This document shows, one piece after another, positions 1-64,000 of a DNA stretch of 64,000 bases. The notes under the pieces were generated by a model. The model was not told where the DNA came from. It made no database searches and saw only the letters and a program-made list of their open reading frames with translations. Numbering within the stretch: position 1 is the stretch's first letter; each line of letters starts with the position of its first letter. Source of the stretch: Pseudomonas hamedanensis (lineage in GTDB: Bacteria; Pseudomonadota; Gammaproteobacteria; Pseudomonadales; Pseudomonadaceae); contig NZ_CP077091.1 in the NCBI RefSeq assembly GCF_014268595.2, positions 4,880,001 to 4,944,000 of the forward strand, written 5' to 3'. Both the position numbers and the translations under genes were made by a program.

Positions 1-193
1 CGCGGTAATCGCCAAGTCCGGCACTGCGCGTCATCAACTCGGCGTCAAGCCGCGACACGAAAGCCCGAATAGCCAGGCCGCCAGTGCGCTGGGCCATGCA
101 GAGAATTTCGACAGCCTGTCGTTTTGGGTCGTCAGTAGACCCGGTATTTTTCACCAGGCCATACAGGCGCATTGAGGCCTGTAGACCGCTCAT
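1..193 (-). CDS. Partial hypothetical protein, 3' end outside window
   Basis: An open frame reads leftwards from ATG at 193 to the window edge with no stop, giving the first 64 residues (begins MSGLQASMRLYGLVKNTGS). An in-frame TGA sits three codons upstream, so the start cannot be further out. No clear Shine-Dalgarno sequence precedes it. Codon third positions are less GC-rich than in the neighbouring genes, which could mean foreign origin. I do not recognise the family. It could also be a chance open frame. Confidence 0.35.
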   Translation of the reverse strand, partial: MSGLQASMRLYGLVKNTGSTDDPKRQAVEILCMAQRTGGLAIRAFVSRLDAELMTRSAGLGDYR

Positions 194-351
194 TGCTGGT
201 CACTCATTGACGCAGCGAGCGCTCCGCAGGCGCGGAGAAATTTTGCCAGAGGCATTGCAGGTGTCGTCCGTGAGCGCGCAAAAATGGCGCACAGGATGCC
301 GGACTAGAGCGGTGGCGACAACCGAATCAGCATTGGATTGCCATCATTCGT

Positions 352-831
352 TCAACCCTCGGCAAACTCCCTCAACACCTTGCCATCCATGCGATACCTC
401 ACCCATTCTTCCTGCGGTTGCGCGCCGAGGGATTTGTAGAACTCGATCGCTGGGGTGTTCCACTCCAGCACGCTCCATTCGAAGCGGCCGCAGTCGTTGT
501 CGCAGGCGATTTTTGCCAAGTGGCGCAGCAAGGTTTTGCCGGCGCCGCCGCCGCGTTGCTCAGGAGTAATGTAAAGGTCTTCGAGGTATAGGCAGTTGCT
601 GCCCAGCCAGGTCGAATAACTGAAGAAGAACACCGCGAAACCGATCGGCAAGCCGTCGCGAAGACAGATCAGACCATGGGCGGTAGCACCTTCGCCGAAC
701 AGGCTGCGCTCGATGTCGGCGACGCTGGCGATGACTTCGTGGCGGGCCTTTTCAAAATCGGCCAGTTCGGTGATGAAGGCGAGGATCTGCGGTGCATCGC
801 TGGGGGTCGCCGGGCGGATTTCGATCGTCAT
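352..831 (-). CDS. GNAT family N-acetyltransferase
   Basis: The 159-residue protein has the single-domain GNAT fold. The acetyl-CoA pyrophosphate-binding motif A (QRGGGAG with following KTLLRHL) is at about residues 92-105, preceded by the beta4 strand LYLEDLYI. A motif-B-like segment, EWNTPAIEFYKSLGA, is at 123-137. These show acetyl-CoA-dependent acyl transfer to an amine. The overall pattern resembles diamine (spermidine/spermine-type) acetyltransferase-like GNATs, but the substrate cannot be read from sequence. Cytosolic. It stands alone, convergent with nothing obvious on the left and divergent from the HD-domain gene on the right, with a REP pair between them. Confidence 0.88.
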   Translation of the reverse strand: MTIEIRPATPSDAPQILAFITELADFEKARHEVIASVADIERSLFGEGATAHGLICLRDGLPIGFAVFFFSYSTWLGSNCLYLEDLYITPEQRGGGAGKTLLRHLAKIACDNDCGRFEWSVLEWNTPAIEFYKSLGAQPQEEWVRYRMDGKVLREFAEG

Positions 832-883
832 GGACGGGCCTTGTGGGGAAATTAAAGCGCCATACTAAGTCCGCAGCGCTTTT

Positions 884-1004
884 GTGGCGAGGGAGCTTGC
901 TCCCGCTTGGCTGCGAAGCAGTCATAATTCAGGCTTGCTGCCTGCCTGGTTCACCGCATCGGGGGGCTGCTGCGCAACCCGGCGGGAGCAAGCTCCCTCG
1001 CCAC
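884..1004. repeat. REP pair (REPIN-type inverted repeat), GTGGCGAGGG class
   Basis: Two copies of a 23-nt REP sequence face each other: GTGGCGAGGGAGCTTGCTCC... at 884-906 and its reverse complement at 982-1004. Each half is itself partly palindromic around GAGCTTGCTC. The 75-nt spacer is unrelated to the other REP pairs here. It fills the gap between the acetyltransferase and HD-domain genes. The same class recurs at 15500-15632. Confidence 0.9.
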
Positions 1005-1021
1005 AAAATTTAACTGAGCCC

Positions 1022-1690
1022 ATGAACACGATGTCTATGCCTGCTACAGCATTTGCGCCTTTGATCGACCTCGCCGCCGAGTTGCTGCCCCACGCTCTGG
1101 AGCCCTGCGACGACGGAGCCCATGACCTCGCCCATTTGCAACGCGTCTGGCACAACGCCCGCACCCTGCACGAAACAGAAGGCGGCGATCTCGACATCTT
1201 GCTCGCCGCCGTGCTGCTGCATGACTGCGTCGCCGTCGAAAAAAACTCTCCGCTACGCTCGCAGGCTTCACGTCTGGCAGCGGACAAAGCGTCATCCGTG
1301 CTGAAGGAAATGAACTGGCCCGGCGAGAAAATCGCCAGCGTCGCCCACGCCATCGAAGCCCACAGTTTCTCCGCCAACATCACCCCGTTGACGCTTGAGG
1401 CAAAAATCGTCCAGGACGCCGACCGTCTCGATTCGCTGGGCATGCTTGGCGTTGCGCGTACCTTCTACGTTGCCGGGCGCATGGGCGCGGCGTTGTATGA
1501 CCCGCAGGATCCGCTAGCGCGTGAACGTGATTACGACGACACGCGTTTTTGCCTCGATCATTTCCAGACCAAACTGCTGCACCTCGCCGACGGCTTTCAG
1601 ACCGCGGCCGGCCAGCGTCTGGCACAGATTCGCCATCACCGCCTGAAGGGTTTCATGGAGCAATTCAAGGAAGAGATCGGCATCGTCTGA
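1022..1690 (+). CDS. HD domain-containing phosphohydrolase (YedJ-like)
   Basis: The 222-residue protein is a single HD domain. Metal ligands are visible as H38 (in AHDLAHLQRV), the HD pair H67-D68 (in VLLHDCVA) and D132/D134 (in VQDADRLDSLG). This arrangement, and the length, match the E. coli YedJ type of HD hydrolase. The family removes phosphate from nucleotides or other small phosphoesters; the true substrate here is not known. The ATG at 1022 is chosen because the longer frame would begin inside the REP pair. A second ATG three codons on is also possible. Cytosolic, single gene. Confidence 0.85.
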   Translation: MNTMSMPATAFAPLIDLAAELLPHALEPCDDGAHDLAHLQRVWHNARTLHETEGGDLDILLAAVLLHDCVAVEKNSPLRSQASRLAADKASSVLKEMNWPGEKIASVAHAIEAHSFSANITPLTLEAKIVQDADRLDSLGMLGVARTFYVAGRMGAALYDPQDPLARERDYDDTRFCLDHFQTKLLHLADGFQTAAGQRLAQIRHHRLKGFMEQFKEEIGIV

Positions 1691-1799
1691 ACCCACTTGA
1701 CTGCGACGCGCAGGAAGACCGTTCGTCGGTCCTCAGGCACCAATCCGCCATCAGGGCTGACCAAAAAAGGGTAAGGATTCCAATTACTGGAGAAGCCCT

Positions 1800-2141
1800 A
1801 TGATCCCGTCAAGGTTGACTGCTTTCGTCTTCAGCGCCCTGCTCTGCCCCGCGGTGTTCGCCGCCTCGTCCACGGCAGCGGGCACTGGCCCTACCGATCC
1901 GACGCCACCGCGAGCCCCGGCCATCAACAGCGCCCCCGGCATAAACACCGATGGCTCTGGCGTGCCGCTGATCAATCAGCCGCCGGCCACCGGCACTGAC
2001 CCGCGCACCCAAGGCAGCGACCCTGGACGCCAGGGCGGCATGAACACGCCTGACGCGCCGGCTACGCCCGATAACGCCGGGCCGGGCACCGGTTCGAAAA
2101 CCACCACCGGTGGCTCGGGTTCCGAAGGTGCCGGTCAATAG
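1800..2141 (+). CDS. Secreted Pro/Gly/Thr-rich small protein
   Basis: The 113-residue product begins with a clear Sec signal peptide (basic start, hydrophobic core TAFVFSALLCPAVFA, likely cleavage after about residue 21). The rest is low complexity, rich in Pro, Gly, Thr, Ala and Asp, with no predicted fold and no cysteines in the mature part. The start is supported by GGAG seven bases upstream. No family recognised. The two following small genes lie on the same strand with short gaps and could be cotranscribed. A periplasmic or exported disordered protein is the safest description. Confidence 0.75.
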   Translation: MIPSRLTAFVFSALLCPAVFAASSTAAGTGPTDPTPPRAPAINSAPGINTDGSGVPLINQPPATGTDPRTQGSDPGRQGGMNTPDAPATPDNAGPGTGSKTTTGGSGSEGAGQ

Positions 2142-2185
2142 TTCGCCGACGCGAGCGTCCTGTTCACTCCCCTGAAGAGGTAACC

Positions 2186-2440
2186 ATGAACGTCGACAAA
2201 GACCTCGAAAAAGAAGTCCTCACCCGCCTGCTGCATGCGCATCCCGATGGCTTGGGCAAAGAAGTCCTGGACAATTATCGCGGCGAGAAAGTCGTCGCCG
2301 ATACCCTCGCGGCGCTACAGGAGCGCGGGCTGATTCACCACGGCCATGTGACCTGCGGCGAGGCCGGCGAACAGTCGTTGAACCTGCCGATCAAGCTCAG
2401 CGCCGCCGGTGTTGAAGCGGCGCGCAAACTCGACAGCTGA
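2186..2440 (+). CDS. Conserved hypothetical small protein, winged-helix-like
   Basis: The 84-residue protein has a helix-rich N-terminal half (DLEKEVLTRLLHAHPDG), then a segment VVADTLAALQERGLIHHGHVT and a C-terminal helix SAAGVEAARKLDS. The order helix, helix, recognition-like helix, short beta turn resembles a minimal winged helix. I infer a possible nucleic-acid-binding role but see no diagnostic motif. AGAGG is correctly spaced before the ATG. It sits 44 bp after the secreted small protein and 54 bp before the basic Rho-N-like protein. Confidence 0.75.
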   Translation: MNVDKDLEKEVLTRLLHAHPDGLGKEVLDNYRGEKVVADTLAALQERGLIHHGHVTCGEAGEQSLNLPIKLSAAGVEAARKLDS

Positions 2441-2494
2441 GCCATGTGACAGTGCCGGCAGTGAACTTCACCTACCGATGCAAGGAGAAATCCC

Positions 2495-2875
2495 ATGCCT
2501 CGTGGCAGCAAAGACAAATACACCGCCGAGCAAAAGCGCAAGGCCGAGCACATCGAAGACAGCTACGAGAAAAAAGGCGTGTCCACAGATGAAGCCGAAG
2601 CGCGGGCCTGGGCGACCGTCAACAAGCAATCGGGCGGCGGCGAGAAATCCGGCGGCTCGGGACGCAAGAAGCCGGCGAGCGCCAAGTCTGAAGATCGCAA
2701 GGAGTCATCGCGGCGCGCGGTGGCCAGTCGCAAGGGGCACTCGCGCAACAGCGAGACTTCGAAGGACGCGCAGACCGTTGACAGTTTGATGAAGGAAGCC
2801 CGGGCGAAGAACATTCCGGGACGGTCTTCGATGCGTAAGCAGGAGCTGATCGAGGCGTTGCGCAAGGCTGGCTAG
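2495..2875 (+). CDS. Basic small protein with Rho-N/SAP-like C-terminal motif
   Basis: The 126-residue protein has an N-terminal motif KDKYTAEQKRKAEHIEDSYE and the segment EAEARAWATVNKQSGG. A long Lys/Arg/Ser/Gly-rich linker follows, ending in a SAP/Rho-N-like helix pair (SLMKEARAKNIPGRSSMRKQ at about 101-120). Relatives in pseudomonads are often labelled plasmid stabilization protein or Rho termination factor N-terminal domain protein; neither role is demonstrated. Strong positive charge and the SAP-like end suggest DNA or RNA binding. AAGGAG lies seven bases before the ATG. Confidence 0.78.
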   Translation: MPRGSKDKYTAEQKRKAEHIEDSYEKKGVSTDEAEARAWATVNKQSGGGEKSGGSGRKKPASAKSEDRKESSRRAVASRKGHSRNSETSKDAQTVDSLMKEARAKNIPGRSSMRKQELIEALRKAG

Positions 2876-2905
2876 GTCCGGGTACTTCAGCGTATTTGAT
2901 GGCCC

Positions 2906-2973
2906 TATCGCGAGCAGGCTCACTCCTACAGTTGGAAAGCGTTCCCCCTGTAGGAGTGAGCCTGCTCGCGATA
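2906..2973. repeat. REP pair, TGTAGGAGTGAG class
   Basis: Inverted pair: TATCGCGAGCAGGCTCACTC... at 2906-2930 and its complement at 2949-2973, with an 18-nt spacer, the shortest of the ten pairs here. It fills the gap between two convergent genes and could form a long hairpin in read-through transcripts. Confidence 0.9.
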
Positions 2974-2981
2974 GCTAATGA

Positions 2982-3911
2982 TCAGCCACCGCAGGACTCG
3001 CGGATAAACCCATCCACCTCAGCCGCCCCCGGCGCAGTCGCCGGCCCCCAGCGCGTCACGGCCAGCGCCGCCGCGGCATTCGCCCGCCGCGCCGCTTCCG
3101 GTGCATCCAGCCCTCGTGCCAATCCCGCTATAAACACCCCGGCATGAGCATCGCCAGCCCCGTTACTGTCCACCGCGTGCACGGCAAAACCCGGCACGTG
3201 GCGACGCTCGCCGGCCTGATGAATCCAGCAGCCTTGCGGCCCGTCGCGCACCACCATCAGCACGTTGGCCGGCAGATGCCCGGCGAGACGATCCAGCGCC
3301 ACAGCGATGTCCTCGGCACCGGTAAAACGCAGCGCCTCGACGCTGTTGCTGGTCCACACATCGATGCGCGGCAGCAGCGCCTGCATCAGCGGCGAATCCG
3401 GCGATTGCACCAACGGCCCGGGATCGAATACCACGTGAACCGTTGCCGGCAATGCCAGCGTCCAGTCGAGCAAGGCCTGGGCCTTGCCGGCGTGGAGCAA
3501 GCTGTAACCGCTGAGATAAACGTAGTCGCCGGCCTCGGCAGCGACGCTGTTCAGATCCTCCTCGGTGACCTCGCCTTCTGCGCCGATGTACGAAATGAAA
3601 CTGCGCTCGGCCGACGCATCGGTCAGCGCCACACACAGGCCGGTATCGCGCAGCGCCGGTTTACGGATGCCGATGCGAATGCCTTCGGCGTTCATCGCCT
3701 GGCGCGCCAGGTCGCCGAAACGCCCGCTGCCGTGGCGCCCCAGATAAACCACCGGCAAGCCATTGCGCGCCGCCGCCGCCATCACATTGAACCCGCCACC
3801 CGCTTCGAATCCGGCCGACTGCGCCAGTACATCACCGCCGATTTGCGGCAGTTTTTCCACGGCCATGACCAGGTCGATGATGACCTGGCCGGTGTGCAAC
3901 AGCTTAGGCAT
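2982..3911 (-). CDS. PfkB family carbohydrate kinase (YegV-like)
   Basis: The 309-residue protein is a ribokinase/PfkB-fold sugar or nucleoside kinase. Visible motifs are the substrate-side GGGFNV at 38-43 and the C-terminal signature NGAGDAHAG with catalytic base D254. Length is normal. The start at 3911 is set by GAGAA five bases upstream; it overlaps the end of the permease gene by 8 bp, so the two are translationally coupled. Its neighbours (permease, ADP-ribosylglycohydrolase family, GntR) correspond to the E. coli yegTUVW set, where yegV is the kinase. I infer phosphorylation of a ribose-containing compound or its sugar product; the exact substrate is unknown. Confidence 0.85.
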   Translation of the reverse strand: MPKLLHTGQVIIDLVMAVEKLPQIGGDVLAQSAGFEAGGGFNVMAAAARNGLPVVYLGRHGSGRFGDLARQAMNAEGIRIGIRKPALRDTGLCVALTDASAERSFISYIGAEGEVTEEDLNSVAAEAGDYVYLSGYSLLHAGKAQALLDWTLALPATVHVVFDPGPLVQSPDSPLMQALLPRIDVWTSNSVEALRFTGAEDIAVALDRLAGHLPANVLMVVRDGPQGCWIHQAGERRHVPGFAVHAVDSNGAGDAHAGVFIAGLARGLDAPEAARRANAAAALAVTRWGPATAPGAAEVDGFIRESCGG

Positions 3912-5370
3912 GGGCATTCTCGGTTGGCGCGGCGCGGCGATCCTTCGCCCCGCCGAGGAGGAAGTAAATGCCACCGGCCACAACGAAGGTCACGATCCAG
4001 CCGAGGCCGTTATGGCCCAGCCACGAGTCGGACAGAAAGCCCTTGAACCAGACGTTCTCGGCGGTGGTGCCGATGGTGGTGAAGCTGAACCCCAGCACGA
4101 TGGCAATGGCCCAGGCGCCGAATGCACGCCACTCGATGCCACCGCTGTACCAGTAGGCGCTGCGAGGACTGACGTCGAGCAGGTCTTGCGGACTGTAGTA
4201 ATGACGGTGAATCAGATCGACCACGAAGATCCCGACCCATGCGGTGATCGGCACGGCCAACAGGGAAATGAAGGTGATGAACGGGCCGTAAAAGCTGTCA
4301 GCGATCAGCATGAAGTAGATCGAACCGGCGAAGATCGCGACAATGTCGACCACCACTGCGTAGACGCGCTTGACCTTGAGGCCAAGGGTCAGCGTGGTCA
4401 GACCGGCCGAGTACACCGACAGGTTGTTCGACAGCAGCAGGCCGCCGAACGCGGTGATCAGATACGGCACGGCCATCCACGTCGGCAACATGTCGCGGAT
4501 GGCCACGATCGGGTCAGTCGCTGACGCCAGGTCGTTGTTGCCCACCGAGAGCAAGCCGCCGAGGGTGATCAGCAGCACCAGCGGAATGCCTGCGCCGAAC
4601 GCTGCCGACGCCACCAGCCGCACGGCTTTGACGCTGCGGTGCTGATAGCGCGACATGTCCGCGCCGGCATTGGCCCAGCCGATCCCGGTGCCGGCGGCCA
4701 TGGTGCCGATGCCGATGATCATCGCGCTCAGCGGCGCCGGCGTGGCGTTGAACACTGCGCTCCAGTCGATGGTTGCGCAGAGAAAACCGCCGACCAGAAT
4801 GTTCAGCGCGCCGAACACGTAGGTCGCCCATTTCTGGATTACCAGCAAGGTCGCGTGGCCAAGGCCGGACACCGCCAAGGTCAGCAGCACGAAAATCGCG
4901 ATGGAGAGCAGTGTCAGCAACGGCGCGCTTTTGGCCTCCACCGGCGAGCCGAACAGCATGGAACACAGCGACAGCAGCACGAACGCCGCCGTGGTGGTGT
5001 TGACGGTTTCCCAGCCCAGCCGCGACATCAGCGAGACCAGTGTCGGGCCGATGTTGCCGCGTACCCCGAAGATCGCGCGGGACAGCGTCAGGCTTGGTGC
5101 GCGGCCACGACGGCCGGCGATGGAGATGATCCCGACCACGGCAAACGAACCGGCCGCGCCGAGAATGGCGACGATGATCGCCTGCCAGATCGCCAGACCG
5201 CGAAACGCCACCAGCGTCGCGCCCAGCGGCAAGCCGAGAATTGAAATATTGGCGGCGAACCAGACCCAGAACAGCTGCAGCGGATGGCCGTTGCACTCGG
5301 CTTCCGGCACGGGCTCGATGCCGCGGGTTTCCAGTTGCCCGACGCTTTGCCCGGCGGTTGTTGAACTCAT
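3904..5370 (-). CDS. NCS1 family purine/cytosine-type permease
   Basis: The 488-residue integral membrane protein has about twelve hydrophobic segments and the look of CodB-type NCS1 transporters: an N-terminal cytoplasmic stretch, then FWVWFAANISILGLPLGATL, a GRRGRAPSLTLSRAIFGVRG segment between early helices and the intramembrane stretch GWANAGADMSRYQ. NCS1 proteins import nucleobases, nucleosides, hydantoins or related compounds with Na+ or H+. The start is fixed by AGGAG seven bases before ATG at 5370. In E. coli the equivalent cluster position is held by YegT, a nucleoside transporter of another family. That supports a nucleoside-like substrate. Confidence 0.88.
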   Translation of the reverse strand: MSSTTAGQSVGQLETRGIEPVPEAECNGHPLQLFWVWFAANISILGLPLGATLVAFRGLAIWQAIIVAILGAAGSFAVVGIISIAGRRGRAPSLTLSRAIFGVRGNIGPTLVSLMSRLGWETVNTTTAAFVLLSLCSMLFGSPVEAKSAPLLTLLSIAIFVLLTLAVSGLGHATLLVIQKWATYVFGALNILVGGFLCATIDWSAVFNATPAPLSAMIIGIGTMAAGTGIGWANAGADMSRYQHRSVKAVRLVASAAFGAGIPLVLLITLGGLLSVGNNDLASATDPIVAIRDMLPTWMAVPYLITAFGGLLLSNNLSVYSAGLTTLTLGLKVKRVYAVVVDIVAIFAGSIYFMLIADSFYGPFITFISLLAVPITAWVGIFVVDLIHRHYYSPQDLLDVSPRSAYWYSGGIEWRAFGAWAIAIVLGFSFTTIGTTAENVWFKGFLSDSWLGHNGLGWIVTFVVAGGIYFLLGGAKDRRAAPTENAHA

Positions 5371-5492
5371 GAACGTGCTCCTGTTTGCCTTTTTTGTGGT
5401 TGTGGCAATGATGCAAAACGACATGACCATTGGCCTTCCGAGGCCTGTCTGTGCGATCCATTGCGGGTTAAGTATTCGACTATGCGGTGCGG

Positions 5493-5569
5493 CCTTCGCG
5501 AGCAAGCTCGCTCCCACAGGGTATGTGAACGCCACAAATCCAATGTGGGAGCGAGCTTGCTCGCGAAGG
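5493..5569. repeat. REP pair, TGTGGGAGCGAG class
   Basis: Inverted pair CCTTCGCGAGCAAGCTCGCT... at 5493-5518 and its complement at 5544-5569, spacer 25 nt. It lies between the glycohydrolase-family gene and the permease gene of the same putative operon, so it would be transcribed within the operon and may set relative mRNA stability. Confidence 0.9.
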
Positions 5570-5580
5570 CGGCAGCCCTG

Positions 5581-6579
5581 TCAACGCAAGGCCAGCAGCC
5601 CCTGCACCAACGGCTCAAGCTCCAGATGATTAACCGCTTTCACCGTTTCAATCATCGGCACAGGCCAACACTCAAGCCCCAGACAGGCACCGAGCATCGC
5701 CCCGAGAATCGCCGCGATGGTATCCGTGTCGCCCCCCAGACTGGCGGCCATGCACAGTGCTTCGAATGCGCTCATCTCACCAATGGCCACTTGTTGAGCC
5801 AGCGCGAATGAAACCACCACCGACTCCTGCGACGCCACCGACGTGCCGATCACGTCGTAAAGCAGGTCGGCGAGCAATGCCTTATCGCTGTCGACGCTGA
5901 TGCTGCGCGCCCAACTGATCCGGGAGGCGATGCGCCCACCCGCCACCCAGTGTCCGTGGGCTTCGGCTTGCTGGGCAATGTGCTGACCGAGGTTCAACGC
6001 CTCGCCCAGGTCGACGCCATTGATACCAGCGGACACCACCGCCGCCACCGCCGCCGCACTGGAAATCCCCAGTGTGGTGTTGTGGGTCACCTGACAGGCC
6101 TGCACCACGGCGGCGATAAAGCGTTCGGGATCAGCGACATTCGCCGCAATGCCGACCGGGGTAATCCGCATCGCCGCGCCGTTGGTGGTGCCATAGCGCC
6201 CGGCTTCTTCGGGCGAATGGCCGGCGAGGATCATTTCAATGGCGCGTTTGGTCGAGGGGCCGAGCAAATCCTGCGAGCCTTTGGCCTGCATCTCGGCTTC
6301 CCATTCGATCAAGCGCTGGGCGAGGATGGCCGGCTCGATGCGGCCCTGGCCTTCGACCAGCAACTCGCCAACCAGGATTGCCTGTTCGGTGTCGTCGGTG
6401 ATCGAGCCTTTGGGCATGTTCGCGGCGATCGGTTGCAGCGGTCCGGCGTCCTGCAGATCGGTGATCTGGCCAAAACGGCTTTTGATGGTTTCGCGGTCCA
6501 GCGATTGAGTCGGCATGCCGAGCGCGTCACCCAGGGCCAGACCATAGAAAGCGCCAAGCGCACGGTTGAGCGTGGTCAT
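5581..6579 (-). CDS. ADP-ribosylglycohydrolase family protein (YegU-like)
   Basis: The 332-residue protein carries the two-metal site motifs of the DraG/ARH fold: GDALG at 17-21, TDDT at 61-64 and, near the C-terminus, SLGGDTDTIAAILGAMLGA. The family cleaves the N- or O-glycosidic bond to ADP-ribose or related ribosides using Mg2+ or Mn2+. Start ATG at 6579 has GGAGA correctly spaced and overlaps the regulator's stop codon as ATGA. Together with a nucleobase-type permease and a sugar kinase it likely releases ribose or a base from a scavenged riboside. That is inference from context. Confidence 0.87.
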   Translation of the reverse strand: MTTLNRALGAFYGLALGDALGMPTQSLDRETIKSRFGQITDLQDAGPLQPIAANMPKGSITDDTEQAILVGELLVEGQGRIEPAILAQRLIEWEAEMQAKGSQDLLGPSTKRAIEMILAGHSPEEAGRYGTTNGAAMRITPVGIAANVADPERFIAAVVQACQVTHNTTLGISSAAAVAAVVSAGINGVDLGEALNLGQHIAQQAEAHGHWVAGGRIASRISWARSISVDSDKALLADLLYDVIGTSVASQESVVVSFALAQQVAIGEMSAFEALCMAASLGGDTDTIAAILGAMLGACLGLECWPVPMIETVKAVNHLELEPLVQGLLALR

Positions 6580-7295
6580 CGCGATTCTCCAAATTGCAGG
6601 TGCAGACGAAAATGCACCGGGTCGAGCAAGCTTTCGACCTGTTCCATGAAACGGTTCTGCCGGTCGTACGTGGTGCGCAGGGCTTTGAGAAACACCGTGC
6701 CGACCGGACGGCCAAGCAGTTCGGCGTCTTCGGCGTTCAGCGGCTCGGCGCCGATCCACTGATCGCCGCGCTCGCCGATGTAGCCGTAGGCGGCCAGGGT
6801 GATGGTCAGGGAATTGTCGATCAGACCGACGCGCGGCAGGCTTTCCAGGCCGCCGTTGGCCGGCATCAATGCACGTTCCAGAGACACCAGCGTACCGTCG
6901 GTGGCGCGCCGGCGACGGTCGAGGGTGATGAATTGATCGGTGCCGAACCGCACCAGCAGATCCGTACGGGTCACGGCTTCGAGGCGCAACACCTCAGTGT
7001 TGATCAGCGCCCCGCTGTCGGCCAGCGCCTGCGCCCAGCCGCTGCGCTGGTCGAGGGCAACACCGTCGTAGGTGACGATCGAGCCAACCCCGCTTTGCGT
7101 GGCGATGTAATTGCGCCGCTTCAGTTCGGCCAGCGCTTCGCGCAGCGTGCCACGGCTGACCTGGAATTCCTGAGCCAACTGGTGTTCGCCGGGCAACAGA
7201 AAGCCATCCTCCATCAGGCCGCTTTCGATGCGTCGAACAAGCTCGTCGACCACCCTTTTTTTCTTGTCAAATCGTACCTGTCTAATCATGTACAA
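6576..7295 (-). CDS. GntR family transcriptional regulator, HutC/UTRA type (YegW-like)
   Basis: The 239-residue protein has an N-terminal GntR winged helix (about 12-75, with LPGEHQLAQEFQVSRGTLRE) and a C-terminal UTRA effector domain ending in the typical FMEQVESLLDPVHFRL strand-helix region. It is the first gene of the minus-strand set and overlaps the next gene by ATGA, so it is probably autoregulated with its operon. By analogy with YegW it would sense a product of the pathway. ATG at 7295 or at 7289 are both possible starts; neither has a strong Shine-Dalgarno. Confidence 0.87.
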   Translation of the reverse strand: MYMIRQVRFDKKKRVVDELVRRIESGLMEDGFLLPGEHQLAQEFQVSRGTLREALAELKRRNYIATQSGVGSIVTYDGVALDQRSGWAQALADSGALINTEVLRLEAVTRTDLLVRFGTDQFITLDRRRRATDGTLVSLERALMPANGGLESLPRVGLIDNSLTITLAAYGYIGERGDQWIGAEPLNAEDAELLGRPVGTVFLKALRTTYDRQNRFMEQVESLLDPVHFRLHLQFGESR

Positions 7296-7373
7296 AGTGA
7301 TAACCGAAACGGCAGGCGGCGGGCAAGGGATATTTGAGGGAAGGTGACAGAAGGAGGAGAGTAGCGCGATCCC

Positions 7374-7462
7374 TGTAGGAGTGAGCCTGCTCGCGATTAC
7401 GTCAGCACATCCAGCATCAATGTGGCTGAAAGAATGCTATCGCGAGCAGGCTCACTCCTACA
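7374..7462. repeat. REP pair, TGTAGGAGTGAG class
   Basis: Inverted pair TGTAGGAGTGAGCCTGCTCG... beginning at 7374 and its complement ending at 7462, with a spacer of about 40 nt. It separates the 3' end of the arabinose transporter operon from the yeg-like regulator's promoter region. Confidence 0.9.
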
Positions 7463-7476
7463 GGGGTTAGGTTGTG

Positions 7477-8448
7477 TCAGCGTTGTTTCAAGCGGTCAAT
7501 GACGACGGCCAAAAGCAAGATCGAACCCCGAATCACATACTGATAAAACGTATCAATGTTCTTCAGGTTCATCGCGTTCTCGATGATCGCCAGAATCAAC
7601 ACCCCGGCAATCACATGGCGGATCATGCCGATGCCGCCGCTCAGCGACACCCCGCCCAGTACGCAGGCAGATATCACCGTGAGTTCGAAACCCTGGCCAA
7701 TCATCGGCTGCCCGGAAGTCATCCGCGACGCCAGGATCACGCCAGCCAGCGCACCAATCACGCCGTGCACGGCGAAGATGATGATCTTGGTCCGGTCAAC
7801 GTTCACGCCTGCCAGCAGCGCCGCTTCCTGGTTGCCACCAATGGCCATGGTGTTGCGCCCGTAGGTGGTGTAATTCAGCAGCCAGCCGAAGAACAGGAAG
7901 CAGACGATGGTGATCAGGATCGGCACCGGCACACCGAATAACTGGCCGTTACCGAACACGAAGAACGATTCCTGCGACACGCCCACCGCTTTGCCGTTGG
8001 CAAAAATGTAGGCAAGGCCACGAACAATCTGCATCGTCGCCAACGTGGTGATCAACGCGTTGACTCGCAACTTGGCGATCACGATGCCGTTGATCAGCCC
8101 GACGATCAGGCCCATTACCAACGCCGCGCTGACACCCAGGAACACGCTGTTGGTGTCGCGCATGACCACCGCCGCGACCACGCCGGCACAGGCAATCACC
8201 GAGCCGACCGACAGGTCGAAGTGCCCGGACGCCAGACAATAGAGCATGGTGCACGCGGCGATGCCGGTGGTGGAAATCGCCAGGCCCAGACCGCGCATGT
8301 TCAATGGCGAGAGGAAGTTATCGATCAGCAGCGTACAGGCGACAAAGATGCCGACGGCCGCAAGCAGCATGACCCAGTCATCGAGGAAGCGGCGCAGGTC
8401 CAGGGGTTTGCGCGCGGTCGGCAGGGTTTCGTTTTGGGTTGTCATCAT
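7477..8448 (-). CDS. araH: L-arabinose ABC transporter permease AraH
   Basis: The 323-residue inner-membrane protein is an AraH/RbsC-type permease with about ten hydrophobic segments. It contains the family loop EAALLAGVNVDRTKI, the ATPase-coupling EAA-like region, and the stretch VISACVLGGVSLSGGIGMI. It forms the channel for the sugar with two copies of the AraG ATPase. The ATG at 8448 follows GAGGTG; GTG at 8454 is a weaker alternative. It is the last gene of araFGH, 9 bp after araG. Confidence 0.9.
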   Translation of the reverse strand: MMTTQNETLPTARKPLDLRRFLDDWVMLLAAVGIFVACTLLIDNFLSPLNMRGLGLAISTTGIAACTMLYCLASGHFDLSVGSVIACAGVVAAVVMRDTNSVFLGVSAALVMGLIVGLINGIVIAKLRVNALITTLATMQIVRGLAYIFANGKAVGVSQESFFVFGNGQLFGVPVPILITIVCFLFFGWLLNYTTYGRNTMAIGGNQEAALLAGVNVDRTKIIIFAVHGVIGALAGVILASRMTSGQPMIGQGFELTVISACVLGGVSLSGGIGMIRHVIAGVLILAIIENAMNLKNIDTFYQYVIRGSILLLAVVIDRLKQR

Positions 8449-8457
8449 AGTCACCTC

Positions 8458-10005
8458 TCAGTTCGCCACGCCGTCAGCGCGGTGGCGCGGCAAAGCCAGT
8501 TGCAGCAGGTTGGATTCATTGGCCTGGTCACGGCTGACTTCGCCGCGCAGGGCGCCTTCGCACAGCACCAGAATGCGGTCGGAAATGCCCATCACTTCCA
8601 TCAGGTCGCTGGACACCACAATCACCGAAATACCGTCGGCGGCGAGGTTGTGGATGATCTGGTAGATCTCCGCCTTGGCGCCGATGTCGATGCCACGGGT
8701 CGGTTCGTCGAGCAGCAGCACCTTCATCGGCATCGACAGCCAGCGGCCAAGAATGGCCTTCTGCTGGTTGCCGCCGGAAAGGAATTTGATCTGCTGCCCG
8801 GCGTGCGGGGTTTTCACTTTCAGGGCCTTGATCTGCTTGTCGGCATTGTCCTTTTCCCACAAGCCACGGATCAGACAGCCCAGGCTCGAATGCGCACCGC
8901 GGGCGCTGATGTTGATGTTCTCGGCAACGCTGGCCAGCGGGATGATGCCTTCCTTCTTGCGGTCTTCCGGGCACAGCAGAATCCCCGCGGCAATCGCATC
9001 GCGCGGTGAGCGCAACGTCAATTCGTGGCCGCGCAATTCAAGGCGTCCGGCAGTGTGGCGCTCCAGGCCGCTGAGCAAACGAAACAGCTCGGTACGCCCT
9101 GCTCCGACCAGTCCGAACAGGCCAAGGATTTCGCCCTTGTGCGCCTCGAAACTGATCGGTTCGCGCAGGCCCGGGCCGAGCAGCCCATCAACTTTCAGCG
9201 CCACGGCGCCGCGTGGGCGGTGGCGATAATCGTAGATGTCCTGAATGTCACGCCCGACCATGCACGTCACCAGTTGATCGTGGGTCAACTGGCTCATGTC
9301 GTCGAAGGTGCGCACGTAGCGGCCGTCCTTGAACACCGTGACGGCGTCGCAGATGCGGAACACTTCTTCCATGCGATGGGAAACGTAGAGCACGACTTTG
9401 CCCTCGTCGCGCAGGCGGCCGATGATCGCCATCAAGCGGTCGATCTCGCGGGCCGAAAGGCTGCTGGTCGGCTCGTCGAAAGCGATGACATGGGCGCCAC
9501 GGGACAACGCCTTGGCGATTTCCACCAACTGCCGCTGGCCGAGCGACAAGCGTCCGACTTTGGTCTGCGGGTCGATTTCATCGGCCAGGCCTTTGAGGCA
9601 ACTCAAGGCTTGCTGACGCAATACGCCGCGATTGATCAGGCCGAAACTGGCCGGCAGATGGCCAAGAAACAGATTCTCGGCCACGGTCATTTCCGGAACC
9701 AGATGCAGCTCCTGGTGAATCACCGCGACGCCACTGCCAATGCTGTCGGCGGTGGACTTGAACGCCATCGTCTGCTCGCCGATCTGCAGTTCGCCGCTGC
9801 TGGGAATATAGGCGCCACCCAAAATCTTCAGCAGGGTCGATTTGCCCGCGCCGTTCTCGCCCATCAAGGCATGAACCTGGCCGGGATGAGCGACGAAGCT
9901 GATGCCGTCGAGCGCTTTTACGCCGGGAAAGCTTTTGCCGATCCCGTTAAAACGCAGGCTGCCACTGGCGCTGTGCTGTTGTTGTGTCTGTACTTGCGCG
10001 TGCAT
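8458..10005 (-). CDS. araG: L-arabinose ABC transporter ATP-binding protein AraG
   Basis: The 515-residue protein is a fused double nucleotide-binding domain of the sugar ABC (CUT2) class. The first domain has Walker A GENGAGKST, signature LSLGQRQ and Walker B VIAFDEPTS. The second has a degenerate Walker A (GLVGAGRTE), signature LSGGNQQK and Walker B LLLDEPTRG. Degeneration of the second Walker A is normal in this class. It powers import with AraH and AraF. The stop precedes araH by 9 bp. A terminator-like hairpin lies just upstream, between araF and araG. Confidence 0.92.
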   Translation of the reverse strand: MHAQVQTQQQHSASGSLRFNGIGKSFPGVKALDGISFVAHPGQVHALMGENGAGKSTLLKILGGAYIPSSGELQIGEQTMAFKSTADSIGSGVAVIHQELHLVPEMTVAENLFLGHLPASFGLINRGVLRQQALSCLKGLADEIDPQTKVGRLSLGQRQLVEIAKALSRGAHVIAFDEPTSSLSAREIDRLMAIIGRLRDEGKVVLYVSHRMEEVFRICDAVTVFKDGRYVRTFDDMSQLTHDQLVTCMVGRDIQDIYDYRHRPRGAVALKVDGLLGPGLREPISFEAHKGEILGLFGLVGAGRTELFRLLSGLERHTAGRLELRGHELTLRSPRDAIAAGILLCPEDRKKEGIIPLASVAENINISARGAHSSLGCLIRGLWEKDNADKQIKALKVKTPHAGQQIKFLSGGNQQKAILGRWLSMPMKVLLLDEPTRGIDIGAKAEIYQIIHNLAADGISVIVVSSDLMEVMGISDRILVLCEGALRGEVSRDQANESNLLQLALPRHRADGVAN

Positions 10006-10025
10006 AAAGCCACCTCTTCACACCG

Positions 10026-10050
10026 AAAAACGGCCCGACTGCCCGGGCCG
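10026..10050 (-). terminator. Intercistronic terminator-like hairpin between araF and araG
   Basis: Read on the minus strand, CGGCCCG and CGGGCCG (10050-10044 and 10037-10031) form a 7-bp GC stem with a 6-nt loop, followed at once by five Ts. It lies after the araF stop and before araG. Such sites lower expression of the membrane components relative to the abundant binding protein. Confidence 0.7.
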
Positions 10051-10058
10051 TCGTTGCC

Positions 10059-11063
10059 TCAGTTCCACAAGCCGATTTTTTCCAGCTCTTGCTTGAAGTT
10101 CTCGCGGGTGATCAGAGTGACGTCATCCATGGCGGTGTACTTCGGCGGCTCTTTGCCGGTGGTGACCCACTCGTACATCATCTCGGCAGTCTTGTAGCCT
10201 TCGATGTGCGGGCTTGGCAGCATCGAACCGAAGAAGCCGCTGTTAGGCTTTTTCAATTCGCCGATGGCGTCGGTACCGTTGATGCCGATACCGATGACGT
10301 TGGCAGCGGCGAAACCGGCGGCTTCAGTAGCGCGGACGCCGCCAAGCACGGTGTTGTCGTTCATGCCGCCGATGATCAGGTTTTTCGCCGCACTCGGCAG
10401 TTTCACTAACGCCGAGTTGGTGGCGTCCATGCTGCCCGGCACGTCGAGGGTTTTCAGCGCGGCGAAGAGGATGTGGTCCGCAGGCATCCCGGCCTTCTTC
10501 AGGGCATCGACCGAACCGTCGGTGCGCTTCTTGCCGGTGTCGAGTTCGTTGTAGGTGTTAACGACCGCGTAGGTGTCTTTCCAGTCCCAGTTACGCTTTT
10601 TCGCTTCCGCGGCCATGGCGGCGCCCTGCTTCTGGCCGACTTCGAATGCAGCCATGCCCAGGTACGGCACGTCTTCCATGAACTTGCCGTTGGCATCGAC
10701 GAAACGGTCGTCCACGGCAATTACTTTCAGGTCGTTGAGCTTTGCTTTGGCCATGATGGCCGGGCCGAGGGACACATCCGGCGGGCAGATCACGAAGCCC
10801 TTGGCGCCATTCGCCGCCAGGCTGTCGATGGCCGAGAGGGTTTTCTCGCCATCCGGCACGGCGATCTTGATCAGCTCAAAGCCCTTGTCCTTGGCGGCTT
10901 TCTCGGCAAAAGCCCACTCGGTCTGGAACCAAGGTTCTTCGGCCTGCTTGACCAGAAAACCGATCTTCACCGCATCGGCGGCGAGCAGCGCACTGCTCAG
11001 GCTGAACGCAGTGACCGCCAGGGCAGTGCTGCACAGGGTACGAATCCCGAAACGACGTTTCAT
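10059..11063 (-). CDS. araF: L-arabinose-binding periplasmic protein AraF
   Basis: The 334-residue protein has a Sec signal peptide (MKRRFGIRTLCSTALAVTAF, cleavage near ALLA-ADAVKIG at about 29). The mature part is a type I periplasmic binding fold close to E. coli arabinose-binding protein: KIGFLVKQAEEPWFQTEW at the start, VDDRF, YNELDTGKKRTDGS and GMNDNTVLGGVRA around the ligand cleft. It delivers L-arabinose, possibly also D-galactose or D-fucose, to AraGH. AAGGAG precedes the ATG. First gene of araFGH, behind a promoter with a likely GntR operator. Confidence 0.92.
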   Translation of the reverse strand: MKRRFGIRTLCSTALAVTAFSLSSALLAADAVKIGFLVKQAEEPWFQTEWAFAEKAAKDKGFELIKIAVPDGEKTLSAIDSLAANGAKGFVICPPDVSLGPAIMAKAKLNDLKVIAVDDRFVDANGKFMEDVPYLGMAAFEVGQKQGAAMAAEAKKRNWDWKDTYAVVNTYNELDTGKKRTDGSVDALKKAGMPADHILFAALKTLDVPGSMDATNSALVKLPSAAKNLIIGGMNDNTVLGGVRATEAAGFAAANVIGIGINGTDAIGELKKPNSGFFGSMLPSPHIEGYKTAEMMYEWVTTGKEPPKYTAMDDVTLITRENFKQELEKIGLWN

Positions 11064-11142
11064 CAGATGACTCCTTGTTATTTTTTTTGAGCAAGGTTTG
11101 AAAAGCGTTGAACTGTGTTTCCAGTGAAGCTGTTAGAAAATA

Positions 11143-11170
11143 GTCATATCGTATGATGATTGGATTTCAA
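11143..11170 (-). promoter_or_regulatory. araF promoter with embedded putative GntR operator
   Basis: On the minus strand TTGAAA (11170-11165), a 16-nt spacer and TATGAC (11148-11143) form a sigma70-like promoter. The spacer and -10 contain AATCATCATACGATATGA, which includes the imperfect palindrome TCATA-CGA-TATGA. The core AATCATCATAYGA recurs upstream of the FadR-type regulator at 14054-14066. This is consistent with repression by that regulator. Confidence 0.6.
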
Positions 11171-11200
11171 GCGTAGTCCAGCGCTCGGAATCCGCTTTAT

Positions 11201-12019
11201 TCAGTCGTGGTACATCACCGAACGTCCACCATCGATGGTGATGCACGAGGCGTTGATAAACGGTGCTTCGTCGCTGGCCAGGAATACCGCGGTCATCGCC
11301 ACTTCAATCGGCTGACCGATGCGCTTGGGCGGATGCAGGTCGAAAGCACGCTGACGCTCGGCCTGCGGGTCGGCGAAACCGTTCCAGTAATCGACGTTCA
11401 ATTGCGTTTCGACGTAGCCAGGCGCAATCGCATTGACGCGAATACCCTTCGGCGCGTATTCGATGCCAAGGGCGCGGGTCAGGCCGAGCAGACCGTGCTT
11501 GGCCACCGGGTACGGAAAGCAACCGGGAATGATGTGGCTGGAATGGGTCGAGGCGATATTGATGATGCTGCCGACGCCCTGCTCGATCATTTGCGGCAGC
11601 ACGGCTTTACAGCCATACCAGGCGCCATCCAGGTCGATTGCGAAGCAACGGCGCCAGTCTTCTTCGGTCATTTGCAGCGGATCGCGGAAGACATTGACCC
11701 CGGCGCAGTTGACCAGCACATCGATGCGGCCATGCAACTCCACCGCGCGTCTGGCCAGGGCGTGCAGATCCTGCTGGCTCGACACGTCAGCCTTGAGCGC
11801 CTGCACGTCGTGGCCCTGCTCGCGCCAATGGGCGGCAACCTGCTCCACCTTGTCAGCCTGAATATCGCTGATCAGCAGCTTTGCCTGCTGCGAAGCGAAC
11901 GCCGCGACGATCGCCTCGCCGATGCCTTGCACGGCGCCGGTCAGCAATACCACTTTGTTTTTCAGGCGCTCGCCTTTCGGCGGTGGCGACACGGCTGGCA
12001 ATGTCAGCGCTTCAGCCAT
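11201..12019 (-). CDS. SDR family oxidoreductase, probable L-arabinose/D-galactose 1-dehydrogenase
   Basis: The 272-residue protein is a classical short-chain dehydrogenase. NAD(P) motif TGAVQGIG is at 27-34, NCAG at about 107-110, the catalytic Ser lies in NIASTHSS and the Tyr-Lys pair in YPVAKHG. The C-terminal GGRSVM is usual. Beside an arabinose importer and a sugar-acid lactonase, oxidation of an aldose to its lactone is the natural role; this is inference, since the family is broad. A 50-codon leader ORF ends 3 nt before its ATG, so translation is probably coupled. Confidence 0.82.
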   Translation of the reverse strand: MAEALTLPAVSPPPKGERLKNKVVLLTGAVQGIGEAIVAAFASQQAKLLISDIQADKVEQVAAHWREQGHDVQALKADVSSQQDLHALARRAVELHGRIDVLVNCAGVNVFRDPLQMTEEDWRRCFAIDLDGAWYGCKAVLPQMIEQGVGSIINIASTHSSHIIPGCFPYPVAKHGLLGLTRALGIEYAPKGIRVNAIAPGYVETQLNVDYWNGFADPQAERQRAFDLHPPKRIGQPIEVAMTAVFLASDEAPFINASCITIDGGRSVMYHD

Positions 12020-12022
12020 GGC

Positions 12023-12175
12023 TCAGGCCTCCTGCGCGCAGGCGCAAAAAAACCGGGCATCAATCGATGTCCGGTTTTGACGGCGTGGGGAATCAAACAG
12101 ACAGGCGTCGCTCACGGCATTGAGCCGTTGCGAGACGCGGACTCCGCAGGGGAGTGCGATCAAGATTCGCTGCAT
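12023..12175 (-). CDS. Small leader ORF upstream of the SDR gene
   Basis: A 50-codon frame starts at ATG 12175 behind AGGTG and ends with TGA at 12025-12023, three bases before the SDR start. A strong intrinsic terminator (12045-12077) lies inside its 3' part. That makes it look like a leader peptide whose translation could disrupt the terminator and allow read-through into the SDR gene. The peptide (begins MQRILIALPCGVRVSQRLNA) matches no family I know. It may be non-coding. Confidence 0.45.
   Translation of the reverse strand: MQRILIALPCGVRVSQRLNAVSDACLFDSPRRQNRTSIDARFFCACAQEA
12045..12077 (-). terminator. Intrinsic terminator in the leader of the SDR gene
   Basis: On the minus strand AAAACCGGACATC pairs with GATGCCCGGTTTT over 13 bp with one mismatch and a 4-nt loop, and the T tract extends to seven Ts. 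It lies upstream of the SDR gene on the coding strand, not after a gene. It is therefore either an attenuator or the end of a short leader RNA of about 180 nt. Confidence 0.75.
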
Positions 12176-12229
12176 CACTTCACCTGTTTTGTTCTTTTTA
12201 AGTGTGAGTGCGTGTTACTGCTGGAGCCG

Positions 12230-12259
12230 ACTATAAACCTGACCCGCAAATAATCTCAA
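12230..12259 (-). promoter_or_regulatory. Putative sigma70 promoter for the leader ORF and SDR gene
   Basis: On the minus strand TTGAGA (12259-12254), an 18-nt spacer and TATAGT (12235-12230). It lies just downstream of the lactonase stop and of an inverted repeat ATCCCA-N5-TGGGAT at 12273-12289, a possible operator. Transcription would start near 12223 and meet the attenuator-like hairpin after about 150-180 nt. Confidence 0.5.
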
Positions 12260-12289
12260 TATATAATTTTGCATCCCATATTTTGGGAT

Positions 12290-13165
12290 TCATCCAACAA
12301 AACGCGTACAGAGCTTTCCTGCAACATCGACGCGCATTGTCAGCACGGCGCCATCCAGGGGGTGGTCGAGCGGACTCTTGGCGCTGGTGATATACAGGGT
12401 TTTCAGGTCTTCGCCACCGAATACACAACTGGTCGGGCGACTGACGGGCAGATCGATTTTACGGTCCACCTGCCCTTCCGGCGTCAGGCGCAACAGGCAA
12501 CTGCCGTCCCAGCGGGCATTCCATACGTAGCCTTCGGCGTCCATCGCCGAACCGTCGGGGCCGCCCTGCGCGTCCGGGCCGTACCAGACCTGGGGGACGT
12601 CAAGATGACCGTCGGGGTGAATGAAATAGCGATGGAGCGTGCTGTCGAGACTTTCACCAAACAGCAGCGTGGTGCCGTCATCGCTCCAGAGCAACGTATT
12701 GGGAATGCCCAGCCCGAGCAACAGCGGCGTAACACGCTGGTCCGGATCGATGCGGAACAGCCCACCAGAACGGCGCACAATCGGCAGATCCTCGCCCTGC
12801 TCGCCGATATTGTTTTGCATGGTGCCCAGCCACAGTCGGCCCAAGGCATCGCAACGGGCCTCATTGGGACGGTTGCCCGGTTGCGGATCAGCGACACAGA
12901 ACAGGCTCAGGCGTGGTTCAAGGCCTGGGGAGTCAAGGTCGAGGCGATAGACACCGCTGCTCAGGGTGACCAGTGCATCGCCGCTGGCGCAGGGGATGAA
13001 TGCCGAGATGTGCTCGGGCATCTGCCAGATCTGCACGTTCTGCCCGATCAGGCGCAGCGCTTGTTTGCCGGCGATATCGACCCAGTACAGCGCTTGGGCT
13101 GGCGCATCCCAGAACGGGCCTTCGCCGAGTTGCGCGCGGTGTTGGGTCAGGGCGGTGCAGGTCAT
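12290..13165 (-). CDS. SMP-30/gluconolactonase family sugar lactonase, probable L-arabinolactonase
   Basis: The 291-residue protein is a six-bladed propeller lactonase of the SMP-30/gluconolactonase/LRE family. Family marks include LGEGPFWD near residue 14 (metal Glu), GNRPNEARCDALGRLWLGTM, LGIPNTLLWSDDG and GPDGSAMDAEGYVW. It hydrolyses an aldonolactone to the aldonate using a bound divalent metal. The ATG at 13165 has AAGGA at good spacing; longer frames would begin inside a REP element. Next to araFGH and an aldose dehydrogenase it is the expected second step of oxidative pentose breakdown. Confidence 0.85.
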   Translation of the reverse strand: MTCTALTQHRAQLGEGPFWDAPAQALYWVDIAGKQALRLIGQNVQIWQMPEHISAFIPCASGDALVTLSSGVYRLDLDSPGLEPRLSLFCVADPQPGNRPNEARCDALGRLWLGTMQNNIGEQGEDLPIVRRSGGLFRIDPDQRVTPLLLGLGIPNTLLWSDDGTTLLFGESLDSTLHRYFIHPDGHLDVPQVWYGPDAQGGPDGSAMDAEGYVWNARWDGSCLLRLTPEGQVDRKIDLPVSRPTSCVFGGEDLKTLYITSAKSPLDHPLDGAVLTMRVDVAGKLCTRFVG

Positions 13166-13198
13166 GTCTGATCCTTCATGTTTCTTGTTGTTTTCTTT

Positions 13199-13286
13199 GT
13201 AGGAGTGAGCCTGCTCGCGAAAGCGGTGGTTCAGTACCAACGGTGTCGCGTGACACGCCGCCATCGCGAGCAGGCTCACTCCTACA
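13199..13286. repeat. REP pair, TGTAGGAGTGAG class
   Basis: Inverted pair TGTAGGAGTGAGCCTGCTCG... starting at 13199 and its complement ending at 13286, about 40 nt apart. It lies between the regulator gene and the lactonase gene on the same strand. Confidence 0.9.
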
Positions 13287-13299
13287 AGGGCTGTGTGTG

Positions 13300-14016
13300 T
13301 CAGCTGGCTTTTTTGTCGGCCATGACTTTCGGGTAAAACCGTTTGATCGCCAGATCGGCGTTGTCGATCAACGTCATGCACGCCCACACGCCGCGGGTCG
13401 AATCCCGGGCGGCGATGGCGTCGGCCATGTCTTTGTGGATCGGCAAGGTGCGGCGCAGTTCATCGGGGTCGGCGGCGGACACTTCGAATGACACCGCCAG
13501 CAGCGCGCCCAGGGCCGGCACCATTTGCTCGATGAATTGATTATGGCTGGCGGCCAGAATGCATTCGTGAAAGACCTGGTCGGCGCGGTTGTAATCGCTG
13601 CCACTGTCGACGGCCCGTTCAAGGGCGTTATAGGCCAATTGCACCGCTTCGATCTGCTCCGGCGTGGCACGTTCGCAAGCCCAGCGCACTGCCATCGGTT
13701 CGATGGTGCGGCGTAAATCCAGCAAGTCATCGACGAAATTTTCCGGCAAGCCGTTGCGTGACAGCCAGCCGACGACTTGCGGATCAAACAGGTTCCAGCG
13801 CCGCACCGGCAGCACCCGCGTGCCAACTTTCGGCCCGACTTCGAGCAGGCCTTTGGCGACGAGGGTTTTGATCGCTTCGCGAATGACCGTGCGGCTGACG
13901 CCCAGTTGCTCGCCCAGATCTGCCTCGACTTTGATGGTCTGACCCGGTTTGACCTGGCCGGCGGCAATCCAGCTGCCAAGCCAGTCGACCGTCGACGCAT
14001 GAAAGCTGCTGGACAT
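13300..14016 (-). CDS. GntR family regulator, FadR/FCD type, of the sugar cluster
   Basis: The 238-residue protein has an N-terminal GntR winged helix (IKVEADLGEQLGVSRTVIRE, about 30-49) and an all-helical FCD ligand domain with metal-site residues in the DYNRADQVFHECI and LPIHKDMADAI stretches. FCD regulators commonly bind sugar acids or other carboxylates, which suits the lactonase product. The ATG at 14016 has GAGG five bases upstream; GTG at 14022 is a weaker start. A motif shared between its own promoter and that of araF suggests autorepression and control of the transporter. Confidence 0.88.
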   Translation of the reverse strand: MSSSFHASTVDWLGSWIAAGQVKPGQTIKVEADLGEQLGVSRTVIREAIKTLVAKGLLEVGPKVGTRVLPVRRWNLFDPQVVGWLSRNGLPENFVDDLLDLRRTIEPMAVRWACERATPEQIEAVQLAYNALERAVDSGSDYNRADQVFHECILAASHNQFIEQMVPALGALLAVSFEVSAADPDELRRTLPIHKDMADAIAARDSTRGVWACMTLIDNADLAIKRFYPKVMADKKAS

Positions 14017-14053
14017 GGACACCTCAAGGCAGATCGCGATGGGTGCCTACGCT

Positions 14054-14077
14054 AATCATCATATGAATAACAGTCAA
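14054..14077 (-). promoter_or_regulatory. Putative operator and -35 box upstream of the FadR-type regulator
   Basis: On the plus strand AATCATCATATGA at 14054-14066 matches the araF promoter motif at 12 of 13 positions. A -35-like TTGACT (minus strand, 14077-14072) lies just upstream, which would put the operator inside the promoter, as at araF. Confidence 0.55.
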
Positions 14078-14107
14078 TCAGGATTTTCAGCTGAAACACA
14101 AAACAAA

Positions 14108-14197
14108 TGTAGGAGTGAGCCTGCTCGCGATAGCGGTGTACCAGTCAAAGCAAATGTCGACTGTCATACCGCTATCGCGAGCAGGCTCACTCCTACA
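14108..14197. repeat. REP pair, TGTAGGAGTGAG class
   Basis: Inverted pair; pairing extends beyond the usual core (the arms share CGATAGCGGT, about 30 nt per arm), spacer about 30 nt. It sits just after the DUF1285 stop and before the regulator promoter. Confidence 0.9.
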
Positions 14198-14209
14198 AGG
14201 GAATTTATG

Positions 14210-14770
14210 TCAGGGTTCCAGACCGATGCGAAAGAACTCGCCGCCGCTCCACACGCCAAGCCAGCGCTGGCCCTCGATCTCACGGCTCACCGACAGTTCC
14301 ACCAACTGGTAAAACACATTACGGTGAATCAGTGCTTCGAGGTTGGTGCGCACATGCACATAAGGCGCGGGTTCCTGGGTCTGCGGATCGATCTCGACCC
14401 GGATCGGATGCTCAGGCCCCGCTTCGGTGGTTTCGTCGACGTTGGTGGTAAAACGCAAAACCTGCGCCTCGCCCTCGCCCTCCACCTCCACGGCAATCGC
14501 CACGAAGGGCGCGTCATCGACCTTGATCCCGACTTTCTCGACTGGCGTGATCAGAAAGTAATCATCACCGTCGCGACGGATGATCGTGGAGAACAACTTG
14601 ACCATCGGCTTGCGTCCGATCGGCGTGCCCAGGTAATACCAGGTGCCGTCGCGCGCAATGCGCATGTCAATGTCGCCACAGAAATCCGGGTTCCACAAAT
14701 GCACCGGCGGCAAGCCTTTGGTTTTCGGGATCTGTCCCAACAGGTCATTGGCTTTTTGCGGGCCACTCAT
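14210..14770 (-). CDS. DUF1285 domain protein
   Basis: The 186-residue protein matches the DUF1285 family by its layout: [18 protein letters not shown], then [40 protein letters not shown] and a C-terminal [12 protein letters not shown] segment. No catalytic motif is evident and no signal peptide is present. The function of this proteobacterial family is not established as far as I know. It lies 15 bp after the DUF4823 lipoprotein gene on the same strand and is probably cotranscribed with it. Confidence 0.85.
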
Positions 14771-14785
14771 GGCGTACTCCTGTGT

Positions 14786-15391
14786 TTACTGGTTGCCGAT
14801 CCCCAGCAGACTGCGCGCATATTGCGTCAGCGGCGGGCCGATCAGGTCCTCGGGTTTGTTGTCGTGGAACGTCAGTAAACCGCCACGACTTTTGATCCGT
14901 GCAGTATCAATCAAATACTGGGTGCTGGTCTCGATCAACATGATCTGAATCACCCCGCCGTCGATGCCGAGACGATCCACGGCCTCCTCATCCAGCCACT
15001 CGTCGGAGTTGCCGATGCGGTCGTCAGCCCTGGCGAAACGCGTGTACAGCAGGTAATGCGCGCCGGCATCGCGGGCTTCGCCCATGGCCTGGTCGAGGCC
15101 TTCCGGCGCACGGGCGCGGCGGACCATCGGGAAGTATTCGATAAAGCCCTTGAAGGCTTCTTCAGCGACCACGTTCGGCCGAGGATAAGAACCACCCGGC
15201 GGGGCAAAAGCACCCTGGGCGATGTAGATGAACGAGTCCGGCTGAATGCGGAAATTGTTCACGCGCCGGCTGTCGCTGTGGTCCAGCAACCCTGCATCGC
15301 TCATCTGGTCGCGAGTGCCTTCGGCCATATCGCTGACAGTCATACAGCCGCCAAGCGCCAAAACGGCCAGCAGCAAAACCAGGCTACGCAT
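14786..15391 (-). CDS. DUF4823 family lipoprotein
   Basis: The 201-residue product has a lipoprotein signal (MRSLVLLLAVLALGGC, lipidated Cys16), then a mature domain starting near MTVSDMAEGTRDQ. Met at +2 after the Cys gives no Asp retention signal, so outer-membrane sorting is expected. GGAGG sits just before the ATG. The domain matches the Pseudomonas DUF4823 type, of unknown function. Membership of a two-gene unit with the DUF1285 gene is inferred from the 15-bp gap. Confidence 0.83.
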   Translation of the reverse strand: MRSLVLLLAVLALGGCMTVSDMAEGTRDQMSDAGLLDHSDSRRVNNFRIQPDSFIYIAQGAFAPPGGSYPRPNVVAEEAFKGFIEYFPMVRRARAPEGLDQAMGEARDAGAHYLLYTRFARADDRIGNSDEWLDEEAVDRLGIDGGVIQIMLIETSTQYLIDTARIKSRGGLLTFHDNKPEDLIGPPLTQYARSLLGIGNQ

Positions 15392-15499
15392 CCTATTCCT
15401 CCAAAGGCCGGTGACGGAAAACCGGCGAATGGCCATTGAATGCAGCTTTTGCGCCAGCTCGCAGGAATGTGCAGGTATCGAATCTGAAATGCTTTATTT

Positions 15500-15632
15500 G
15501 TGGCGAGGGCGCTTGCTCCCGCTCGGCGGCGCAGCTGACGTAAAACCGCGCGCTGCGGTGCGCGAACAGGTCTGTTGGGGGATTGATTTGGGGGTCGCTT
15601 CGCAACCCAGCGGGAGCAAGCTCCCTCGCCAC
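15500..15632. repeat. REP pair, GTGGCGAGGG class
   Basis: GTGGCGAGGGCGCTTGCTCC... at 15500-15522 and a complement at 15610-15632, spacer 87 nt. One arm has a C for A change that weakens the internal palindrome. The second arm ends one base from the moaA stop codon, so it forms the 3' end of that transcript. Confidence 0.88.
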
Positions 15633-15633
15633 A

Positions 15634-16602
15634 TCAGCCGCCGATAATCTTCATGACAGTAGCGCCGCCAGAGAACGCCACCTCCTGTTTGTCTCCCAAC
15701 GCTTTCATCAGCAAACGCTGCAACGCCGGCAATGCCTCATGGCGCGGCTTGTCGAGCAGGTCGCCGACATAGTGGCGGTTGCTCGACGACAGGCAACCGT
15801 GCAGCCAGCCGGTCGAAGACAGGCGCAACCGCGAGCAGGTTCTGCAGAACGGCACGCTTTCGTTGGCGATCACGCCGAAGTTGCCGCGTCCCGCAATCGC
15901 ATACCGCACCGCCGTGGCATCGACTGGCGCGTCAGTTTGCGCATACTCGTAGCGCTCGCCGATCAGCGTCAGCAATTGCTGCAGGCTGACGAACTGTTGC
16001 AGGAACGCGTTGGCATCTTTGGCCAAGTGGCCCATGCGCATCAGCTCGATGAAACGCAATTCGAACCCGCGCTCCAGGCAGTAATCAAGCAACGGCAGCA
16101 CCTGATCAAGGTTCTGCCCACTCAGCGGCACCATGTTGACTTTGATTTTCATGCCTGCCGCCGCAGCCTGCTCCATGCCGTCGAGCACGCTCGCCAGGTC
16201 GCCGCCGCGGGCGATGCTGCGGAAGGCGGCGGGGTCGAGAGTATCGAGGGACACGTTGATCCGGCGCAGACCGGCGTCCACCAGCAGCGGGAGCTTTTTC
16301 GTGAGGAGTTGACCGTTGGTGGTCAGGCTGATGTCGTCCAGGCCCATCTGGCCGATGGCGCTCATGAAGGATTCGAGCTTGGGGCTGACCAGTGGCTCGC
16401 CACCGGTGATGCGCAGGCGTTCGATGCCGGCGGCTTCGATCAGGTACGCCACGCCACGCGCCATGGCGTCGGCCGACAATTCGTCCTGCGCCGCGACCAG
16501 TCGCTTGCCGTTGGGCACGCAGTAGGTGCAGGCGTAATTGCAGGCAGAGGTCAGGCTGATCCGCAAATTGCGAAAACGCCTGCCTTGACGGTCAACGATC
16601 AT
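15634..16602 (-). CDS. moaA: GTP 3',8-cyclase MoaA
   Basis: The 322-residue radical SAM enzyme makes the first intermediate of molybdopterin from GTP. The SAM cluster motif CNYACTYC is near residue 22 and ITGGEPLV follows. The second 4Fe-4S site is shown by FCRTCSRLRL with a third Cys 13 residues on (GWLHGC). The protein ends in the conserved GG (MKIIGG). The ATG at 16602 has GGAG eight bases upstream. It is monocistronic here, away from other moa genes, and a perfect inverted repeat lies in its leader. A molybdoenzyme cluster lies 19 kb to the right. Confidence 0.92.
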   Translation of the reverse strand: MIVDRQGRRFRNLRISLTSACNYACTYCVPNGKRLVAAQDELSADAMARGVAYLIEAAGIERLRITGGEPLVSPKLESFMSAIGQMGLDDISLTTNGQLLTKKLPLLVDAGLRRINVSLDTLDPAAFRSIARGGDLASVLDGMEQAAAAGMKIKVNMVPLSGQNLDQVLPLLDYCLERGFELRFIELMRMGHLAKDANAFLQQFVSLQQLLTLIGERYEYAQTDAPVDATAVRYAIAGRGNFGVIANESVPFCRTCSRLRLSSTGWLHGCLSSSNRHYVGDLLDKPRHEALPALQRLLMKALGDKQEVAFSGGATVMKIIGG

Positions 16603-16630
16603 GAGCACTCCGGCAATAGAATTTCGAGCC

Positions 16631-16662
16631 GCTAAAACTTGACTCACAAATCAAGTTTTAGC
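16631..16662. promoter_or_regulatory. Perfect 12-bp inverted repeat upstream of moaA
   Basis: GCTAAAACTTGA and its exact complement are separated by 8 nt, 29 bp upstream of the moaA start. There is no T tract on either side, so it is not a terminator. It contains TTGA-N8-TCAA, two bases wider than an FNR/ANR site. A dimeric regulator operator or a leader hairpin are both possible. Confidence 0.6.
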
Positions 16663-16739
16663 AAGCCCTATGCCTGAGTATATTCCTGCGGTATTGCGCC
16701 CAATAGCGAAATAACGGCGCAATCGAGCAACTGAATGAC

Positions 16740-17378
16740 TCAACTGCTCGGCGTTTCCGGATCACGCTTGCGCTTGTTGCCCATGCGCACGCCGATGTCC
16801 ATCAGGAACTGGAAGAAGCCTTCCTGATCTTCCAGCACATTGCTCCAGAACGGTGAGTGATACAGCGCAACTGCGCCGTGCACCAGCGCCCAGGCCGCGC
16901 AGTAATGGAAATACGGCGGCACGTCTTCCAGCTTGCCTTCGCTGATACGCCCCTTGATCAGCAGGGTCAGGCGTTCGAAGTTCGAGGCGCGGATCTTGTG
17001 CAGCTCCTCGACCATCTCCGGCACCTGATTGCCCTTGACCACCTTCTCTTCGAGACGGTCGAACAGGCGATAGCGCTGCGGGTCGCGCATGCGAAATTCG
17101 AAGTAGGCGCGCGACAGCGCCTCCTTGTCCTTGTCGACGTCGGCCGAATGCAACAGCTCATTCAGATCGCGCTCGTAGTCGAGCATCAGGCGCAGATAGA
17201 TCTCCGCCTTGGATTTGAAGTGTTTGTAGATCGTGCCTTTGCCGATACCCACGGCATCAGCAATCATCTCGACGGTGACGCTGTCTTCACCTTGTTCGAG
17301 GAACAGCTTGAGCGCGGTATCGAGAATTTCTTGCTCGCGGCGACGAAACTCACGGACCTTACGAGGTTCTTTGTGCAT
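16740..17378 (-). CDS. TetR family transcriptional regulator
   Basis: The 212-residue protein has an N-terminal TetR helix-turn-helix (about 15-60, with VTVEMIADAVGIGKGTIYKH and FKSKAEIY). The helical C-terminal ligand/dimer domain has ALVHGAVALYHSP near 165-177. The protein is highly charged (many Asp/Glu and Lys/Arg). It corresponds in position to a TetR gene next to rgsA and tatD in P. aeruginosa. Targets and ligand are unknown. It starts opposite the RgsA-like RNA region, with about 210 bp between them. Confidence 0.88.
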   Translation of the reverse strand: MHKEPRKVREFRRREQEILDTALKLFLEQGEDSVTVEMIADAVGIGKGTIYKHFKSKAEIYLRLMLDYERDLNELLHSADVDKDKEALSRAYFEFRMRDPQRYRLFDRLEEKVVKGNQVPEMVEELHKIRASNFERLTLLIKGRISEGKLEDVPPYFHYCAAWALVHGAVALYHSPFWSNVLEDQEGFFQFLMDIGVRMGNKRKRDPETPSS

Positions 17379-17590
17379 AAGAAAAGGTCTGAAGGGTCAA
17401 AATCGAAGCCGCGTATTATGCCTAACTTGCGCAAAAATGCACGGATCATCCGACCATATCTGTGTTTGCTGTTCATTTTGAGAACGTTTCGGAGGGAATG
17501 AGAACTCAACTGAAGCGAACGTATTCCAAATTTGTTTAAAAACCCCGACCGGCTCACTGGACTGCACGCCAGACTGATCAATACTTGAAC

Positions 17591-17708
17591 TGTCGGGCGG
17601 CATCTCCCCCAAGTGCCGCGCCGATAAAGGTACCAACGGACCGCGTGCCTTTGTTTTACTCCTAATGGTCTTAACCCGGATTCACCCCCCAGAACCCGGG
17701 TTTTTTTT
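17591..17708 (+). ncRNA. rgsA: RgsA (P16-type) small RNA
   Basis: An RNA of about 118 nt is supported by three features. A sigmaS-like -10 (TCAATACTTGAA at 17576-17587) lies just upstream. A 5' stem is formed by GGGCGGCA with TGCCGCGCC, loop TCTCCCCCAAG. A terminator follows: AACCCGG (17673-17679) with CCGGGTT ending in eight Ts at 17701-17708. In P. aeruginosa an RpoS-dependent sRNA, RgsA, lies in the same place beside tatD. Location, size and promoter type all agree. The 5' end is estimated within a few bases. Confidence 0.8.
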
Positions 17709-17728
17709 GCCTGCGATTCAGCCAGCCG

Positions 17729-18520
17729 TCACGCGGCAGATCTAACACTGGCGAGCGGGAACAGGCGCTTGAAGTTTTCCGTGGTCTGCTCGGCAAAACG
17801 CTCGTAGTTCTCACCGCGCAGCATCGCCAGGAACTCAGCCACTTCGCGCACGTACTGCGGCAGGTTGGGCTTGCCGCGATACGGAATCGGCGCCAGATAC
17901 GGCGAATCGGTTTCAACCAGCAGGCGATCGGCCGGAACCTTGCTCGCCACATCGCGCAGCGCGTCGGCGTTGCGGAAGGTGACAATGCCCGACAAGGAAA
18001 TGTAATAGCCCATGTCCAACGCAGCCTTGGCCATGTCCCAGTCTTCGGTGAAGCAATGCAGCACGCCGGCTTGAGGCAGCGCCGCTTCGCGCAGCAGTTC
18101 GAGGGTGTCGGCACGGGCGCCGCGGGTGTGGATGATCACCGGTTTGCCGGTCTGTTGCGCCGCTTGCAGGTGCAGGCGGAACGACGCCTGTTGCAACTCG
18201 GCGGCCTCCGGCTCGTAGTGATAGTCCAGACCGGTTTCACCGATCGCCACTACTTTCGGGTGATCGAGTTCATGCAGCAGCCAGTCCAGCGCCGGAGCCG
18301 CGCCGGGCTGCACATCCAGCGGATGAACGCCAACGGAACAATCGACGTCGTCGTAACGCTCGGCGAGGGCTTTGACGTCGGCGGCGTTGTCGGCGCTTAC
18401 ACCGATACACAGAAAGTGCCCCACCCCGCGCGCGCGGGCGGCATCCAGTGCGGCTTCCAGCGAGCCGTCATGGGCGGTGAGGTCGAGGCGATCAAGGTGA
18501 CAATGGGAATCTACGAGCAT
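17729..18520 (-). CDS. TatD family metal-dependent hydrolase (YcfH-like)
   Basis: The 263-residue TIM-barrel protein has the TatD metal site: HCH at residues 6-8 (VDSHCHLD), E in GETGLDYHY, H in VIIHTRGA, H in VLHCFTEDW and D in VETDSPYLAP. Family members are metal-dependent DNases or other phosphoester/amide hydrolases. The cluster position after tmk-holB-pilZ corresponds to E. coli YcfH. It is the last gene of the fab-tmk-holB block on this strand, 14 bp after pilZ. Confidence 0.92.
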   Translation of the reverse strand: MLVDSHCHLDRLDLTAHDGSLEAALDAARARGVGHFLCIGVSADNAADVKALAERYDDVDCSVGVHPLDVQPGAAPALDWLLHELDHPKVVAIGETGLDYHYEPEAAELQQASFRLHLQAAQQTGKPVIIHTRGARADTLELLREAALPQAGVLHCFTEDWDMAKAALDMGYYISLSGIVTFRNADALRDVASKVPADRLLVETDSPYLAPIPYRGKPNLPQYVREVAEFLAMLRGENYERFAEQTTENFKRLFPLASVRSAA

Positions 18521-18534
18521 AAAAGGGCTGCAAC

Positions 18535-18891
18535 TTACATCGTATGAGTGGGACGGTCGGACTTCATCGCTCCGGCCAGATGGGTTTCGATGCGACTGCG
18601 CGCGGTGTTGTCGCCATCGTTGAACTGTACGCCGACACCCGCCGCGCGATTGCCTTGTGCACCTTTGGGGGTGATCCAGGTGACTTTTCCGGCGACCGGA
18701 ATTTTCTCTGCTTCATCCATCAGATGCAGCAGCATGAACACCTCGTCGCCCAACTTGTAGCTTTTGTTGGTCGGGATGAACAGGCCGCCATTCTTGATAA
18801 ATGGCATATAAGCGGCGTAAAGCACGGCCTTGTCCTTGATGGTCAGGGACAAGATACCGTTACGCGGCCCGGGGCTGACGGATTCAATCAT
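18535..18891 (-). CDS. pilZ: Type IV pilus protein PilZ
   Basis: The 118-residue protein closely matches the founding PilZ of P. aeruginosa: RNGILSLTIKDKAVLYAAYM, NGGLFIPT, MDEAEKIPVAGKVTWITP and the ending of the PilZ domain. This founding member lacks the RxxxR part of the c-di-GMP site and does not bind c-di-GMP. It works with FimX and PilB in pilus assembly. The start at 18891 has GGAGG at good spacing and gives the usual 118 residues; a longer start at 18912 has no such support. Confidence 0.92.
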   Translation of the reverse strand: MIESVSPGPRNGILSLTIKDKAVLYAAYMPFIKNGGLFIPTNKSYKLGDEVFMLLHLMDEAEKIPVAGKVTWITPKGAQGNRAAGVGVQFNDGDNTARSRIETHLAGAMKSDRPTHTM

Positions 18892-18933
18892 GTTGACCTC
18901 CACTGCTGACATTCAGAGTCTAGGTACACATTT

Positions 18934-20551
<1,618 letters not shown>

Positions 20552-20561
20552 TTAATCAAAG

Positions 20562-21743
20562 TCATTGCGCGTTTTGCGGGGCATCGGCTTCAGGTTCCGC
20601 GACCGGCGCAGGTGACTGCGGCGGCACTGGCGGCAGCGCTTCGGGCGCGGTGTTCGGCGAGGCCGCAGGAATCGCCTCATCGACTGCCGGAGCCGTTTGC
20701 GGCGTTGTCGCTGGCGCGGGGCTTGAACGGTAGTCGGCGCGGCGCTTCAGTTGGTATTCACGCACCGCGTTGTTATGCGCGTCGAGGTCGTCGGAAAACA
20801 CATGGCTGCCATCGCCACGTGCGACGAAATACAGACTGGTGCCCGCCACCGGATTAAGCGCGGCGTGAATCGCTTCACGCCCGACCATTGCAATCGGTGT
20901 CGGCGGCAAACCGGGAATCACGTAAGTGTTGTACGGCGTCGGCTCTTTCAGGTGCGCGCGGGTCAGTTTGCCGGTGTAGCGATCGCCCAGACCGTAGATG
21001 ACGGTCGGATCGGTCTGCAACTGCATGCCCAAGGCCATGCGCCGCACAAACACGCCAGCAATCTGACCGCGCTCCTGAGGTACACCGGTTTCCTTCTCAA
21101 CCAGCGAGGCCATGATCAGCGCTTGATAGGGTTCGGTATAAGGCACATCGGCCGAACGTTGCTCCCATTCCCTGGCGAGCACTTCGTCGAGGCGATCGAA
21201 GGCTTTTTTCAGCAACTCGGCATCCGACATGCCCCGCACGAAACGATAGGTGTCAGGAAAGAACCGCCCCTCAGGAAACAAGCCCTTGTGGCCGATCTTC
21301 GCCATGACTTCGCTGTCGCTCAGACCGTTCAGAGTCTGAGTGAGCTTCTCATCCTTGGCCAAAGCGGCGCGTACTTGCTGAAAGTTCCAGCCTTCGACCA
21401 GAGTCAGGCTGTATTGCACGACGTCGCCACGCTTCCACGAGTCGATCAGACCGTTGACGGTCATGCCTGGCTGCATGCGGTATTCGCCGCTGTGGATCGG
21501 CGTGCCGGCAAGATTGAAGCGCCAGTACACCCGGAGCCAGAACGCGTCCCGGATGACGCCATCGGTTTCGAGCCCCAGAAAAGTCCGGGTCGGTGTAGAG
21601 CCTTTCGGCACATCCAGCAGTTCTTCCTGCGTGATGTTCAGGGGCTGTTCCAGTGCGGAATGAATCTTCCAGGCGCTGGCGCCCAACAGCAGCCCCGCCA
21701 GAACCAGTCCGGTTTCCAGCAGCAGCAATAGTTTACGTCTCAC
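20562..21743 (-). CDS. mltG: Endolytic transglycosylase MltG
   Basis: The 393-residue inner-membrane protein has one N-terminal transmembrane helix (about 4-24), a LysM-like region and the YceG catalytic domain with Glu in ASLVEKETGV and the DPTVIYGLGDRY segment. It cleaves nascent peptidoglycan and so terminates glycan chains. A Pro/Ala/Glu-rich tail of about 45 residues follows the domain; this is longer than in E. coli and looks disordered. GTG start at 21743, four bases after pabC's stop. Confidence 0.92.
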   Translation of the reverse strand: MRRKLLLLLETGLVLAGLLLGASAWKIHSALEQPLNITQEELLDVPKGSTPTRTFLGLETDGVIRDAFWLRVYWRFNLAGTPIHSGEYRMQPGMTVNGLIDSWKRGDVVQYSLTLVEGWNFQQVRAALAKDEKLTQTLNGLSDSEVMAKIGHKGLFPEGRFFPDTYRFVRGMSDAELLKKAFDRLDEVLAREWEQRSADVPYTEPYQALIMASLVEKETGVPQERGQIAGVFVRRMALGMQLQTDPTVIYGLGDRYTGKLTRAHLKEPTPYNTYVIPGLPPTPIAMVGREAIHAALNPVAGTSLYFVARGDGSHVFSDDLDAHNNAVREYQLKRRADYRSSPAPATTPQTAPAVDEAIPAASPNTAPEALPPVPPQSPAPVAEPEADAPQNAQ

Positions 21744-21746
21744 GAA

Positions 21747-22562
21747 TCAAGCATCCAGTAGCGCGCGGGCAATGGTTTGCAGTTTACGGGTGAGCGGGCC
21801 AACCGGCCAGCTCAGTGCAGCGTAGGCGCGTACCGGCCAGACGCCATACACGCTGTTGCAGACAAACACCTCATCGGCCCATTGCAGCTGTTCCAGGCTG
21901 ATATCGGCGATTTGGCTGGGAATTGCCAACGACTCGGCCTGAAACAATATTTCGCTGCGCATCACCCCGGCGACCCCGCAACGCTTCAAATCAGGCGTGA
22001 TCAAGACACCGTCGCGCACCAGGAACAGATTGCTGAACACGCCTTCGATGACTCGCCCCGCCTGATCGAGCATCAAGCCTTCGGCGTGCTCGTCATCCTT
22101 CCATTCGGCACGGGCGAGAACCTGCTCCAGTCGATTCAGGTGCTTGAGCCCGGCGAGTAAAGGCTGCCTGGACAGGCGCGTATTGCACGGGAACAGACGA
22201 ATGCCGGCTTCGCCGTGAACAGCGGGATACGCCGCAGGAGGGTTGCCTTGCAGAATACGCCGGCCCGGTGCCGCCGGATCGGGCGCATAGCCGCGCAAGC
22301 CGTCACCCCGCGTGAGGATAAGCTTGAGCACACCCGTGCCCATCGCTGCCGCATAGCAGAGCAGCTCGGCGCGGATCAGCTCGATGTCCGCAGCGATGGC
22401 CAGACGCGTGCAGCCATCGGCTAAACGCGCCAGGTGCCGACCCAGCAGGATCGGTTGGCCACCGTGCACGGCGATGGTCTCGAACAGACCGTCGCCGTAG
22501 GCCAGGCCGCGATCTTTCAGCGACAGACTGTCAGCCGGTTGACCGTCGACCCAGCAGTCCAT
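21747..22562 (-). CDS. pabC: Aminodeoxychorismate lyase
   Basis: The 271-residue PLP fold-type IV enzyme converts 4-amino-4-deoxychorismate to p-aminobenzoate and pyruvate in folate synthesis. Visible features are DRGLAYGDGLFET at the start, the Schiff-base Lys in LAGLKHLNRLEQ (about 139) and GVAGVMRSEIL near the C-terminus. Its ATG overlaps the fabF stop as TGATG, the usual arrangement in gammaproteobacteria. Confidence 0.92.
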   Translation of the reverse strand: MDCWVDGQPADSLSLKDRGLAYGDGLFETIAVHGGQPILLGRHLARLADGCTRLAIAADIELIRAELLCYAAAMGTGVLKLILTRGDGLRGYAPDPAAPGRRILQGNPPAAYPAVHGEAGIRLFPCNTRLSRQPLLAGLKHLNRLEQVLARAEWKDDEHAEGLMLDQAGRVIEGVFSNLFLVRDGVLITPDLKRCGVAGVMRSEILFQAESLAIPSQIADISLEQLQWADEVFVCNSVYGVWPVRAYAALSWPVGPLTRKLQTIARALLDA

Positions 22563-23806
22563 CAGCCTGCAAACCGACGGAAGGCCAAGGTGCCGTTGGT
22601 GCCGCCGAACCCGAACGAGTTGGACAACACGACATCGATGTCCATGTTGCGTGCGGTGTGCGGCACAAAATCGAGATCGCAGCCTTCGCCCGGCTCATCA
22701 AGGTTGATGGTCGGCGGCGCGACCTGACCGTTGATTGCCAGCACACTGAAGATCGCCTCGACCGCGCCCGCTGCACCCAGAAGGTGACCGGTCATGGACT
22801 TGGTGGAGCTGACCGCCAGTTTGTAGGCGTGATCACCGAACACGGACTTGATTGCGTTGGCTTCGGCGAGGTCGCCAGCCGGGGTCGAAGTACCGTGAGC
22901 GTTGATGTATTGCACCTGATCGGCGTTGATCTTCGCATCGCGCAGCGCATTGGTGATGCAGCGTGCAGCCCCGGCGCCGTCGCAGGGCGGCGAGGTCATA
23001 TGGTACGCATCGCCGCTGGTACCGAAGCCGATCAGCTCGGCGTAGATGGTCGCACCGCGCGCCCTGGCGTGCTCCAGCTCTTCAAGCACCAGCGCCCCGG
23101 CACCGTCGGACAGGACGAAACCGTCACGGTCCTTGTCCCAGGGACGGCTGGCGCGGGTCGGCTCGTCATTGCGGGTCGACAGCGCGCGGGACGCGCCAAA
23201 GCCGCCCATGCCCAGACCGCATGCAGCCATTTCGGCACCGCCGGCGATCATTACATCGGCTTCGTCGTACATGATGTTGCGCGCCGCCATGCCAATGCAG
23301 TGCGTACCGGTGGTACAGGCCGTGGCGATGGCGTAGTTGGGTCCCTGCACTTTCAGATGGATAGACAGGCAACCGGAAATCATATTGATGATCGAACCAG
23401 GCACGAAGAATGGCGAAATCTTGCGTGGGCCCGACTCATGCAGTGCGTGGCTGGTTTCTTCGATGTTGGTCAGGCCGCCGATACCCGAACCCATGGCGAC
23501 GCCGATGCGCTCACGGTTGGCGTCAGTGACTTGCAGCCCGGCGTTGTTCATTGCCTGAACGCCTGCAGCGAGGCCGTACTGAATGAACAGGTCAAGCCTG
23601 CGCGCTTCCTTGACCGGCAGATATTCCTCGACATTGAAGCCCTTTACCGAACCGCCGAAGCGGGTGGAGTAGGCAGAAAGGTCGGTGTGTTCGATCAGAC
23701 CAATGCCACTGCGGCCAGCCAGAATGCCCTGCCAACTGCTCAGCACAGTGGTGCCCAGTGGCGACAACATACCCATACCGGTGACTACGACGCGTCTACG
23801 CGACAC
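22562..23806 (-). CDS. fabF: 3-oxoacyl-ACP synthase II
   Basis: The 414-residue condensing enzyme elongates acyl-ACP with malonyl-ACP. The catalytic triad is in [10 protein letters not shown] (Cys), [11 protein letters not shown] (His) and [11 protein letters not shown] (His), with the SFGFGGTN loop near the end. The start is GTG at 23806 ([10 protein letters not shown]), six bases after AGGAGA; a longer ATG frame at 23839 reads through that site. It follows acpP, from which a bidirectional terminator separates it. Confidence 0.95.
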
Positions 23807-23850
23807 AGCACTCTCCTTTTTCAGATGACGACTTTGCATCAGGCCTAAAG

Positions 23851-23886
23851 AAAAAACCGCACGCCATGATGGCAGTGCGGTTTTTC
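23851..23886 (-). terminator. Terminator between acpP and fabF
   Basis: AAAAAACCGCAC-GCC / GGC-A-GTGCGGTTTTT forms a long stem with T tracts on both sides. On the minus strand it follows acpP and would reduce read-through into fabF, leaving acpP expressed in excess. Confidence 0.85.
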
Positions 23887-23914
23887 CATGACAGCGAGCA
23901 ACGATTACAAACTA

Positions 23915-24151
23915 TTACGCCTGGTGGGCAGTAACGTAGTCGATTGCAGCTTGTACAGTAGTGATCTTTTCAGCTTCTTCGTCAGGGATTTCGGTCTCGA
24001 ATTCCTCTTCCAGAGCCATCACCAGCTCAACGGTGTCAAGGGAGTCGGCACCCAGGTCTTCTACGAAGGAAGCAGTGTTGACCACTTCTTCTTCTTTAAC
24101 ACCCAGTTGCTCGGCAACGATTTTCTTGACGCGCGATTCGATGTCGCTCAT
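23915..24151 (-). CDS. acpP: Acyl carrier protein
   Basis: The 78-residue acidic protein is standard AcpP. The phosphopantetheine-bearing Ser37 is in [15 protein letters not shown]. It carries all intermediates of fatty-acid synthesis. The usual start MSDIES is at 24151; an upstream in-frame ATG at 24163 has weaker support, since AAAGGT lies right before 24151. A good promoter lies 50 bp upstream and a terminator follows, so it can be transcribed on its own. Confidence 0.96.
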
Positions 24152-24202
24152 ACCTTTTATCACTCCTAATGGACAAATTCAGGCAGCTGGCCAGTGGGTA
24201 AG

Positions 24203-24230
24203 TGTATAGAAAGACTTTTCAGCTTTTCAA
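24203..24230 (-). promoter_or_regulatory. acpP promoter
   Basis: On the minus strand TTGAAA (24230-24225), a 16-nt spacer and TATACA (24208-24203). It lies in the 195-bp gap between fabG and acpP and gives acpP its own sigma70-type promoter. A second AT-rich stretch near 24270-24300 could hold another. Confidence 0.65.
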
Positions 24231-24346
24231 CTGAAAGCTTCACTCCTCAAACCCTGCGGCCCTCTGTCTATAAATAGATTGCAGCTTTATAACGGATTTT
24301 AGACAGCTCGTATGACATTTTTTTGAAGCAATCCGTCACATTTTAC

Positions 24347-25090
24347 TTACATGTACATCCCACCGTTCACCGGAATTGTAGCCCCGGTAACGTATGCCGC
24401 ACCGTCGGATGCAAGAAAAGCGACCACAGACGCGATCTCTTGAGCTTGCCCCAGACGACCCAGCGGAATCTGCGTCTGCAAGGCTTCACGCTGTGCTTCA
24501 GGCAGCTCGCGGGTCATATCGGTGTCGATGAACCCTGGGGTTACCGAGTTGACCGTAATCGAACGCGAACCGACTTCACGCGCCATCGCACGGCTGAAAC
24601 CTTCCAGACCGGCCTTGGCGGCTGCATAGTTTACTTGGCCTGCGTTGCCCATGGCACCCACCACTGAGCCAATACTGATAATTCGACCCCAACGCGCCTT
24701 GGTCATGCCACGCAAAACGCCCTTGGACAGGCGATACAGACTGTTCAGATTGGTATCGATCACGTCGTACCATTCGTCGTCTTTCATGCGCATCATCAGG
24801 TTATCGCGGGTGATGCCGGCATTATTGACCAGAATCGCCACTGGCGCACCGAACTGCTCCTGAATGCCTGCCAGCACGGCGCTGACCGATTCGTCGCTGG
24901 TGACGTTGAGTTCGAAACCCGCGCCCTGGATACCGTTCTCCTTCAGGGTCGCGGCAATGCGCTCGGCGCCCGACGCGGAGGTCGCGGTGCCAATAACGAT
25001 GGCGCCCTGGCGACCCAGTTCCAGTGCGATGGCCTGGCCGATACCGCGGCTTGCACCGGTGACCAGTGCAACTTTACCTTGCAGACTCAT
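24347..25090 (-). CDS. fabG: 3-oxoacyl-ACP reductase
   Basis: The 247-residue SDR enzyme reduces 3-oxoacyl-ACP with NADPH. TGASRGIG is at 11-18, NNAG in ILVNNAGITRDN, Ser-Tyr-Lys in GSVVGAMGNAGQVNYAAAKAG, and the protein ends VNGGMYM, as in E. coli. AGGAG precedes the ATG at 25090. It lies between fabD and acpP in the conserved cluster. Confidence 0.95.
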   Translation of the reverse strand: MSLQGKVALVTGASRGIGQAIALELGRQGAIVIGTATSASGAERIAATLKENGIQGAGFELNVTSDESVSAVLAGIQEQFGAPVAILVNNAGITRDNLMMRMKDDEWYDVIDTNLNSLYRLSKGVLRGMTKARWGRIISIGSVVGAMGNAGQVNYAAAKAGLEGFSRAMAREVGSRSITVNSVTPGFIDTDMTRELPEAQREALQTQIPLGRLGQAQEIASVVAFLASDGAAYVTGATIPVNGGMYM

Positions 25091-25106
25091 GCAAGTTTCT
25101 CCTGAT

Positions 25107-26045
25107 TCAGGCCTGCGCTGCGCGAGCGGCAGCGAAGGCGTCTGGGGTATTGAGGTTGGAAGTCGCAACGCCTTCGGCGCAACGTTTGTTCAGGCCGGCG
25201 AGGACCTTGCCTGGGCCGCACTCGACCAGATTGGTCGCGCCCTTGGCCGCCAGAGTCTGTACCGACTCAACCCAGCGCACTGGCTTATACAGCTGTTCGA
25301 GCAGATCACGCTTGAGGGTGTCCAGATCGGCCGGCACTTGCGCGCTGACGTTCTGGACCACCGGAATTTGCGGCGCCTGCCAGTCGATGGCGGCAATGGA
25401 TTCGGCGAAACGCTCGGCGGCCGGGCGCATCAGCTCGCAGTGCGACGGCACGCTGACCGGCAGCGGCATGGCGCGCTTGGCACCACGGGCCTTGCAGCCT
25501 TCGATGGCGCGCTCGACCGCAGCCTTGGCACCGGCAATCACGACCTGGCCTGGCGAGTTGAAGTTGACGGCGCTGACCACTTCACCTTGCGCCGCTTCGG
25601 CGCAAGCCGCGAGGACATCGGCATCTTCCAGACCGAGAATGGCGGCCATGCCACCCTGCCCGGCCGGAACCGCTTCCTGCATCAACTGGCCACGACGCTC
25701 GACGAGTTTGACCGCATCAGCGAGCGTCAGGCTGCCAGCCGCGACCAGCGCACTGTATTCGCCCAGGCTGTGACCGGCAACGAATGCCGGACGCGCGCCA
25801 CCTTCAGCCAGCCACAGACGCCACAGGGCGATCGAGGCGGTCAGAATGGCCGGTTGGGTCTTGTCGGTTTGATTGAGCCGCTCTTCCGGGCCCTGCTGGG
25901 TCAGTGCCCACAGGTCGTAGCCCAGCGCAGCAGAGGCTTCTTGAAAGGTTTCGAGGATCAGCGGATGTTGCGCGCCCAGCTCGGCCAGCATGCCGAGGGA
26001 CTGCGAACCCTGTCCTGGAAAGACGAATGCGAGGGAAGCAGACAT
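25107..26045 (-). CDS. fabD: Malonyl-CoA:ACP transacylase
   Basis: The 312-residue enzyme loads malonyl onto ACP. The N-terminal GQGSQ at 11-15, the nucleophile elbow GHSLGEYSA with Ser93 and the catalytic His in PVSVPSHCELM are all present. It lies 16 bp before fabG. A gap of about 120 bp to plsX could hold a promoter. Confidence 0.95.
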   Translation of the reverse strand: MSASLAFVFPGQGSQSLGMLAELGAQHPLILETFQEASAALGYDLWALTQQGPEERLNQTDKTQPAILTASIALWRLWLAEGGARPAFVAGHSLGEYSALVAAGSLTLADAVKLVERRGQLMQEAVPAGQGGMAAILGLEDADVLAACAEAAQGEVVSAVNFNSPGQVVIAGAKAAVERAIEGCKARGAKRAMPLPVSVPSHCELMRPAAERFAESIAAIDWQAPQIPVVQNVSAQVPADLDTLKRDLLEQLYKPVRWVESVQTLAAKGATNLVECGPGKVLAGLNKRCAEGVATSNLNTPDAFAAARAAQA

Positions 26046-26168
26046 GTAACAAGCCCCTAATGATCTTGTCGTCGGAAAATGACGCCCCGCGTGGGACGCA
26101 AGAAACTGACAGTTTGGATGGCCCTTTGAACCGGGCGGTCACATTTAAGCATTGTCCGACGAAAACGC

Positions 26169-27179
26169 CTAAGACAACAAATCCTCCAGACGACCGTGGA
26201 GGCGCTCGGGCAAGTTCTCCTGAATCTCGATCAACGCCCGGGAAATCGCGCTCTGAAAGCCCTGAACGCCGGCCGAACCGTGACTTTTCACGACGATGCC
26301 CTGCAAGCCGAGAAAGCTTGCGCCATTATGTCGCGCCGGGGCCAGATCAGCCTGCAGGCGCTTCATCAGCGGCAAGGCCAGGGCGCCGACGGCTCGGGAA
26401 GCGAGGTTGCGCTTGAACAGCGCTTCGATGCGCGCGGCGATCATCGTCGCCAGCCCCTCGCTGGACTTGAGCAGGATATTGCCGACAAAACCGTCGCACA
26501 CCACGACATCTGCCTCGCCGCGATACAAACCATCACCTTCGATGAAGCCGATGTAGTTGATGCCACGAGCCGCCTGCAGCAGCGTTGCCGCCAGCTTGAC
26601 CTGCTGATTGCCCTTGATGTCTTCGGTACCGATGTTCAGCAGTGCCACCCGCGGACGGGCAATGCCCAGCGTCTGCGCGGCCACCGAACCCATGACGGCG
26701 AACTGCAACAGTTGCTCGGCACTGCAATCGACGTTGGCGCCGAGATCGAGCAACTGGCAATAACCGGTCTGCGTCGGAATCGCGGCAACCATCGCCGGAC
26801 GATCAATGCCTGGCAGCGTCTTCAGGACAAACCGCGACAATGCCATCAACGCGCCGGTATTGCCGGCACTGACACAGGCCTGCACCTTGCCGTCACGCAA
26901 CAGCTCGAGGGCGACCCGCATCGACGAGTCCGGCTTGCCGCGCAGAGCCTGGGCAGGCTTTTCATCCATGGTGATGACTTCGCTGGCCGCAACAATCGTC
27001 AGGCGCGCGCGATCGGCAGCCGAATGGCCGGTAATCAGTTCTTCAAGAAGGGAGGGTTGACCGACGAGGGTCAGGTGCAGCGAGGGCGTAGCAGACAGGC
27101 AAGCGAGACTGGCCTGAACAATGCTGCGGGGACCGAAGTCCCCGCCCATTGCGTCAATCGCGATGACTTGAGCAGACAA
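26169..27179 (-). CDS. plsX: Phosphate acyltransferase PlsX
   Basis: The 336-residue enzyme makes acyl-phosphate from acyl-ACP for phospholipid synthesis. Family marks are the N-terminal [10 protein letters not shown], the [15 protein letters not shown] segment and [11 protein letters not shown]. The likely start is TTG at 27179 (gives [13 protein letters not shown]), four bases after the rpmF stop. No ATG precedes the conserved core, so a non-ATG start is needed. Membrane-associated. Confidence 0.93.
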
Positions 27180-27183
27180 GTGA

Positions 27184-27366
27184 TTACTCGTCAGCGCCCT
27201 TGTCGATCACTTTACGGCCACGGTATACGCCTTCTGGCGATACGTGGTGACGCAGGTGAACTTCACCGGTGGTTTTTTCTACAGACAGGGTGCTAGCCTC
27301 GAGAGCGTCGTGCGAACGGCGCATGTCACGGGCAGAGCGGGATTTTTTGTTCTGCTGAACAGCCAT
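27184..27366 (-). CDS. rpmF: 50S ribosomal protein L32
   Basis: The 60-residue protein begins [20 protein letters not shown] and continues with the conserved [17 protein letters not shown]. It is the zinc-free form (no CxxC pairs). It lies between yceD and plsX, the standard arrangement linking ribosome and membrane synthesis. Confidence 0.96.
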
Positions 27367-27379
27367 AATTGATTAACTC

Positions 27380-27907
27380 CTAAACGTTTGGGTCACGCTT
27401 TAACTGCGCCAATACACTGAACGGGTTGGACCGCGTTACCTCGTCCTCGCTCGGTTCGGGCTCATCTGCTCCCGCCGGCTGCTGGCATTCTTCCGGATGA
27501 TGAGCAGGCACAATGGGCAAGGCGAGCAGAAGCTCCTCCTCGATCAGTGACTGCAGATCCAATGGATCTTCGCCCAGTTCCAGCACGTCATAACCTTTCG
27601 GCAACGACTGGGTATTCGCACCCTCCTTCACCACCGCGTAACTGCATTCGCTGTGGATCGGCAGGGTGACCAGCTCAAGACAACGCTGGCAAACCATTTT
27701 GACTTCGGTGTCGATAAAACTGTGGATGACCACAGATTTACGTTCATCTCGTTCAAAAACGAATTTGGCCTGCACCGTACCGACATCGTCGGAAAGCGGG
27801 TCGCAGAGTCTCTTCAAATCGGCCAGCAGCAGTTCACCTTGAAGGGTGGTGCCACGATCAGCCAATTTGCGCGGGTCAACGTGAGGTGGAATCGGGTCAT
27901 TCAACAT
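27380..27907 (-). CDS. yceD: YceD family (DUF177) protein
   Basis: The 175-residue acidic protein has the DUF177 layout, with the conserved CQRCLELV motif near the middle and an acidic C-terminus (EPEPSEDEVTRSNPFSVLAQ). Members are linked to 23S rRNA/large-subunit assembly and are cotranscribed with rpmF. Start at 27907 is chosen over 27931 to give the usual length. Confidence 0.9.
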   Translation of the reverse strand: MLNDPIPPHVDPRKLADRGTTLQGELLLADLKRLCDPLSDDVGTVQAKFVFERDERKSVVIHSFIDTEVKMVCQRCLELVTLPIHSECSYAVVKEGANTQSLPKGYDVLELGEDPLDLQSLIEEELLLALPIVPAHHPEECQQPAGADEPEPSEDEVTRSNPFSVLAQLKRDPNV

Positions 27908-28012
27908 AGGCGCAGCATTATAGGGATGCACCCACCCATGTCAAAGGAAATTGTGCCCTGTCCGTCACTTGCGTGCCTCCGTTAGAATCCGCTCCTGCCT
28001 CAGGAGACACCC

Positions 28013-28591
28013 ATGCTGCCTTTATTACTTGCTTCCAGCTCGACCTATCGCCGGGAATTGCTCGCCCGCCTGCACCTGCCGTTCGTCTGCAGCTCGCCGG
28101 ATATCGACGAAAGTCACCGTCCAGGCGAAGCCGCGATCGAACTGGTCAAACGCCTCGCCGAGGAAAAAGCCAGGGCCTTGGCTGACAGCCACCCTGCTCA
28201 TCTGATCATCGGCTCGGACCAGGTGGCCGTACTCGGCGACCGCATCATCGGCAAGCCTCATACGTTCGACAAAGCCCGCGAGCAATTGATGGCCGCCAGC
28301 GGCGCCAGCGTGACCTTCCTCACCGGCCTCGCCCTGTTCAACAGCCAGACCGGGCGCTGCCAGGTCGACTGCGTGCCGTTCACGGTCCATATGCGCAAAC
28401 TGGATGAGGCGCGCATCGAGCGCTACTTACGCCTCGAGCAGCCGTACGATTGCGCCGGCAGTTTCAAGGCCGAAGGCCTCGGCGTAAGCCTGTTTCAATC
28501 GACCGAAGGCCCGGACGCCACCAGCCTGATCGGCCTGCCGCTGATTCGCCTGATCGACATGTTGTTGGCCGAAGGCGTACAGATTCCTTAA
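28013..28591 (+). CDS. Maf family nucleoside triphosphate pyrophosphatase (YceF type)
   Basis: The 192-residue protein has LLASSSTYRRELL at the start, the catalytic Asp in IIGSDQVAVLGD and the C-terminal GPDATSLIGLPL typical of the YceF subgroup. That subgroup hydrolyses modified nucleotides such as m7GTP. It is a house-cleaning enzyme of the cytosol. It is transcribed divergently from yceD, and a REP pair follows its stop by 4 bp. Confidence 0.92.
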   Translation: MLPLLLASSSTYRRELLARLHLPFVCSSPDIDESHRPGEAAIELVKRLAEEKARALADSHPAHLIIGSDQVAVLGDRIIGKPHTFDKAREQLMAASGASVTFLTGLALFNSQTGRCQVDCVPFTVHMRKLDEARIERYLRLEQPYDCAGSFKAEGLGVSLFQSTEGPDATSLIGLPLIRLIDMLLAEGVQIP

Positions 28592-28595
28592 AAGC

Positions 28596-28697
28596 AAAAG
28601 ATCGCTGCCTTCCGGCAGCTCCTACAGAATCAGCGTCACCGCAAAAAAAGCGATTGAACATTAATCCTGTAGGAGCTGCCGCAGGCTGCGATCTTTT
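28596..28697. repeat. REP pair, AGATCGCTGC/GGAGCTGCCG class
   Basis: A different family from the other nine: AAAAGATCGCTGCCTTCCGG... at 28596-28626 and TGTAGGAGCTGCCGCAGGCT... at 28668-28697, inverted, spacer about 40 nt. The arms are imperfect complements. It separates two convergent genes, maf and sppA. Confidence 0.88.
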
Positions 28698-28711
28698 AAT
28701 CTACCGGCGGA

Positions 28712-29701
28712 TTAACGCAACGAAGGCCCGTGGAAGCCCATCCACATCGCCAACTGCTCAGCGACGCTGGCACCGAGCTTTTTCGAGAAGCGGTCGAACG
28801 GCGACTCTTCAACAGTGAAGTCCACCAATTCCTTCTCACCAATCACGTCACGCGCCACCGAACTGGCATTGCCCAAACCATCGATCAACCCCAACGGCAA
28901 GGCCTGCTCGCCGGACCAGACCAGCCCGGAGAACAGCTCCGGATGCTCTTTATCCTTCAGGCGATCGCCGCGCCCCTGCTTCACGCTATTGATGAACTGC
29001 TTGTGCGTGGTATCCAGCACGCTCTGCCAGAATGCAGTTTCCTCAGGCTTTTGCGGCTGGAACGGATCGAGGAATGCCTTGTGCTCGCCCGAGGTGTAGG
29101 TGCGGCGCTCGACGCCGAGTTTTTCCATGGTACCGACAAAACCATAACCGGCCGCCGTTACCCCAATCGAACCGACGAGACTGGCCTTGTCGGCGTAGAT
29201 CTGGTCCGCCGCGCTGGCGATGTAATAGGCACCGGACGCACCGAGATCGGAAATCACCGCGTACAGCTTGATCTCCGGGTGCAGGCCCCGCAGGCGCTTG
29301 ATCTCGTCATAGACATAACCGGACTGCACCGGACTGCCGCCCGGGCTGTTGATGCGCAGAATCACACCCTTGACCTTCTTGTCCTCAAACGCCGCCCGCA
29401 GACTGCCGACAATGTTGTCGGCACTGGCCGGCTCCTTGTCGGCGATCATGCCGTTGATGTCGATCAATGCGGTGTAATTCGTGCCGCGCGCGGCACTCTT
29501 TTCCATGTCCATCAGCGGCGTGAACAGAAGCAACGCAACAAACAGATAAACAAACGTCAGCAGCTTGAAGAAAATCCCCCAGCGCCGCGAGCGACGTTGT
29601 TCCTGCACACCGGCAAGCAGCGTCTTTTCCAGCAGCTTCCAGCTTTTTGCGTCACCGTCGTCGGCACTTGCCTTGGCCGGTGCTTTCCATTCGTCGGTCA
29701 T
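28712..29701 (-). CDS. sppA: Signal peptide peptidase SppA, short form
   Basis: The 329-residue membrane protease has one transmembrane helix at about 45-65 and a single ClpP-like domain. The nucleophile Ser is in SDLGASGAYYIASAAD, the N-terminal VILRINSPGGSP motif forms the oxyanion region and the Lys base is probably in YADKASLVGSIGV. It degrades cleaved signal peptides in the membrane. It is half the size of E. coli SppA, the form common in many bacteria. Confidence 0.9.
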   Translation of the reverse strand: MTDEWKAPAKASADDGDAKSWKLLEKTLLAGVQEQRRSRRWGIFFKLLTFVYLFVALLLFTPLMDMEKSAARGTNYTALIDINGMIADKEPASADNIVGSLRAAFEDKKVKGVILRINSPGGSPVQSGYVYDEIKRLRGLHPEIKLYAVISDLGASGAYYIASAADQIYADKASLVGSIGVTAAGYGFVGTMEKLGVERRTYTSGEHKAFLDPFQPQKPEETAFWQSVLDTTHKQFINSVKQGRGDRLKDKEHPELFSGLVWSGEQALPLGLIDGLGNASSVARDVIGEKELVDFTVEESPFDRFSKKLGASVAEQLAMWMGFHGPSLR

Positions 29702-29725
29702 GCCATCTACCCCAGCAAAAACGTA

Positions 29726-30388
29726 TTAAACATGCTGTCCCAGCCAGGCATGCAATTCAGAAAAACGATCGATCGACAGGCGCGGCTCGAACTGCTGCAG
29801 GGATTCGATCGATTGCGCGCCATAACTGACCGCCACCGAATCCATCCCCGCGTTACGCGCCATCAGCAGGTCGAAGGACGAATCTCCGACCATCAACGCC
29901 TGCTCCGGGCGCACGCCGCAGTGGCTGACGATCTGCTCAAGCATCAGAGGGTGTGGCTTGCTGGCAGTTTCATCGGCAGCACGGGTGATATCGAAATAAT
30001 CTTCCCAGCCGTTGGCCTTGAGAACGCGATCCAGGCCGCGACGATTCTTGCCGGTCGCGACCGCCAGGTGATAGCCCTGCTCGCGAAACGACGCCATCGA
30101 CTCGACGACACCTTCAAATAACGGCGAAGGCACGGCTTCTGCCGCGATGTAGTGATCGGCGTAGTACTCGCGAAACGCGGTCATTTCAGCATCGCTGATT
30201 TCGGGGTACAGGGTGCGAATGGCCTCGGGCAAGCCCAGACCGATAATGCCCTTGACGGCAAAATCATCGCGCAACTCGAAGCCGGAACGCCCGGACGCCG
30301 AGTGCATGGCCTCGACGATCCGATGGATGGAATCGGCGAGGGTGCCGTCCCAATCGAAAATCAGCAGTTTGTAATCAGATGGGCGCAC
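29726..30388 (-). CDS. HAD family hydrolase, phosphoglycolate phosphatase-like
   Basis: The 220-residue HAD-fold enzyme has motif [10 protein letters not shown] near residue 12, a cap domain typical of subclass I, motif II VATGKN and motif [17 protein letters not shown]. Its position after rluC is conserved in pseudomonads. The substrate may be a small phosphate ester. It starts with GTG at 30388 inside the end of rluC (14-bp overlap). Confidence 0.9.
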
Positions 30389-31334
30389 TCAATCGCTCCA
30401 CGGTCTTGGCCCACATTTCATCGACCGGTGCTTGCAGGGTCAGCTTGCCGCCATCCGGCAGCGGCACGGTCAGCATGTAGGCGTGCAGGAACAGGCGCTT
30501 GCCACCCAGATCACGGATTTCCTTGGTGAAATCGTCATCGCCGTACTTGCTGTCGCCGGCAATGCAATGCCCGGCATGCAGGGTGTGCACGCGAATCTGG
30601 TGAGTACGCCCGGTGACAGGCTTGGCCTCGACCATGGTCGCAAAGTCGCCGAAGCGGCGCAGCACCTTGAACACGGTCAGGGCTTCTTTGCCCTCTTCGT
30701 TAACTTCGACCATGCGCTCACCGGAGCGCAGATTGCTCTTGAGCAATGGCGCACGGACTTGCTTGATCGAGGCGGCCCAGTTGCCACGGACCAGCGCCAT
30801 GTAGCGCTTGTCGACGCCATCGCCGCGCAACTGCTCGTGCAGGTGACGCAACATGCTGCGTTTCTTGGCGATCATCAGCAGGCCGGAGGTGTCCCGGTCG
30901 AGACGGTGAACCAGCTCCAGCTCCTTGGCATCGGGACGCAACTGACGAAAGGCTTCGATCACCCCGAAATTCAACCCGCTGCCACCGTGAACCGCAATGC
31001 CGGCGGGCTTATTGATCACGATCAGGGCTTTATCTTCGAAGACGATCGAGGCTTCCAGGCGCTGTAACAGCCCTTGGGCCAGCGGCACCGGCTCGTCGCG
31101 CTCAGGCACGCGAACCGGCGGTACGCGCACAATATCGCCGGCCTGCAGCTTGTATTCAGGCTTGATCCGACCTTTGTTCACGCGCACTTCGCCTTTGCGC
31201 AAAATGCGGTAAATCAAGGTCTTGGGCACGCCTTTGAGCCGGGCGAGGAGAAAGTTGTCGATTCGTTGGCCGGCATACTCCGGCGAGACTTCAAGCAGTT
31301 GAACGCCTGGAGTCGAAGGGGCAGTAGTTGTCAT
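30375..31334 (-). CDS. rluC: 23S rRNA pseudouridine synthase RluC
   Basis: The 319-residue enzyme has an N-terminal S4 RNA-binding domain (about 18-80) and the RluA-family catalytic motif [12 protein letters not shown] with its Asp. GRTHQIRVH is also present. It modifies uridines 955, 2504 and 2580 in E. coli numbering. It is transcribed divergently from rne, from which 700 bp separate it, as in other gammaproteobacteria. Confidence 0.93.
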
Positions 31335-31362
31335 GCCGCGGATGATAACAATTTTTATGGAA

Positions 31363-31391
31363 TTGAAGCACTTAATCATTGCTGCTATAGT
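31363..31391 (+). promoter_or_regulatory. rne promoter
   Basis: TTGAAG (31363-31368), a 17-nt spacer and TATAGT (31386-31391) make a near-consensus sigma70 promoter facing rne. Transcription would start near 31398, which gives a leader of about 640 nt. The site lies 29 bp from the rluC start. Confidence 0.75.
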
Positions 31392-31397
31392 CGCGAA

Positions 31398-32033
31398 CGC
31401 CGCCAAAAGCGGCCTGGACAGCGGAACCACGGTCAAAGACCGGCCCTGACCAACGCAATTCACCAGGGCGCGAGGCCGTCCTACGGGGCTTTCGCTACGT
31501 AACGGTGGAGTCTGCAGTTGTAACGAGCGCAGGTGACATGAGGCCTGAATTACACCGCCGAGCAGAGTTTTCACTCGCCTGGCAGGCAAATATTCACGGC
31601 CAGTTCACAAAGTGCAGTCAGCTGCAAATGACCCCGAGCGAAGACTTCGGAAACATCGCCTGAATTAGCCATGATGCGTGACCTCCCCTTTCGGAGCTCA
31701 CGGTAAATGCCAACCCGCTGCGGATTCTGCGCGCGGCAGCACCCGAATTATCAGGGATACGTGTAGGGTGGAGATGCACAACCGCCGGACTGTGTAGCAA
31801 CAGGTTTGATCAAGACGCTTCATCTCGTCCACAGCCGCTGGTTGATTCCTCCTCCTGACTGAGTGCTTAAGTAGCCACAGCAAGCAGGACGCGTACGTCG
31901 CGGTATGGGCCCAATTGGCCTGACATCGCTGGACACGGGAATGGCCAACCACTCCCGACGCACCTGACACCGACCGTGAGAAGTCGTGTGTGCCGAACGC
32001 CGTTTCCGGCAGCCCGGAAACCGACGGTACTAC
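31398..32033 (+). promoter_or_regulatory. Long rne 5' untranslated region
   Basis: About 640 nt without a gene precede rne. It is rich in short inverted repeats, for example TTTCCGG-CAG-CCCGGAAA at about 32004-32021, close to the start codon. In E. coli a structured rne leader senses RNase E activity and drives autoregulation by mRNA cleavage; a pseudomonad counterpart (rne-II-type motif) has been proposed. I infer the same role here from length, position and structure. Confidence 0.65.
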
Positions 32034-35000
32034 ATGAAAAGAATGCTGATTAACGCAACTCAACCCGAAGAGTTGCGTGTTGCACTGGTAGATGGCCAAC
32101 GCCTCTACGACCTGGACATCGAATCCGGTGCACGCGAGCAGAAAAAGGCCAACATCTATAAAGGCCGTATCACTCGCATCGAACCAAGCCTTGAGGCTGC
32201 CTTTGTCGATTTCGGCTCCGAGCGCCACGGCTTCCTGCCCCTCAAAGAAATCTCCCGCGAATACTTCAAGAAAGCCCCTGAAGGCCGCGTCAATATCAAG
32301 GACGTCCTGAGCGAAGGCCAGGAAGTCATCGTTCAGGTCGAGAAAGAAGAACGTGGCAACAAGGGCGCCGCCCTGACCACTTTCATCAGCCTGGCCGGTC
32401 GTTACCTCGTGCTGATGCCGAACAACCCGCGTGCCGGCGGTATCTCCCGTCGCATCGAAGGCGAAGAACGCAACGAACTGCGTGAAGCGCTGAACGGTCT
32501 GGTCGCTCCAGCCGACATGGGCCTGATCGTGCGCACTGCCGGCCTTGGCCGCAGCAGCGAAGAAATGCAGTGGGACCTCGATTACCTGCTGCAACTGTGG
32601 ACCGCCATCAAAGAAGCCTCGCTGGATCGCTCCGCGCCGTTCCTGATCTACCAGGAAAGCAACGTGATCATCCGCGCCATCCGCGATTACCTGCGCCAGG
32701 ACATCGGCGAAGTGCTGATCGACAGCGTTGAAGCCCAGGACGAAGCCCTGACCTTCATCCGCCAGGTGATGCCGCAGTACGCCAGCAAGATCAAGCTGTA
32801 CGAAGACAGCGTGCCGCTGTTCAACCGTTTCCAGATCGAAAGCCAGATCGAGACCGCTTTCCAGCGCGTCGTCGAATTGCCTTCCGGCGGCTCCATCGTC
32901 ATCGATCCGACCGAAGCCCTGGTGTCCATCGACATCAACTCGGCGCGCGCCACCAAAGGCAGCGACATCGAAGAAACCGCCCTGCAGACCAACCTTGAAG
33001 CCGCCGAAGAAATCGCCCGTCAGTTGCGCCTGCGCGACATCGGCGGCCTGATCGTCATCGACTTCATCGACATGACCCCGGCCAAGAACCAGCGCGCCGT
33101 GGAAGAAAAAGTCCGCGAATGCCTGGAAGCCGACCGCGCCCGCGTGCAGATCGGCCGCATCTCGCGCTTCGGCCTGCTGGAAATGTCCCGTCAGCGCCTG
33201 CGTCCATCGCTCGGCGAAAGCAGCGGCATCGTCTGCCCTCGCTGCAACGGCACCGGCATCATCCGTGACGTTGAATCGCTGTCGCTGGCGATCCTGCGCC
33301 TGATCGAAGAAGAAGCGCTGAAAGACCGCACTGCCGAAGTTCGCGCCCAGGTGCCGATCCCGGTTGCAGCCTTCCTGCTCAACGAAAAACGCAACTCGAT
33401 CACCAAGATCGAACTGCGCACCCGCGCGCGCATCGTCATTCTGCCGAACGATCACCTCGAGACGCCGCACTTCGAAGTTCAGCGCCTGCGTGACGACAGC
33501 CCGGAAGCTGCGACGAACCAGTCCAGCTACGAAATCGCGGCAGCCGCTGCCGAAGTCGAAGAAGTCCAGCCAGCCGCCGCGACCCGCACCCTGGTTCGCC
33601 AGGAAGCCGCGGTCAAGACCGCGCCAGCTCGCGCCAATGCGCCGGTGCCAACCGAAGTCGCGCCTGCCGCACCTGCTCCGGCACCGGTTGCCGCACCTGA
33701 GCCGAGCCTGTTCAAAGGTCTGGTGAAGTCGCTGGTCAGCCTGTTCGCCACCAAGGAAGAGCCTGCTGCACCGGTTGCCGTAGAAAAACCGGCTGCCGAG
33801 CGTCCAGCCCGCAATGAAGAGCGTCGCAACGGTCGTCAGCAGAGCCGCAACCGTAACGGTCGCCGCGATGACGAACGCAAGCCGCGCGAAGAACGTGCCC
33901 CGCGTGAAGAACGCGCACCACGTGAGCCGCGTGAAGAGCGTCAACCACGTGAAGCCCGCGAAGTGCGCGAGCCTCGTGAAACCCGCAACGAAGCACCGGC
34001 AGCCCGCGAAGAGCGCGCGCCACGTGCCCCGCGTGAAGAACGTGCACCGCGTGCTCCGCGCGAAGACCGCAAGCCACGTGGCGAGCGTGAAGAACGCGTG
34101 CGTGAACTGCGCGAGCCACTGGACGCCGTGCCAGCCGCAGCCGCTGCTGCCGTGACCGCTGAAGAGCGTCCGGTCCGTCAGCCACGCGAAGAGCGCGCCC
34201 CGCGTCCGCCGCGTGAAGAGCGTCAACCGCGCGCCGAGCAGGCCGCAGCTGCCGTCGCTGAAGAAGAAGTCAACACCAATAACGAAGAGCAACTGCCGGA
34301 AGACGGTCAGGACAACGCCGAAGGCGATCGTCCACGTCGTCGCTCCCGTGGTCAGCGTCGTCGCAGCAATCGTCGTGAACGTCAGCGCGATGCCAATGGC
34401 AACGTGATCGAAGGTTCGGAAGAATCCGAGTCCGGCGAAAACGCTGAAAGCCCAAGCACTGCCGATCTGGCCGCCGGCCTGGCAGTCACCGCCGCTGTTG
34501 CCAGCAGCGTGATCAGTGCTCCGGCTGAAGCCCAGGCTCACGAGCAGGCTGAACGCGCCACCGCTGCTACTCTGGAAAGCGCTCCAGTCGAAGCGCCGGT
34601 TGTCGAAGCGACTACTCCGGTGCAAGTGACTGCCGCGCCAGAAGTCGAAGTGGCCCCTGCTCGCGAAGCTCAACCTCAGGTTGAAGCGGCTGCCGAACCT
34701 GAAGCTGTCGCTGAAGCGCCAACGGCAATCACTGAACCAGCGGTTGAAACCGTAGCTGAAACAGTGACCGAGACCGTGCGTGAAGTTCGCGAAGAGCAGA
34801 CTGCGTTCAACTGGGTTGCCGAGCCAGCTGTCACCGAAGCTCCAGCGCCGGTCGCTGAAGCCGAAGTACCGCCAGCCATGGTTTCCGAGCCAGTAGTCGC
34901 CGCGGCTGAACCAGCGCCAGTGGTTGAGGCACCGGTTGTCGAAGCGCCTGCCGTTATCGAAGCGCCAGCTCCGGTAGTTGAAGCGCCGGCTCCAGTCAGC

Positions 35001-35285
35001 GCCCTGACGCCAAATGGCCGCGCGCCTAACGACCCGCGTGAAGTGCGTCGTCGCAAGCGTGAAGAAGAGCGTCTGCAGAAGGAGGCCGAACTGGCTGCCG
35101 CTGCTGCTCCGGTCGCCGCCGAACCCGCCGCTGCGGCTGACGTGGTCGAGGCAGCGCCTGCCCCGGTCGCTGAGCAGGCATCGGTTGAAGCGGTAATCGC
35201 TGAAGCACCACGCTCCGTTCAGGACGCGGTTGAACAGCGCGAAGAGGCTCAGGAAAAAGAGCACGAGCCTAAACCGCTTGTCTGA
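32034..35285 (+). CDS. rne: Ribonuclease E
   Basis: The 1083-residue endoribonuclease has the normal catalytic half: [20 protein letters not shown], an S1 domain at about 36-118, the DNase I-like domain with [15 protein letters not shown] and IVIDFIDM (metal Asps), and the Zn-link CPRCNGTG at about 401-408. The C-terminal half is low complexity: first an Arg/Glu/Pro-rich stretch of repeated REERAPR units (about 615-740), then a long Ala/Pro/Val/Glu-rich stretch, ending in a basic [20 protein letters not shown] segment. These would bind RNA and degradosome partners. Confidence 0.95.
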
Positions 35286-35300
35286 TTCCTGAAGCTCAAT

Positions 35301-35340
35301 AAAAAGCCCCGCCTGGTGAAAGCCAGGCGGGGCTTTTTTA
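35301..35340 (+). terminator. rne terminator
   Basis: AAAAAGCCCCGCCTGG and CCAGGCGGGGCTTTTTT form a perfect 16-bp stem with a 6-nt loop and a T tract, 15 bp after the rne stop. Confidence 0.93.
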
Positions 35341-35371
35341 TGCACGCAATTCAGACCGCACCGATGTTCAT

Positions 35372-35460
35372 TGTAGGAGTGAGCCTGCTCGCGATAGCAG
35401 TGTGTCAGTCAGCACGCCTTTAGCTGAACCACCGCTTTCGCGAGCAGGCTCGCTCCCACA
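35372..35460. repeat. Hybrid REP pair (two sub-classes combined)
   Basis: The left arm is of the TGTAGGAGTGAG class (from 35372) and the right arm of the TGTGGGAGCGAG class (complement, ending 35460), so the arms differ at two positions. This suggests recombination or conversion between REP sub-families. It lies between rne and the nucleotidyltransferase gene. Confidence 0.88.
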
Positions 35461-35477
35461 AGGGATCTCAACACGGT

Positions 35478-36074
35478 TCAAGAATGGGGAAATACCAGAG
35501 ATTCAGGCACATCGATATCCCACAAAACCCCGGGATCATCCACCGCCACTTCCACCACTCGCCCCTGCGCAAATAACGGCCGAGCCCCACGATCGCCGGT
35601 CAGCGCCTGCAACTGCGCGCCAAACCCACGCCCAAACCCTACGGGATGCCCAAACTCGTCGCCCAGCACCGGCACGCTCACCGCGTCATCGGTCATCGCC
35701 GCGACAACCCGCTCAATACTCGATGGCAGGATAAACGGCATGTCGCCAAGAACAATCAACCAGCCATCCGCATCGGCACACGCAGCAACACCTGCGGCAA
35801 TGCTGTCGCCCATCCCGGTCGATTCGATCGACACGACGTCGCAGCCATAAGCCTGCGCCATGCGCATCGCCTGCGGCCGTGCCTCAGTTGTCACCAACAC
35901 ACGCTTGTCGAGGCTGGCCGGCAAATTCACCAGAACCTGTTCAATCACCGAACGCACCGCGCCGTCGCGCCCCGTGCAGTCAGCCAGCAATTTGTCCTTA
36001 TCAGGGCCGGCGACCTGGCGAAAGCGACTGCCCTCGCCCGCCGCCAGCACAATCACTGCGATGGATCGGCTCAT
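35478..36074 (-). CDS. MobA/MocA-like molybdenum cofactor nucleotidyltransferase
   Basis: The 198-residue protein has the NTP-transferase N-terminus VIVLAAGEGSRF (Gly-rich loop at about 10-17), then a KDKLLAD lysine segment and the metal site in LIVLGDMPF. In MocA, enzymes of this kind attach CMP to molybdopterin for xanthine-oxidase-family enzymes. Its 4-bp overlap with xdhC and the downstream Mo-hydroxylase subunits make MCD synthesis the likely role; other NTP-transferase functions are less likely. Confidence 0.82.
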   Translation of the reverse strand: MSRSIAVIVLAAGEGSRFRQVAGPDKDKLLADCTGRDGAVRSVIEQVLVNLPASLDKRVLVTTEARPQAMRMAQAYGCDVVSIESTGMGDSIAAGVAACADADGWLIVLGDMPFILPSSIERVVAAMTDDAVSVPVLGDEFGHPVGFGRGFGAQLQALTGDRGARPLFAQGRVVEVAVDDPGVLWDIDVPESLVFPHS

Positions 36075-37051
36075 ACGCCCTCCAGCGGTTTCTTCTGTTT
36101 CAGCTCTACACCGTTCTTGATCGCGACAATTTCCGCCAACAAGGACAAGGCGATCTCCGCCGGCGAGTGGCTGCCAATGTGTAAACCGATCGGCCCGTGC
36201 AGACGATCGATCGACGCTTGCGACAAGCCTAGCTCAGCGAGGTTTTCCCGGCGTTTGCGGCTGTTGATCCGCGAGCCGAGTGCACCGACGTAGAAAGCCG
36301 GCGAATCCAGTGCCGTGAGTAACGCCATGTCATCCAGACGCGGATCATGGGTCAATGCAACGATCGCCGTACGCTCGTCAGTCTGGATGTTCAGCACCGC
36401 CTCATCCGGCATGCCGGCCACGAATCGACCGTGCTGCTCTTCCCAACCGTAGACGAACTCAGTGCGCGGATCGCAGATCAGCACTTCGAAATCCAGCAGC
36501 CGCGCCATGTCCGCAACGTAGCGCGACAACTGCCCGGCGCCGATCAACAGCAAGCGCCAGCGCGGGCCGTAAATCGCCCGCAGGGTCTTGCCGTCGAACA
36601 CCAGCGAATCGGCTTTATTCGCCGACGCAAGCACCACCTCGCCGGTTTCGATGTTCAGCTCGCGAGCGACAATTTCATGGTTTTCGCAACGCTGCAGCAG
36701 TTCGGCCACCCATGCCGGATCGCCAACACGCTCCTCGGTCAAACGCAAGGTGCCTCCGCAAGGCAGGCCAAAACGCGCGGCCTCCTCGCGGGTCACACCG
36801 TAGGTGATCATCTGTACTGGCGGGCCATCGGTGGCGATCCGCCCGTCGTGCAGCCGGGCGATCAAGTCATCTTCGACACACCCGCCCGACACCGAACCGA
36901 TCACCACACCATCCTCGCGCAATGCCAGCATGGCGCCAGGTGCCCGGGGCGCGGTGCCCCAGGTCTGGACCACGCTGAACAGCACCACCCGTTGTCCGGC
37001 GCGACGCCATTCCAGCACGCTGCGCAGGACATTGAGGTCGACGCTGTCCAT
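36071..37051 (-). CDS. XdhC/CoxI family molybdoenzyme maturation protein
   Basis: The 326-residue protein has the two domains of XdhC: an N-terminal CoxI-like part (VQTWGTAPRAPGAMLAL, GSVSGGCVEDD) and a C-terminal Rossmann domain (LLLIGAGQLSRYVADMARLL). Such chaperones bind the cofactor, help its sulfuration and insert it into the large subunit. Start is ATG at 37051, one base into the large-subunit stop codon (TAATG), so the two are coupled. Ends overlapping the nucleotidyltransferase gene. Confidence 0.88.
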   Translation of the reverse strand: MDSVDLNVLRSVLEWRRAGQRVVLFSVVQTWGTAPRAPGAMLALREDGVVIGSVSGGCVEDDLIARLHDGRIATDGPPVQMITYGVTREEAARFGLPCGGTLRLTEERVGDPAWVAELLQRCENHEIVARELNIETGEVVLASANKADSLVFDGKTLRAIYGPRWRLLLIGAGQLSRYVADMARLLDFEVLICDPRTEFVYGWEEQHGRFVAGMPDEAVLNIQTDERTAIVALTHDPRLDDMALLTALDSPAFYVGALGSRINSRKRRENLAELGLSQASIDRLHGPIGLHIGSHSPAEIALSLLAEIVAIKNGVELKQKKPLEGV

Positions 37052-39372
37052 TACGCTTCTGCCTTTTGCCAGCCCTGCAACTGATAACGCACTGGCAGAT
37101 TGCGGATGCGCTTGCCGGTAGCGGCAAAAATCGCATTGCACAGCGCCGGCGCAATCGGTGGCACGCCCGGTTCGCCAACCCCGCCCAATGGCACTTCACC
37201 GGGCGGCGTGACCAGATGCACGGCCACTTCTTTCGGCGCCAGCGACATGCGCGCGACTTCGTACATATGGAAGTTGTCCTGCTGGACCTTGCCGTCCTTG
37301 AAGCTGATTTCGCCCAGCACAGCATTGCCCAGTCCCATGACACAGGCGCCCTCGAACTGCGAACGAATCCGCTCGGGGTTGATTTGCGGCCCGCAATCGA
37401 CGGCGATATCCGCCTTGTGCACGATCAGCGTACCGTCGTCCTTGACCTCGACTTCGATCACCGCTGCCACGTAGGTGACGAAGCTGTAATGCACCGCCAG
37501 GCCAAGACCTCGGCCCTTGGGCAGCTTGCGCCCCCATCCGGCGGCTTTGGCCGCAGTTTCCAGTACGGTGCGCATGCGCCCGGTATCGATCGGATAGCGC
37601 TCAGGGGATTCACCGTAGTTCCACTCCTCGCTCAGCGTGCGCGGATCAATCTGCCGATCCGGACCCAGCAGCTTGATCTGGTACTTGAGCGGATCTTGCC
37701 CGGCCTTGTGTGCCAGCTCATCGACGAAACTCTGGATCGCAAAACCATGGGGAATGTTCGACACCGAGCGATACCAGCCAACCCGCGTGTGCACCCTGGC
37801 TTCGGGGTTCTCCAGACGCACGTTGGGAATCGCATAGGCCATGTTGGTGAAGCCCATGCCCAGTTCGAACGCCGCCTCATGGTTCATGTCCGGCGCGAAC
37901 AACGCGGTGATGCTCGGGGCCACGGTGCGATGCAACCAGCCGGACGGCATGCCGTTCTTGTCGACGCTGGCCTTCAGGTACTCGGCCGACACGGTGTGGA
38001 AATACGAGTTGTGGATGTCGTCTTCACGCGTCCACTGCACCCGTACGGCCTTGCCCGGAAACTCCTTGGCGAGGATTGCCGCTTCAACCACGAAGTCCGG
38101 TTTCGACTTGCGGCCGAAACCACCGCCAAGCAGCGTCACATTGAAGGTGACCTTGTCGAACGGCACGCCCAGACGCTCGGCGATGCGCTCACGGGTGACT
38201 TGCGGTGCCTGACTCGGCGCCCAGGCTTCGCACACGCCGTCCTGGAAACGGGCAACGGCAACCATCGGCTCCATCGGCGCCTGCGCCAGATGCGGCAAGT
38301 AATAAGACGCCTCGAGCGTGCTGGCGGCACCGCTCAAGGCCTTGTCGATGTCACCGGTGTTGCGCACCACTTTGCCGGGTTTCAGCGAAGCCGCTTCAAG
38401 TTCCTTGCGATAGGCAATCGAGTCATAGCTGGCATTCGGGCCATCGTCCCACTCGATCTTCAATGCCTCGCGGCCCTTGATCGCCGCCCAGGTATTGCTC
38501 GCGACGACGGCCACGCCGCCCAGTGGCTGGAACTCCGAGGGTAACGGACGGCTTTCGATCTGAATCACTTTTAGCACGCCGGGCACTTTCAGCGCGGCGC
38601 TGTCATCCAGGCTTTTGACCTTGCCGCCATAGACCGCCGGGCGGGCGATGGTGGCGTAGAGCATGCCATCGAAATGCACGTCGGCGCCGTACACCGCACG
38701 GCCATTGACGATATCGGCACCGTCGATGGCCTTGGTGCCTTCCTTGCCGATGTAGCGAAATTCCGACGGTTGCTTCAGGCGCAGGCTGTCACGCGCCGGC
38801 ACCGCCAACGCACTCGCGGCAGCGGCGAGTTCGCCATAGCCCAGCTCGCGACCGGACGGTTTATGGATGACGTTGTGTAGCTGCGCGTGGCATTCGCCAA
38901 CCGGCACTTTCCACTGCGCGGCGGCCGCTTGCTCAAGCATGGTCCGCGCCGCCGCACCGCAACGACGCATCGGCTCATACCAATGACGCATGCTGCGCGA
39001 ACCGTCGGTGTCCTGGTTACCGAAACGCACTTCATCGCCCGGCGCTTGCTGCACTTTGACCTGAGCCCAATCAGCCTCCAGCTCATCGGCCACGACCATG
39101 GTCAGGCTGGTGCGCACGCCCTGGCCCATTTCCGAACGGTTGCACACCACAGTGACGCTGCCGTCGGCGGCGATGCTCACATACACCTTGGGGTCGTCGA
39201 TCCAGCCATTGGGCATGCCGTCGGCGCCAAATTTCTTCGGCGCGTCTTCGGCCAATGCATCCTGCCAGCCCCAGGTCGCGGCCAGTACCAGTGCTCCGGT
39301 GGCGCCGACGCCTTTGAGAAAGCCACGACGGCTGAGGTTGCTCAGGGCGAAATCATTCGGAAGGCGGCTCAT
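37051..39372 (-). CDS. Xanthine oxidase family aldehyde oxidoreductase, molybdopterin subunit, Tat-exported
   Basis: The 773-residue subunit begins with a twin-arginine signal ([20 protein letters not shown]), so it is folded with cofactor and exported to the periplasm. Cofactor-binding motifs include [25 protein letters not shown] and the C-terminal [14 protein letters not shown] with the catalytic Glu. It belongs to the IorB/aldehyde-dehydrogenase type that pairs with one small 2Fe-2S subunit and no flavin subunit. Electrons would go to a c-type cytochrome or the quinone pool. Substrate unknown, probably an aldehyde or N-heterocycle. Confidence 0.88.
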
Positions 39373-39839
39373 GCCTTGGCCTCCTTCAGGTGGGTGGAGG
39401 CTTGACGAATGGCCGTCTTGATCCGGTTGTACGTACCGCAGCGGCAAATATTGCCGACCATGGCTTCTTCGATCTGCTCGTCGCTGGGGTTCGGGTTGGT
39501 TTTCAACAAAGCGGTGGCGGACATGATCTGCCCACCCTGGCAATAACCGCATTGTGCAACGGCGCTGTCGAGCCATGCCTGCTGGACGACTTTGCCGATC
39601 GGGTCGGCATGCAGGTTGTCGATGGTGGTGACGTTCTGGCCGACTACCGAGCCGATCGGCGTGATGCAACTGCGCGCCGGTGAACCGTCGATATGGATGG
39701 TACAGGCGCCACACAGGCCCATGCCGCAGCCGAATTTGGTGCCGTTGTAACCGGCGACGTCACGAATCGCCCATAACAGCGGCATGTCTTCAGTGACATC
39801 GAGAGAATGGTCTTGACCGTTGAGTTTCAGGGTAATCAT
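39369..39839 (-). CDS. 2Fe-2S subunit of the molybdenum hydroxylase
   Basis: The 156-residue protein has the plant-type ferredoxin cluster (C38, C43, C46, C58; GCGMGLCGACT) and the helical second cluster domain (C97, C100, C132, C134; CGYCQGGQIM and CRCGTYNRI). It relays electrons from the Mo centre. It has no Tat signal and would be co-exported with the large subunit, whose start it overlaps by ATGA. Start at 39839; longer frames lack support. First gene of the four-gene cluster. Confidence 0.9.
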   Translation of the reverse strand: MITLKLNGQDHSLDVTEDMPLLWAIRDVAGYNGTKFGCGMGLCGACTIHIDGSPARSCITPIGSVVGQNVTTIDNLHADPIGKVVQQAWLDSAVAQCGYCQGGQIMSATALLKTNPNPSDEQIEEAMVGNICRCGTYNRIKTAIRQASTHLKEAKA

Positions 39840-40025
39840 GGGCACGCCCGCATAGTTATTGGAGGTTATGGGGTCGAGCAATCTGCCGCCGGAAAATCAG
39901 CGGGGGTTCGCGCAGATCGACTCAGGCTAATCAGGCTCTCTTGTACCGACGATGACGTCTGCACCGGGCCTTTGGTGGAGCAAATGGGTGGTATCGTTAG
40001 CTCGCTAAGTTAACCCAGCATTAAC

Positions 40026-40063
40026 AAAAAAGCCCTGCACTTTTTTATCAGTGCAGGGCTTTT
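40026..40063 (-). terminator. murB terminator
   Basis: AAAAAAGCCCTGCAC and GTGCAGGGCTTTT form a stem of 13 bp with a T-rich loop. It has T tracts on both strands; on the minus strand it follows murB and insulates the molybdenum hydroxylase operon. Confidence 0.88.
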
Positions 40064-40086
40064 GATGGCGTTGGCAAAGCGTAGCC

Positions 40087-41106
40087 TTAATACCGATTCG
40101 GCTCCATCTCCAGCTCGACATTGAAACGCTCGGCGATGTCTTTCTGGATCCGTTGCGCCAGGTCGAGCAGTTGCAGCCCGGTCGCCGCGCCATAGTTGAC
40201 CAGCACCAGCGCCTGCAATTTATGCACGCCGGCGTCGGCCTCGCGAAAACCTTTCCAGCCGGCGCGCTCGATCAGCCAACCGGCAGCGAGTTTCATCTGC
40301 CCGTCCGGTTGCGCATAAGCCACCACATCCGGGTGCTGCTGCTTGATCTGTGCGACCACGGCGGCAGGCACCAGCGGATTCTTGAAAAAACTCCCAGCAT
40401 TGCCGAGCACCGCCGGGTCCGGCAGCTTTTCGCTGCGGATGCTGCAAATGGCGCGGCTGACGTCGGTGGGCGTCGGTTGCTCGATGCCCTGCTCGCGCAG
40501 GCGCTGACGCACCGGGCCGTATTCAAGATGCAGATGCGCGGCGCGATCAAGGTTAAAGCGCACCCGCAGGATCAGCCAACGCCCCGGCTGCTGTTTGAAC
40601 AGGCTGTCGCGGTAAGCGAAGTTGCACTCTTGCAAGCTGAAATCGCGCAGCTCGCCGGACTGGCGATCCAGCGCGGTGAGACCGGCGAACACATCCTTGA
40701 TCTCGACGCCGTAGGCGCCGATGTTCTGCATCGGCGCGGCACCGACGGTGCCGGGAATCAGGCTGAGGTTTTCCAGACCGGAAAAACCCTGGGCCAGTGT
40801 GTGTTGCACAAACGCATGCCACGGCTCGCCGGCTTCCGCTTCGATCACCACGTGGTTGCCGTCATCGCTCAGCACGCGAATGCCCCGCGTGGCCATGCGC
40901 AAAACCAACGCCTGGATATCCGCGGTCAGCAGCAAGTTGCTGCCGCCACCGATGACCAGCAACGGCAGCTCATGGGATTTGGCATAGTCCAGCGCTTCAC
41001 GCACATCGGCATCGCTGTGGGCTTCGGCAAAGAATCGGGCGCGAACATCCACACCAAAGCTATTGAACGGCTTCAGGGAAACCTGCGATTGCACCTGCAC
41101 ACTCAT
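40087..41106 (-). CDS. murB: UDP-N-acetylenolpyruvoylglucosamine reductase
   Basis: The 339-residue type I enzyme reduces UDP-GlcNAc-enolpyruvate with NADPH and FAD in peptidoglycan synthesis. FAD motifs LLVIGGGSNLLL and SLIPGTVGAAPMQNIGAYGVE, the GNAGSFFKNP segment with catalytic Ser and LAAGWLIERAGWKG are all present. ATG at 41106 overlaps the ptp stop by ATGA. Confidence 0.94.
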   Translation of the reverse strand: MSVQVQSQVSLKPFNSFGVDVRARFFAEAHSDADVREALDYAKSHELPLLVIGGGSNLLLTADIQALVLRMATRGIRVLSDDGNHVVIEAEAGEPWHAFVQHTLAQGFSGLENLSLIPGTVGAAPMQNIGAYGVEIKDVFAGLTALDRQSGELRDFSLQECNFAYRDSLFKQQPGRWLILRVRFNLDRAAHLHLEYGPVRQRLREQGIEQPTPTDVSRAICSIRSEKLPDPAVLGNAGSFFKNPLVPAAVVAQIKQQHPDVVAYAQPDGQMKLAAGWLIERAGWKGFREADAGVHKLQALVLVNYGAATGLQLLDLAQRIQKDIAERFNVELEMEPNRY

Positions 41107-41567
41107 AACCGGCCCTTCACTTCGATCAGCAGTTGGTCGCAAGCCGCTTCGATCAGGTCCAGCACTTGCTCGAAACCCTGGTCGCCGTCGTAATACGGGT
41201 CCGGCACCTCATCGACCAGACCGGCGTAGCGACGCAGGAACAGATCCAGTTCGGCCTTGCCGGTAGACGGTTGCAAGGCCTTGAGGTTGCGCAGGTTGCT
41301 GTTGTCCATCGCCAGAATCAGGTCGTAGCTGGCGAAGTCGGCGCGGCTGACCTGTTGCGCGCGTTGCAGCGACAGGTCATATCCGCGCAGTTTCGCGGCG
41401 GCCTGACTGCGTTTGTCCGGCGGATTGCCGACATGCCAGTCGCCGGTCCCCGCAGAGGCTACTTCAACCTGATCCGCCAGCCCCGCTTCGCGCAATTTAT
41501 GGCGCAACACACCTTCGGCCGTGGGCGACCGGCAGATGTTGCCCAGGCACACAAACAGAACGCGCAT
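41103..41567 (-). CDS. Low-molecular-weight protein tyrosine phosphatase
   Basis: The 154-residue protein has the LMW-PTP P-loop CLGNICRS at residues 7-14 (nucleophile Cys7) and the general-acid Asp in EVPDPYYDG. Family members dephosphorylate tyrosine kinases and their substrates, often those controlling exopolysaccharide. The cluster position between kdsB and murB is conserved in pseudomonads. ATG at 41567 overlaps the kdsB stop; GTG one codon earlier is possible. Confidence 0.9.
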   Translation of the reverse strand: MRVLFVCLGNICRSPTAEGVLRHKLREAGLADQVEVASAGTGDWHVGNPPDKRSQAAAKLRGYDLSLQRAQQVSRADFASYDLILAMDNSNLRNLKALQPSTGKAELDLFLRRYAGLVDEVPDPYYDGDQGFEQVLDLIEAACDQLLIEVKGRL

Positions 41568-42331
41568 CACGCCTCCAGCAGGCGGCGAACGCGCTCAAGG
41601 TCTTCGATCGTGTCGACACCGGTCGGCGGCGCGATCAACGCATCGGCGACATGAATGCGCACGCCATGCCACAGGGCACGCAGCTGTTCGAGCGATTCGG
41701 TGTTTTCCAGCCAGCAAGGGCCCCAGTTCACGAAATCCTGCAGGAAACCGGCGCGGTAGGCGTAGATGCCGATGTGGCGGCGATAGGGGACGCCTTCCGG
41801 CAGTTGCTCGCGGCTTTTGGCGAACGCATCGCGCGCCCACGGCAGCGTGGCACGGCTGAATGTCAGCGCCAGGCCATTGAGGTCGCTGACGACCTTGACC
41901 ACGTTCGGGTTGAACAGCGTCTCGACGTCTTCGATCGGCTCGGCCAGCGTGGCCATCCGTGCTTCGGTGTGGGCGGCCAGGTTGGCCGCCACCTGATCGA
42001 TCACGCTCGGCGGAATCAGCGGCTCGTCGCCCTGCACGTTGACTACGATTGCGTCCGGCTCAAGGCCCAGCTTCGCCGCCACTTCGGCCAGACGATCGGT
42101 GCCGGAATTGTGATCTTCACGGGTCAGCACCACTTCAGCGCCGAATCCCTTGCAGGCCTCGACGATGCGCGCATCGTCAGTCGCGACCACGACCCGGCTG
42201 GCGCTGCTTTTGCTCGCCTGCTCCCAGACGTGCTGGATCATTGGCTTGCCGCCGATATCCAGCAGCGGTTTGCCCGGCAGACGGGTCGAGGCGTAACGTG
42301 ATGGAATGACAACGGTGAAGGCAGTGGTCAT
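41567..42331 (-). CDS. kdsB: 3-deoxy-manno-octulosonate cytidylyltransferase
   Basis: The 254-residue enzyme activates KDO with CTP for lipopolysaccharide core synthesis. The start [20 protein letters not shown] holds the nucleotide loop, and [11 protein letters not shown] carries the metal Asp. ATGA overlap with the Trm112-like gene upstream. Confidence 0.94.
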
Positions 42332-42513
42332 TTATCCAGACGCTCGTCGGTGGTCAGGGTGCGGGCTTCGCTTTCCAGCATCACCGGGATGCCGTCACGG
42401 ATCGGGTACGCCAGACCGGCGCCCTTGCTGATCAGTTCGGTCTTGTCGGCGCTGAGCTTGAGCGGGCCTTTGCACACGGGGCAGGCGAGGATGTCGAGCA
42501 ATTTGGTGTCCAT
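42328..42513 (-). CDS. Trm112 family protein (YcaR type)
   Basis: The 61-residue protein has the short form of the Trm112 domain: [17 protein letters not shown] with a single CPVC pair, then [18 protein letters not shown]. In E. coli the homologue YcaR lies in the same place between lpxK and kdsB. Role unclear. Start at 42513 gives the normal length. Confidence 0.9.
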
Positions 42514-42535
42514 GAACATTCCCAGGAAAAAAGAG

Positions 42536-43546
42536 TTAAGGCAAAAGACGATCCGGCAACAGGCGTATCAGCTGTGTGTCGAACCAGGCCACGAAGGCCG
42601 GCGACGGCACGGCATCGACCGCCAGATACCACCAGTCGTCCGCAGCGAAGGCACGGCACTTGACCGCATCCTTTTCGGTCATCACCAACGGCAATGACGG
42701 GGTGAAATTCAAGGCTTGCACGCTGTATTCGGCGTGGTCGGCAAACGCATGGGGCACTGCGCGCCAGTCTAGCGCTTCGAGGGTATTGAAGAAACGTTGC
42801 GGATTGCCGATGCCGGCGACCGCGTGCACGGCCTGGCCTGCCGGGAAATGATCGAGGGGTTTGCGCTCGCCGCTGCGCAGATTGACCAGCGCAGTGGGTT
42901 GCAGGCGAAAGGCGAAACCATCGTCGCGATCATCCAGGGCACCGTTGAACAGCACGCCGTCGACACTTTTCAGACGCTCGATAGGCTCACGCAACGGCCC
43001 GGCCGGCAGACAGCGTTTGTTGCCGAGGCCACGGGCGGCATCGATCAGCACCAATTCCAGATCCCGCGCGAGGCGGTAATGCTGCATGCCGTCGTCGGAG
43101 AGGATCAGATCGAGCGGCTCACTGGCGAGCAGGGCTTTGACGGCGGCGCTGCGATCAGGATCGATCATCAGCGGCACGCCGGTGCGCTGGACGATCAGCA
43201 GCGGCTCGTCACCGGCAACCTCGGCGCTGTGCCCGGCCTCGACCCGCCACGGCAGTTGCGGTGGCTTGGCACCATAACCGCGACTGACCACCCCGACGCG
43301 CAGTCCACGGCGGCGGCAATGCTCGATCAGCCAGAGGATCATCGGCGTTTTGCCGGTGCCGCCGACGGTGATATTGCCGACCACGATCAACGGAACCGGC
43401 GACTGATAGATTTCACCTTCACCGTCGAGAAAGCGCTGACGCTTGTTGACCACCACGCGGCGGTAAAGCATTTCCAGCGGCCGCAGCAGCGTCAGGGCCG
43501 GGTGCCCCTGGTACCACGCGGCGAGCAAACGATCGGACAGGCTCAT
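42536..43546 (-). CDS. lpxK: Tetraacyldisaccharide 4'-kinase
   Basis: The 336-residue inner-membrane-associated P-loop kinase phosphorylates the lipid A precursor at the 4' position. It has [13 protein letters not shown] (Walker A) near residue 60, SRGYGAK and [12 protein letters not shown] (Walker B-like DDG). ATG overlaps the exbD stop as TGATG. Confidence 0.94.
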
Positions 43547-43974
43547 CAGGATTTCGGCGCCGCCTCGACCGTCGTCATGCGCAGATGGCTGAAACCAAGC
43601 TTGCCGGCCGCGTCCATGGCGGTGATCACCGATTGATGCTGCGCCTTGCCATCGGCACTGATCGACAACGGCATGTTGGTGTCGCCGTTGGATTCTTTCT
43701 GCATGGCTTCCATCAGCGTTGCCAGATCGTTTTTCGGCAGAATTTTGTTGTTCACCGAAAACACGCCTTCGGCACTGATCGCAACGTCGAGCTGTTTGAC
43801 CTGCTGGTCTTCGGCCGGCGAGCCGCTGACGGCTTCCGGCAGGTCCACGCGCAGCTGGGTTTCACGGGTGAAGGTGGTGGTCACTACGAAAAACAGCAGC
43901 AGGATGAACACCACGTCGATCAGCGACGCGAGGTTGATGTCCACGGTTTCCCGGGGCTTGCGACGGAATTTCAC
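43546..43974 (-). CDS. exbD: ExbD/TolR family energy-transduction protein
   Basis: The 142-residue protein has a short cytoplasmic N-terminus, one transmembrane helix with the essential Asp ([19 protein letters not shown], about 15-33) and a periplasmic domain. With the ExbB-like partner it forms a proton-driven motor. GTG start at 43974 overlaps exbB by GTGA. Its location in the lpxK operon suggests an envelope function other than, or besides, TonB siderophore uptake. Confidence 0.9.
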
Positions 43975-44606
43975 GCTTTGCCCTCAGAGAGGTCGACGTC
44001 ACGGTCGCCCTGCACCACTTCGACCAGTTTGATTGCTTCCTGCTCCATGCCGACCACCAGCTCATCGATACGACGTTGCAGGAAGCGGTGGAAGAATACC
44101 GCCGGAATGCCGACCATCAGGCCTGCTGCGGTGGTAATCAGCGCCTTGGAGATACCGCCCGCCAATACCGAAGCGTTGGTGGTCATGCCGGAACCAGTGA
44201 ACGCACTGAAAATATCGATCATGCCCAACACGGTGCCGAGCAAACCGAGCAGCGGCGCCATGGCCGCGATGGTGCCGAGGGCGTTGATGTAGCGTTCAAG
44301 TTCATGAATGACCCGCGCGGCGGCCTCTTCGATGCACTCTTTCATGATCTCGCGACCATGCTTGGAGTTGGCCAGGCCGGCCGCGAGGATTTCCCCCAGC
44401 GGCGAGTTGGCGCGCAGTTCCTTGAGTTTTTCCTTGTTGAGCTGCTTGTCCTTGATCCAGACCCAGACCTGGCCCAGCAAATGCTCGGGGGTGACGCGAC
44501 TGGCGCGCAGGGTCCACAGACGCTCGGCAACGATCGCCATGGCCGCGATGGAACTCAGAATGATCGGCAACATCATCCAGCCGCCGGATTTGACCAATTC
44601 CCACAC
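43971..44606 (-). CDS. exbB: ExbB/TolQ/MotA family proton channel
   Basis: The 211-residue protein has three hydrophobic segments: IILSSIAAMAIVAERLW near the N-terminus, IAAMAPLLGLLGTVLGMIDI and ITTAAGLMVGIPAVFF, as in ExbB/TolQ. The start is GTG at 44606 behind GAGGGG (reads VWELVKSGGWMMLP); longer ATG frames include non-conserved residues. It pairs with ExbD just downstream. Confidence 0.9.
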   Translation of the reverse strand: MWELVKSGGWMMLPIILSSIAAMAIVAERLWTLRASRVTPEHLLGQVWVWIKDKQLNKEKLKELRANSPLGEILAAGLANSKHGREIMKECIEEAAARVIHELERYINALGTIAAMAPLLGLLGTVLGMIDIFSAFTGSGMTTNASVLAGGISKALITTAAGLMVGIPAVFFHRFLQRRIDELVVGMEQEAIKLVEVVQGDRDVDLSEGKA

Positions 44607-44707
44607 AGTGACAGTCCCCTCGAAAAAGTGCGCCACTTTACCATACCGATTGGCGTTTAAGACCCGCTGCCCCGACGACCGTGAGGTGGCATCCATGCTG
44701 GCACCGA

Positions 44708-46942
44708 TCAATGGCCGGGCGCAGGCGGATCACGCCAGAAACGTCGCTGTTGACGCATCGTCCACGGCGGTTTGAAGCGACCCAGTTGCAAATGAATGGC
44801 GCCCTGCTCGGCGCTGTCGTAGATGCGCAGGCCTTGCTTGCGATAGCGCGCAAGCACGGTCGGATGCGGGTGACCGAAGGCATTGCCATGGCCTCGGGAG
44901 ATCAGTACCGATTGCGCTTGCAGCGCGTTTAGCAGGGCCATCGATGATGAGCTGCGGCTGCCGTGATGCGGTGATTGCAGCCATTGCGTCGGCACCGCGA
45001 GAGGGCTGCCGAGCAGGACGCGTTCGGCGTGCGTGTCGATGTCGCCGGTGAGCAACAGGCGTTCGCCATTGGCCTCGATTTGCAACACACAGGACCGCTG
45101 ATTGCTGTCATCCGCGTCCGACCATTGCCAGAGCTGGAACTGCACGCCATCCCACTGCCACTGCTCGCCACTTTCACAGGCTGCGGCGTTCAGTTCCGCC
45201 GGCAGGTTTAGCGGATCGCCGCTGACGATCCGCGCCACCGGCAAGCCGCGCCTCACCGCCCGGGCACCGCCGGCGTGATCGGCATCGGCGTGGCTGAGCA
45301 GCATCAAATCGAGCTTTTGCACGTTGAGTTTGCGTAGCGCAGGCAGCACCACGCGTTCGCCCAGATCAAAATCACCAACACGCGGGCCGGCGTCATACAG
45401 AACCGCGTGGTGGCGGGTGCGAATCAGGATGGCAAGACCTTGGCCGACGTCGAGTTGCCAGATATCGGCCTGCCCTTCTTCTATTGGTTCTCGGGGCGGT
45501 AGCACCAATAGCAACATCAGCGGCCAGCCCAATGGGCGCAGCGGTACGCCACGGGGCAAAAGCAATAAGACCGCGCCGAGGCCGCCCACCGCCAGTGCCC
45601 AGAATGGAATGGCTGCGGGTATCCACGCCGGCCATTGTCCGGCGATCAGCGCAAGCCCGATAAACAGCCAGTCGATCAGGCCGCCCGCCAGCCACAGCAG
45701 CCCTTCGCCAACATAGGGCACAGGCAATAACAACGTTCCGAGCAATGCCGGCGGCAGCACCACAAGGCTGACCCAAGGCACCGCCAGCAGGTTCGCCAGC
45801 GGCCCGCTCACACTGATCGGCAGGCTCAAGGCCAGCAACACCGGGCACAACCCGATCGCGATCAACCACTGCGCGCGCGTCCAGGTCTGCCACCAGCGCC
45901 ACGCGCCCAGCCGCCCGCCGAAGGTGAGAATCAGCACCGCCACCGCAGCAAAGGACAGCCAGAACCCAGGCCGCAGACTCGCCAGCGGATCAAGCAACAA
46001 CACGCCGTTGAATGCCAGTAACAACGGCCACCATGCACCGAGATGGCGAAAGCGCAGGCGCCATAACAGCACCAGCGCCACCATCACACAGGCGCGCTGC
46101 ACCGGCACATCGAACCCGGCGAGCAAGCCGTAACCAAGCGCTGCGGCGAATGCCAGACCGCAGGCCCACGGCAGCCAGGGCCAGCGCAGCGGCCACAACC
46201 CGTAGCGCGCCAGTCCGGCGACCAGCAGATACACCACGGCCGCGAGCAAACCAATGTGCTGGCCGGAGATCACCAGCAAATGCACGGTGCCGGTGTCCTG
46301 CAAAGTTTGCCAGTCCTCGCGGCTGAGACCGGAACCATCGCCCAGCACCAGCGCGGCCAGCGCGCCCTCGCGTCCCTGTGCATCCACTGCCAGCAAGCGC
46401 TGACGAAGACTGTCGCGCCAGGCATTGCGGGCTGGCGTGAGGCGTTGGCCGTCCTTGATCGTACCCGTCGCGCCGATGCGCTGCGCCAACAGCCAGGCCT
46501 CATAATCGAACGCATCTGGATTGAGCAGGCCACCGGGGCGCTTCAGCTTCACCGCCAGGCGCCAGCGCTCACCGCTTTTCACCGGCGGTCCGGCGTACCA
46601 GGCCAGGCGCATCAGCGACGGCAGCGTTGCATGGCGTGAGCGCGCATCGGCCAGCTCGAAACGCACCACGCCGTCACTGCTCTGCGGCAAGCCGACCACC
46701 CGCCCTTCGACCCAGCGGGTTTCGCCGTCCAGGCGCGGCGGCAAGCGATCGTTCAGCGCCCACAGCGCGCCGACGCAGGCCCAGGTGAAGCCAAACAGAA
46801 AACACGCCAATGGATAGCTGCGAAAGGGCAGCAGCATCAACGCCACCACTGGCAGCACCACCAACAAACCGACCGGCGGCAACGCCGGCATGAAAACCGG
46901 GGCCAGCAGACCGACTGCCAGCGCCATCATCCCTGTGCGCAT
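44708..46942 (-). CDS. comEC: ComEC/Rec2 family DNA-uptake channel
   Basis: The 744-residue membrane protein has N-terminal hydrophobic segments with an OB-like domain (RWVEGRVVGLPQ), a multi-helix competence domain (about 200-480) with the typical HLLVISGQHIGLLAA, and a C-terminal metallo-beta-lactamase domain (MLLSHADADHAGGARA). It carries single-stranded DNA across the inner membrane during transformation. Complete and with no frameshift; whether the strain is competent cannot be told from here. Confidence 0.92.
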   Translation of the reverse strand: MRTGMMALAVGLLAPVFMPALPPVGLLVVLPVVALMLLPFRSYPLACFLFGFTWACVGALWALNDRLPPRLDGETRWVEGRVVGLPQSSDGVVRFELADARSRHATLPSLMRLAWYAGPPVKSGERWRLAVKLKRPGGLLNPDAFDYEAWLLAQRIGATGTIKDGQRLTPARNAWRDSLRQRLLAVDAQGREGALAALVLGDGSGLSREDWQTLQDTGTVHLLVISGQHIGLLAAVVYLLVAGLARYGLWPLRWPWLPWACGLAFAAALGYGLLAGFDVPVQRACVMVALVLLWRLRFRHLGAWWPLLLAFNGVLLLDPLASLRPGFWLSFAAVAVLILTFGGRLGAWRWWQTWTRAQWLIAIGLCPVLLALSLPISVSGPLANLLAVPWVSLVVLPPALLGTLLLPVPYVGEGLLWLAGGLIDWLFIGLALIAGQWPAWIPAAIPFWALAVGGLGAVLLLLPRGVPLRPLGWPLMLLLVLPPREPIEEGQADIWQLDVGQGLAILIRTRHHAVLYDAGPRVGDFDLGERVVLPALRKLNVQKLDLMLLSHADADHAGGARAVRRGLPVARIVSGDPLNLPAELNAAACESGEQWQWDGVQFQLWQWSDADDSNQRSCVLQIEANGERLLLTGDIDTHAERVLLGSPLAVPTQWLQSPHHGSRSSSSMALLNALQAQSVLISRGHGNAFGHPHPTVLARYRKQGLRIYDSAEQGAIHLQLGRFKPPWTMRQQRRFWRDPPAPGH

Positions 46943-47077
46943 ATGCCCGTCCTTAAGAGTCCCCACCTAGGCATAGCCGGTGCCGGGCACGTCCGCCGTC
47001 AACAATTGTCACAAAGTCTGAATGGGTGGTTCGTAGAATCCAGACATACTTGCCGCCTTAACCGACCGAGAAGCCTT

Positions 47078-47596
47078 ATGCCCCGGCGCTTATTCAAACG
47101 ATACATGCCCGACCCGACGAGCATCAGGGAACACAAATCCTTACGCTTTCTCGGCACGTTGCTGCATGACCCTAACCTCTGGCACCTCAATCGCCATTCG
47201 GTCGCCCGGGCGATGGCGGTTGGCCTGTTCGCGGCCTTCCTGCCGATCCCGGCGCAGATGCTGGTGGCGGCTGCGCTGGCGGTGATGGTGCGCGGCAATA
47301 TGCCGATCGCGGTGAGTCTGGTCTGGCTGACCAATCCGATCACCATGCCGGCGGTGTTCTTCTGCACCTATCAGGCCGGCGCGTTCTTGATGGACGTGCC
47401 CGCACGGCACCTGCCGGATGAGCTGACCTGGGAATGGATCAGCGGTGAACTGTCAACGTTGTGGCAGCCGTTTCTGCTGGGTTCGGTGGTGGTCGGCCTG
47501 GTGCTGGGCGCCCTCGCCTATTGCCTGGTGATGCTGTACTGGCGTTGGTGGGTGGCGCGGCAATGGCGGCGGCGCAAGAAAAGTCGACAGAAATGA
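47078..47596 (+). CDS. DUF2062 family membrane protein
   Basis: The 172-residue protein has an N-terminal basic stretch (MPRRLFKRYMPD), then FLGTLLHDPNLWHLNRHSVA and hydrophobic hairpins (AMAVGLFAAFLPIPAQMLVA, VWLTNPITMPAVFF), ending in a very basic cytoplasmic tail. The pattern is that of DUF2062, of unknown role. It is transcribed divergently from comEC, as in P. aeruginosa. Start chosen for agreement with the family; the earlier in-frame ATG at 46943 lies in the comEC promoter region. Confidence 0.88.
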   Translation: MPRRLFKRYMPDPTSIREHKSLRFLGTLLHDPNLWHLNRHSVARAMAVGLFAAFLPIPAQMLVAAALAVMVRGNMPIAVSLVWLTNPITMPAVFFCTYQAGAFLMDVPARHLPDELTWEWISGELSTLWQPFLLGSVVVGLVLGALAYCLVMLYWRWWVARQWRRRKKSRQK

Positions 47597-47603
47597 ATGA
47601 ATG

Positions 47604-47640
47604 CAAAACGGCCTCCGCGATGGGAGGCCGTTTTGTTTTG
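47604..47640 (+). terminator. Terminator after the DUF2062 gene
   Basis: AAAACGGCCTCC and GGGAGGCCGTTTT form a 12-13 bp stem followed by GTTTTG, 7 bp after the stop codon. Confidence 0.9.
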
Positions 47641-47657
47641 TGGTGTCTGCATGGGCC

Positions 47658-47724
47658 CCTTCGCGAGCAGGCTCGCTCCCACGGGAAAATCATTCCAATG
47701 TGGGAGCGAGCCTGCTCGCGATGG
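47658..47724. repeat. REP pair, TGTGGGAGCGAG class
   Basis: Inverted pair: CCTTCGCGAGCAGGCTCGCT... at 47658-47682 and its complement at 47699-47724, spacer 16-17 nt. Lies between two convergent genes. Confidence 0.9.
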
Positions 47725-47742
47725 CCACGACCGGATGTGAAA

Positions 47743-48522
47743 TCAGGTGCGCATCCCGCGCCCGCTCACCAGCAACCGCGCACAGCCGAGATACAGCACC
47801 ACCGTCGCCACCAGCATGAAGGTGATGGCAATGCCGATGCGAATATCCGACACACCGAGAATCCCGTAGCGGAACGCATTGACCATGTGCAGCACAGGGT
47901 TGGCCAGCGACACGGTCTGCCAGAACGGCGGCAGCAAGGTGATCGAGTAGAACACGCCGCCCAGGTAGGTCAGCGGGGTCAGCACGAAAGTCGCGATGAT
48001 CGAGATATCGTCGAAGTTACGCGCAAATACCGCGTTGATAAAACCCAGCAGCGAAAAGATCGTCGCCGTCAGCACCACCACCAGAATGGTCACGCCAAGG
48101 TGATGTACCTGCAAATCGGTGAAAAACAGCGACAGAATCGTCACGATCAAACCCACCGCCAAACCGCGCAATACGCCGCCAATGGTGAAGCCGATCAAGA
48201 TCGTGTGCGGTGACACCGGCGAAACCATCAGTTCTTCGATCGAGCGCTGGAACTTGCTGCCGAAAAAGCTGGAAACCACGTTGCCGTAGGAGTTGGTGAT
48301 CACCGACATCATGATCAGCCCCGGCACGATGTACTCCATGTAGGTGAAGCCACCCATATCGCCGATCTGCCGGCCGATCAGGTTACCAAAGATTACAAAG
48401 TACAGAACCATGGTAATGGCCGGGGGCAGCAGCGTCTGCGGCCAGATCCGCATGAAGCGTTTGACTTCGCGGTAAACGATGGTTTGCAGGGCGACAAGGT
48501 TGGGACCGAACTCGGAACTCAT
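47743..48522 (-). CDS. ABC-2 type exporter permease (YadH-like)
   Basis: The 259-residue protein has about six transmembrane segments and the ABC-2 signature region NPVLHMVNAFRYGILG. The N-terminus VALQTIVYREVKRFMRIWPQ matches the YadH/multidrug or lipid exporter group. It forms a homodimer with the ATPase encoded just upstream, whose stop it overlaps by ATGA. Substrate unknown. Confidence 0.88.
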   Translation of the reverse strand: MSSEFGPNLVALQTIVYREVKRFMRIWPQTLLPPAITMVLYFVIFGNLIGRQIGDMGGFTYMEYIVPGLIMMSVITNSYGNVVSSFFGSKFQRSIEELMVSPVSPHTILIGFTIGGVLRGLAVGLIVTILSLFFTDLQVHHLGVTILVVVLTATIFSLLGFINAVFARNFDDISIIATFVLTPLTYLGGVFYSITLLPPFWQTVSLANPVLHMVNAFRYGILGVSDIRIGIAITFMLVATVVLYLGCARLLVSGRGMRT

Positions 48523-49451
48523 ACCGCCACCTTCGACAGATTTTTCTCCACCAGGGACACGAACAACTCCTCAAGGCGATTGGTTTTGTTACGCAGGCTC
48601 AGCACTTCGATGTTCTGCAGTGCCAGTTGGCCAAACAGCGCGGTGATGCCCATCGACTTGTCGACCTGGACTTCCAGCGTGTGCGCATCGACCAGCCGCG
48701 ACGGGTAGCCGACCAACTGCGGCGCGGCAGACAGATCGCCCTTGAGATCAAGCAGGAAGGTCTCGACATGCAACTGACTGAGCAACTGGCGCATGCTGGT
48801 GTTCTCGACAATCGTGCCGTGGTCGATGATGCCGATGTTGCGGCACAACTGTTCCGCCTCTTCCAGATAATGCGTGGTCAGGATGATGGTGATGCCTTTC
48901 TGGTTCAGCTCGGTGAGGAACGTCCACATCGAACGGCGCAACTCGATGTCGACGCCGGCGGTCGGCTCATCGAGGATCAGCAGACGTGGCTCATGCACCA
49001 GCGCACGGGCGATCATCAGGCGCCGCTTCATGCCGCCGGACAGCGAACGCGACGGCACATCGCGCTTGTCCCACAGGCCGAGCTGGGTCAGGTACTGCTC
49101 GGCGCGTTCCTTGGCGATCTTCGCCGGAATGCCGTAGTAACCGGCCTGGGTCACGACGATGTCGAAGGTCTTTTCGAACTGGTTGAAGTTGAATTCCTGA
49201 GGCACGACGCCGATCGAGCGCTTGAGCGCCGCCGGGTTCTTGTCCAGGTCATGGCCGAAGATATTCACTGTGCCGCTGGTCTTGTTGACCAGGGTCGAGA
49301 GAATGCCGATGGTTGTGGATTTGCCGGCACCGTTGGGGCCGAGCAAGGCGAAAAAATCACCTTCGGCGACGTCCAGATCGATACCACTCAAGGCCTGGAA
49401 CCCGTTGCCGTAGGTTTTGGTTAGCTGCCGGATGGACAGAGCGGAACTCAT
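48519..49451 (-). CDS. ABC exporter ATP-binding protein (YadG-like)
   Basis: The 310-residue ATPase has Walker A LLGPNGAGKSTTIG near residue 40, signature LSGGMKRRLM, Walker B LLILDEPTAGVD and the H-loop TTHYLEEAE. The C-terminal extension of about 80 residues is typical of the YadG/DrrA group. It energises the ABC-2 permease. Start ATG at 49451. Confidence 0.9.
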   Translation of the reverse strand: MSSALSIRQLTKTYGNGFQALSGIDLDVAEGDFFALLGPNGAGKSTTIGILSTLVNKTSGTVNIFGHDLDKNPAALKRSIGVVPQEFNFNQFEKTFDIVVTQAGYYGIPAKIAKERAEQYLTQLGLWDKRDVPSRSLSGGMKRRLMIARALVHEPRLLILDEPTAGVDIELRRSMWTFLTELNQKGITIILTTHYLEEAEQLCRNIGIIDHGTIVENTSMRQLLSQLHVETFLLDLKGDLSAAPQLVGYPSRLVDAHTLEVQVDKSMGITALFGQLALQNIEVLSLRNKTNRLEELFVSLVEKNLSKVAV

Positions 49452-49583
49452 ATCTGATTTACGCACCAAGAAGGAAGGAAAGGAATAAATAGGGGTGGGC
49501 GGCGAGGGAAACAACCGCGACACGAAGCGCAATGGTGCTTGCCGTCGCCGCACAAGTACAGTCAAGTGTGTCGATAGTAATTA

Positions 49584-50207
49584 TCAAGTCAACGCGGTCA
49601 TGACCGCTTTCCGGTACGCCGGACGCTGCTTCAGGCGCTCGTACCACGCTTGCAGATGCGGTTGTGGTGCCCGTTCGATGGGCATTTCGAACCAGGCATA
49701 AATGAAGCTGCCCAACGGGATGTCGCCCATGCCGATGTCATTGCCGGAGAGATAGGGCTGGCTGATCAGCGCATGGTCGGCCATGTTCAGCAACTCATCA
49801 CATTCCTTGATCGCGGCGTTGATCGCCTTCCAGTCCTGCTGCTCGGCAGGCGTGCGCAGCACACCCCAGAACACAGTGCGAAAGGGCCCGGCAAAACTGG
49901 AGGTGGTCCAGTCCATCCACTTGTCCGCCGTGGCGCGGGCTTGTGGGTCTGCCGGATACCAGGCGCTGTCCGGCGCATGTTTGGCCAGCAGGTAGCGGAC
50001 GATGGCATTGGATTCCCACAGCACGAAACCGTCGTCTTCGATCACCGGCACCCGGCCATTCGGATTCATCGCCCGGTACTCGGGCGTGTCGACCACGCCG
50101 AACGCGCCCCCGGCATCGATGGCCTCGTAGGCCAGGCCCAACTCTTCGGCAGCCCACAAAGGCTTCCTGACGTTCGACGAATTTTTCCGTCCCCAGATCT
50201 TCAGCAT
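49584..50207 (-). CDS. Glutathione S-transferase family protein
   Basis: The 207-residue protein has an N-terminal thioredoxin-like GST domain (KIWGRKNSSNVRKPLWAAEE, then NPNGRVPVIEDDGFVLWESN with the cis-Pro and the ES glutathione contact) and an all-helical C-terminal domain. The SSNVRK stretch suggests a Ser-type active site. Substrate unknown. Single gene. Confidence 0.9.
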   Translation of the reverse strand: MLKIWGRKNSSNVRKPLWAAEELGLAYEAIDAGGAFGVVDTPEYRAMNPNGRVPVIEDDGFVLWESNAIVRYLLAKHAPDSAWYPADPQARATADKWMDWTTSSFAGPFRTVFWGVLRTPAEQQDWKAINAAIKECDELLNMADHALISQPYLSGNDIGMGDIPLGSFIYAWFEMPIERAPQPHLQAWYERLKQRPAYRKAVMTALT

Positions 50208-50250
50208 GACCGCCTCTTTGCAAGTGAATGGACGGTCAGCATACGCCGGA

Positions 50251-50910
50251 TCAGGTGCGACTCAAATCCGTCTGCATATCGCCCAGCAGGACCGGCAAAT
50301 GTGCACTGAACAGATGCGGGTAACACTTTTCCAGGTGTTCGAAGAAGAAGGTTTCCGGCACGTCGGTGAACTGGCCGTGATCGATCAGATACTCCATCAA
50401 CAGCGCGCCGTCGCGATTGTACGGATGGAACACGCTGTCGTTGATGCCATCGAACTCCAGCGCTGCAACGTTGAACAACTCGCACAGTTGCTGATTGAAC
50501 GCCGGAGTGGCCTTGACCCAGCGGCCATCGAGAAACAGCTCGGTATAGCCATGCATGGCAAACACATCGCTTTTCAGCAACTCGAGCAGACGCGGCGTCG
50601 ACAGGTGATTGCGCACATCGGCCAGACCGATGCGCGCCGCAATTCCACAATGCCGCGCGCAACCGGCGAGCAGCGTGGCTTTCGGCACGCAGTAACTCTC
50701 CCCCGCTGCCAGCGCGTAGCTGCCACGCAAGGTTTGCGGATCCCGGCTGAAGGTGTAGGGGTTATAACGCACCGCCTCGCGCACGGCGTAGTAAAGACTG
50801 ATCGCCTGCTTACGCGGATCATGGCTGGCGCCGCGATGCCGCTCGGCGAACTCCACCACCGCCGGGTGGTCACTATCGATGAAGCGGCCGGGGCTCAGAT
50901 ACTCGTGCAT
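50251..50910 (-). CDS. Transglutaminase-like cysteine peptidase family protein
   Basis: The 219-residue cytosolic protein has a transglutaminase-like core: catalytic Cys74 in GESYCVPKATLLAGCAR and His120 in VFAMHGYTELFLDGRW. The position of the third (Asp) residue holds WVKATPAFN, which is normal in this subfamily. Bacterial members are often peptidases or amidases. No link with the neighbouring genes is clear. Confidence 0.83.
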   Translation of the reverse strand: MHEYLSPGRFIDSDHPAVVEFAERHRGASHDPRKQAISLYYAVREAVRYNPYTFSRDPQTLRGSYALAAGESYCVPKATLLAGCARHCGIAARIGLADVRNHLSTPRLLELLKSDVFAMHGYTELFLDGRWVKATPAFNQQLCELFNVAALEFDGINDSVFHPYNRDGALLMEYLIDHGQFTDVPETFFFEHLEKCYPHLFSAHLPVLLGDMQTDLSRT

Positions 50911-51157
50911 GGCGGTAATCTCCTGGATGAGTCACGAGTCTAGCGACAGCCTGAGCACAGAGATAACGACGTTTCGGCCAAACCTGAAAGCAAAGCTGCG
51001 CAGCTACGAACGATTTCCCACACGTGTTGCCCACCGAACCTACGAAAACCATCCGGGGTTTCCCACGATTTCAATCACCATGCTCTGACCACCCGCTTTT
51101 ACAGATGCCGTCTAAGCTCTGGAGGGTCGATTTGCCTTGGTTCACGGAGGACTGAAT

Positions 51158-53605
51158 ATGCTGTTGTTGTGGATACTGGTTTTGATCGTCGGCGTGGCGT
51201 ATCTCGCCCACCGACGCATCGCCCCGCTGCCCGCGTTGGGCATCGTTGCCGTCTATTTACTGGCAATGGGGATTTTCAGTCACGCGCCGGGCGGGCTGCT
51301 GTTCATCTTCTGGGTCCTGCTGGCGGTGGTTGCCGCGCCGCTGTTGCTGCCTGACCTGCGCCGCAAACACTTCACTGCGCCGCTGTTCAACTGGTTTCAG
51401 AAAACCCTGCCGCCGATGTCGCAGACCGAACGCGACGCGATCGATGCCGGCACGGTGTGGTGGGATGGCGAGTTGTTCAGCGGCCGTCCGGACTGGGACA
51501 AACTGCTGTCCTATCCCAAGGTTCAGTTGAGCGAAGAAGAACAGGCTTTCATCGACGGCCCGACCGAAGAACTCTGCGCGATGGTCACTGACTGGCAGAT
51601 CGGCCAGTCGATGGACCTGCCGCCCGAGGCCTGGACACACATCAAGGAGCATGGCTTTTTCGCCCTGATCATTCCCAAGGAATACGGCGGCAAAGGTTTC
51701 TCCGCCTACGCCCACTCACAAGTGGCGATGAAACTGGCAACTCGCAGCGGCGACCTTGCCTCCACCGTAATGGTGCCCAACTCTCTCGGCCCGGCCGAAC
51801 TGCTGTTGCATTACGGCACCGACGAACAACGCAATCACTATCTGCCGCGTCTGGCCCGTGGCGACGACATCCCCTGCTTCGCCCTCACCGGCCCGCTTGC
51901 CGGCTCCGATGCCGGCGCGATGCCCGACACCGGGATCATTTGCAAAGGCGAATGGAAAGGTGAGCAAGTCATTGGTCTGCGCCTGAACTGGGAAAAACGC
52001 TACATCACCCTTGGCCCGGTGGCGACCCTGCTCGGCCTCGCGTTCAAAGCTTACGACCCGGATCACCTGCTGGGCGACAAGGAAGACCTGGGCATCAGCC
52101 TCGCGCTGATTCCGACCGACACCGCTGGCGTGGAAATCGGCCGTCGCCATCTGCCACTGGGCGCCGCGTTCATGAACGGCCCCAACTCAGGCAAGGACGT
52201 GTTCATTCCGCTGGACTACCTCATCGGTGGCCAGGAAATGCTTGGTAAGGGCTGGATGATGCTGATGAACTGCCTGTCGGTCGGGCGTTCGATCTCGCTG
52301 CCAGCGGTGGGCACCGGCGCGGCCAAGTTCACCAGTCTGGTCACTGGTCAGTACGCGCAGATTCGTGAGCAGTTCAATGTGCCGCTGTCCGCTTTCGAAG
52401 GCATTCAGGAAGCCATGGCGCGCATCGGTGGCAACGCGTGGATGATGGATGCCGCGCGGATGCTCACCGCCAATGCCGTGGATCTGGGCGAAAAGCCCTC
52501 GGTGCTGTCGGCGATCCTCAAGTATCACCTCACCGAGCGCGGCCGCGAGTGCATCAGTCACGCCATGGACGTGCACGGCGGCAAGGCGATCATCATGGGG
52601 CCGAACAATTACCTTGGTCGCAGCTGGAACGGCGCGCCGATCTTCATCACCGTGGAAGGGGCCAACATTCTTTCGCGCAACCTGATGATCTTCGGTCAGG
52701 GCGCGATCCGCTGCCATCCGTTCGTGCTCAAGGAAATGGCTCTCGCCGGGCGCGAAGACAAGGATCAGGCGCTCAAGGAATTCGATGGCCTGCTGCTCAA
52801 GCACATTGGTTTCGCCGTCAGCAACGCTGCCAGCACACTGGTGCTGAACCTCGGCCTTGGCCACTTCGAACATGCGCCGGGCGACAAAATCAGTCAGGGC
52901 TACTTCCGCGCGCTCAACCGTCAGGCCGCCGCATTCGCCATGCTCGCCGACTTCAGCATGATGCTGCTGGGCGGCGAACTGAAACGCCGCGAACGTCTGT
53001 CGGCCCGCCTGGGTGATGTGTTGAGCAACCTGTACCTGGCCTCCGCCGCGCTCAAGCGCTATCACGACCTGGATTCGCCGGCGTACATGGAGCCGCTGTT
53101 CCGCTGGGCCATGGAAGAAAGCCTCGGCCAGTCGGAACGGGCACTGGACGAACTGCTGGGCAATTTCCCCAACAAAGTGCTCGGCTGCCTGTTGCGCGTC
53201 ATCGTGTTCCCGTTCGGCCGTCGCCACAAAGGCCCATCGGACAAACTCGGCGCCGAAGTCGCGGCAGTCATCGGTCGCGCCAAGGGCGATCCGGCACTGG
53301 AAGAACTGCTTGCCGGCTGCTATCGCCCGCAAGCACCGGACGATGCGGTGGGTGCCCTGCAACACGCCAGCGATCTGCTGAATGCTGCACAACCGCTGCA
53401 CAAAAAACTCCACATCGCCCTGAAAAACGGTCAGGTCAAACCGACTGCGGGCGAACACGCCATCGACGCGGCACTGGAAGCCGGCGTGCTGCAACCGCTG
53501 GAAGCGCAGAGCCTGCGTGATGCCGAAGCGGCACGCCGCAAAGTGATCGACGTCGATGATTTCGACAAAGAGGAGCTGGCGCTGGCCGAAGGAAAAATCC
53601 GCTGA
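51158..53605 (+). CDS. fadE: Acyl-CoA dehydrogenase FadE
   Basis: The 815-residue protein has two N-terminal hydrophobic segments (LLLWILVLIVGVAYLA and ALGIVAVYLLAMG), the acyl-CoA dehydrogenase core (AMKLATRSGDLASTVMVPNS, CFALTGPLAGSDAG) and the long C-terminal extension typical of E. coli FadE. It catalyses the first step of beta-oxidation and feeds electrons to ETF. ATG at 51158 has CGGAGG at good spacing and gives the family's usual length. A terminator follows. Confidence 0.94.
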   Translation: MLLLWILVLIVGVAYLAHRRIAPLPALGIVAVYLLAMGIFSHAPGGLLFIFWVLLAVVAAPLLLPDLRRKHFTAPLFNWFQKTLPPMSQTERDAIDAGTVWWDGELFSGRPDWDKLLSYPKVQLSEEEQAFIDGPTEELCAMVTDWQIGQSMDLPPEAWTHIKEHGFFALIIPKEYGGKGFSAYAHSQVAMKLATRSGDLASTVMVPNSLGPAELLLHYGTDEQRNHYLPRLARGDDIPCFALTGPLAGSDAGAMPDTGIICKGEWKGEQVIGLRLNWEKRYITLGPVATLLGLAFKAYDPDHLLGDKEDLGISLALIPTDTAGVEIGRRHLPLGAAFMNGPNSGKDVFIPLDYLIGGQEMLGKGWMMLMNCLSVGRSISLPAVGTGAAKFTSLVTGQYAQIREQFNVPLSAFEGIQEAMARIGGNAWMMDAARMLTANAVDLGEKPSVLSAILKYHLTERGRECISHAMDVHGGKAIIMGPNNYLGRSWNGAPIFITVEGANILSRNLMIFGQGAIRCHPFVLKEMALAGREDKDQALKEFDGLLLKHIGFAVSNAASTLVLNLGLGHFEHAPGDKISQGYFRALNRQAAAFAMLADFSMMLLGGELKRRERLSARLGDVLSNLYLASAALKRYHDLDSPAYMEPLFRWAMEESLGQSERALDELLGNFPNKVLGCLLRVIVFPFGRRHKGPSDKLGAEVAAVIGRAKGDPALEELLAGCYRPQAPDDAVGALQHASDLLNAAQPLHKKLHIALKNGQVKPTAGEHAIDAALEAGVLQPLEAQSLRDAEAARRKVIDVDDFDKEELALAEGKIR

Positions 53606-53635
53606 GACGTGCTGACGTTTAGCGGTTATTTATGA

Positions 53636-53674
53636 AAAACGGGCGCGGTGGCTTTATACTCCCGCGCCCGTTTT
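53636..53674 (+). terminator. Terminator after fadE
   Basis: AAAACGGGCGCGG and CCGCGCCCGTTTT (53636-53648 and 53662-53674) form a 13-bp stem with A and T tracts, thus possibly bidirectional. It lies between fadE and the next small gene. Confidence 0.85.
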
Positions 53675-53693
53675 GCTCTTGAGGACTTATCTC

Positions 53694-54101
53694 GTGTCCA
53701 ACGTCGTTGCCGACCATCTTGTTTTGCTCGACCACCTGCGCAGTATCCTGGTCGCCGTAGGTGAGGCCGAACAGGTACCCGAAGAAAGCCATGCCCTGTT
53801 CCTCGAGCGCTTCGACGAACTGCTGGCCTCCCTGCCGATCGACCCTATCGAAAGCCAATACCTGGGCCAGGACATCCTCACCCAAGTCATCAGCCGCTAT
53901 CCGCAAATCGCCCACCTGATCCCGCGCGATCTGCTGTGGTACTTCGCCGGCGACTGCCTGCACTACCTGTCCGACGAAGAAATCGACCTGTACCAAGCCC
54001 TCGAAGAACGCCGCTTCGAAGCCGAACAGAACGACGAACCCTTCGACTGGAACCAGGAAAAACAACTGATGGCCATGTCCGCACAGGACAGCAAACACTG
54101 A
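53694..54101 (+). CDS. Conserved hypothetical protein downstream of fadE
   Basis: The 135-residue acidic protein has no signal peptide or membrane segment. It contains VPEESHALFLERFDELLASL, ISRYPQIAHLIPRDLLWYF and an acidic C-terminal part. The start is GTG at 53694 behind GAGGA; the upstream ATG at 53673 lies in the preceding terminator. I recognise it only as a conserved pseudomonad protein found next to fadE. A partner or regulator of the dehydrogenase is possible but not shown. Confidence 0.8.
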   Translation: MSNVVADHLVLLDHLRSILVAVGEAEQVPEESHALFLERFDELLASLPIDPIESQYLGQDILTQVISRYPQIAHLIPRDLLWYFAGDCLHYLSDEEIDLYQALEERRFEAEQNDEPFDWNQEKQLMAMSAQDSKH

Positions 54102-54117
54102 TCTTCAACACACAATC

Positions 54118-54154
54118 AAAGGCCCGCTTGGAAATCCCATGCGGGCCTTTTTTT
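54118..54154 (+). terminator. Terminator after the small conserved gene
   Basis: AAAGGCCCGC and GCGGGCCTTT with a 13-nt loop and a run of seven Ts, 17 bp after the stop codon. Confidence 0.92.
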
Positions 54155-54173
54155 CAAGACCCAAAGCCCCCCC

Positions 54174-54215
54174 ACAAAACCAAAACCAAAACCAAACCCA
54201 AAGCCAAAGCCAAAC
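54174..54215. repeat. Imperfect hexanucleotide tract (CAAAAC/CAAAGC)n
   Basis: About seven units of a 6-nt repeat that drift from CAAAAC to CAAACC to CAAAGC. It directly borders the structured non-coding element on its right. Length may vary by slippage. Confidence 0.75.
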
Positions 54216-54239
54216 ACCGCCCGCTCCTCACCACTCAAA

Positions 54240-54600
54240 ACAATGAGCGCAAGCTCGAGTACCGCTCTTGATCTTGCCATGCCGGCCCCATCGGCAGGCT
54301 TCGTTACGGGATTGATCCGGGCGTGGGAGCGCAGCGACCGTACGACGCAGTCGTACACATCGAAAGGAGGTGCAGCGAAGCAAACCGGAAGCGATGCGCC
54401 CGGATCGATCCCGGAACGAAGGAACCCCGAGCCCCAGCGAGCGGGCCGAACGCCGGGGCCCAGCCTTTTGGTTCCTTTTTGGCGTTTGAAAAAGGGACTC
54501 GCCGTAAGGGCGAAACCGCCAGAAGCACCACCCGAAGCAACGGATATTCACCCAAAACCCAAGCAGCCTGGTCGGCCCTAAGGCCGCCAAGGCCAAGCAC
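54240..54600. other. Structured non-coding element, probably dispersed in pseudomonads
   Basis: This roughly 360-bp block has no convincing gene but strong complementary segments. GGATTGATCCGGGCG (54309-54323) pairs with CGCCCGGATCGATCC (54397-54411). Within that arm is a perfect hairpin GTACGAC-GCA-GTCGTAC (54340-54356), and GGAACC (54421) can pair with GGTTCC (54470). The same kind of sequence, translated on the minus strand as GPRRSARSLGLGVPSFRDRS, is seen in many proteobacterial genomes as spurious hypothetical proteins. That points to a mobile or conserved RNA/DNA element, not a gene. Function unknown. Confidence 0.65.
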
Positions 54601-54612
54601 AAAGAACAAACC

Positions 54613-55611
54613 TCAAAGCAATCCCTCACTCTCAGGCAACTCATACGCCACAGCCGCGTTGCTCCCGCTAACCGATTTCCCAGGCTTGCCCAACGTCGGC
54701 TCCTTCTCCAGACACTCCACCAGATAATCAATAAACACCCGCAACTTCGGTGGCAAATAACGCGTCGGCGAATGCAGCAACCACAACCCGCCGTGGTAAG
54801 AGGCAAGGAACGTCCAGTCCGGCAACACCTGCACAATCAGCTTCTGCTCCAACGCATAACGCGCCGTGAAATACGGCAAACTGCCAATCCCGATATGCTG
54901 CAACACCGCCCCCAACCGCACGCCCGTATGATTGGCGGCATATCGCCCGCGCACGCCGACCGTCACCGCCTTGCTGCCCTTCTTGAATTTCCAGCGCGCA
55001 TCGCTCGGCGTTTCGCCCAGATAAATGCAACTGTGGTTGAGCAAATCGTGAGGATGCGTCGGCGTACCGTGTTCGGCCAGATATTGCGGCGTAGCGCAAA
55101 GCAAATGGTCGATTGTCAGCAACTGCCGCCCCACCAGACCGGCTGGGGGGCGATCGGTTATGCGAATCGCCAGGTCGACATGATCGTCAATCAAATCGAC
55201 CTCGCGATCTTCCAGCAATAATTCCACATCCACTTTGGGGTAACGCCGCAGAAACTCCGGCATGTGCGGATGCACCACAAACCGCCCCACCGCTTTCGGC
55301 ACACTGACGCGCACCAGGCCCTCCGCTTCGTGGGTGAACTGGCCACTGATTTCCATCACCGAACGGGCCGCGCTGACCATCTCCCGGCAGCGCTTGAACA
55401 CCTCTTCCCCGCCGTCACTCAAGCGCAGTTTGCGCGTGGTGCGCTGCAGCAAGCGGGTGGCCAGCGCTTTTTCCAGACGCGAAATACTGCGGCTCACCGC
55501 CGAGGGCGACGAGCCCATCTGCCGAGCCGCTTCCGAAAAACTGCCGGTCTCGACCACCTTGACGAAAATCGCCATTTCACCCAGCAGTGGCAGCGGTAGA
55601 TTGATGCTCAC
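54613..55611 (-). CDS. LysR family transcriptional regulator
   Basis: The 332-residue protein has the N-terminal LysR winged helix (MAIFVKVVETGSFSEAARQM, SSPSAVSRSISRLEKALATR) and a substrate-binding-like effector domain. The group is that of single-activator LTTRs with LLQRTTRKLRLSDGGEEV. The start is GTG at 55611 behind AGGA; TTG at 55620 is also open. It is transcribed divergently from the AlaX-oxygenase-LysE operon with a 90-bp gap, so it most likely controls that operon. Confidence 0.9.
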   Translation of the reverse strand: MSINLPLPLLGEMAIFVKVVETGSFSEAARQMGSSPSAVSRSISRLEKALATRLLQRTTRKLRLSDGGEEVFKRCREMVSAARSVMEISGQFTHEAEGLVRVSVPKAVGRFVVHPHMPEFLRRYPKVDVELLLEDREVDLIDDHVDLAIRITDRPPAGLVGRQLLTIDHLLCATPQYLAEHGTPTHPHDLLNHSCIYLGETPSDARWKFKKGSKAVTVGVRGRYAANHTGVRLGAVLQHIGIGSLPYFTARYALEQKLIVQVLPDWTFLASYHGGLWLLHSPTRYLPPKLRVFIDYLVECLEKEPTLGKPGKSVSGSNAAVAYELPESEGLL

Positions 55612-55701
55612 AACGCACAAGTCCTTTGATGTTTGAACGGATTATCACGTTATTGCACGATTCATATAATAAAAATAGAAACTTCAATCAGGGCATGGAA
55701 T

Positions 55702-56328
55702 ATGACGCTTCGCCTTTTTTTCCATAGCGATGACCTCAAGGCGAATGTCGAAGTCCTCGACTGCACACCCTACGAGAACGAATTCGCCGTAGTGCTGCGC
55801 GCCACCTTGTTTCATCCCCAGGGTGGCGGCCAGCCTTACGACACGGGCTGGATCGGTGATGCCGAAGTGCTGCGTGTGGTTCAGGATCCCGAGCGAATCA
55901 TTCATTACGTCGATCGGCCGGTGAGCCTTGGCATGACGCAGATCCGTGTCGACCAGGAGCGCCGTCGTTATAACGCCCGCATGCATTCAGCGGGGCATTT
56001 GATCGGTCACTTCATTCAGGCCATGGGCTGGACGCCGGTCAAGGCACACCACTGGCCAGACGAAGGCCGCGTCCAGTTCAAACCGGGCGATGCCGCGCAA
56101 GAAGTACAGGCGCCAGCCGTCCAGCACGGCATCGAGCAGTGGATCGAACACGATCTGCCGCGCCTGACCTCGCTGCGCGAAGGCGCGCGGGAAATCAGTT
56201 TTGGAGAACTGCCGGCCTACGGCTGTGGCGGCACTCATGTACGCAGCCTGAAGGAATTGGGCACAGTCACGATCGCATCCCTTTCACAGAAGAAGGGCAC
56301 GTTGTCCGTTCACTACAGCGTGGATTGA
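55702..56328 (+). CDS. Freestanding alanyl-tRNA editing protein, AlaX type
   Basis: The 208-residue protein is the AlaRS-type editing domain alone. It has the N-terminal FHPQGGGQPYDTGWI (38-51), the zinc pair H95/H99 in MHSAGHLIGHF and the second pair C175/H179 in GCGGTHVR. Such proteins hydrolyse wrongly charged aminoacyl-tRNA(Ala), usually Ser or Gly; relatives act on other tRNAs. Placement with an amino-acid-type oxygenase and an amino-acid exporter is unusual and suggests it clears a non-standard amino acid. The start at 55702 is supported by the conserved N-terminus. Confidence 0.88.
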   Translation: MTLRLFFHSDDLKANVEVLDCTPYENEFAVVLRATLFHPQGGGQPYDTGWIGDAEVLRVVQDPERIIHYVDRPVSLGMTQIRVDQERRRYNARMHSAGHLIGHFIQAMGWTPVKAHHWPDEGRVQFKPGDAAQEVQAPAVQHGIEQWIEHDLPRLTSLREGAREISFGELPAYGCGGTHVRSLKELGTVTIASLSQKKGTLSVHYSVD

Positions 56329-56417
56329 GCTTTTCGGGCGCTGCCGCCGCGCAGCGTCCGACGCCGGGGGAGCCGCATTCGAAGGTTCCGTTGACTATCG
56401 ATAGATGGACCTAAACC

Positions 56418-57188
56418 ATGATGCTAGACGTCGAGCGTCTCGATGAGACGTGCATAAAAAAACTGGCCAACGAAGAAGTCCTCGCCATCCGCCTCAAAAG
56501 CTTTTTACCCGAGCCGCTGGCGATCGAGCTCGGCGACAAGATTCTCGCGCCGGGTTTTGAAGGCTACATCAACGCGCCGAGTATCGGCCGTATCGGCATG
56601 GCATTTTATGAGGCGGAAAACCAACCGTTACTGATCGAGGATTACTTCGAACGCGCCACCCGCAACATCGCCGAATTGCGCAATCGCTGCGCGCCCTACT
56701 CTTCCCCGGTCGACACCCTGCGCTGCATGCTTGATGAATCGTGGCCGGCCGGTGCCCACCTGGAAAACCTCTACGGTCGCAAGATGTATGTCGGCCTGTC
56801 CCGCGTAGTCAAACCCGGCGTGTGCTTTCTGGCCCACCACGACATCTTCGCCAAAGACGCACCGGACAGCTTCCAGGCGCGCAGCCTCGAAGCGCAGTTC
56901 GCCTGCAACGTTTACCTGAACATGCCCACCGAGGGCGGCGCCTTGCAGATGTGGGAAGACGACATCACCCCGGACCAGTTCGATGAAATGCGTGGCGACA
57001 GCTACGGCATCGAGCCGTCGCTGCTGGGGCCGCCCGCCCTCGAAGTGCGACCGCAGCCCGGCGATTTCATCATGTTCAATTCGCGCCGTATGCACTCGGT
57101 CACCCCAGGCGTGGCGGACCCGCGCTTGAGCCTGTCCTTCTTTGTCGGCTATCGCGGCAATGCTTCCCCTCTGACTTTCTGGAGCTGA
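56418..57188 (+). CDS. 2-oxoglutarate/Fe(II)-dependent oxygenase-like protein
   Basis: The 256-residue protein has a double-stranded beta-helix iron site: H140-x-D142 in FLAHHDIFAKDAPD, distal H226 in GDFIMFNSRRMHSV and a 2-oxoglutarate-binding Arg (R236 in PRLSLSFFVGY). The order and spacing are those of free-amino-acid or prolyl-type hydroxylases. The precise substrate is unknown. It follows the AlaX gene by 89 bp and precedes the LysE gene by one base, so one transcript is likely. A halogenase role is excluded by the Asp in HxD. Confidence 0.78.
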   Translation: MMLDVERLDETCIKKLANEEVLAIRLKSFLPEPLAIELGDKILAPGFEGYINAPSIGRIGMAFYEAENQPLLIEDYFERATRNIAELRNRCAPYSSPVDTLRCMLDESWPAGAHLENLYGRKMYVGLSRVVKPGVCFLAHHDIFAKDAPDSFQARSLEAQFACNVYLNMPTEGGALQMWEDDITPDQFDEMRGDSYGIEPSLLGPPALEVRPQPGDFIMFNSRRMHSVTPGVADPRLSLSFFVGYRGNASPLTFWS

Positions 57189-57189
57189 C

Positions 57190-57828
57190 ATGTTTTCCAA
57201 CTACCTGGGCGAGTTTCTGGCGCTGGCAACTATTCACTTTCTTGCTGTGGTCGCACCCGGCCCGGACTTCGCCGTGACCATTCGCCAGAGCGTTCGCTTC
57301 GGCCGATTGGTGGGAATTTGCACCGCGTTGGGTATCGGTGCGGGGATTTCTGTGCACGTGTTGTATACCTTGCTCGGTGTCGGTGCCCTGATGCACACCA
57401 CGCCTTGGCTGCTGACGGTGGCCAAAGTGGTCGGCGGCGCATACATCCTTTATCTGGGCATCAGCCTGATCCGCAGCAAACCGAAGAGCAGCATCGAAGG
57501 CGAAAAAAACACTGACGAGCCGCTGGTCGAACAGTCGTTGTTCAAAGCATTCAGCACCGGTTTTCTGACCAACGCGACCAACCCCAAGGCCACGCTGTTT
57601 TTCCTCGCAATCTTCACCACGATCATCAGCGCCAGCACACCGCTGCAGATCCAGGCGTTCTATGGTTTGTGGATGTGTTTCGTCAACGCGCTGTGGTTCG
57701 TGATCGTCGCGCTGTTTTTTTCCAGCAATCAAGTGCGTTTGCTGTTCATGCGCCTCGGACATTGGTTCGAGCGCAGCATGGGCGTCATTCTGATCCTGTT
57801 TGCCGGACGCCTGATGCTATCGATGTAA
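57190..57828 (+). CDS. LysE/RhtB family amino acid exporter
   Basis: The 212-residue inner-membrane protein has about six transmembrane segments and the family marks FLAVVAPGPDFAVTIRQSVR near the start and GFLTNATNPKATLFFLAIF near residue 125. Members export lysine, threonine, homoserine, cysteine pathway products or other amino acids. Its start lies two bases after the oxygenase stop, so the two are translationally coupled. A terminator follows. It would release the oxygenase product. Confidence 0.9.
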   Translation: MFSNYLGEFLALATIHFLAVVAPGPDFAVTIRQSVRFGRLVGICTALGIGAGISVHVLYTLLGVGALMHTTPWLLTVAKVVGGAYILYLGISLIRSKPKSSIEGEKNTDEPLVEQSLFKAFSTGFLTNATNPKATLFFLAIFTTIISASTPLQIQAFYGLWMCFVNALWFVIVALFFSSNQVRLLFMRLGHWFERSMGVILILFAGRLMLSM

Positions 57829-57835
57829 CTCACAC

Positions 57836-57870
57836 AAAAAAGTCCCGGCCATCACCCGCCGGGACTTTTC
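57836..57870 (+). terminator. Terminator of the AlaX-oxygenase-LysE operon
   Basis: AAAAAGTCCCGGC and GCCGGGACTTTT form a perfect stem with an 8-nt loop and T tract, 8 bp after the lysE-type stop. Confidence 0.93.
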
Positions 57871-58014
57871 ATTTGTGCGCCTCTTTTGCATTTCTGTGCG
57901 ACAGATCAAATTTCCGGCTCCCTCTTCACGCCCTCGCGGTGTTAGGTTGCAAAATGTTTCTGTCGCAAGCGTCAGAAATTTTCCTCCAACCTTTAGCAAA
58001 GGAATGCCTGTTCC

Positions 58015-59754
58015 ATGGTCTTTTCCCTGAAAAAACTGGCGACCGCAACGCTGGTCCTAGCCAGCCTCACCGCGTTTACCAGCGCCGCCCAAGCCAACAT
58101 CACTGCCGAGCAGAGCGCAGCGATCCTGAAATCCTTCGACGGCAAGACCGTAGCGGACTTCCGCAGCTTCCTCGGCAGCCTGGCGAAAAGCGACCTGGCC
58201 AAAACGGACAACCTCAACCAGTCCGTCAGCGCCTTCCTCGACAACAAGACCTTGAATGCCGAACAGCAGAATGAAATCCACCGCCTGCTGGGTATCTACA
58301 CCCGTGTGAAATACGGCAAAGCCGCGCTGGAAACACTGCGCCAACTTGTCGAGATTCCGACCTTCCGCAAGGACGGCGTGGCGCAACACGACAACCCTGA
58401 ATTCATCAAGATTGCTGGCGAGATTCAGAAACTCGCCGAATCCTTCAATCTGAAATTCCGCAACGTCGATAACCGTGTCTACGAAATCTCTCTGGACGGC
58501 AAAGGCAACGAAGTCGTCGGTATTCACGCGCACGCCGATGTGGTGCCAGTAACACCGGAAAACTGGGTGCTCAAGGACGGCACCAGGCTCGACCCGTTCA
58601 AGGTCACGCTGATTGGCGATCGCATGTACGGTCGCGGCACCGAGGACGACAAGAACGCCATCGTCGTCGCGCTGTACGCCATGAAAACGATCAAGGACGA
58701 GAAACTGCCGCTGGCGCGTAACTTCAAGTTGCTGGTCGATACCACCGAGGAAACCACGGGCGACGCCATCCCTTACTATTTCGAGCGTAACCCGACGCCC
58801 ACCTACAACATGGCGCTGGACGGCGGTTACCCGGTGGTGATTGCCGAGAAGGGCTACGGCACCGTCATGGCCAACTTCGCCAAGCGCAAGGCCGAGGGCA
58901 ACGGTGCAGAAATCGTGTCGATGACCGGCGGCAAGGCGACCAATCAGATTCCGTCCGCCTCAGTGGTGACACTGGTAACCGACAAACCTGCCGAACTGGC
59001 AGCGAGCCTGCAAAAAGCCGGAGACGCCTACGCCAAAGCCAACGGCGGCGACTTCCAGGTTGCTGCAAAAGTTGAAGGCAAAGACGTCAAATTGACCGTC
59101 ACCGGCGTTTCCGCGCACTCCTCCGAACCCGAGTCGGGCATCAACCCGGTCGCACGCATGCTGAGCTTCATCAACAGCCTGGACGGCAAAGTCGCGCTCA
59201 AGCACAACCAATTCACCGACGCCGCGCGCTATGCCGACGACAACTGGGGCCTCGACTATCTGGGCAAGAAACTCGGGGTGGGCTTCTCGGACGCGTTCAT
59301 GGGTCCACTGACGACTTCCCTGACCTATGTGGGTGAGGATGACAAAGCCTTCAAGTTGGCGGTCAACCTGCGCGTGCCGAAAGGCAAGTCTCCAGAAAAA
59401 CTCAAGGCTGAGATCGCTGAAAAACTGGATGCCTGGAGCAAGAAGACTCACGTCGCTGTAGCGTTCGACTACTCAGTGGCCGAACCGATGTATCGCAATC
59501 CCGAGGGTGAGTGGGTCAAGGCGTTGCTCGCAGTGGCCAGCGAAAACCTCGGCATGAAGTCGGAGTTCGGGACTTCCGCAGGGGCGACTTCGGTTCACGA
59601 ATTGCCGAACGGCGTGCAATTCGGTCTGGCTCGACCTGAAGCCAAATACACCGGGCACACCGATGGCGAATTCAAAACCGTGGATCAGTTCCTGCTCGAT
59701 CTGCAGATCGTCACGGAAATGATGGGGCGTGTCGGGCAGTTGCCGAAGCTGTAA
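58015..59754 (+). CDS. Secreted M20 family dipeptidase
   Basis: The 579-residue protein has a Sec signal peptide (cleavage near SAAQA-NITAE, about residue 27), an N-terminal helical region to about 110 and an M20 zinc peptidase domain: GIHAHADVVPV (His/Asp ligands), GRGTEDDKNAIVVA (bridging Asp), DTTEETTGD (Glu-Glu), a dimerisation lid and the C-terminal YTGHTDGE His. This resembles PepV-type dipeptidases but exported. It would cleave dipeptides or acyl-amino acids in the periplasm. Single gene; the Shine-Dalgarno AAAGGAA is somewhat far from the ATG. Confidence 0.88.
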   Translation: MVFSLKKLATATLVLASLTAFTSAAQANITAEQSAAILKSFDGKTVADFRSFLGSLAKSDLAKTDNLNQSVSAFLDNKTLNAEQQNEIHRLLGIYTRVKYGKAALETLRQLVEIPTFRKDGVAQHDNPEFIKIAGEIQKLAESFNLKFRNVDNRVYEISLDGKGNEVVGIHAHADVVPVTPENWVLKDGTRLDPFKVTLIGDRMYGRGTEDDKNAIVVALYAMKTIKDEKLPLARNFKLLVDTTEETTGDAIPYYFERNPTPTYNMALDGGYPVVIAEKGYGTVMANFAKRKAEGNGAEIVSMTGGKATNQIPSASVVTLVTDKPAELAASLQKAGDAYAKANGGDFQVAAKVEGKDVKLTVTGVSAHSSEPESGINPVARMLSFINSLDGKVALKHNQFTDAARYADDNWGLDYLGKKLGVGFSDAFMGPLTTSLTYVGEDDKAFKLAVNLRVPKGKSPEKLKAEIAEKLDAWSKKTHVAVAFDYSVAEPMYRNPEGEWVKALLAVASENLGMKSEFGTSAGATSVHELPNGVQFGLARPEAKYTGHTDGEFKTVDQFLLDLQIVTEMMGRVGQLPKL

Positions 59755-59842
59755 AGCGCTGTTGAACCCCGGTCGCCTGTGACCGGGTTCAAGATGCCGA
59801 AGGACTCAGAACCGGATCCTTTACTGTTTCCGCTACAACACC

Positions 59843-59894
59843 CGCACAAACAAAAACGCCGATCATTCAATGATCGGCGTTTTTTTGAAATTGG
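59843..59894. repeat. Direct repeat copy 1 (terminator plus tRNA-proximal flank)
   Basis: CGCACAAACAAAAACGCCGA followed by TCAT, a short loop, TGATCGGCGTTTTT and TGAAATTGG recurs at 63577-63627 in the same orientation, where it adjoins a tRNA-Gly 3' end. Here no tRNA follows; the next bases (GCGGAGCAAAGAGACGCG) only weakly recall the tRNA-Gly acceptor and T-arm complement. Confidence 0.75.
59852..59886. terminator. Bidirectional terminator after the M20 peptidase gene
   Basis: AAAAACGCCGATCATT and AATGATCGGCGTTTTTTT form a 16-bp stem with a minimal loop. On the plus strand it ends the peptidase transcript; on the minus strand that of marR. A separate hairpin without a T tract, GAACCC-C-GGTC with GACCGGGTTC, lies at 59764-59790. 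Confidence 0.88.
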
Positions 59895-60000
59895 CGGAGC
59901 AAAGAGACGCGTACCTGGTGTCCGAGCGGCTTACTCCCGTCCCGGCTTCATACACGATTCGCTGGCGATGGATCGCAACCCGCGCCAATGAGCCGTTCCC

Positions 60001-60453
60001 TTACTTCGCCCGCCCACTGCTGCGCGCCGCGCTGGCCGCGCGCTCAAGGGCGTCGCTGAAAAGCCGCTGCTGGGTGTCGTCGAATTGCGACAGGAACAGT
60101 TCGTCCACCGCGCCTTCGTAGATCGCCCACATTTTCTTGCGTAGCGCCTTGCCCTGCTCGGTGATACTGGCATACGCGCCGCGACCGTCATCGCTGGCGC
60201 GGCTGCGGGTGACCAGGCCTTCGGCCTCCAGGCGGTCAACCAGGCGCGTGAGGTTATAGCGCTCGATAGCCATCACATCCGCCAGTTCATTCATTCGCCG
60301 GGTGCCTTCGGGGCCGCTTTCCAACCCCCATAACGCGTCGTACCAGGCGTAGGCCGGAAGCCCGGCGGCCGCCAGCCGGCGTTCGATCTCGCGGATCAGG
60401 CAGCGGTGTGCCCTGACGAATCTGAACCAGGTATCCGGCTCGTTGGAAGACAT
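60001..60453 (-). CDS. MarR family transcriptional regulator
   Basis: The 150-residue protein has a MarR winged helix: RRMNELADVMAIERYNLTRL as the helix-turn-helix and SDDGRGAYASITEQGKALRK as the wing. It is divergent from the E1 gene. The 171-bp gap has two palindromes with the core TTGCAATTG 41 bp apart, the expected arrangement for autoregulation and joint control. The ligand may be the E1 substrate or an inhibitor. Confidence 0.9.
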   Translation of the reverse strand: MSSNEPDTWFRFVRAHRCLIREIERRLAAAGLPAYAWYDALWGLESGPEGTRRMNELADVMAIERYNLTRLVDRLEAEGLVTRSRASDDGRGAYASITEQGKALRKKMWAIYEGAVDELFLSQFDDTQQRLFSDALERAASAARSSGRAK

Positions 60454-60479
60454 GCATCACCTTTTTCATGAAATCGATT

Positions 60480-60538
60480 TAGTTGCAATTGTAACGCACG
60501 GCAGGCTAAGTTCTTCCACGTAGTTGCAATTGCAACTA
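60480..60538. promoter_or_regulatory. Twin palindromic operators between marR and the E1 gene
   Basis: TAGTTGCAATTGTAAC at 60480-60495 and the perfect palindrome TAGTTGCAATTGCAACTA at 60521-60538. Their centres are 41 bp apart, close to four helical turns, so two MarR dimers could bind one face of the DNA. Confidence 0.8.
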
Positions 60539-60624
60539 CAAACTCAAAGGCTGGCGATGACCCACGCCCCTTCGTCAGGCACCAAACGACTCGGTGCTGC
60601 TGCAATGTCCAGGAGACGACAACG

Positions 60625-63291
60625 ATGGCACAACAACCCGCTTTTCTTGACGAGGATCCACAAGAGACTCGCGAATGGCTCGAATCGATTGAGTCGGTGG
60701 CGAATGTCGAAGGACGCCCTCGCGCCCACTATCTGATCGATCAGATGCTTGATTTCGACGCCAACCGTCACGGTGATTTCTACGGACGCGTGACGACGCC
60801 CTACGTCAATACGATCCCGGTCGACCGCCAGCAGCCCTACCCCGGCGACGTGGCCGTGGAGCGCCGGATCAATGCCTATATCCGCTGGAACGCGCTGGCC
60901 ATGGTGCTGCGCGCCGGCAAACATTCGAACGTGGGCGGACACATTGCGTCCTACGCATCGGCGGCGGTTTTGTACGACGTCGGCTTCGAGCATTTTTTCC
61001 GTGGCCGCACCGAGCAGTTCGCCGGCGACATGGTGTATATCCAGGGCCACTCCTCTCCTGGCATCTATGCACGGGCGTATCTGGAAGGACGCCTGAGTGA
61101 AGAGCAACTGGACAACTTTCGCCGCGAAACCGATCGTGACGGTATTTCCTCCTATCCGCATCCACGGCTGATGCCCGAGTTCTGGCAATTCCCGACGGTG
61201 TCCATGGGGCTCGGGCCAATTACCGCCGCGTACCAGGCCCGGTTCATGCGTTACCTGGAAGACCGCGGGCTGAAGGAACATCAAGGGCGTAAAGTCTGGG
61301 CGTTTCTCGGTGACGGTGAAATGGACCAGCCCGAATCGCTGGCGGCGATTTCCCTTGCGGGCCGGGAGAAGCTCGACAACATCATCTTTGTCGTCAACTG
61401 CAATCTGCAGCGCCTGGACGGACCGGTTCGCGGCAACAGCAAGGTGATTCAGGAGTTTGAAAGCCTGTACCGGGCGGCTGGCTGGAATGTGCTCAAGGTG
61501 ATCTGGGGCAGCGGCTGGGATGCGCTGCTGGAGAAGGACAGGACCGGCCTGCTGCGCCAGCGGATGATGGAGTGCGTCGATGGCGATTATCAGAACTACA
61601 AGTCGCAGAATGGCGCCTATGTGCGGGAGCATTTCTTCGGCAAATACCCAGAACTGCTGGAATTGGTCAGTGACCTGAGCGATGACGACATCTGGAAACT
61701 GTCCCGCGGCGGCCATGACCCGGAGAAGGTCTACAACGCCTACGCCGCCGCCATGCGCCACACTGGCGGACCGACAGTCATTCTGGCGAAAACCGTGAAA
61801 GGCTTCGGCATGGGTGAAGCCGGTGAAGGCCAGAACATCAACCATCAGTTGAAGAAAATGGGCGACGATGCGGTCAAGGCGTTCCGTGATCGATTCGGCC
61901 TGGACCTGAGCGACGATCAACTGCGCGACATGCCCTACCTCAAACCGGCGTCCGACAGCGTCGAGGCCCTCTATCTGCAAGCCCGACGCACCCAACTGGG
62001 CGGCTACGTGCCTGCGCGCTTCGGTGCGGTGGCGCCCTTGCAGATTCCGCCCCTGACGACCCTGGACAGCCAGCTCAAGGGCACCGGCGAGCGGGCAATC
62101 TCGACGACCATGGCGTTCGTGCGCATCCTCGGTACGCTGCTCAAGGACCCGAACATCGGCAAGCTGATCGTACCGATTGTCCCCGACGAATCACGCACCT
62201 TCGGCATGGAGAGCCTGTTCCGCCAGATAGGTATCCACTCGCACGTCGGCCAGTTGTACACGCCTCAGGACGCCGGCCAACTAAGCTATTACAAGGAGGC
62301 ACGAGACGGTCAGATCCTGCAGGAAGGCCTGAACGAATCCGGCGGAATTTCCTCCTGGATCGCCGCGAGCACTTCCTACAGCACCCACGGCGTGATGACC
62401 GTGCCCTTCTACATTTTCTACTCGATGTTCGGCTTCCAGCGCGTCGGCGACCTTGCCTGGGCGGCAGGTGACGCCCGCGCCCGTGGCTTCCTGCTCGGCG
62501 CGACATCCGGCCGGACGACCCTGATGGGCGAAGGTCTGCAACACGACGACGGCCACAGCCATGTTCTGTCCTCCACCATCCCTTGCTGCGTGTCCTACGA
62601 CCCGACTTACGCCTACGAGCTGGCGGTGATCATCCAGGATGGGATGCGGCGGATGTATGTCGAGAACGAGGATATCTATTACTACATCACGCTGCTCAAC
62701 GAAAATTATCCCCATCCGCCGATGCCCGAAGGTGTCGAGCAGGACATCCTCAAAGGCATGTACCGGCTTCGCCACCCTGCGCAGCCCGAAAGCCAGCACG
62801 TGCAACTGATGGGTTGTGGTTCGATTCTGGAGGAAGTCGTTGCCGCTGCGCAGTTGCTGGAGCGCGACTTTGGCGTCAGCAGTGACGTCTGGAGCGTCAC
62901 CAGCCTGACCGAACTGCGTCGCGACGGCCAGGATGCCGAACGCTGGAACCTGCTCCACCCACAACAGACGCCTCGCATCAGCCATGTAGAAAGCTGCCTG
63001 CAGCGTGCACAGGGTCCGGTGGTGGTCGCGACCGACTACATGAAAATATTCGCCGACCAGATCCGCCCGTTCGTGCCCAATCGACGCTTCGTGGCCCTGG
63101 GCACCGACGGCTTTGGCCAATCGGACACCCGCGAATCGCTGCGTCGGTTCTTCGAAGTGGACCGCCACTTCATTGCCTTGGCGGCTTTGAAGGCGCTGGC
63201 CGATGACGGAGCGATAGCACGGGAAAAAGTGGACGAGGCGATTGTTCTTTATGGTATCGACCCCGAGAAGCAGAATCCCGCAGCGGTATGA
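60625..63291 (+). CDS. Orphan AceE-type 2-oxoacid dehydrogenase E1 (homodimeric)
   Basis: The 888-residue thiamine-diphosphate enzyme matches the homodimeric pyruvate dehydrogenase E1: GGHIASYASAAVLYDVGFEH, QGHSSPGIYARAYLEG with His141, GDGEMDQPES (229-238) and the second ThDP residue in VVNCNLQRLDG. No E2 (AceF) or E3 gene is beside it, unlike the housekeeping aceEF pair. It may use 2-oxobutyrate or another 2-oxoacid, as reported for MdeB in P. putida methionine breakdown. AGGAGAC lies before the ATG. MarR control is likely. Confidence 0.88.
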   Translation: MAQQPAFLDEDPQETREWLESIESVANVEGRPRAHYLIDQMLDFDANRHGDFYGRVTTPYVNTIPVDRQQPYPGDVAVERRINAYIRWNALAMVLRAGKHSNVGGHIASYASAAVLYDVGFEHFFRGRTEQFAGDMVYIQGHSSPGIYARAYLEGRLSEEQLDNFRRETDRDGISSYPHPRLMPEFWQFPTVSMGLGPITAAYQARFMRYLEDRGLKEHQGRKVWAFLGDGEMDQPESLAAISLAGREKLDNIIFVVNCNLQRLDGPVRGNSKVIQEFESLYRAAGWNVLKVIWGSGWDALLEKDRTGLLRQRMMECVDGDYQNYKSQNGAYVREHFFGKYPELLELVSDLSDDDIWKLSRGGHDPEKVYNAYAAAMRHTGGPTVILAKTVKGFGMGEAGEGQNINHQLKKMGDDAVKAFRDRFGLDLSDDQLRDMPYLKPASDSVEALYLQARRTQLGGYVPARFGAVAPLQIPPLTTLDSQLKGTGERAISTTMAFVRILGTLLKDPNIGKLIVPIVPDESRTFGMESLFRQIGIHSHVGQLYTPQDAGQLSYYKEARDGQILQEGLNESGGISSWIAASTSYSTHGVMTVPFYIFYSMFGFQRVGDLAWAAGDARARGFLLGATSGRTTLMGEGLQHDDGHSHVLSSTIPCCVSYDPTYAYELAVIIQDGMRRMYVENEDIYYYITLLNENYPHPPMPEGVEQDILKGMYRLRHPAQPESQHVQLMGCGSILEEVVAAAQLLERDFGVSSDVWSVTSLTELRRDGQDAERWNLLHPQQTPRISHVESCLQRAQGPVVVATDYMKIFADQIRPFVPNRRFVALGTDGFGQSDTRESLRRFFEVDRHFIALAALKALADDGAIAREKVDEAIVLYGIDPEKQNPAAV

Positions 63292-63576
63292 TTCTGTTTG
63301 ATCATGCTTACGGCTTCGTTTCTTTGCTTTGACCCTCTGATGTAAGCTGATCGGGCTGGAAGTCCCGCCCGATCTCTTGCCCCCACGTCGCTCGATCTGG
63401 TTCCAATCGCCTGGTCGCAAATGCTGGCATTGAGCGCAAGCGAGCAGATGGGCGACGGGGCGGTTCCCTCGATAATTGCCAAAGAGCAAAACGTCCTTTG
63501 GTCCAACTTCCCATCTACCGTTCGGGGATCTGGAAGCATGAAATAGCGCTACGGTCATGGCTTGGGCCAGGAAACG

Positions 63577-63700
<124 letters not shown>

Positions 63701-63703
63701 AAA

Positions 63704-63779
63704 TGGCGTCCCCTAGGGGACTCGAACCCCTGTTACCGCCGTGAAAGGGCGGTGTCCTAGGCCACTAGACGAAGGGGAC
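63704..63779 (-). tRNA. tRNA-Glu (TTC)
   Basis: A 76-nt gene on the minus strand, starting GTCCCCTTCGTCTAG and ending in CCA, anticodon arm CCGCCCTTTCACGGCGG (TTC). Only 3 bp separate it from the following tRNA-Gly, so they share one precursor. Confidence 0.97.
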
Positions 63780-63883
63780 ACGCTACCCGGAACACATGGT
63801 GTGTGTTTCGGTGTCCAGATCCGCCTCCGAAGAGTGGGTTCTGGTTTCACTCAGCCCCGCCCGAAAGCAGTGCTGTTTAAAAT

Positions 63884-63959
<76 letters not shown>

Positions 63960-63961
63960 AC

Positions 63962-64000
63962 TGGCGTCCCCTAGGGGACTCGAACCCCTGTTACCGCCGT
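63962..64000 (-). tRNA. tRNA-Glu (TTC), second copy, partial
   Basis: The 3' 39 nt of a second tRNA-Glu, identical to the first copy up to the anticodon stem, cut by the window edge. Shows that a Glu-Gly unit of about 258 bp is tandemly repeated. Confidence 0.93.

Follow-up and report, generated by a model that had tools for sequence, protein, structure and literature searches.

A LysR, AlaX, 2OG oxygenase and LysE gene cassette of Pseudomonas as a candidate system for making and tolerating a modified amino acid

Known deacylases and amino acid oxygenases

Streptomyces cattleya makes fluorothreonine, and its deacylase FthB has a partner exporter, FthC. The logic of the gene cassette considered here resembles that of FthB: a producer, which also has an exporter, would be guarded by a standalone deacylase whose target is tRNA carrying a toxic amino acid, and in the cassette a deacylase gene is indeed linked to those of a modifying enzyme and an exporter. 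FthB, a relative of ProXp-ST1, acts on tRNA(Thr), whereas here a protein of the AlaX type stands beside a 2OG/Fe(II) oxygenase. FthB is a fluorothreonyl-tRNA deacylase (McMurry and Chang 2017, cited in PMC11295145). A second likeness is with the Hil/IDO operons, where LysR accompanies a PF13640 dioxygenase whose substrate is a free amino acid, some of the operons also having an RhtA exporter, and whose authors propose production with self-detoxification (PMC3684760). The difference is that Hil also comprises HilB, HilC and HilP, and that passages of PMC3684760 describe no tRNA-editing protein, the word 'tRNA' occurring 0 times in its text.

CtdA of Pseudomonas canavaninivorans, a standalone canavanyl-tRNA(Arg) deacylase raised by canavanine (PMC10018355), is likewise an inducible editing protein directed against an amino acid antimetabolite, but it is a B3/4 domain protein, works on tRNA(Arg) and is tied to the degradation of a plant toxin. 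SadA, of the same fold group as our oxygenase, is a C3-hydroxylase of N-substituted amino acids (PMC3665795), whereas a free amino acid would be the substrate here. As for AlaX, passages of the literature give it the housekeeping task of proofreading Ser- and Gly-tRNA(Ala); AlaX in a role of the present kind was not found in the open-licence literature searched, where a SecA paper (PMC12171316) proved irrelevant. The first-pass annotation knew of no described system with this gene set.

The four genes in Pseudomonas hamedanensis

The window, a 64,000-nucleotide stretch of the Pseudomonas hamedanensis chromosome, contains four open reading frames, all free of internal stops, each found where it had been placed beforehand, with a LysR gene divergent from three genes of the other strand. 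The LysR-type regulator (54613-55620, minus strand) matches Pfam PF00126 (HTH_1, 72 bits) and PF03466 (LysR_substrate, 127.1 bits). The 81 bp that separate it from AlaX (55621-55701) contain a TTTGA...GATTATCAC block, a candidate LysR operator that emerged when 24 selected loci, some having the oxygenase and some lacking it, were aligned, as well as a promoter-like match (55642-55670) with a TATAAT-like -10 at about 55665-55670.

The predicted freestanding aminoacyl-tRNA deacylase of the AlaX type (55702-56328, plus strand) has 208 amino acids counted from its ATG, leaving no room for a C-Ala domain; the list of open reading frames has it begin upstream, at TTG 55633. Among proteins of solved structure, those of the AlaX type match its sequence best, namely 9iuw (E 9e-15) and 2e1b, which is AlaX-M (E 6e-14), while its scores remain below the thresholds of the family models, marginally for Pfam tRNA_SAD (22.8 bits, cut-off 24) and more widely for the AlaXM equivalog NF040865 (71.2 bits, curated cut-off 300). 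A motif check bore out the zinc ligands H95, H99, C175 and H179 proposed at first reading, and the HxxxH and CxxxH ligands with the GGGQ motif are common to 183 of the 185 aligned AlaX rows (near-duplicates included, the window among them), the exceptions being two broken copies only, L087 and L152. Azetidine-2-carboxylate was dropped as a target of AlaX, the evidence for it being none beyond a search listing.

After a gap of 89 bp comes the oxygenase (56418-57188, plus strand, 256 amino acids), which matches Pfam 2OG-FeII_Oxy_3 with 37.5 bits (cut-off 27) and falls in the WelO5/SadA fold group, with only 15-20% identity to these proteins in structure alignments. Its hydroxylase-type HxD...H...R set was again read correctly from the outset (H140, D142, H226 and R236, by motif check), and H140 and D142 are present in all 186 aligned rows, that of the window included. 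The hallmark of WelO5-type halogenases is HxG/A, with Gly or Ala for the Asp iron ligand, and Gly in WelO5 itself. The window oxygenase shares their fold but has HxD, so that hydroxylation rather than halogenation is to be expected. The WelO5 variant G166D is among the structure matches listed. The score against the L-isoleucine dioxygenase HilA (NF041274) was 20.8 bits, far under the curated cut-off of 500. The identity of a protein hydroxylase was rejected, prolyl hydroxylases ranking far under WelO5 and SadA; a BesD-type lysine halogenase, suggested by the size and the 'FWS' end, was likewise set aside, no BesD chain having appeared among the matches listed by sequence or by structure (Foldseek and VIA), with a distant kinship still conceivable. 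For the Streptomyces cattleya match (L094), no solved chain matched at E 0.1.

A single base, and not two as first reported, separates the oxygenase stop from the predicted LysE/RhtB-type amino acid exporter (57190-57828, plus strand, 212 amino acids), which scores 124.9 bits against Pfam PF01810 (gathering cut-off 25.6); its best curated models are threonine/homoserine exporters, all under their cut-offs (149.6 against 183.95 for TIGR00949). The strong terminator announced at the end of the cassette is a hairpin (57833-57877, plus strand; core GTCCCGGC...GCCGGGAC, then TTTT) of -24.9 kcal/mol, with z -7.0 and 0 of 200 shuffles equally good; it is absent from the pattern-scan list.

Linkage of the genes in other genomes

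The adjacency of the cassette genes is not a local accident. All 115 loci with a close oxygenase (at least 55% identity, near-duplicates included) have AlaX and LysE adjoining it on the same strand and in the same order, and a second count with distances agreed. Such an oxygenase is present in 62 of 298 sampled Pseudomonas species, about a fifth. Among 199 species, assumed to be the first 199 of that sample and compared with kinship ignored, AlaX lies 606-878 bp away, start to start, in the 43 genomes out of 43 that have the oxygenase, and is found in 46 of the 156 that do not. The adjacency check, named beforehand, carried the pairing of oxygenase and AlaX beyond close relatives, into other classes and another phylum. 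Diverged oxygenases (26-34% aligned identity) adjoin AlaX, in the reverse order to that of the window, in G296, G1083, G1318, Caballeronia and Undibacterium, and Embleya, of another phylum, has a run of oxygenase, AlaX and MFS. G1318 also has LysE, and a match to LysE, the exporter sought there, is lacking beside four of the six diverged loci. An accident restricted to Pseudomonas is rejected because the linkage occurs in other genera and in Embleya; as for an origin in phages or viruses, no relative was found in viral contigs or phages. In the oxygenase tree, which left out the fragments L094 and L095, the AlaX-linked enzymes do not make one clade (p-AU 3e-5), which makes repeated gain or loss of the pairing probable; the AlaX label was no more clustered than in shuffles.

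This recurrence in other classes and another phylum, with gene order reversed, weighs against the improbable case that AlaX is merely an inducible Ser/Gly-tRNA(Ala) proofreader, the oxygenase and LysE having joined the operon for use of its promoter with a separate function. Such a proofreader would be consistent with the zinc ligands retained by AlaX in loci without the oxygenase, and Ser- and Gly-tRNA(Ala) are the known substrates of AlaXp (PMC11295145), but genome G936 keeps two AlaX, each in a different amino acid-modifying cluster.

AlaX often stands without the oxygenase. Most often, in 38 of the 45 oxygenase-less Pseudomonas loci read (the 46 genomes minus G419, where AlaX is in pieces), LysR-AlaX has neither of the other two genes, and LysE accompanies AlaX in 7 of the 45, while it is absent from 0 of the 115 loci with a close oxygenase. 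The same chromosomal slot holds LysR-AlaX or LysR-AlaX-LysE in 42 of the 45. Outside the genus, AlaX has a neighbouring LysR match of 57-73% identity in five loci; the oxygenase is present in two of these and missing from the other three. LysR-AlaX occurs in Klebsiella and Chimaeribacter, and LysR-AlaX-LysE in Acinetobacter, where a small mobilizable plasmid of 6.4 kb has the trio of AlaX, oxygenase and LysE as its near-sole listed cargo. L235-L237, with broken or partial AlaX, were omitted from a further tree. A candidate operator block like that of the cassette goes with LysR-AlaX in oxygenase-less loci, and because this pair is so common alone, the signal of LysR need not be the product of the oxygenase.

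Several of these facts would suit a scheme in which LysR senses an external amino acid analogue, for example from plants, AlaX clearing mischarged tRNA, LysE exporting the analogue and the oxygenase, where added, inactivating it. A single regulator and an enzyme induced by its own substrate make a simple scheme, and cargo of small plasmids is typical of resistance. The canavanine-raised CtdA offers a precedent (PMC10018355). We nevertheless consider detoxification rather unlikely: an oxidative detoxifier would need LysE less, yet LysE is present in all the close-oxygenase loci, and the clusters described below look biosynthetic.

Chlorinase clusters and the proposed function

SyrB2 and CytC3, chlorinases of carrier-bound substrates, are 2OG enzymes that modify an amino acid, and two clusters of this kind have AlaX and an exporter. 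A Salmonella plasmid (L251) carries an adenylation domain, a carrier protein, a SyrB2-like chlorinase (E 1e-125, HxA), AlaX, an EamA exporter and a thioesterase, AlaX being located between chlorinase and exporter. In G936 a run of chlorinase, AlaX, EamA and thioesterase coexists with a cassette of the window type, and the AlaX of each is 31% identical to the other. The adenylation domain, carrier and thioesterase, as well as a 2OG family (PF05721) other than that of the window oxygenase, distinguish such systems from the cassette; adenylation and thioesterase genes are what gives them a biosynthetic look. SyrB2-like chlorinases occur in 27 plasmid records, only the Salmonella one having AlaX too among the matches listed (20 of 25), and no near match to its cluster was found in E. 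coli. The Salmonella and G936 clusters are the most telling reason to prefer making, export and proofreading of a modified amino acid to detoxification alone.

Genes, catalytic residues, conserved linkage and parallel chlorinase clusters, as read from the sequences, make it somewhat probable that the cassette serves to produce a modified amino acid, to export it and to render the cell tolerant of it. The first-pass annotation had proposed a hydroxylated amino acid, exported and cleared from tRNA by AlaX; linkage and chlorinase parallels speak for this, and the frequency of LysR-AlaX alone speaks against it, as do the diverged loci with no LysE match, the single plasmid record listed with both chlorinase and AlaX, the many distant oxygenases with no AlaX match and the unclustered AlaX label on the tree. 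For substrate, product, exported compound, mischarged tRNA and inducer we infer the following. The oxygenase would oxidise a small free amino acid and LysE would export the product, while AlaX would hydrolyse whatever product an aminoacyl-tRNA synthetase had attached in error, AlaRS (on tRNA-Ala) being the likeliest culprit and ThrRS a less likely one; LysR would turn the cassette on, probably on binding this product or an amino acid akin to it. Our guess for the product is a beta-hydroxylated amino acid similar to serine or threonine, which would suit all three proteins, since SadA hydroxylates C3, AlaX clears Ser and the exporter is nearest to threonine/homoserine exporters.

A broader proposal, which we put forward tentatively, is that deacylases of the AlaX type make up an immunity family, widespread but so far overlooked, against amino acid antimetabolites made by 2OG enzymes, whether a WelO5/SadA-like hydroxylase or a SyrB2-like chlorinase releasing a free, tRNA-chargeable amino acid, and that a dedicated AlaX can travel with such an enzyme and a LysE, MFS or EamA exporter, the many Pseudomonas with LysR-AlaX only being immune non-producers. 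If so, AlaX would gain a new role, as the immunity gene of an amino acid that is made and exported; its patchy and plasmid-borne distribution would in part be explained, and it could guide the discovery of toxic amino acids with built-in immunity, with roughly one in five of the sampled Pseudomonas species offering a handle on new amino acid antimetabolites and hydroxylases.

Of 30 distant homologues of the oxygenase, 27 have no AlaX match within the stretch fetched. Distant homologues neighbour a gene for a cyclodipeptide synthase, an AMP-binding protein or a PLP decarboxylase, apparently in assembly pathways. They leave a slight chance that the product is a signal, an osmolyte or a precursor and not a toxin, AlaX just preventing accidental misincorporation; against this, the window operon has no enzyme gene beyond AlaX, oxygenase and LysE, and the gene table of the Acinetobacter plasmid, which may be incomplete, names no enzyme besides the trio. 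A second group of Pseudomonas homologues (L126-L137 and L139; 32-36% identity), without a match to AlaX or LysE, was set aside as the same cassette and looks like a different use: one of them, L127, has a cyclodipeptide synthase, an MFS gene and a luciferase-like gene as neighbours.

Linkage in Pseudomonas and beyond

The adjacency of the three families, which the first-pass annotation had wanted checked in other genomes, proved to be conserved: AlaX and LysE stand beside 115/115 close oxygenases, and the pairing recurs outside Pseudomonas. The count covers 145 loci, mostly from Pseudomonas and with some genomes counted more than once (L081 and L082, for example), 115 with a close oxygenase (at least 55% identity) and 30 with a distant homologue. 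In all 115, AlaX and LysE are on the oxygenase strand, with gaps of 15-110 bp and 4-333 bp respectively, the latter widest in frameshifted copies, and 112 have an opposite-strand LysR match. AlaX adjoins 3 of the 30 distant homologues, the other 27 loci having no AlaX match. The oxygenase profile matched in 80 of 298 Pseudomonas species, 62 times with the close type. AlaX was found in 89 of 199 Pseudomonas species: in 43/43 genomes with a close oxygenase it lies 606-878 bp away, start to start, and it occurs anywhere in 46 of the 156 others.

Beyond Pseudomonas profile matches are rare (class 4/369, phylum 4/398, order 3/293, in overlapping samples that each include the window genome as one match; 2/247 in the order of G936), and not every one is AlaX-linked, as that of genome G004 lacks AlaX. 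The order AlaX-oxygenase-LysE is nevertheless found in genomes G263, G936 and G994, in Photobacterium as frameshifted copies, and on a mobilizable 6362-bp Acinetobacter johnsonii plasmid whose gene table, which can be incomplete, lists mobC and the trio only. Plasmids of this same length, with agreeing oxygenase and AlaX matches, carry two species names (NZ_CP068209.1, A. johnsonii; NZ_CP068212.1, Achromobacter xylosoxidans), reflecting either transfer or cross-contamination. The reversed order oxygenase-AlaX, spaced by 4 to 57 bp, occurs in G296, G1083, Caballeronia, Undibacterium and G1318 (26-34% aligned oxygenase identity), with an additional LysE in G1318; Embleya has oxygenase-AlaX-MFS.

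Several neighbourhoods deserve mention. One oxygenase-AlaX pair shares its contig with a phage-integrase-family recombinase and a GmrSD-type restriction gene (L161:927-1913 and 3051-5000), and is probably set in a mobile island. A protein family for which Pfam gave no match at an E threshold of 0.001, and whose members are 36-51% identical from one locus to another, adjoins AlaX at L161:5063-5788, L263:2454-3191 and L264:5024-5761, and is possibly their regulator. On a Cupriavidus plasmid (L148:4001-5168) the gene after AlaX belongs to the RidA family, a hint that this lineage meets a stress related to serine or aminoacrylate.

A single clade of the 11 AlaX-linked oxygenases tested was rejected (p-AU 3e-5, on a tree with long branches). 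The AlaX label requires six changes on this tree, three forced by well-supported branches, and is no more clustered than shuffles (72/500 as low), a result consistent with several gains or losses; superfamily kinship alone is therefore no predictor of AlaX. In Pseudomonas a second WelO5-like family (L126-L137 and L139; 32-36% oxygenase identity) has no AlaX match; at L127 it adjoins, by Pfam, cyclodipeptide-synthase, MFS and luciferase-like genes, L132 and L133 being similar by eye. A PLP decarboxylase adjoins a distant oxygenase homologue at L141 and L143 (Pfam run on L143).

The AlaX slot of Pseudomonas

Among 45 of the 46 genomes with AlaX and no close oxygenase, 42 house it in the PA2817-LysR slot; 38 have neither oxygenase nor LysE and 7 have LysE, 5 of these in the slot. 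From these counts and the oxygenase loci, the slot therefore has three states: AlaX, AlaX with LysE, and the full trio. In the AlaX tree (64 rows) the oxygenase-less L193, L194, L195 and L196-L198 are interspersed with oxygenase-bearing loci (L193 pairs with L246, support 100/99), so the oxygenase has been acquired or lost on several occasions with AlaX staying in place, the tree being compatible with either gain or loss. Across 24 hand-chosen LysR-AlaX intergenic regions, with and without oxygenase, from Pseudomonas to Acinetobacter and Chimaeribacter, most share a TTTGA...GATTATCAC-like block upstream of a -10-like box, G263 being the most diverged. This is the strongest argument that AlaX has value of its own. 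In the shared slot (L199-L210 and L213-L234; L211 and L212 lie outside it) AlaX is 55-62% identical to that of the window vs 78-90% for the neighbouring LysR, and thus changes much faster than its regulator.

Proposed role and chlorinase clusters

On the favoured reading, in which genes, residues and linkage are observed and all the chemistry is inferred, the oxygenase would make a modified amino acid, LysE would export it, AlaX would strip it from mischarged tRNA and LysR would induce the cassette. FthB belongs to a producer context. FthB already illustrates trans-editing of a toxic amino acid (PMC11295145), and Hil the LysR-dioxygenase-exporter operons for amino-acid antimetabolites (PMC3684760); the logic here resembles that of both. 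Searches of open-licence papers yielded no report of AlaX as the partner in such cassettes, of its recurrence with two 2OG families and three exporter families, or of the three-state slot, nor did open-licence papers listed on related topics describe such a system. The main rival, that the cassette detoxifies an outside amino-acid analogue, has a precedent in CtdA (PMC10018355).

The reported targets that AlaXp clears are Ser-tRNA(Ala) and Gly-tRNA(Ala) (PMC11295145, PMC3158927). A merely generic proofreading role is hard to square with G936, which keeps one AlaX per amino-acid-modifying cluster: separately from its window-type cassette it has a SyrB2-like chlorinase cluster (L260:276-5356), the two AlaX proteins being 31% identical. 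The counterpart on a Salmonella enterica plasmid (L251:2212-7291) comprises adenylation domain, carrier protein, chlorinase (E 1e-125 to SyrB2; motif HxA), AlaX, EamA exporter and thioesterase. The order is the same in G936, with chlorinase (78%), AlaX (56%), EamA (76%) and a piece resembling a thioesterase; the ORF calls there give a short thioesterase and break up the AMP-binding gene beside the cluster. Both are apparent pathways to a free chlorinated amino acid. Out of 27 chlorinase-bearing plasmid records only that of Salmonella is among the AlaX matches listed (20 of 25), making chlorinase-AlaX a minority arrangement.
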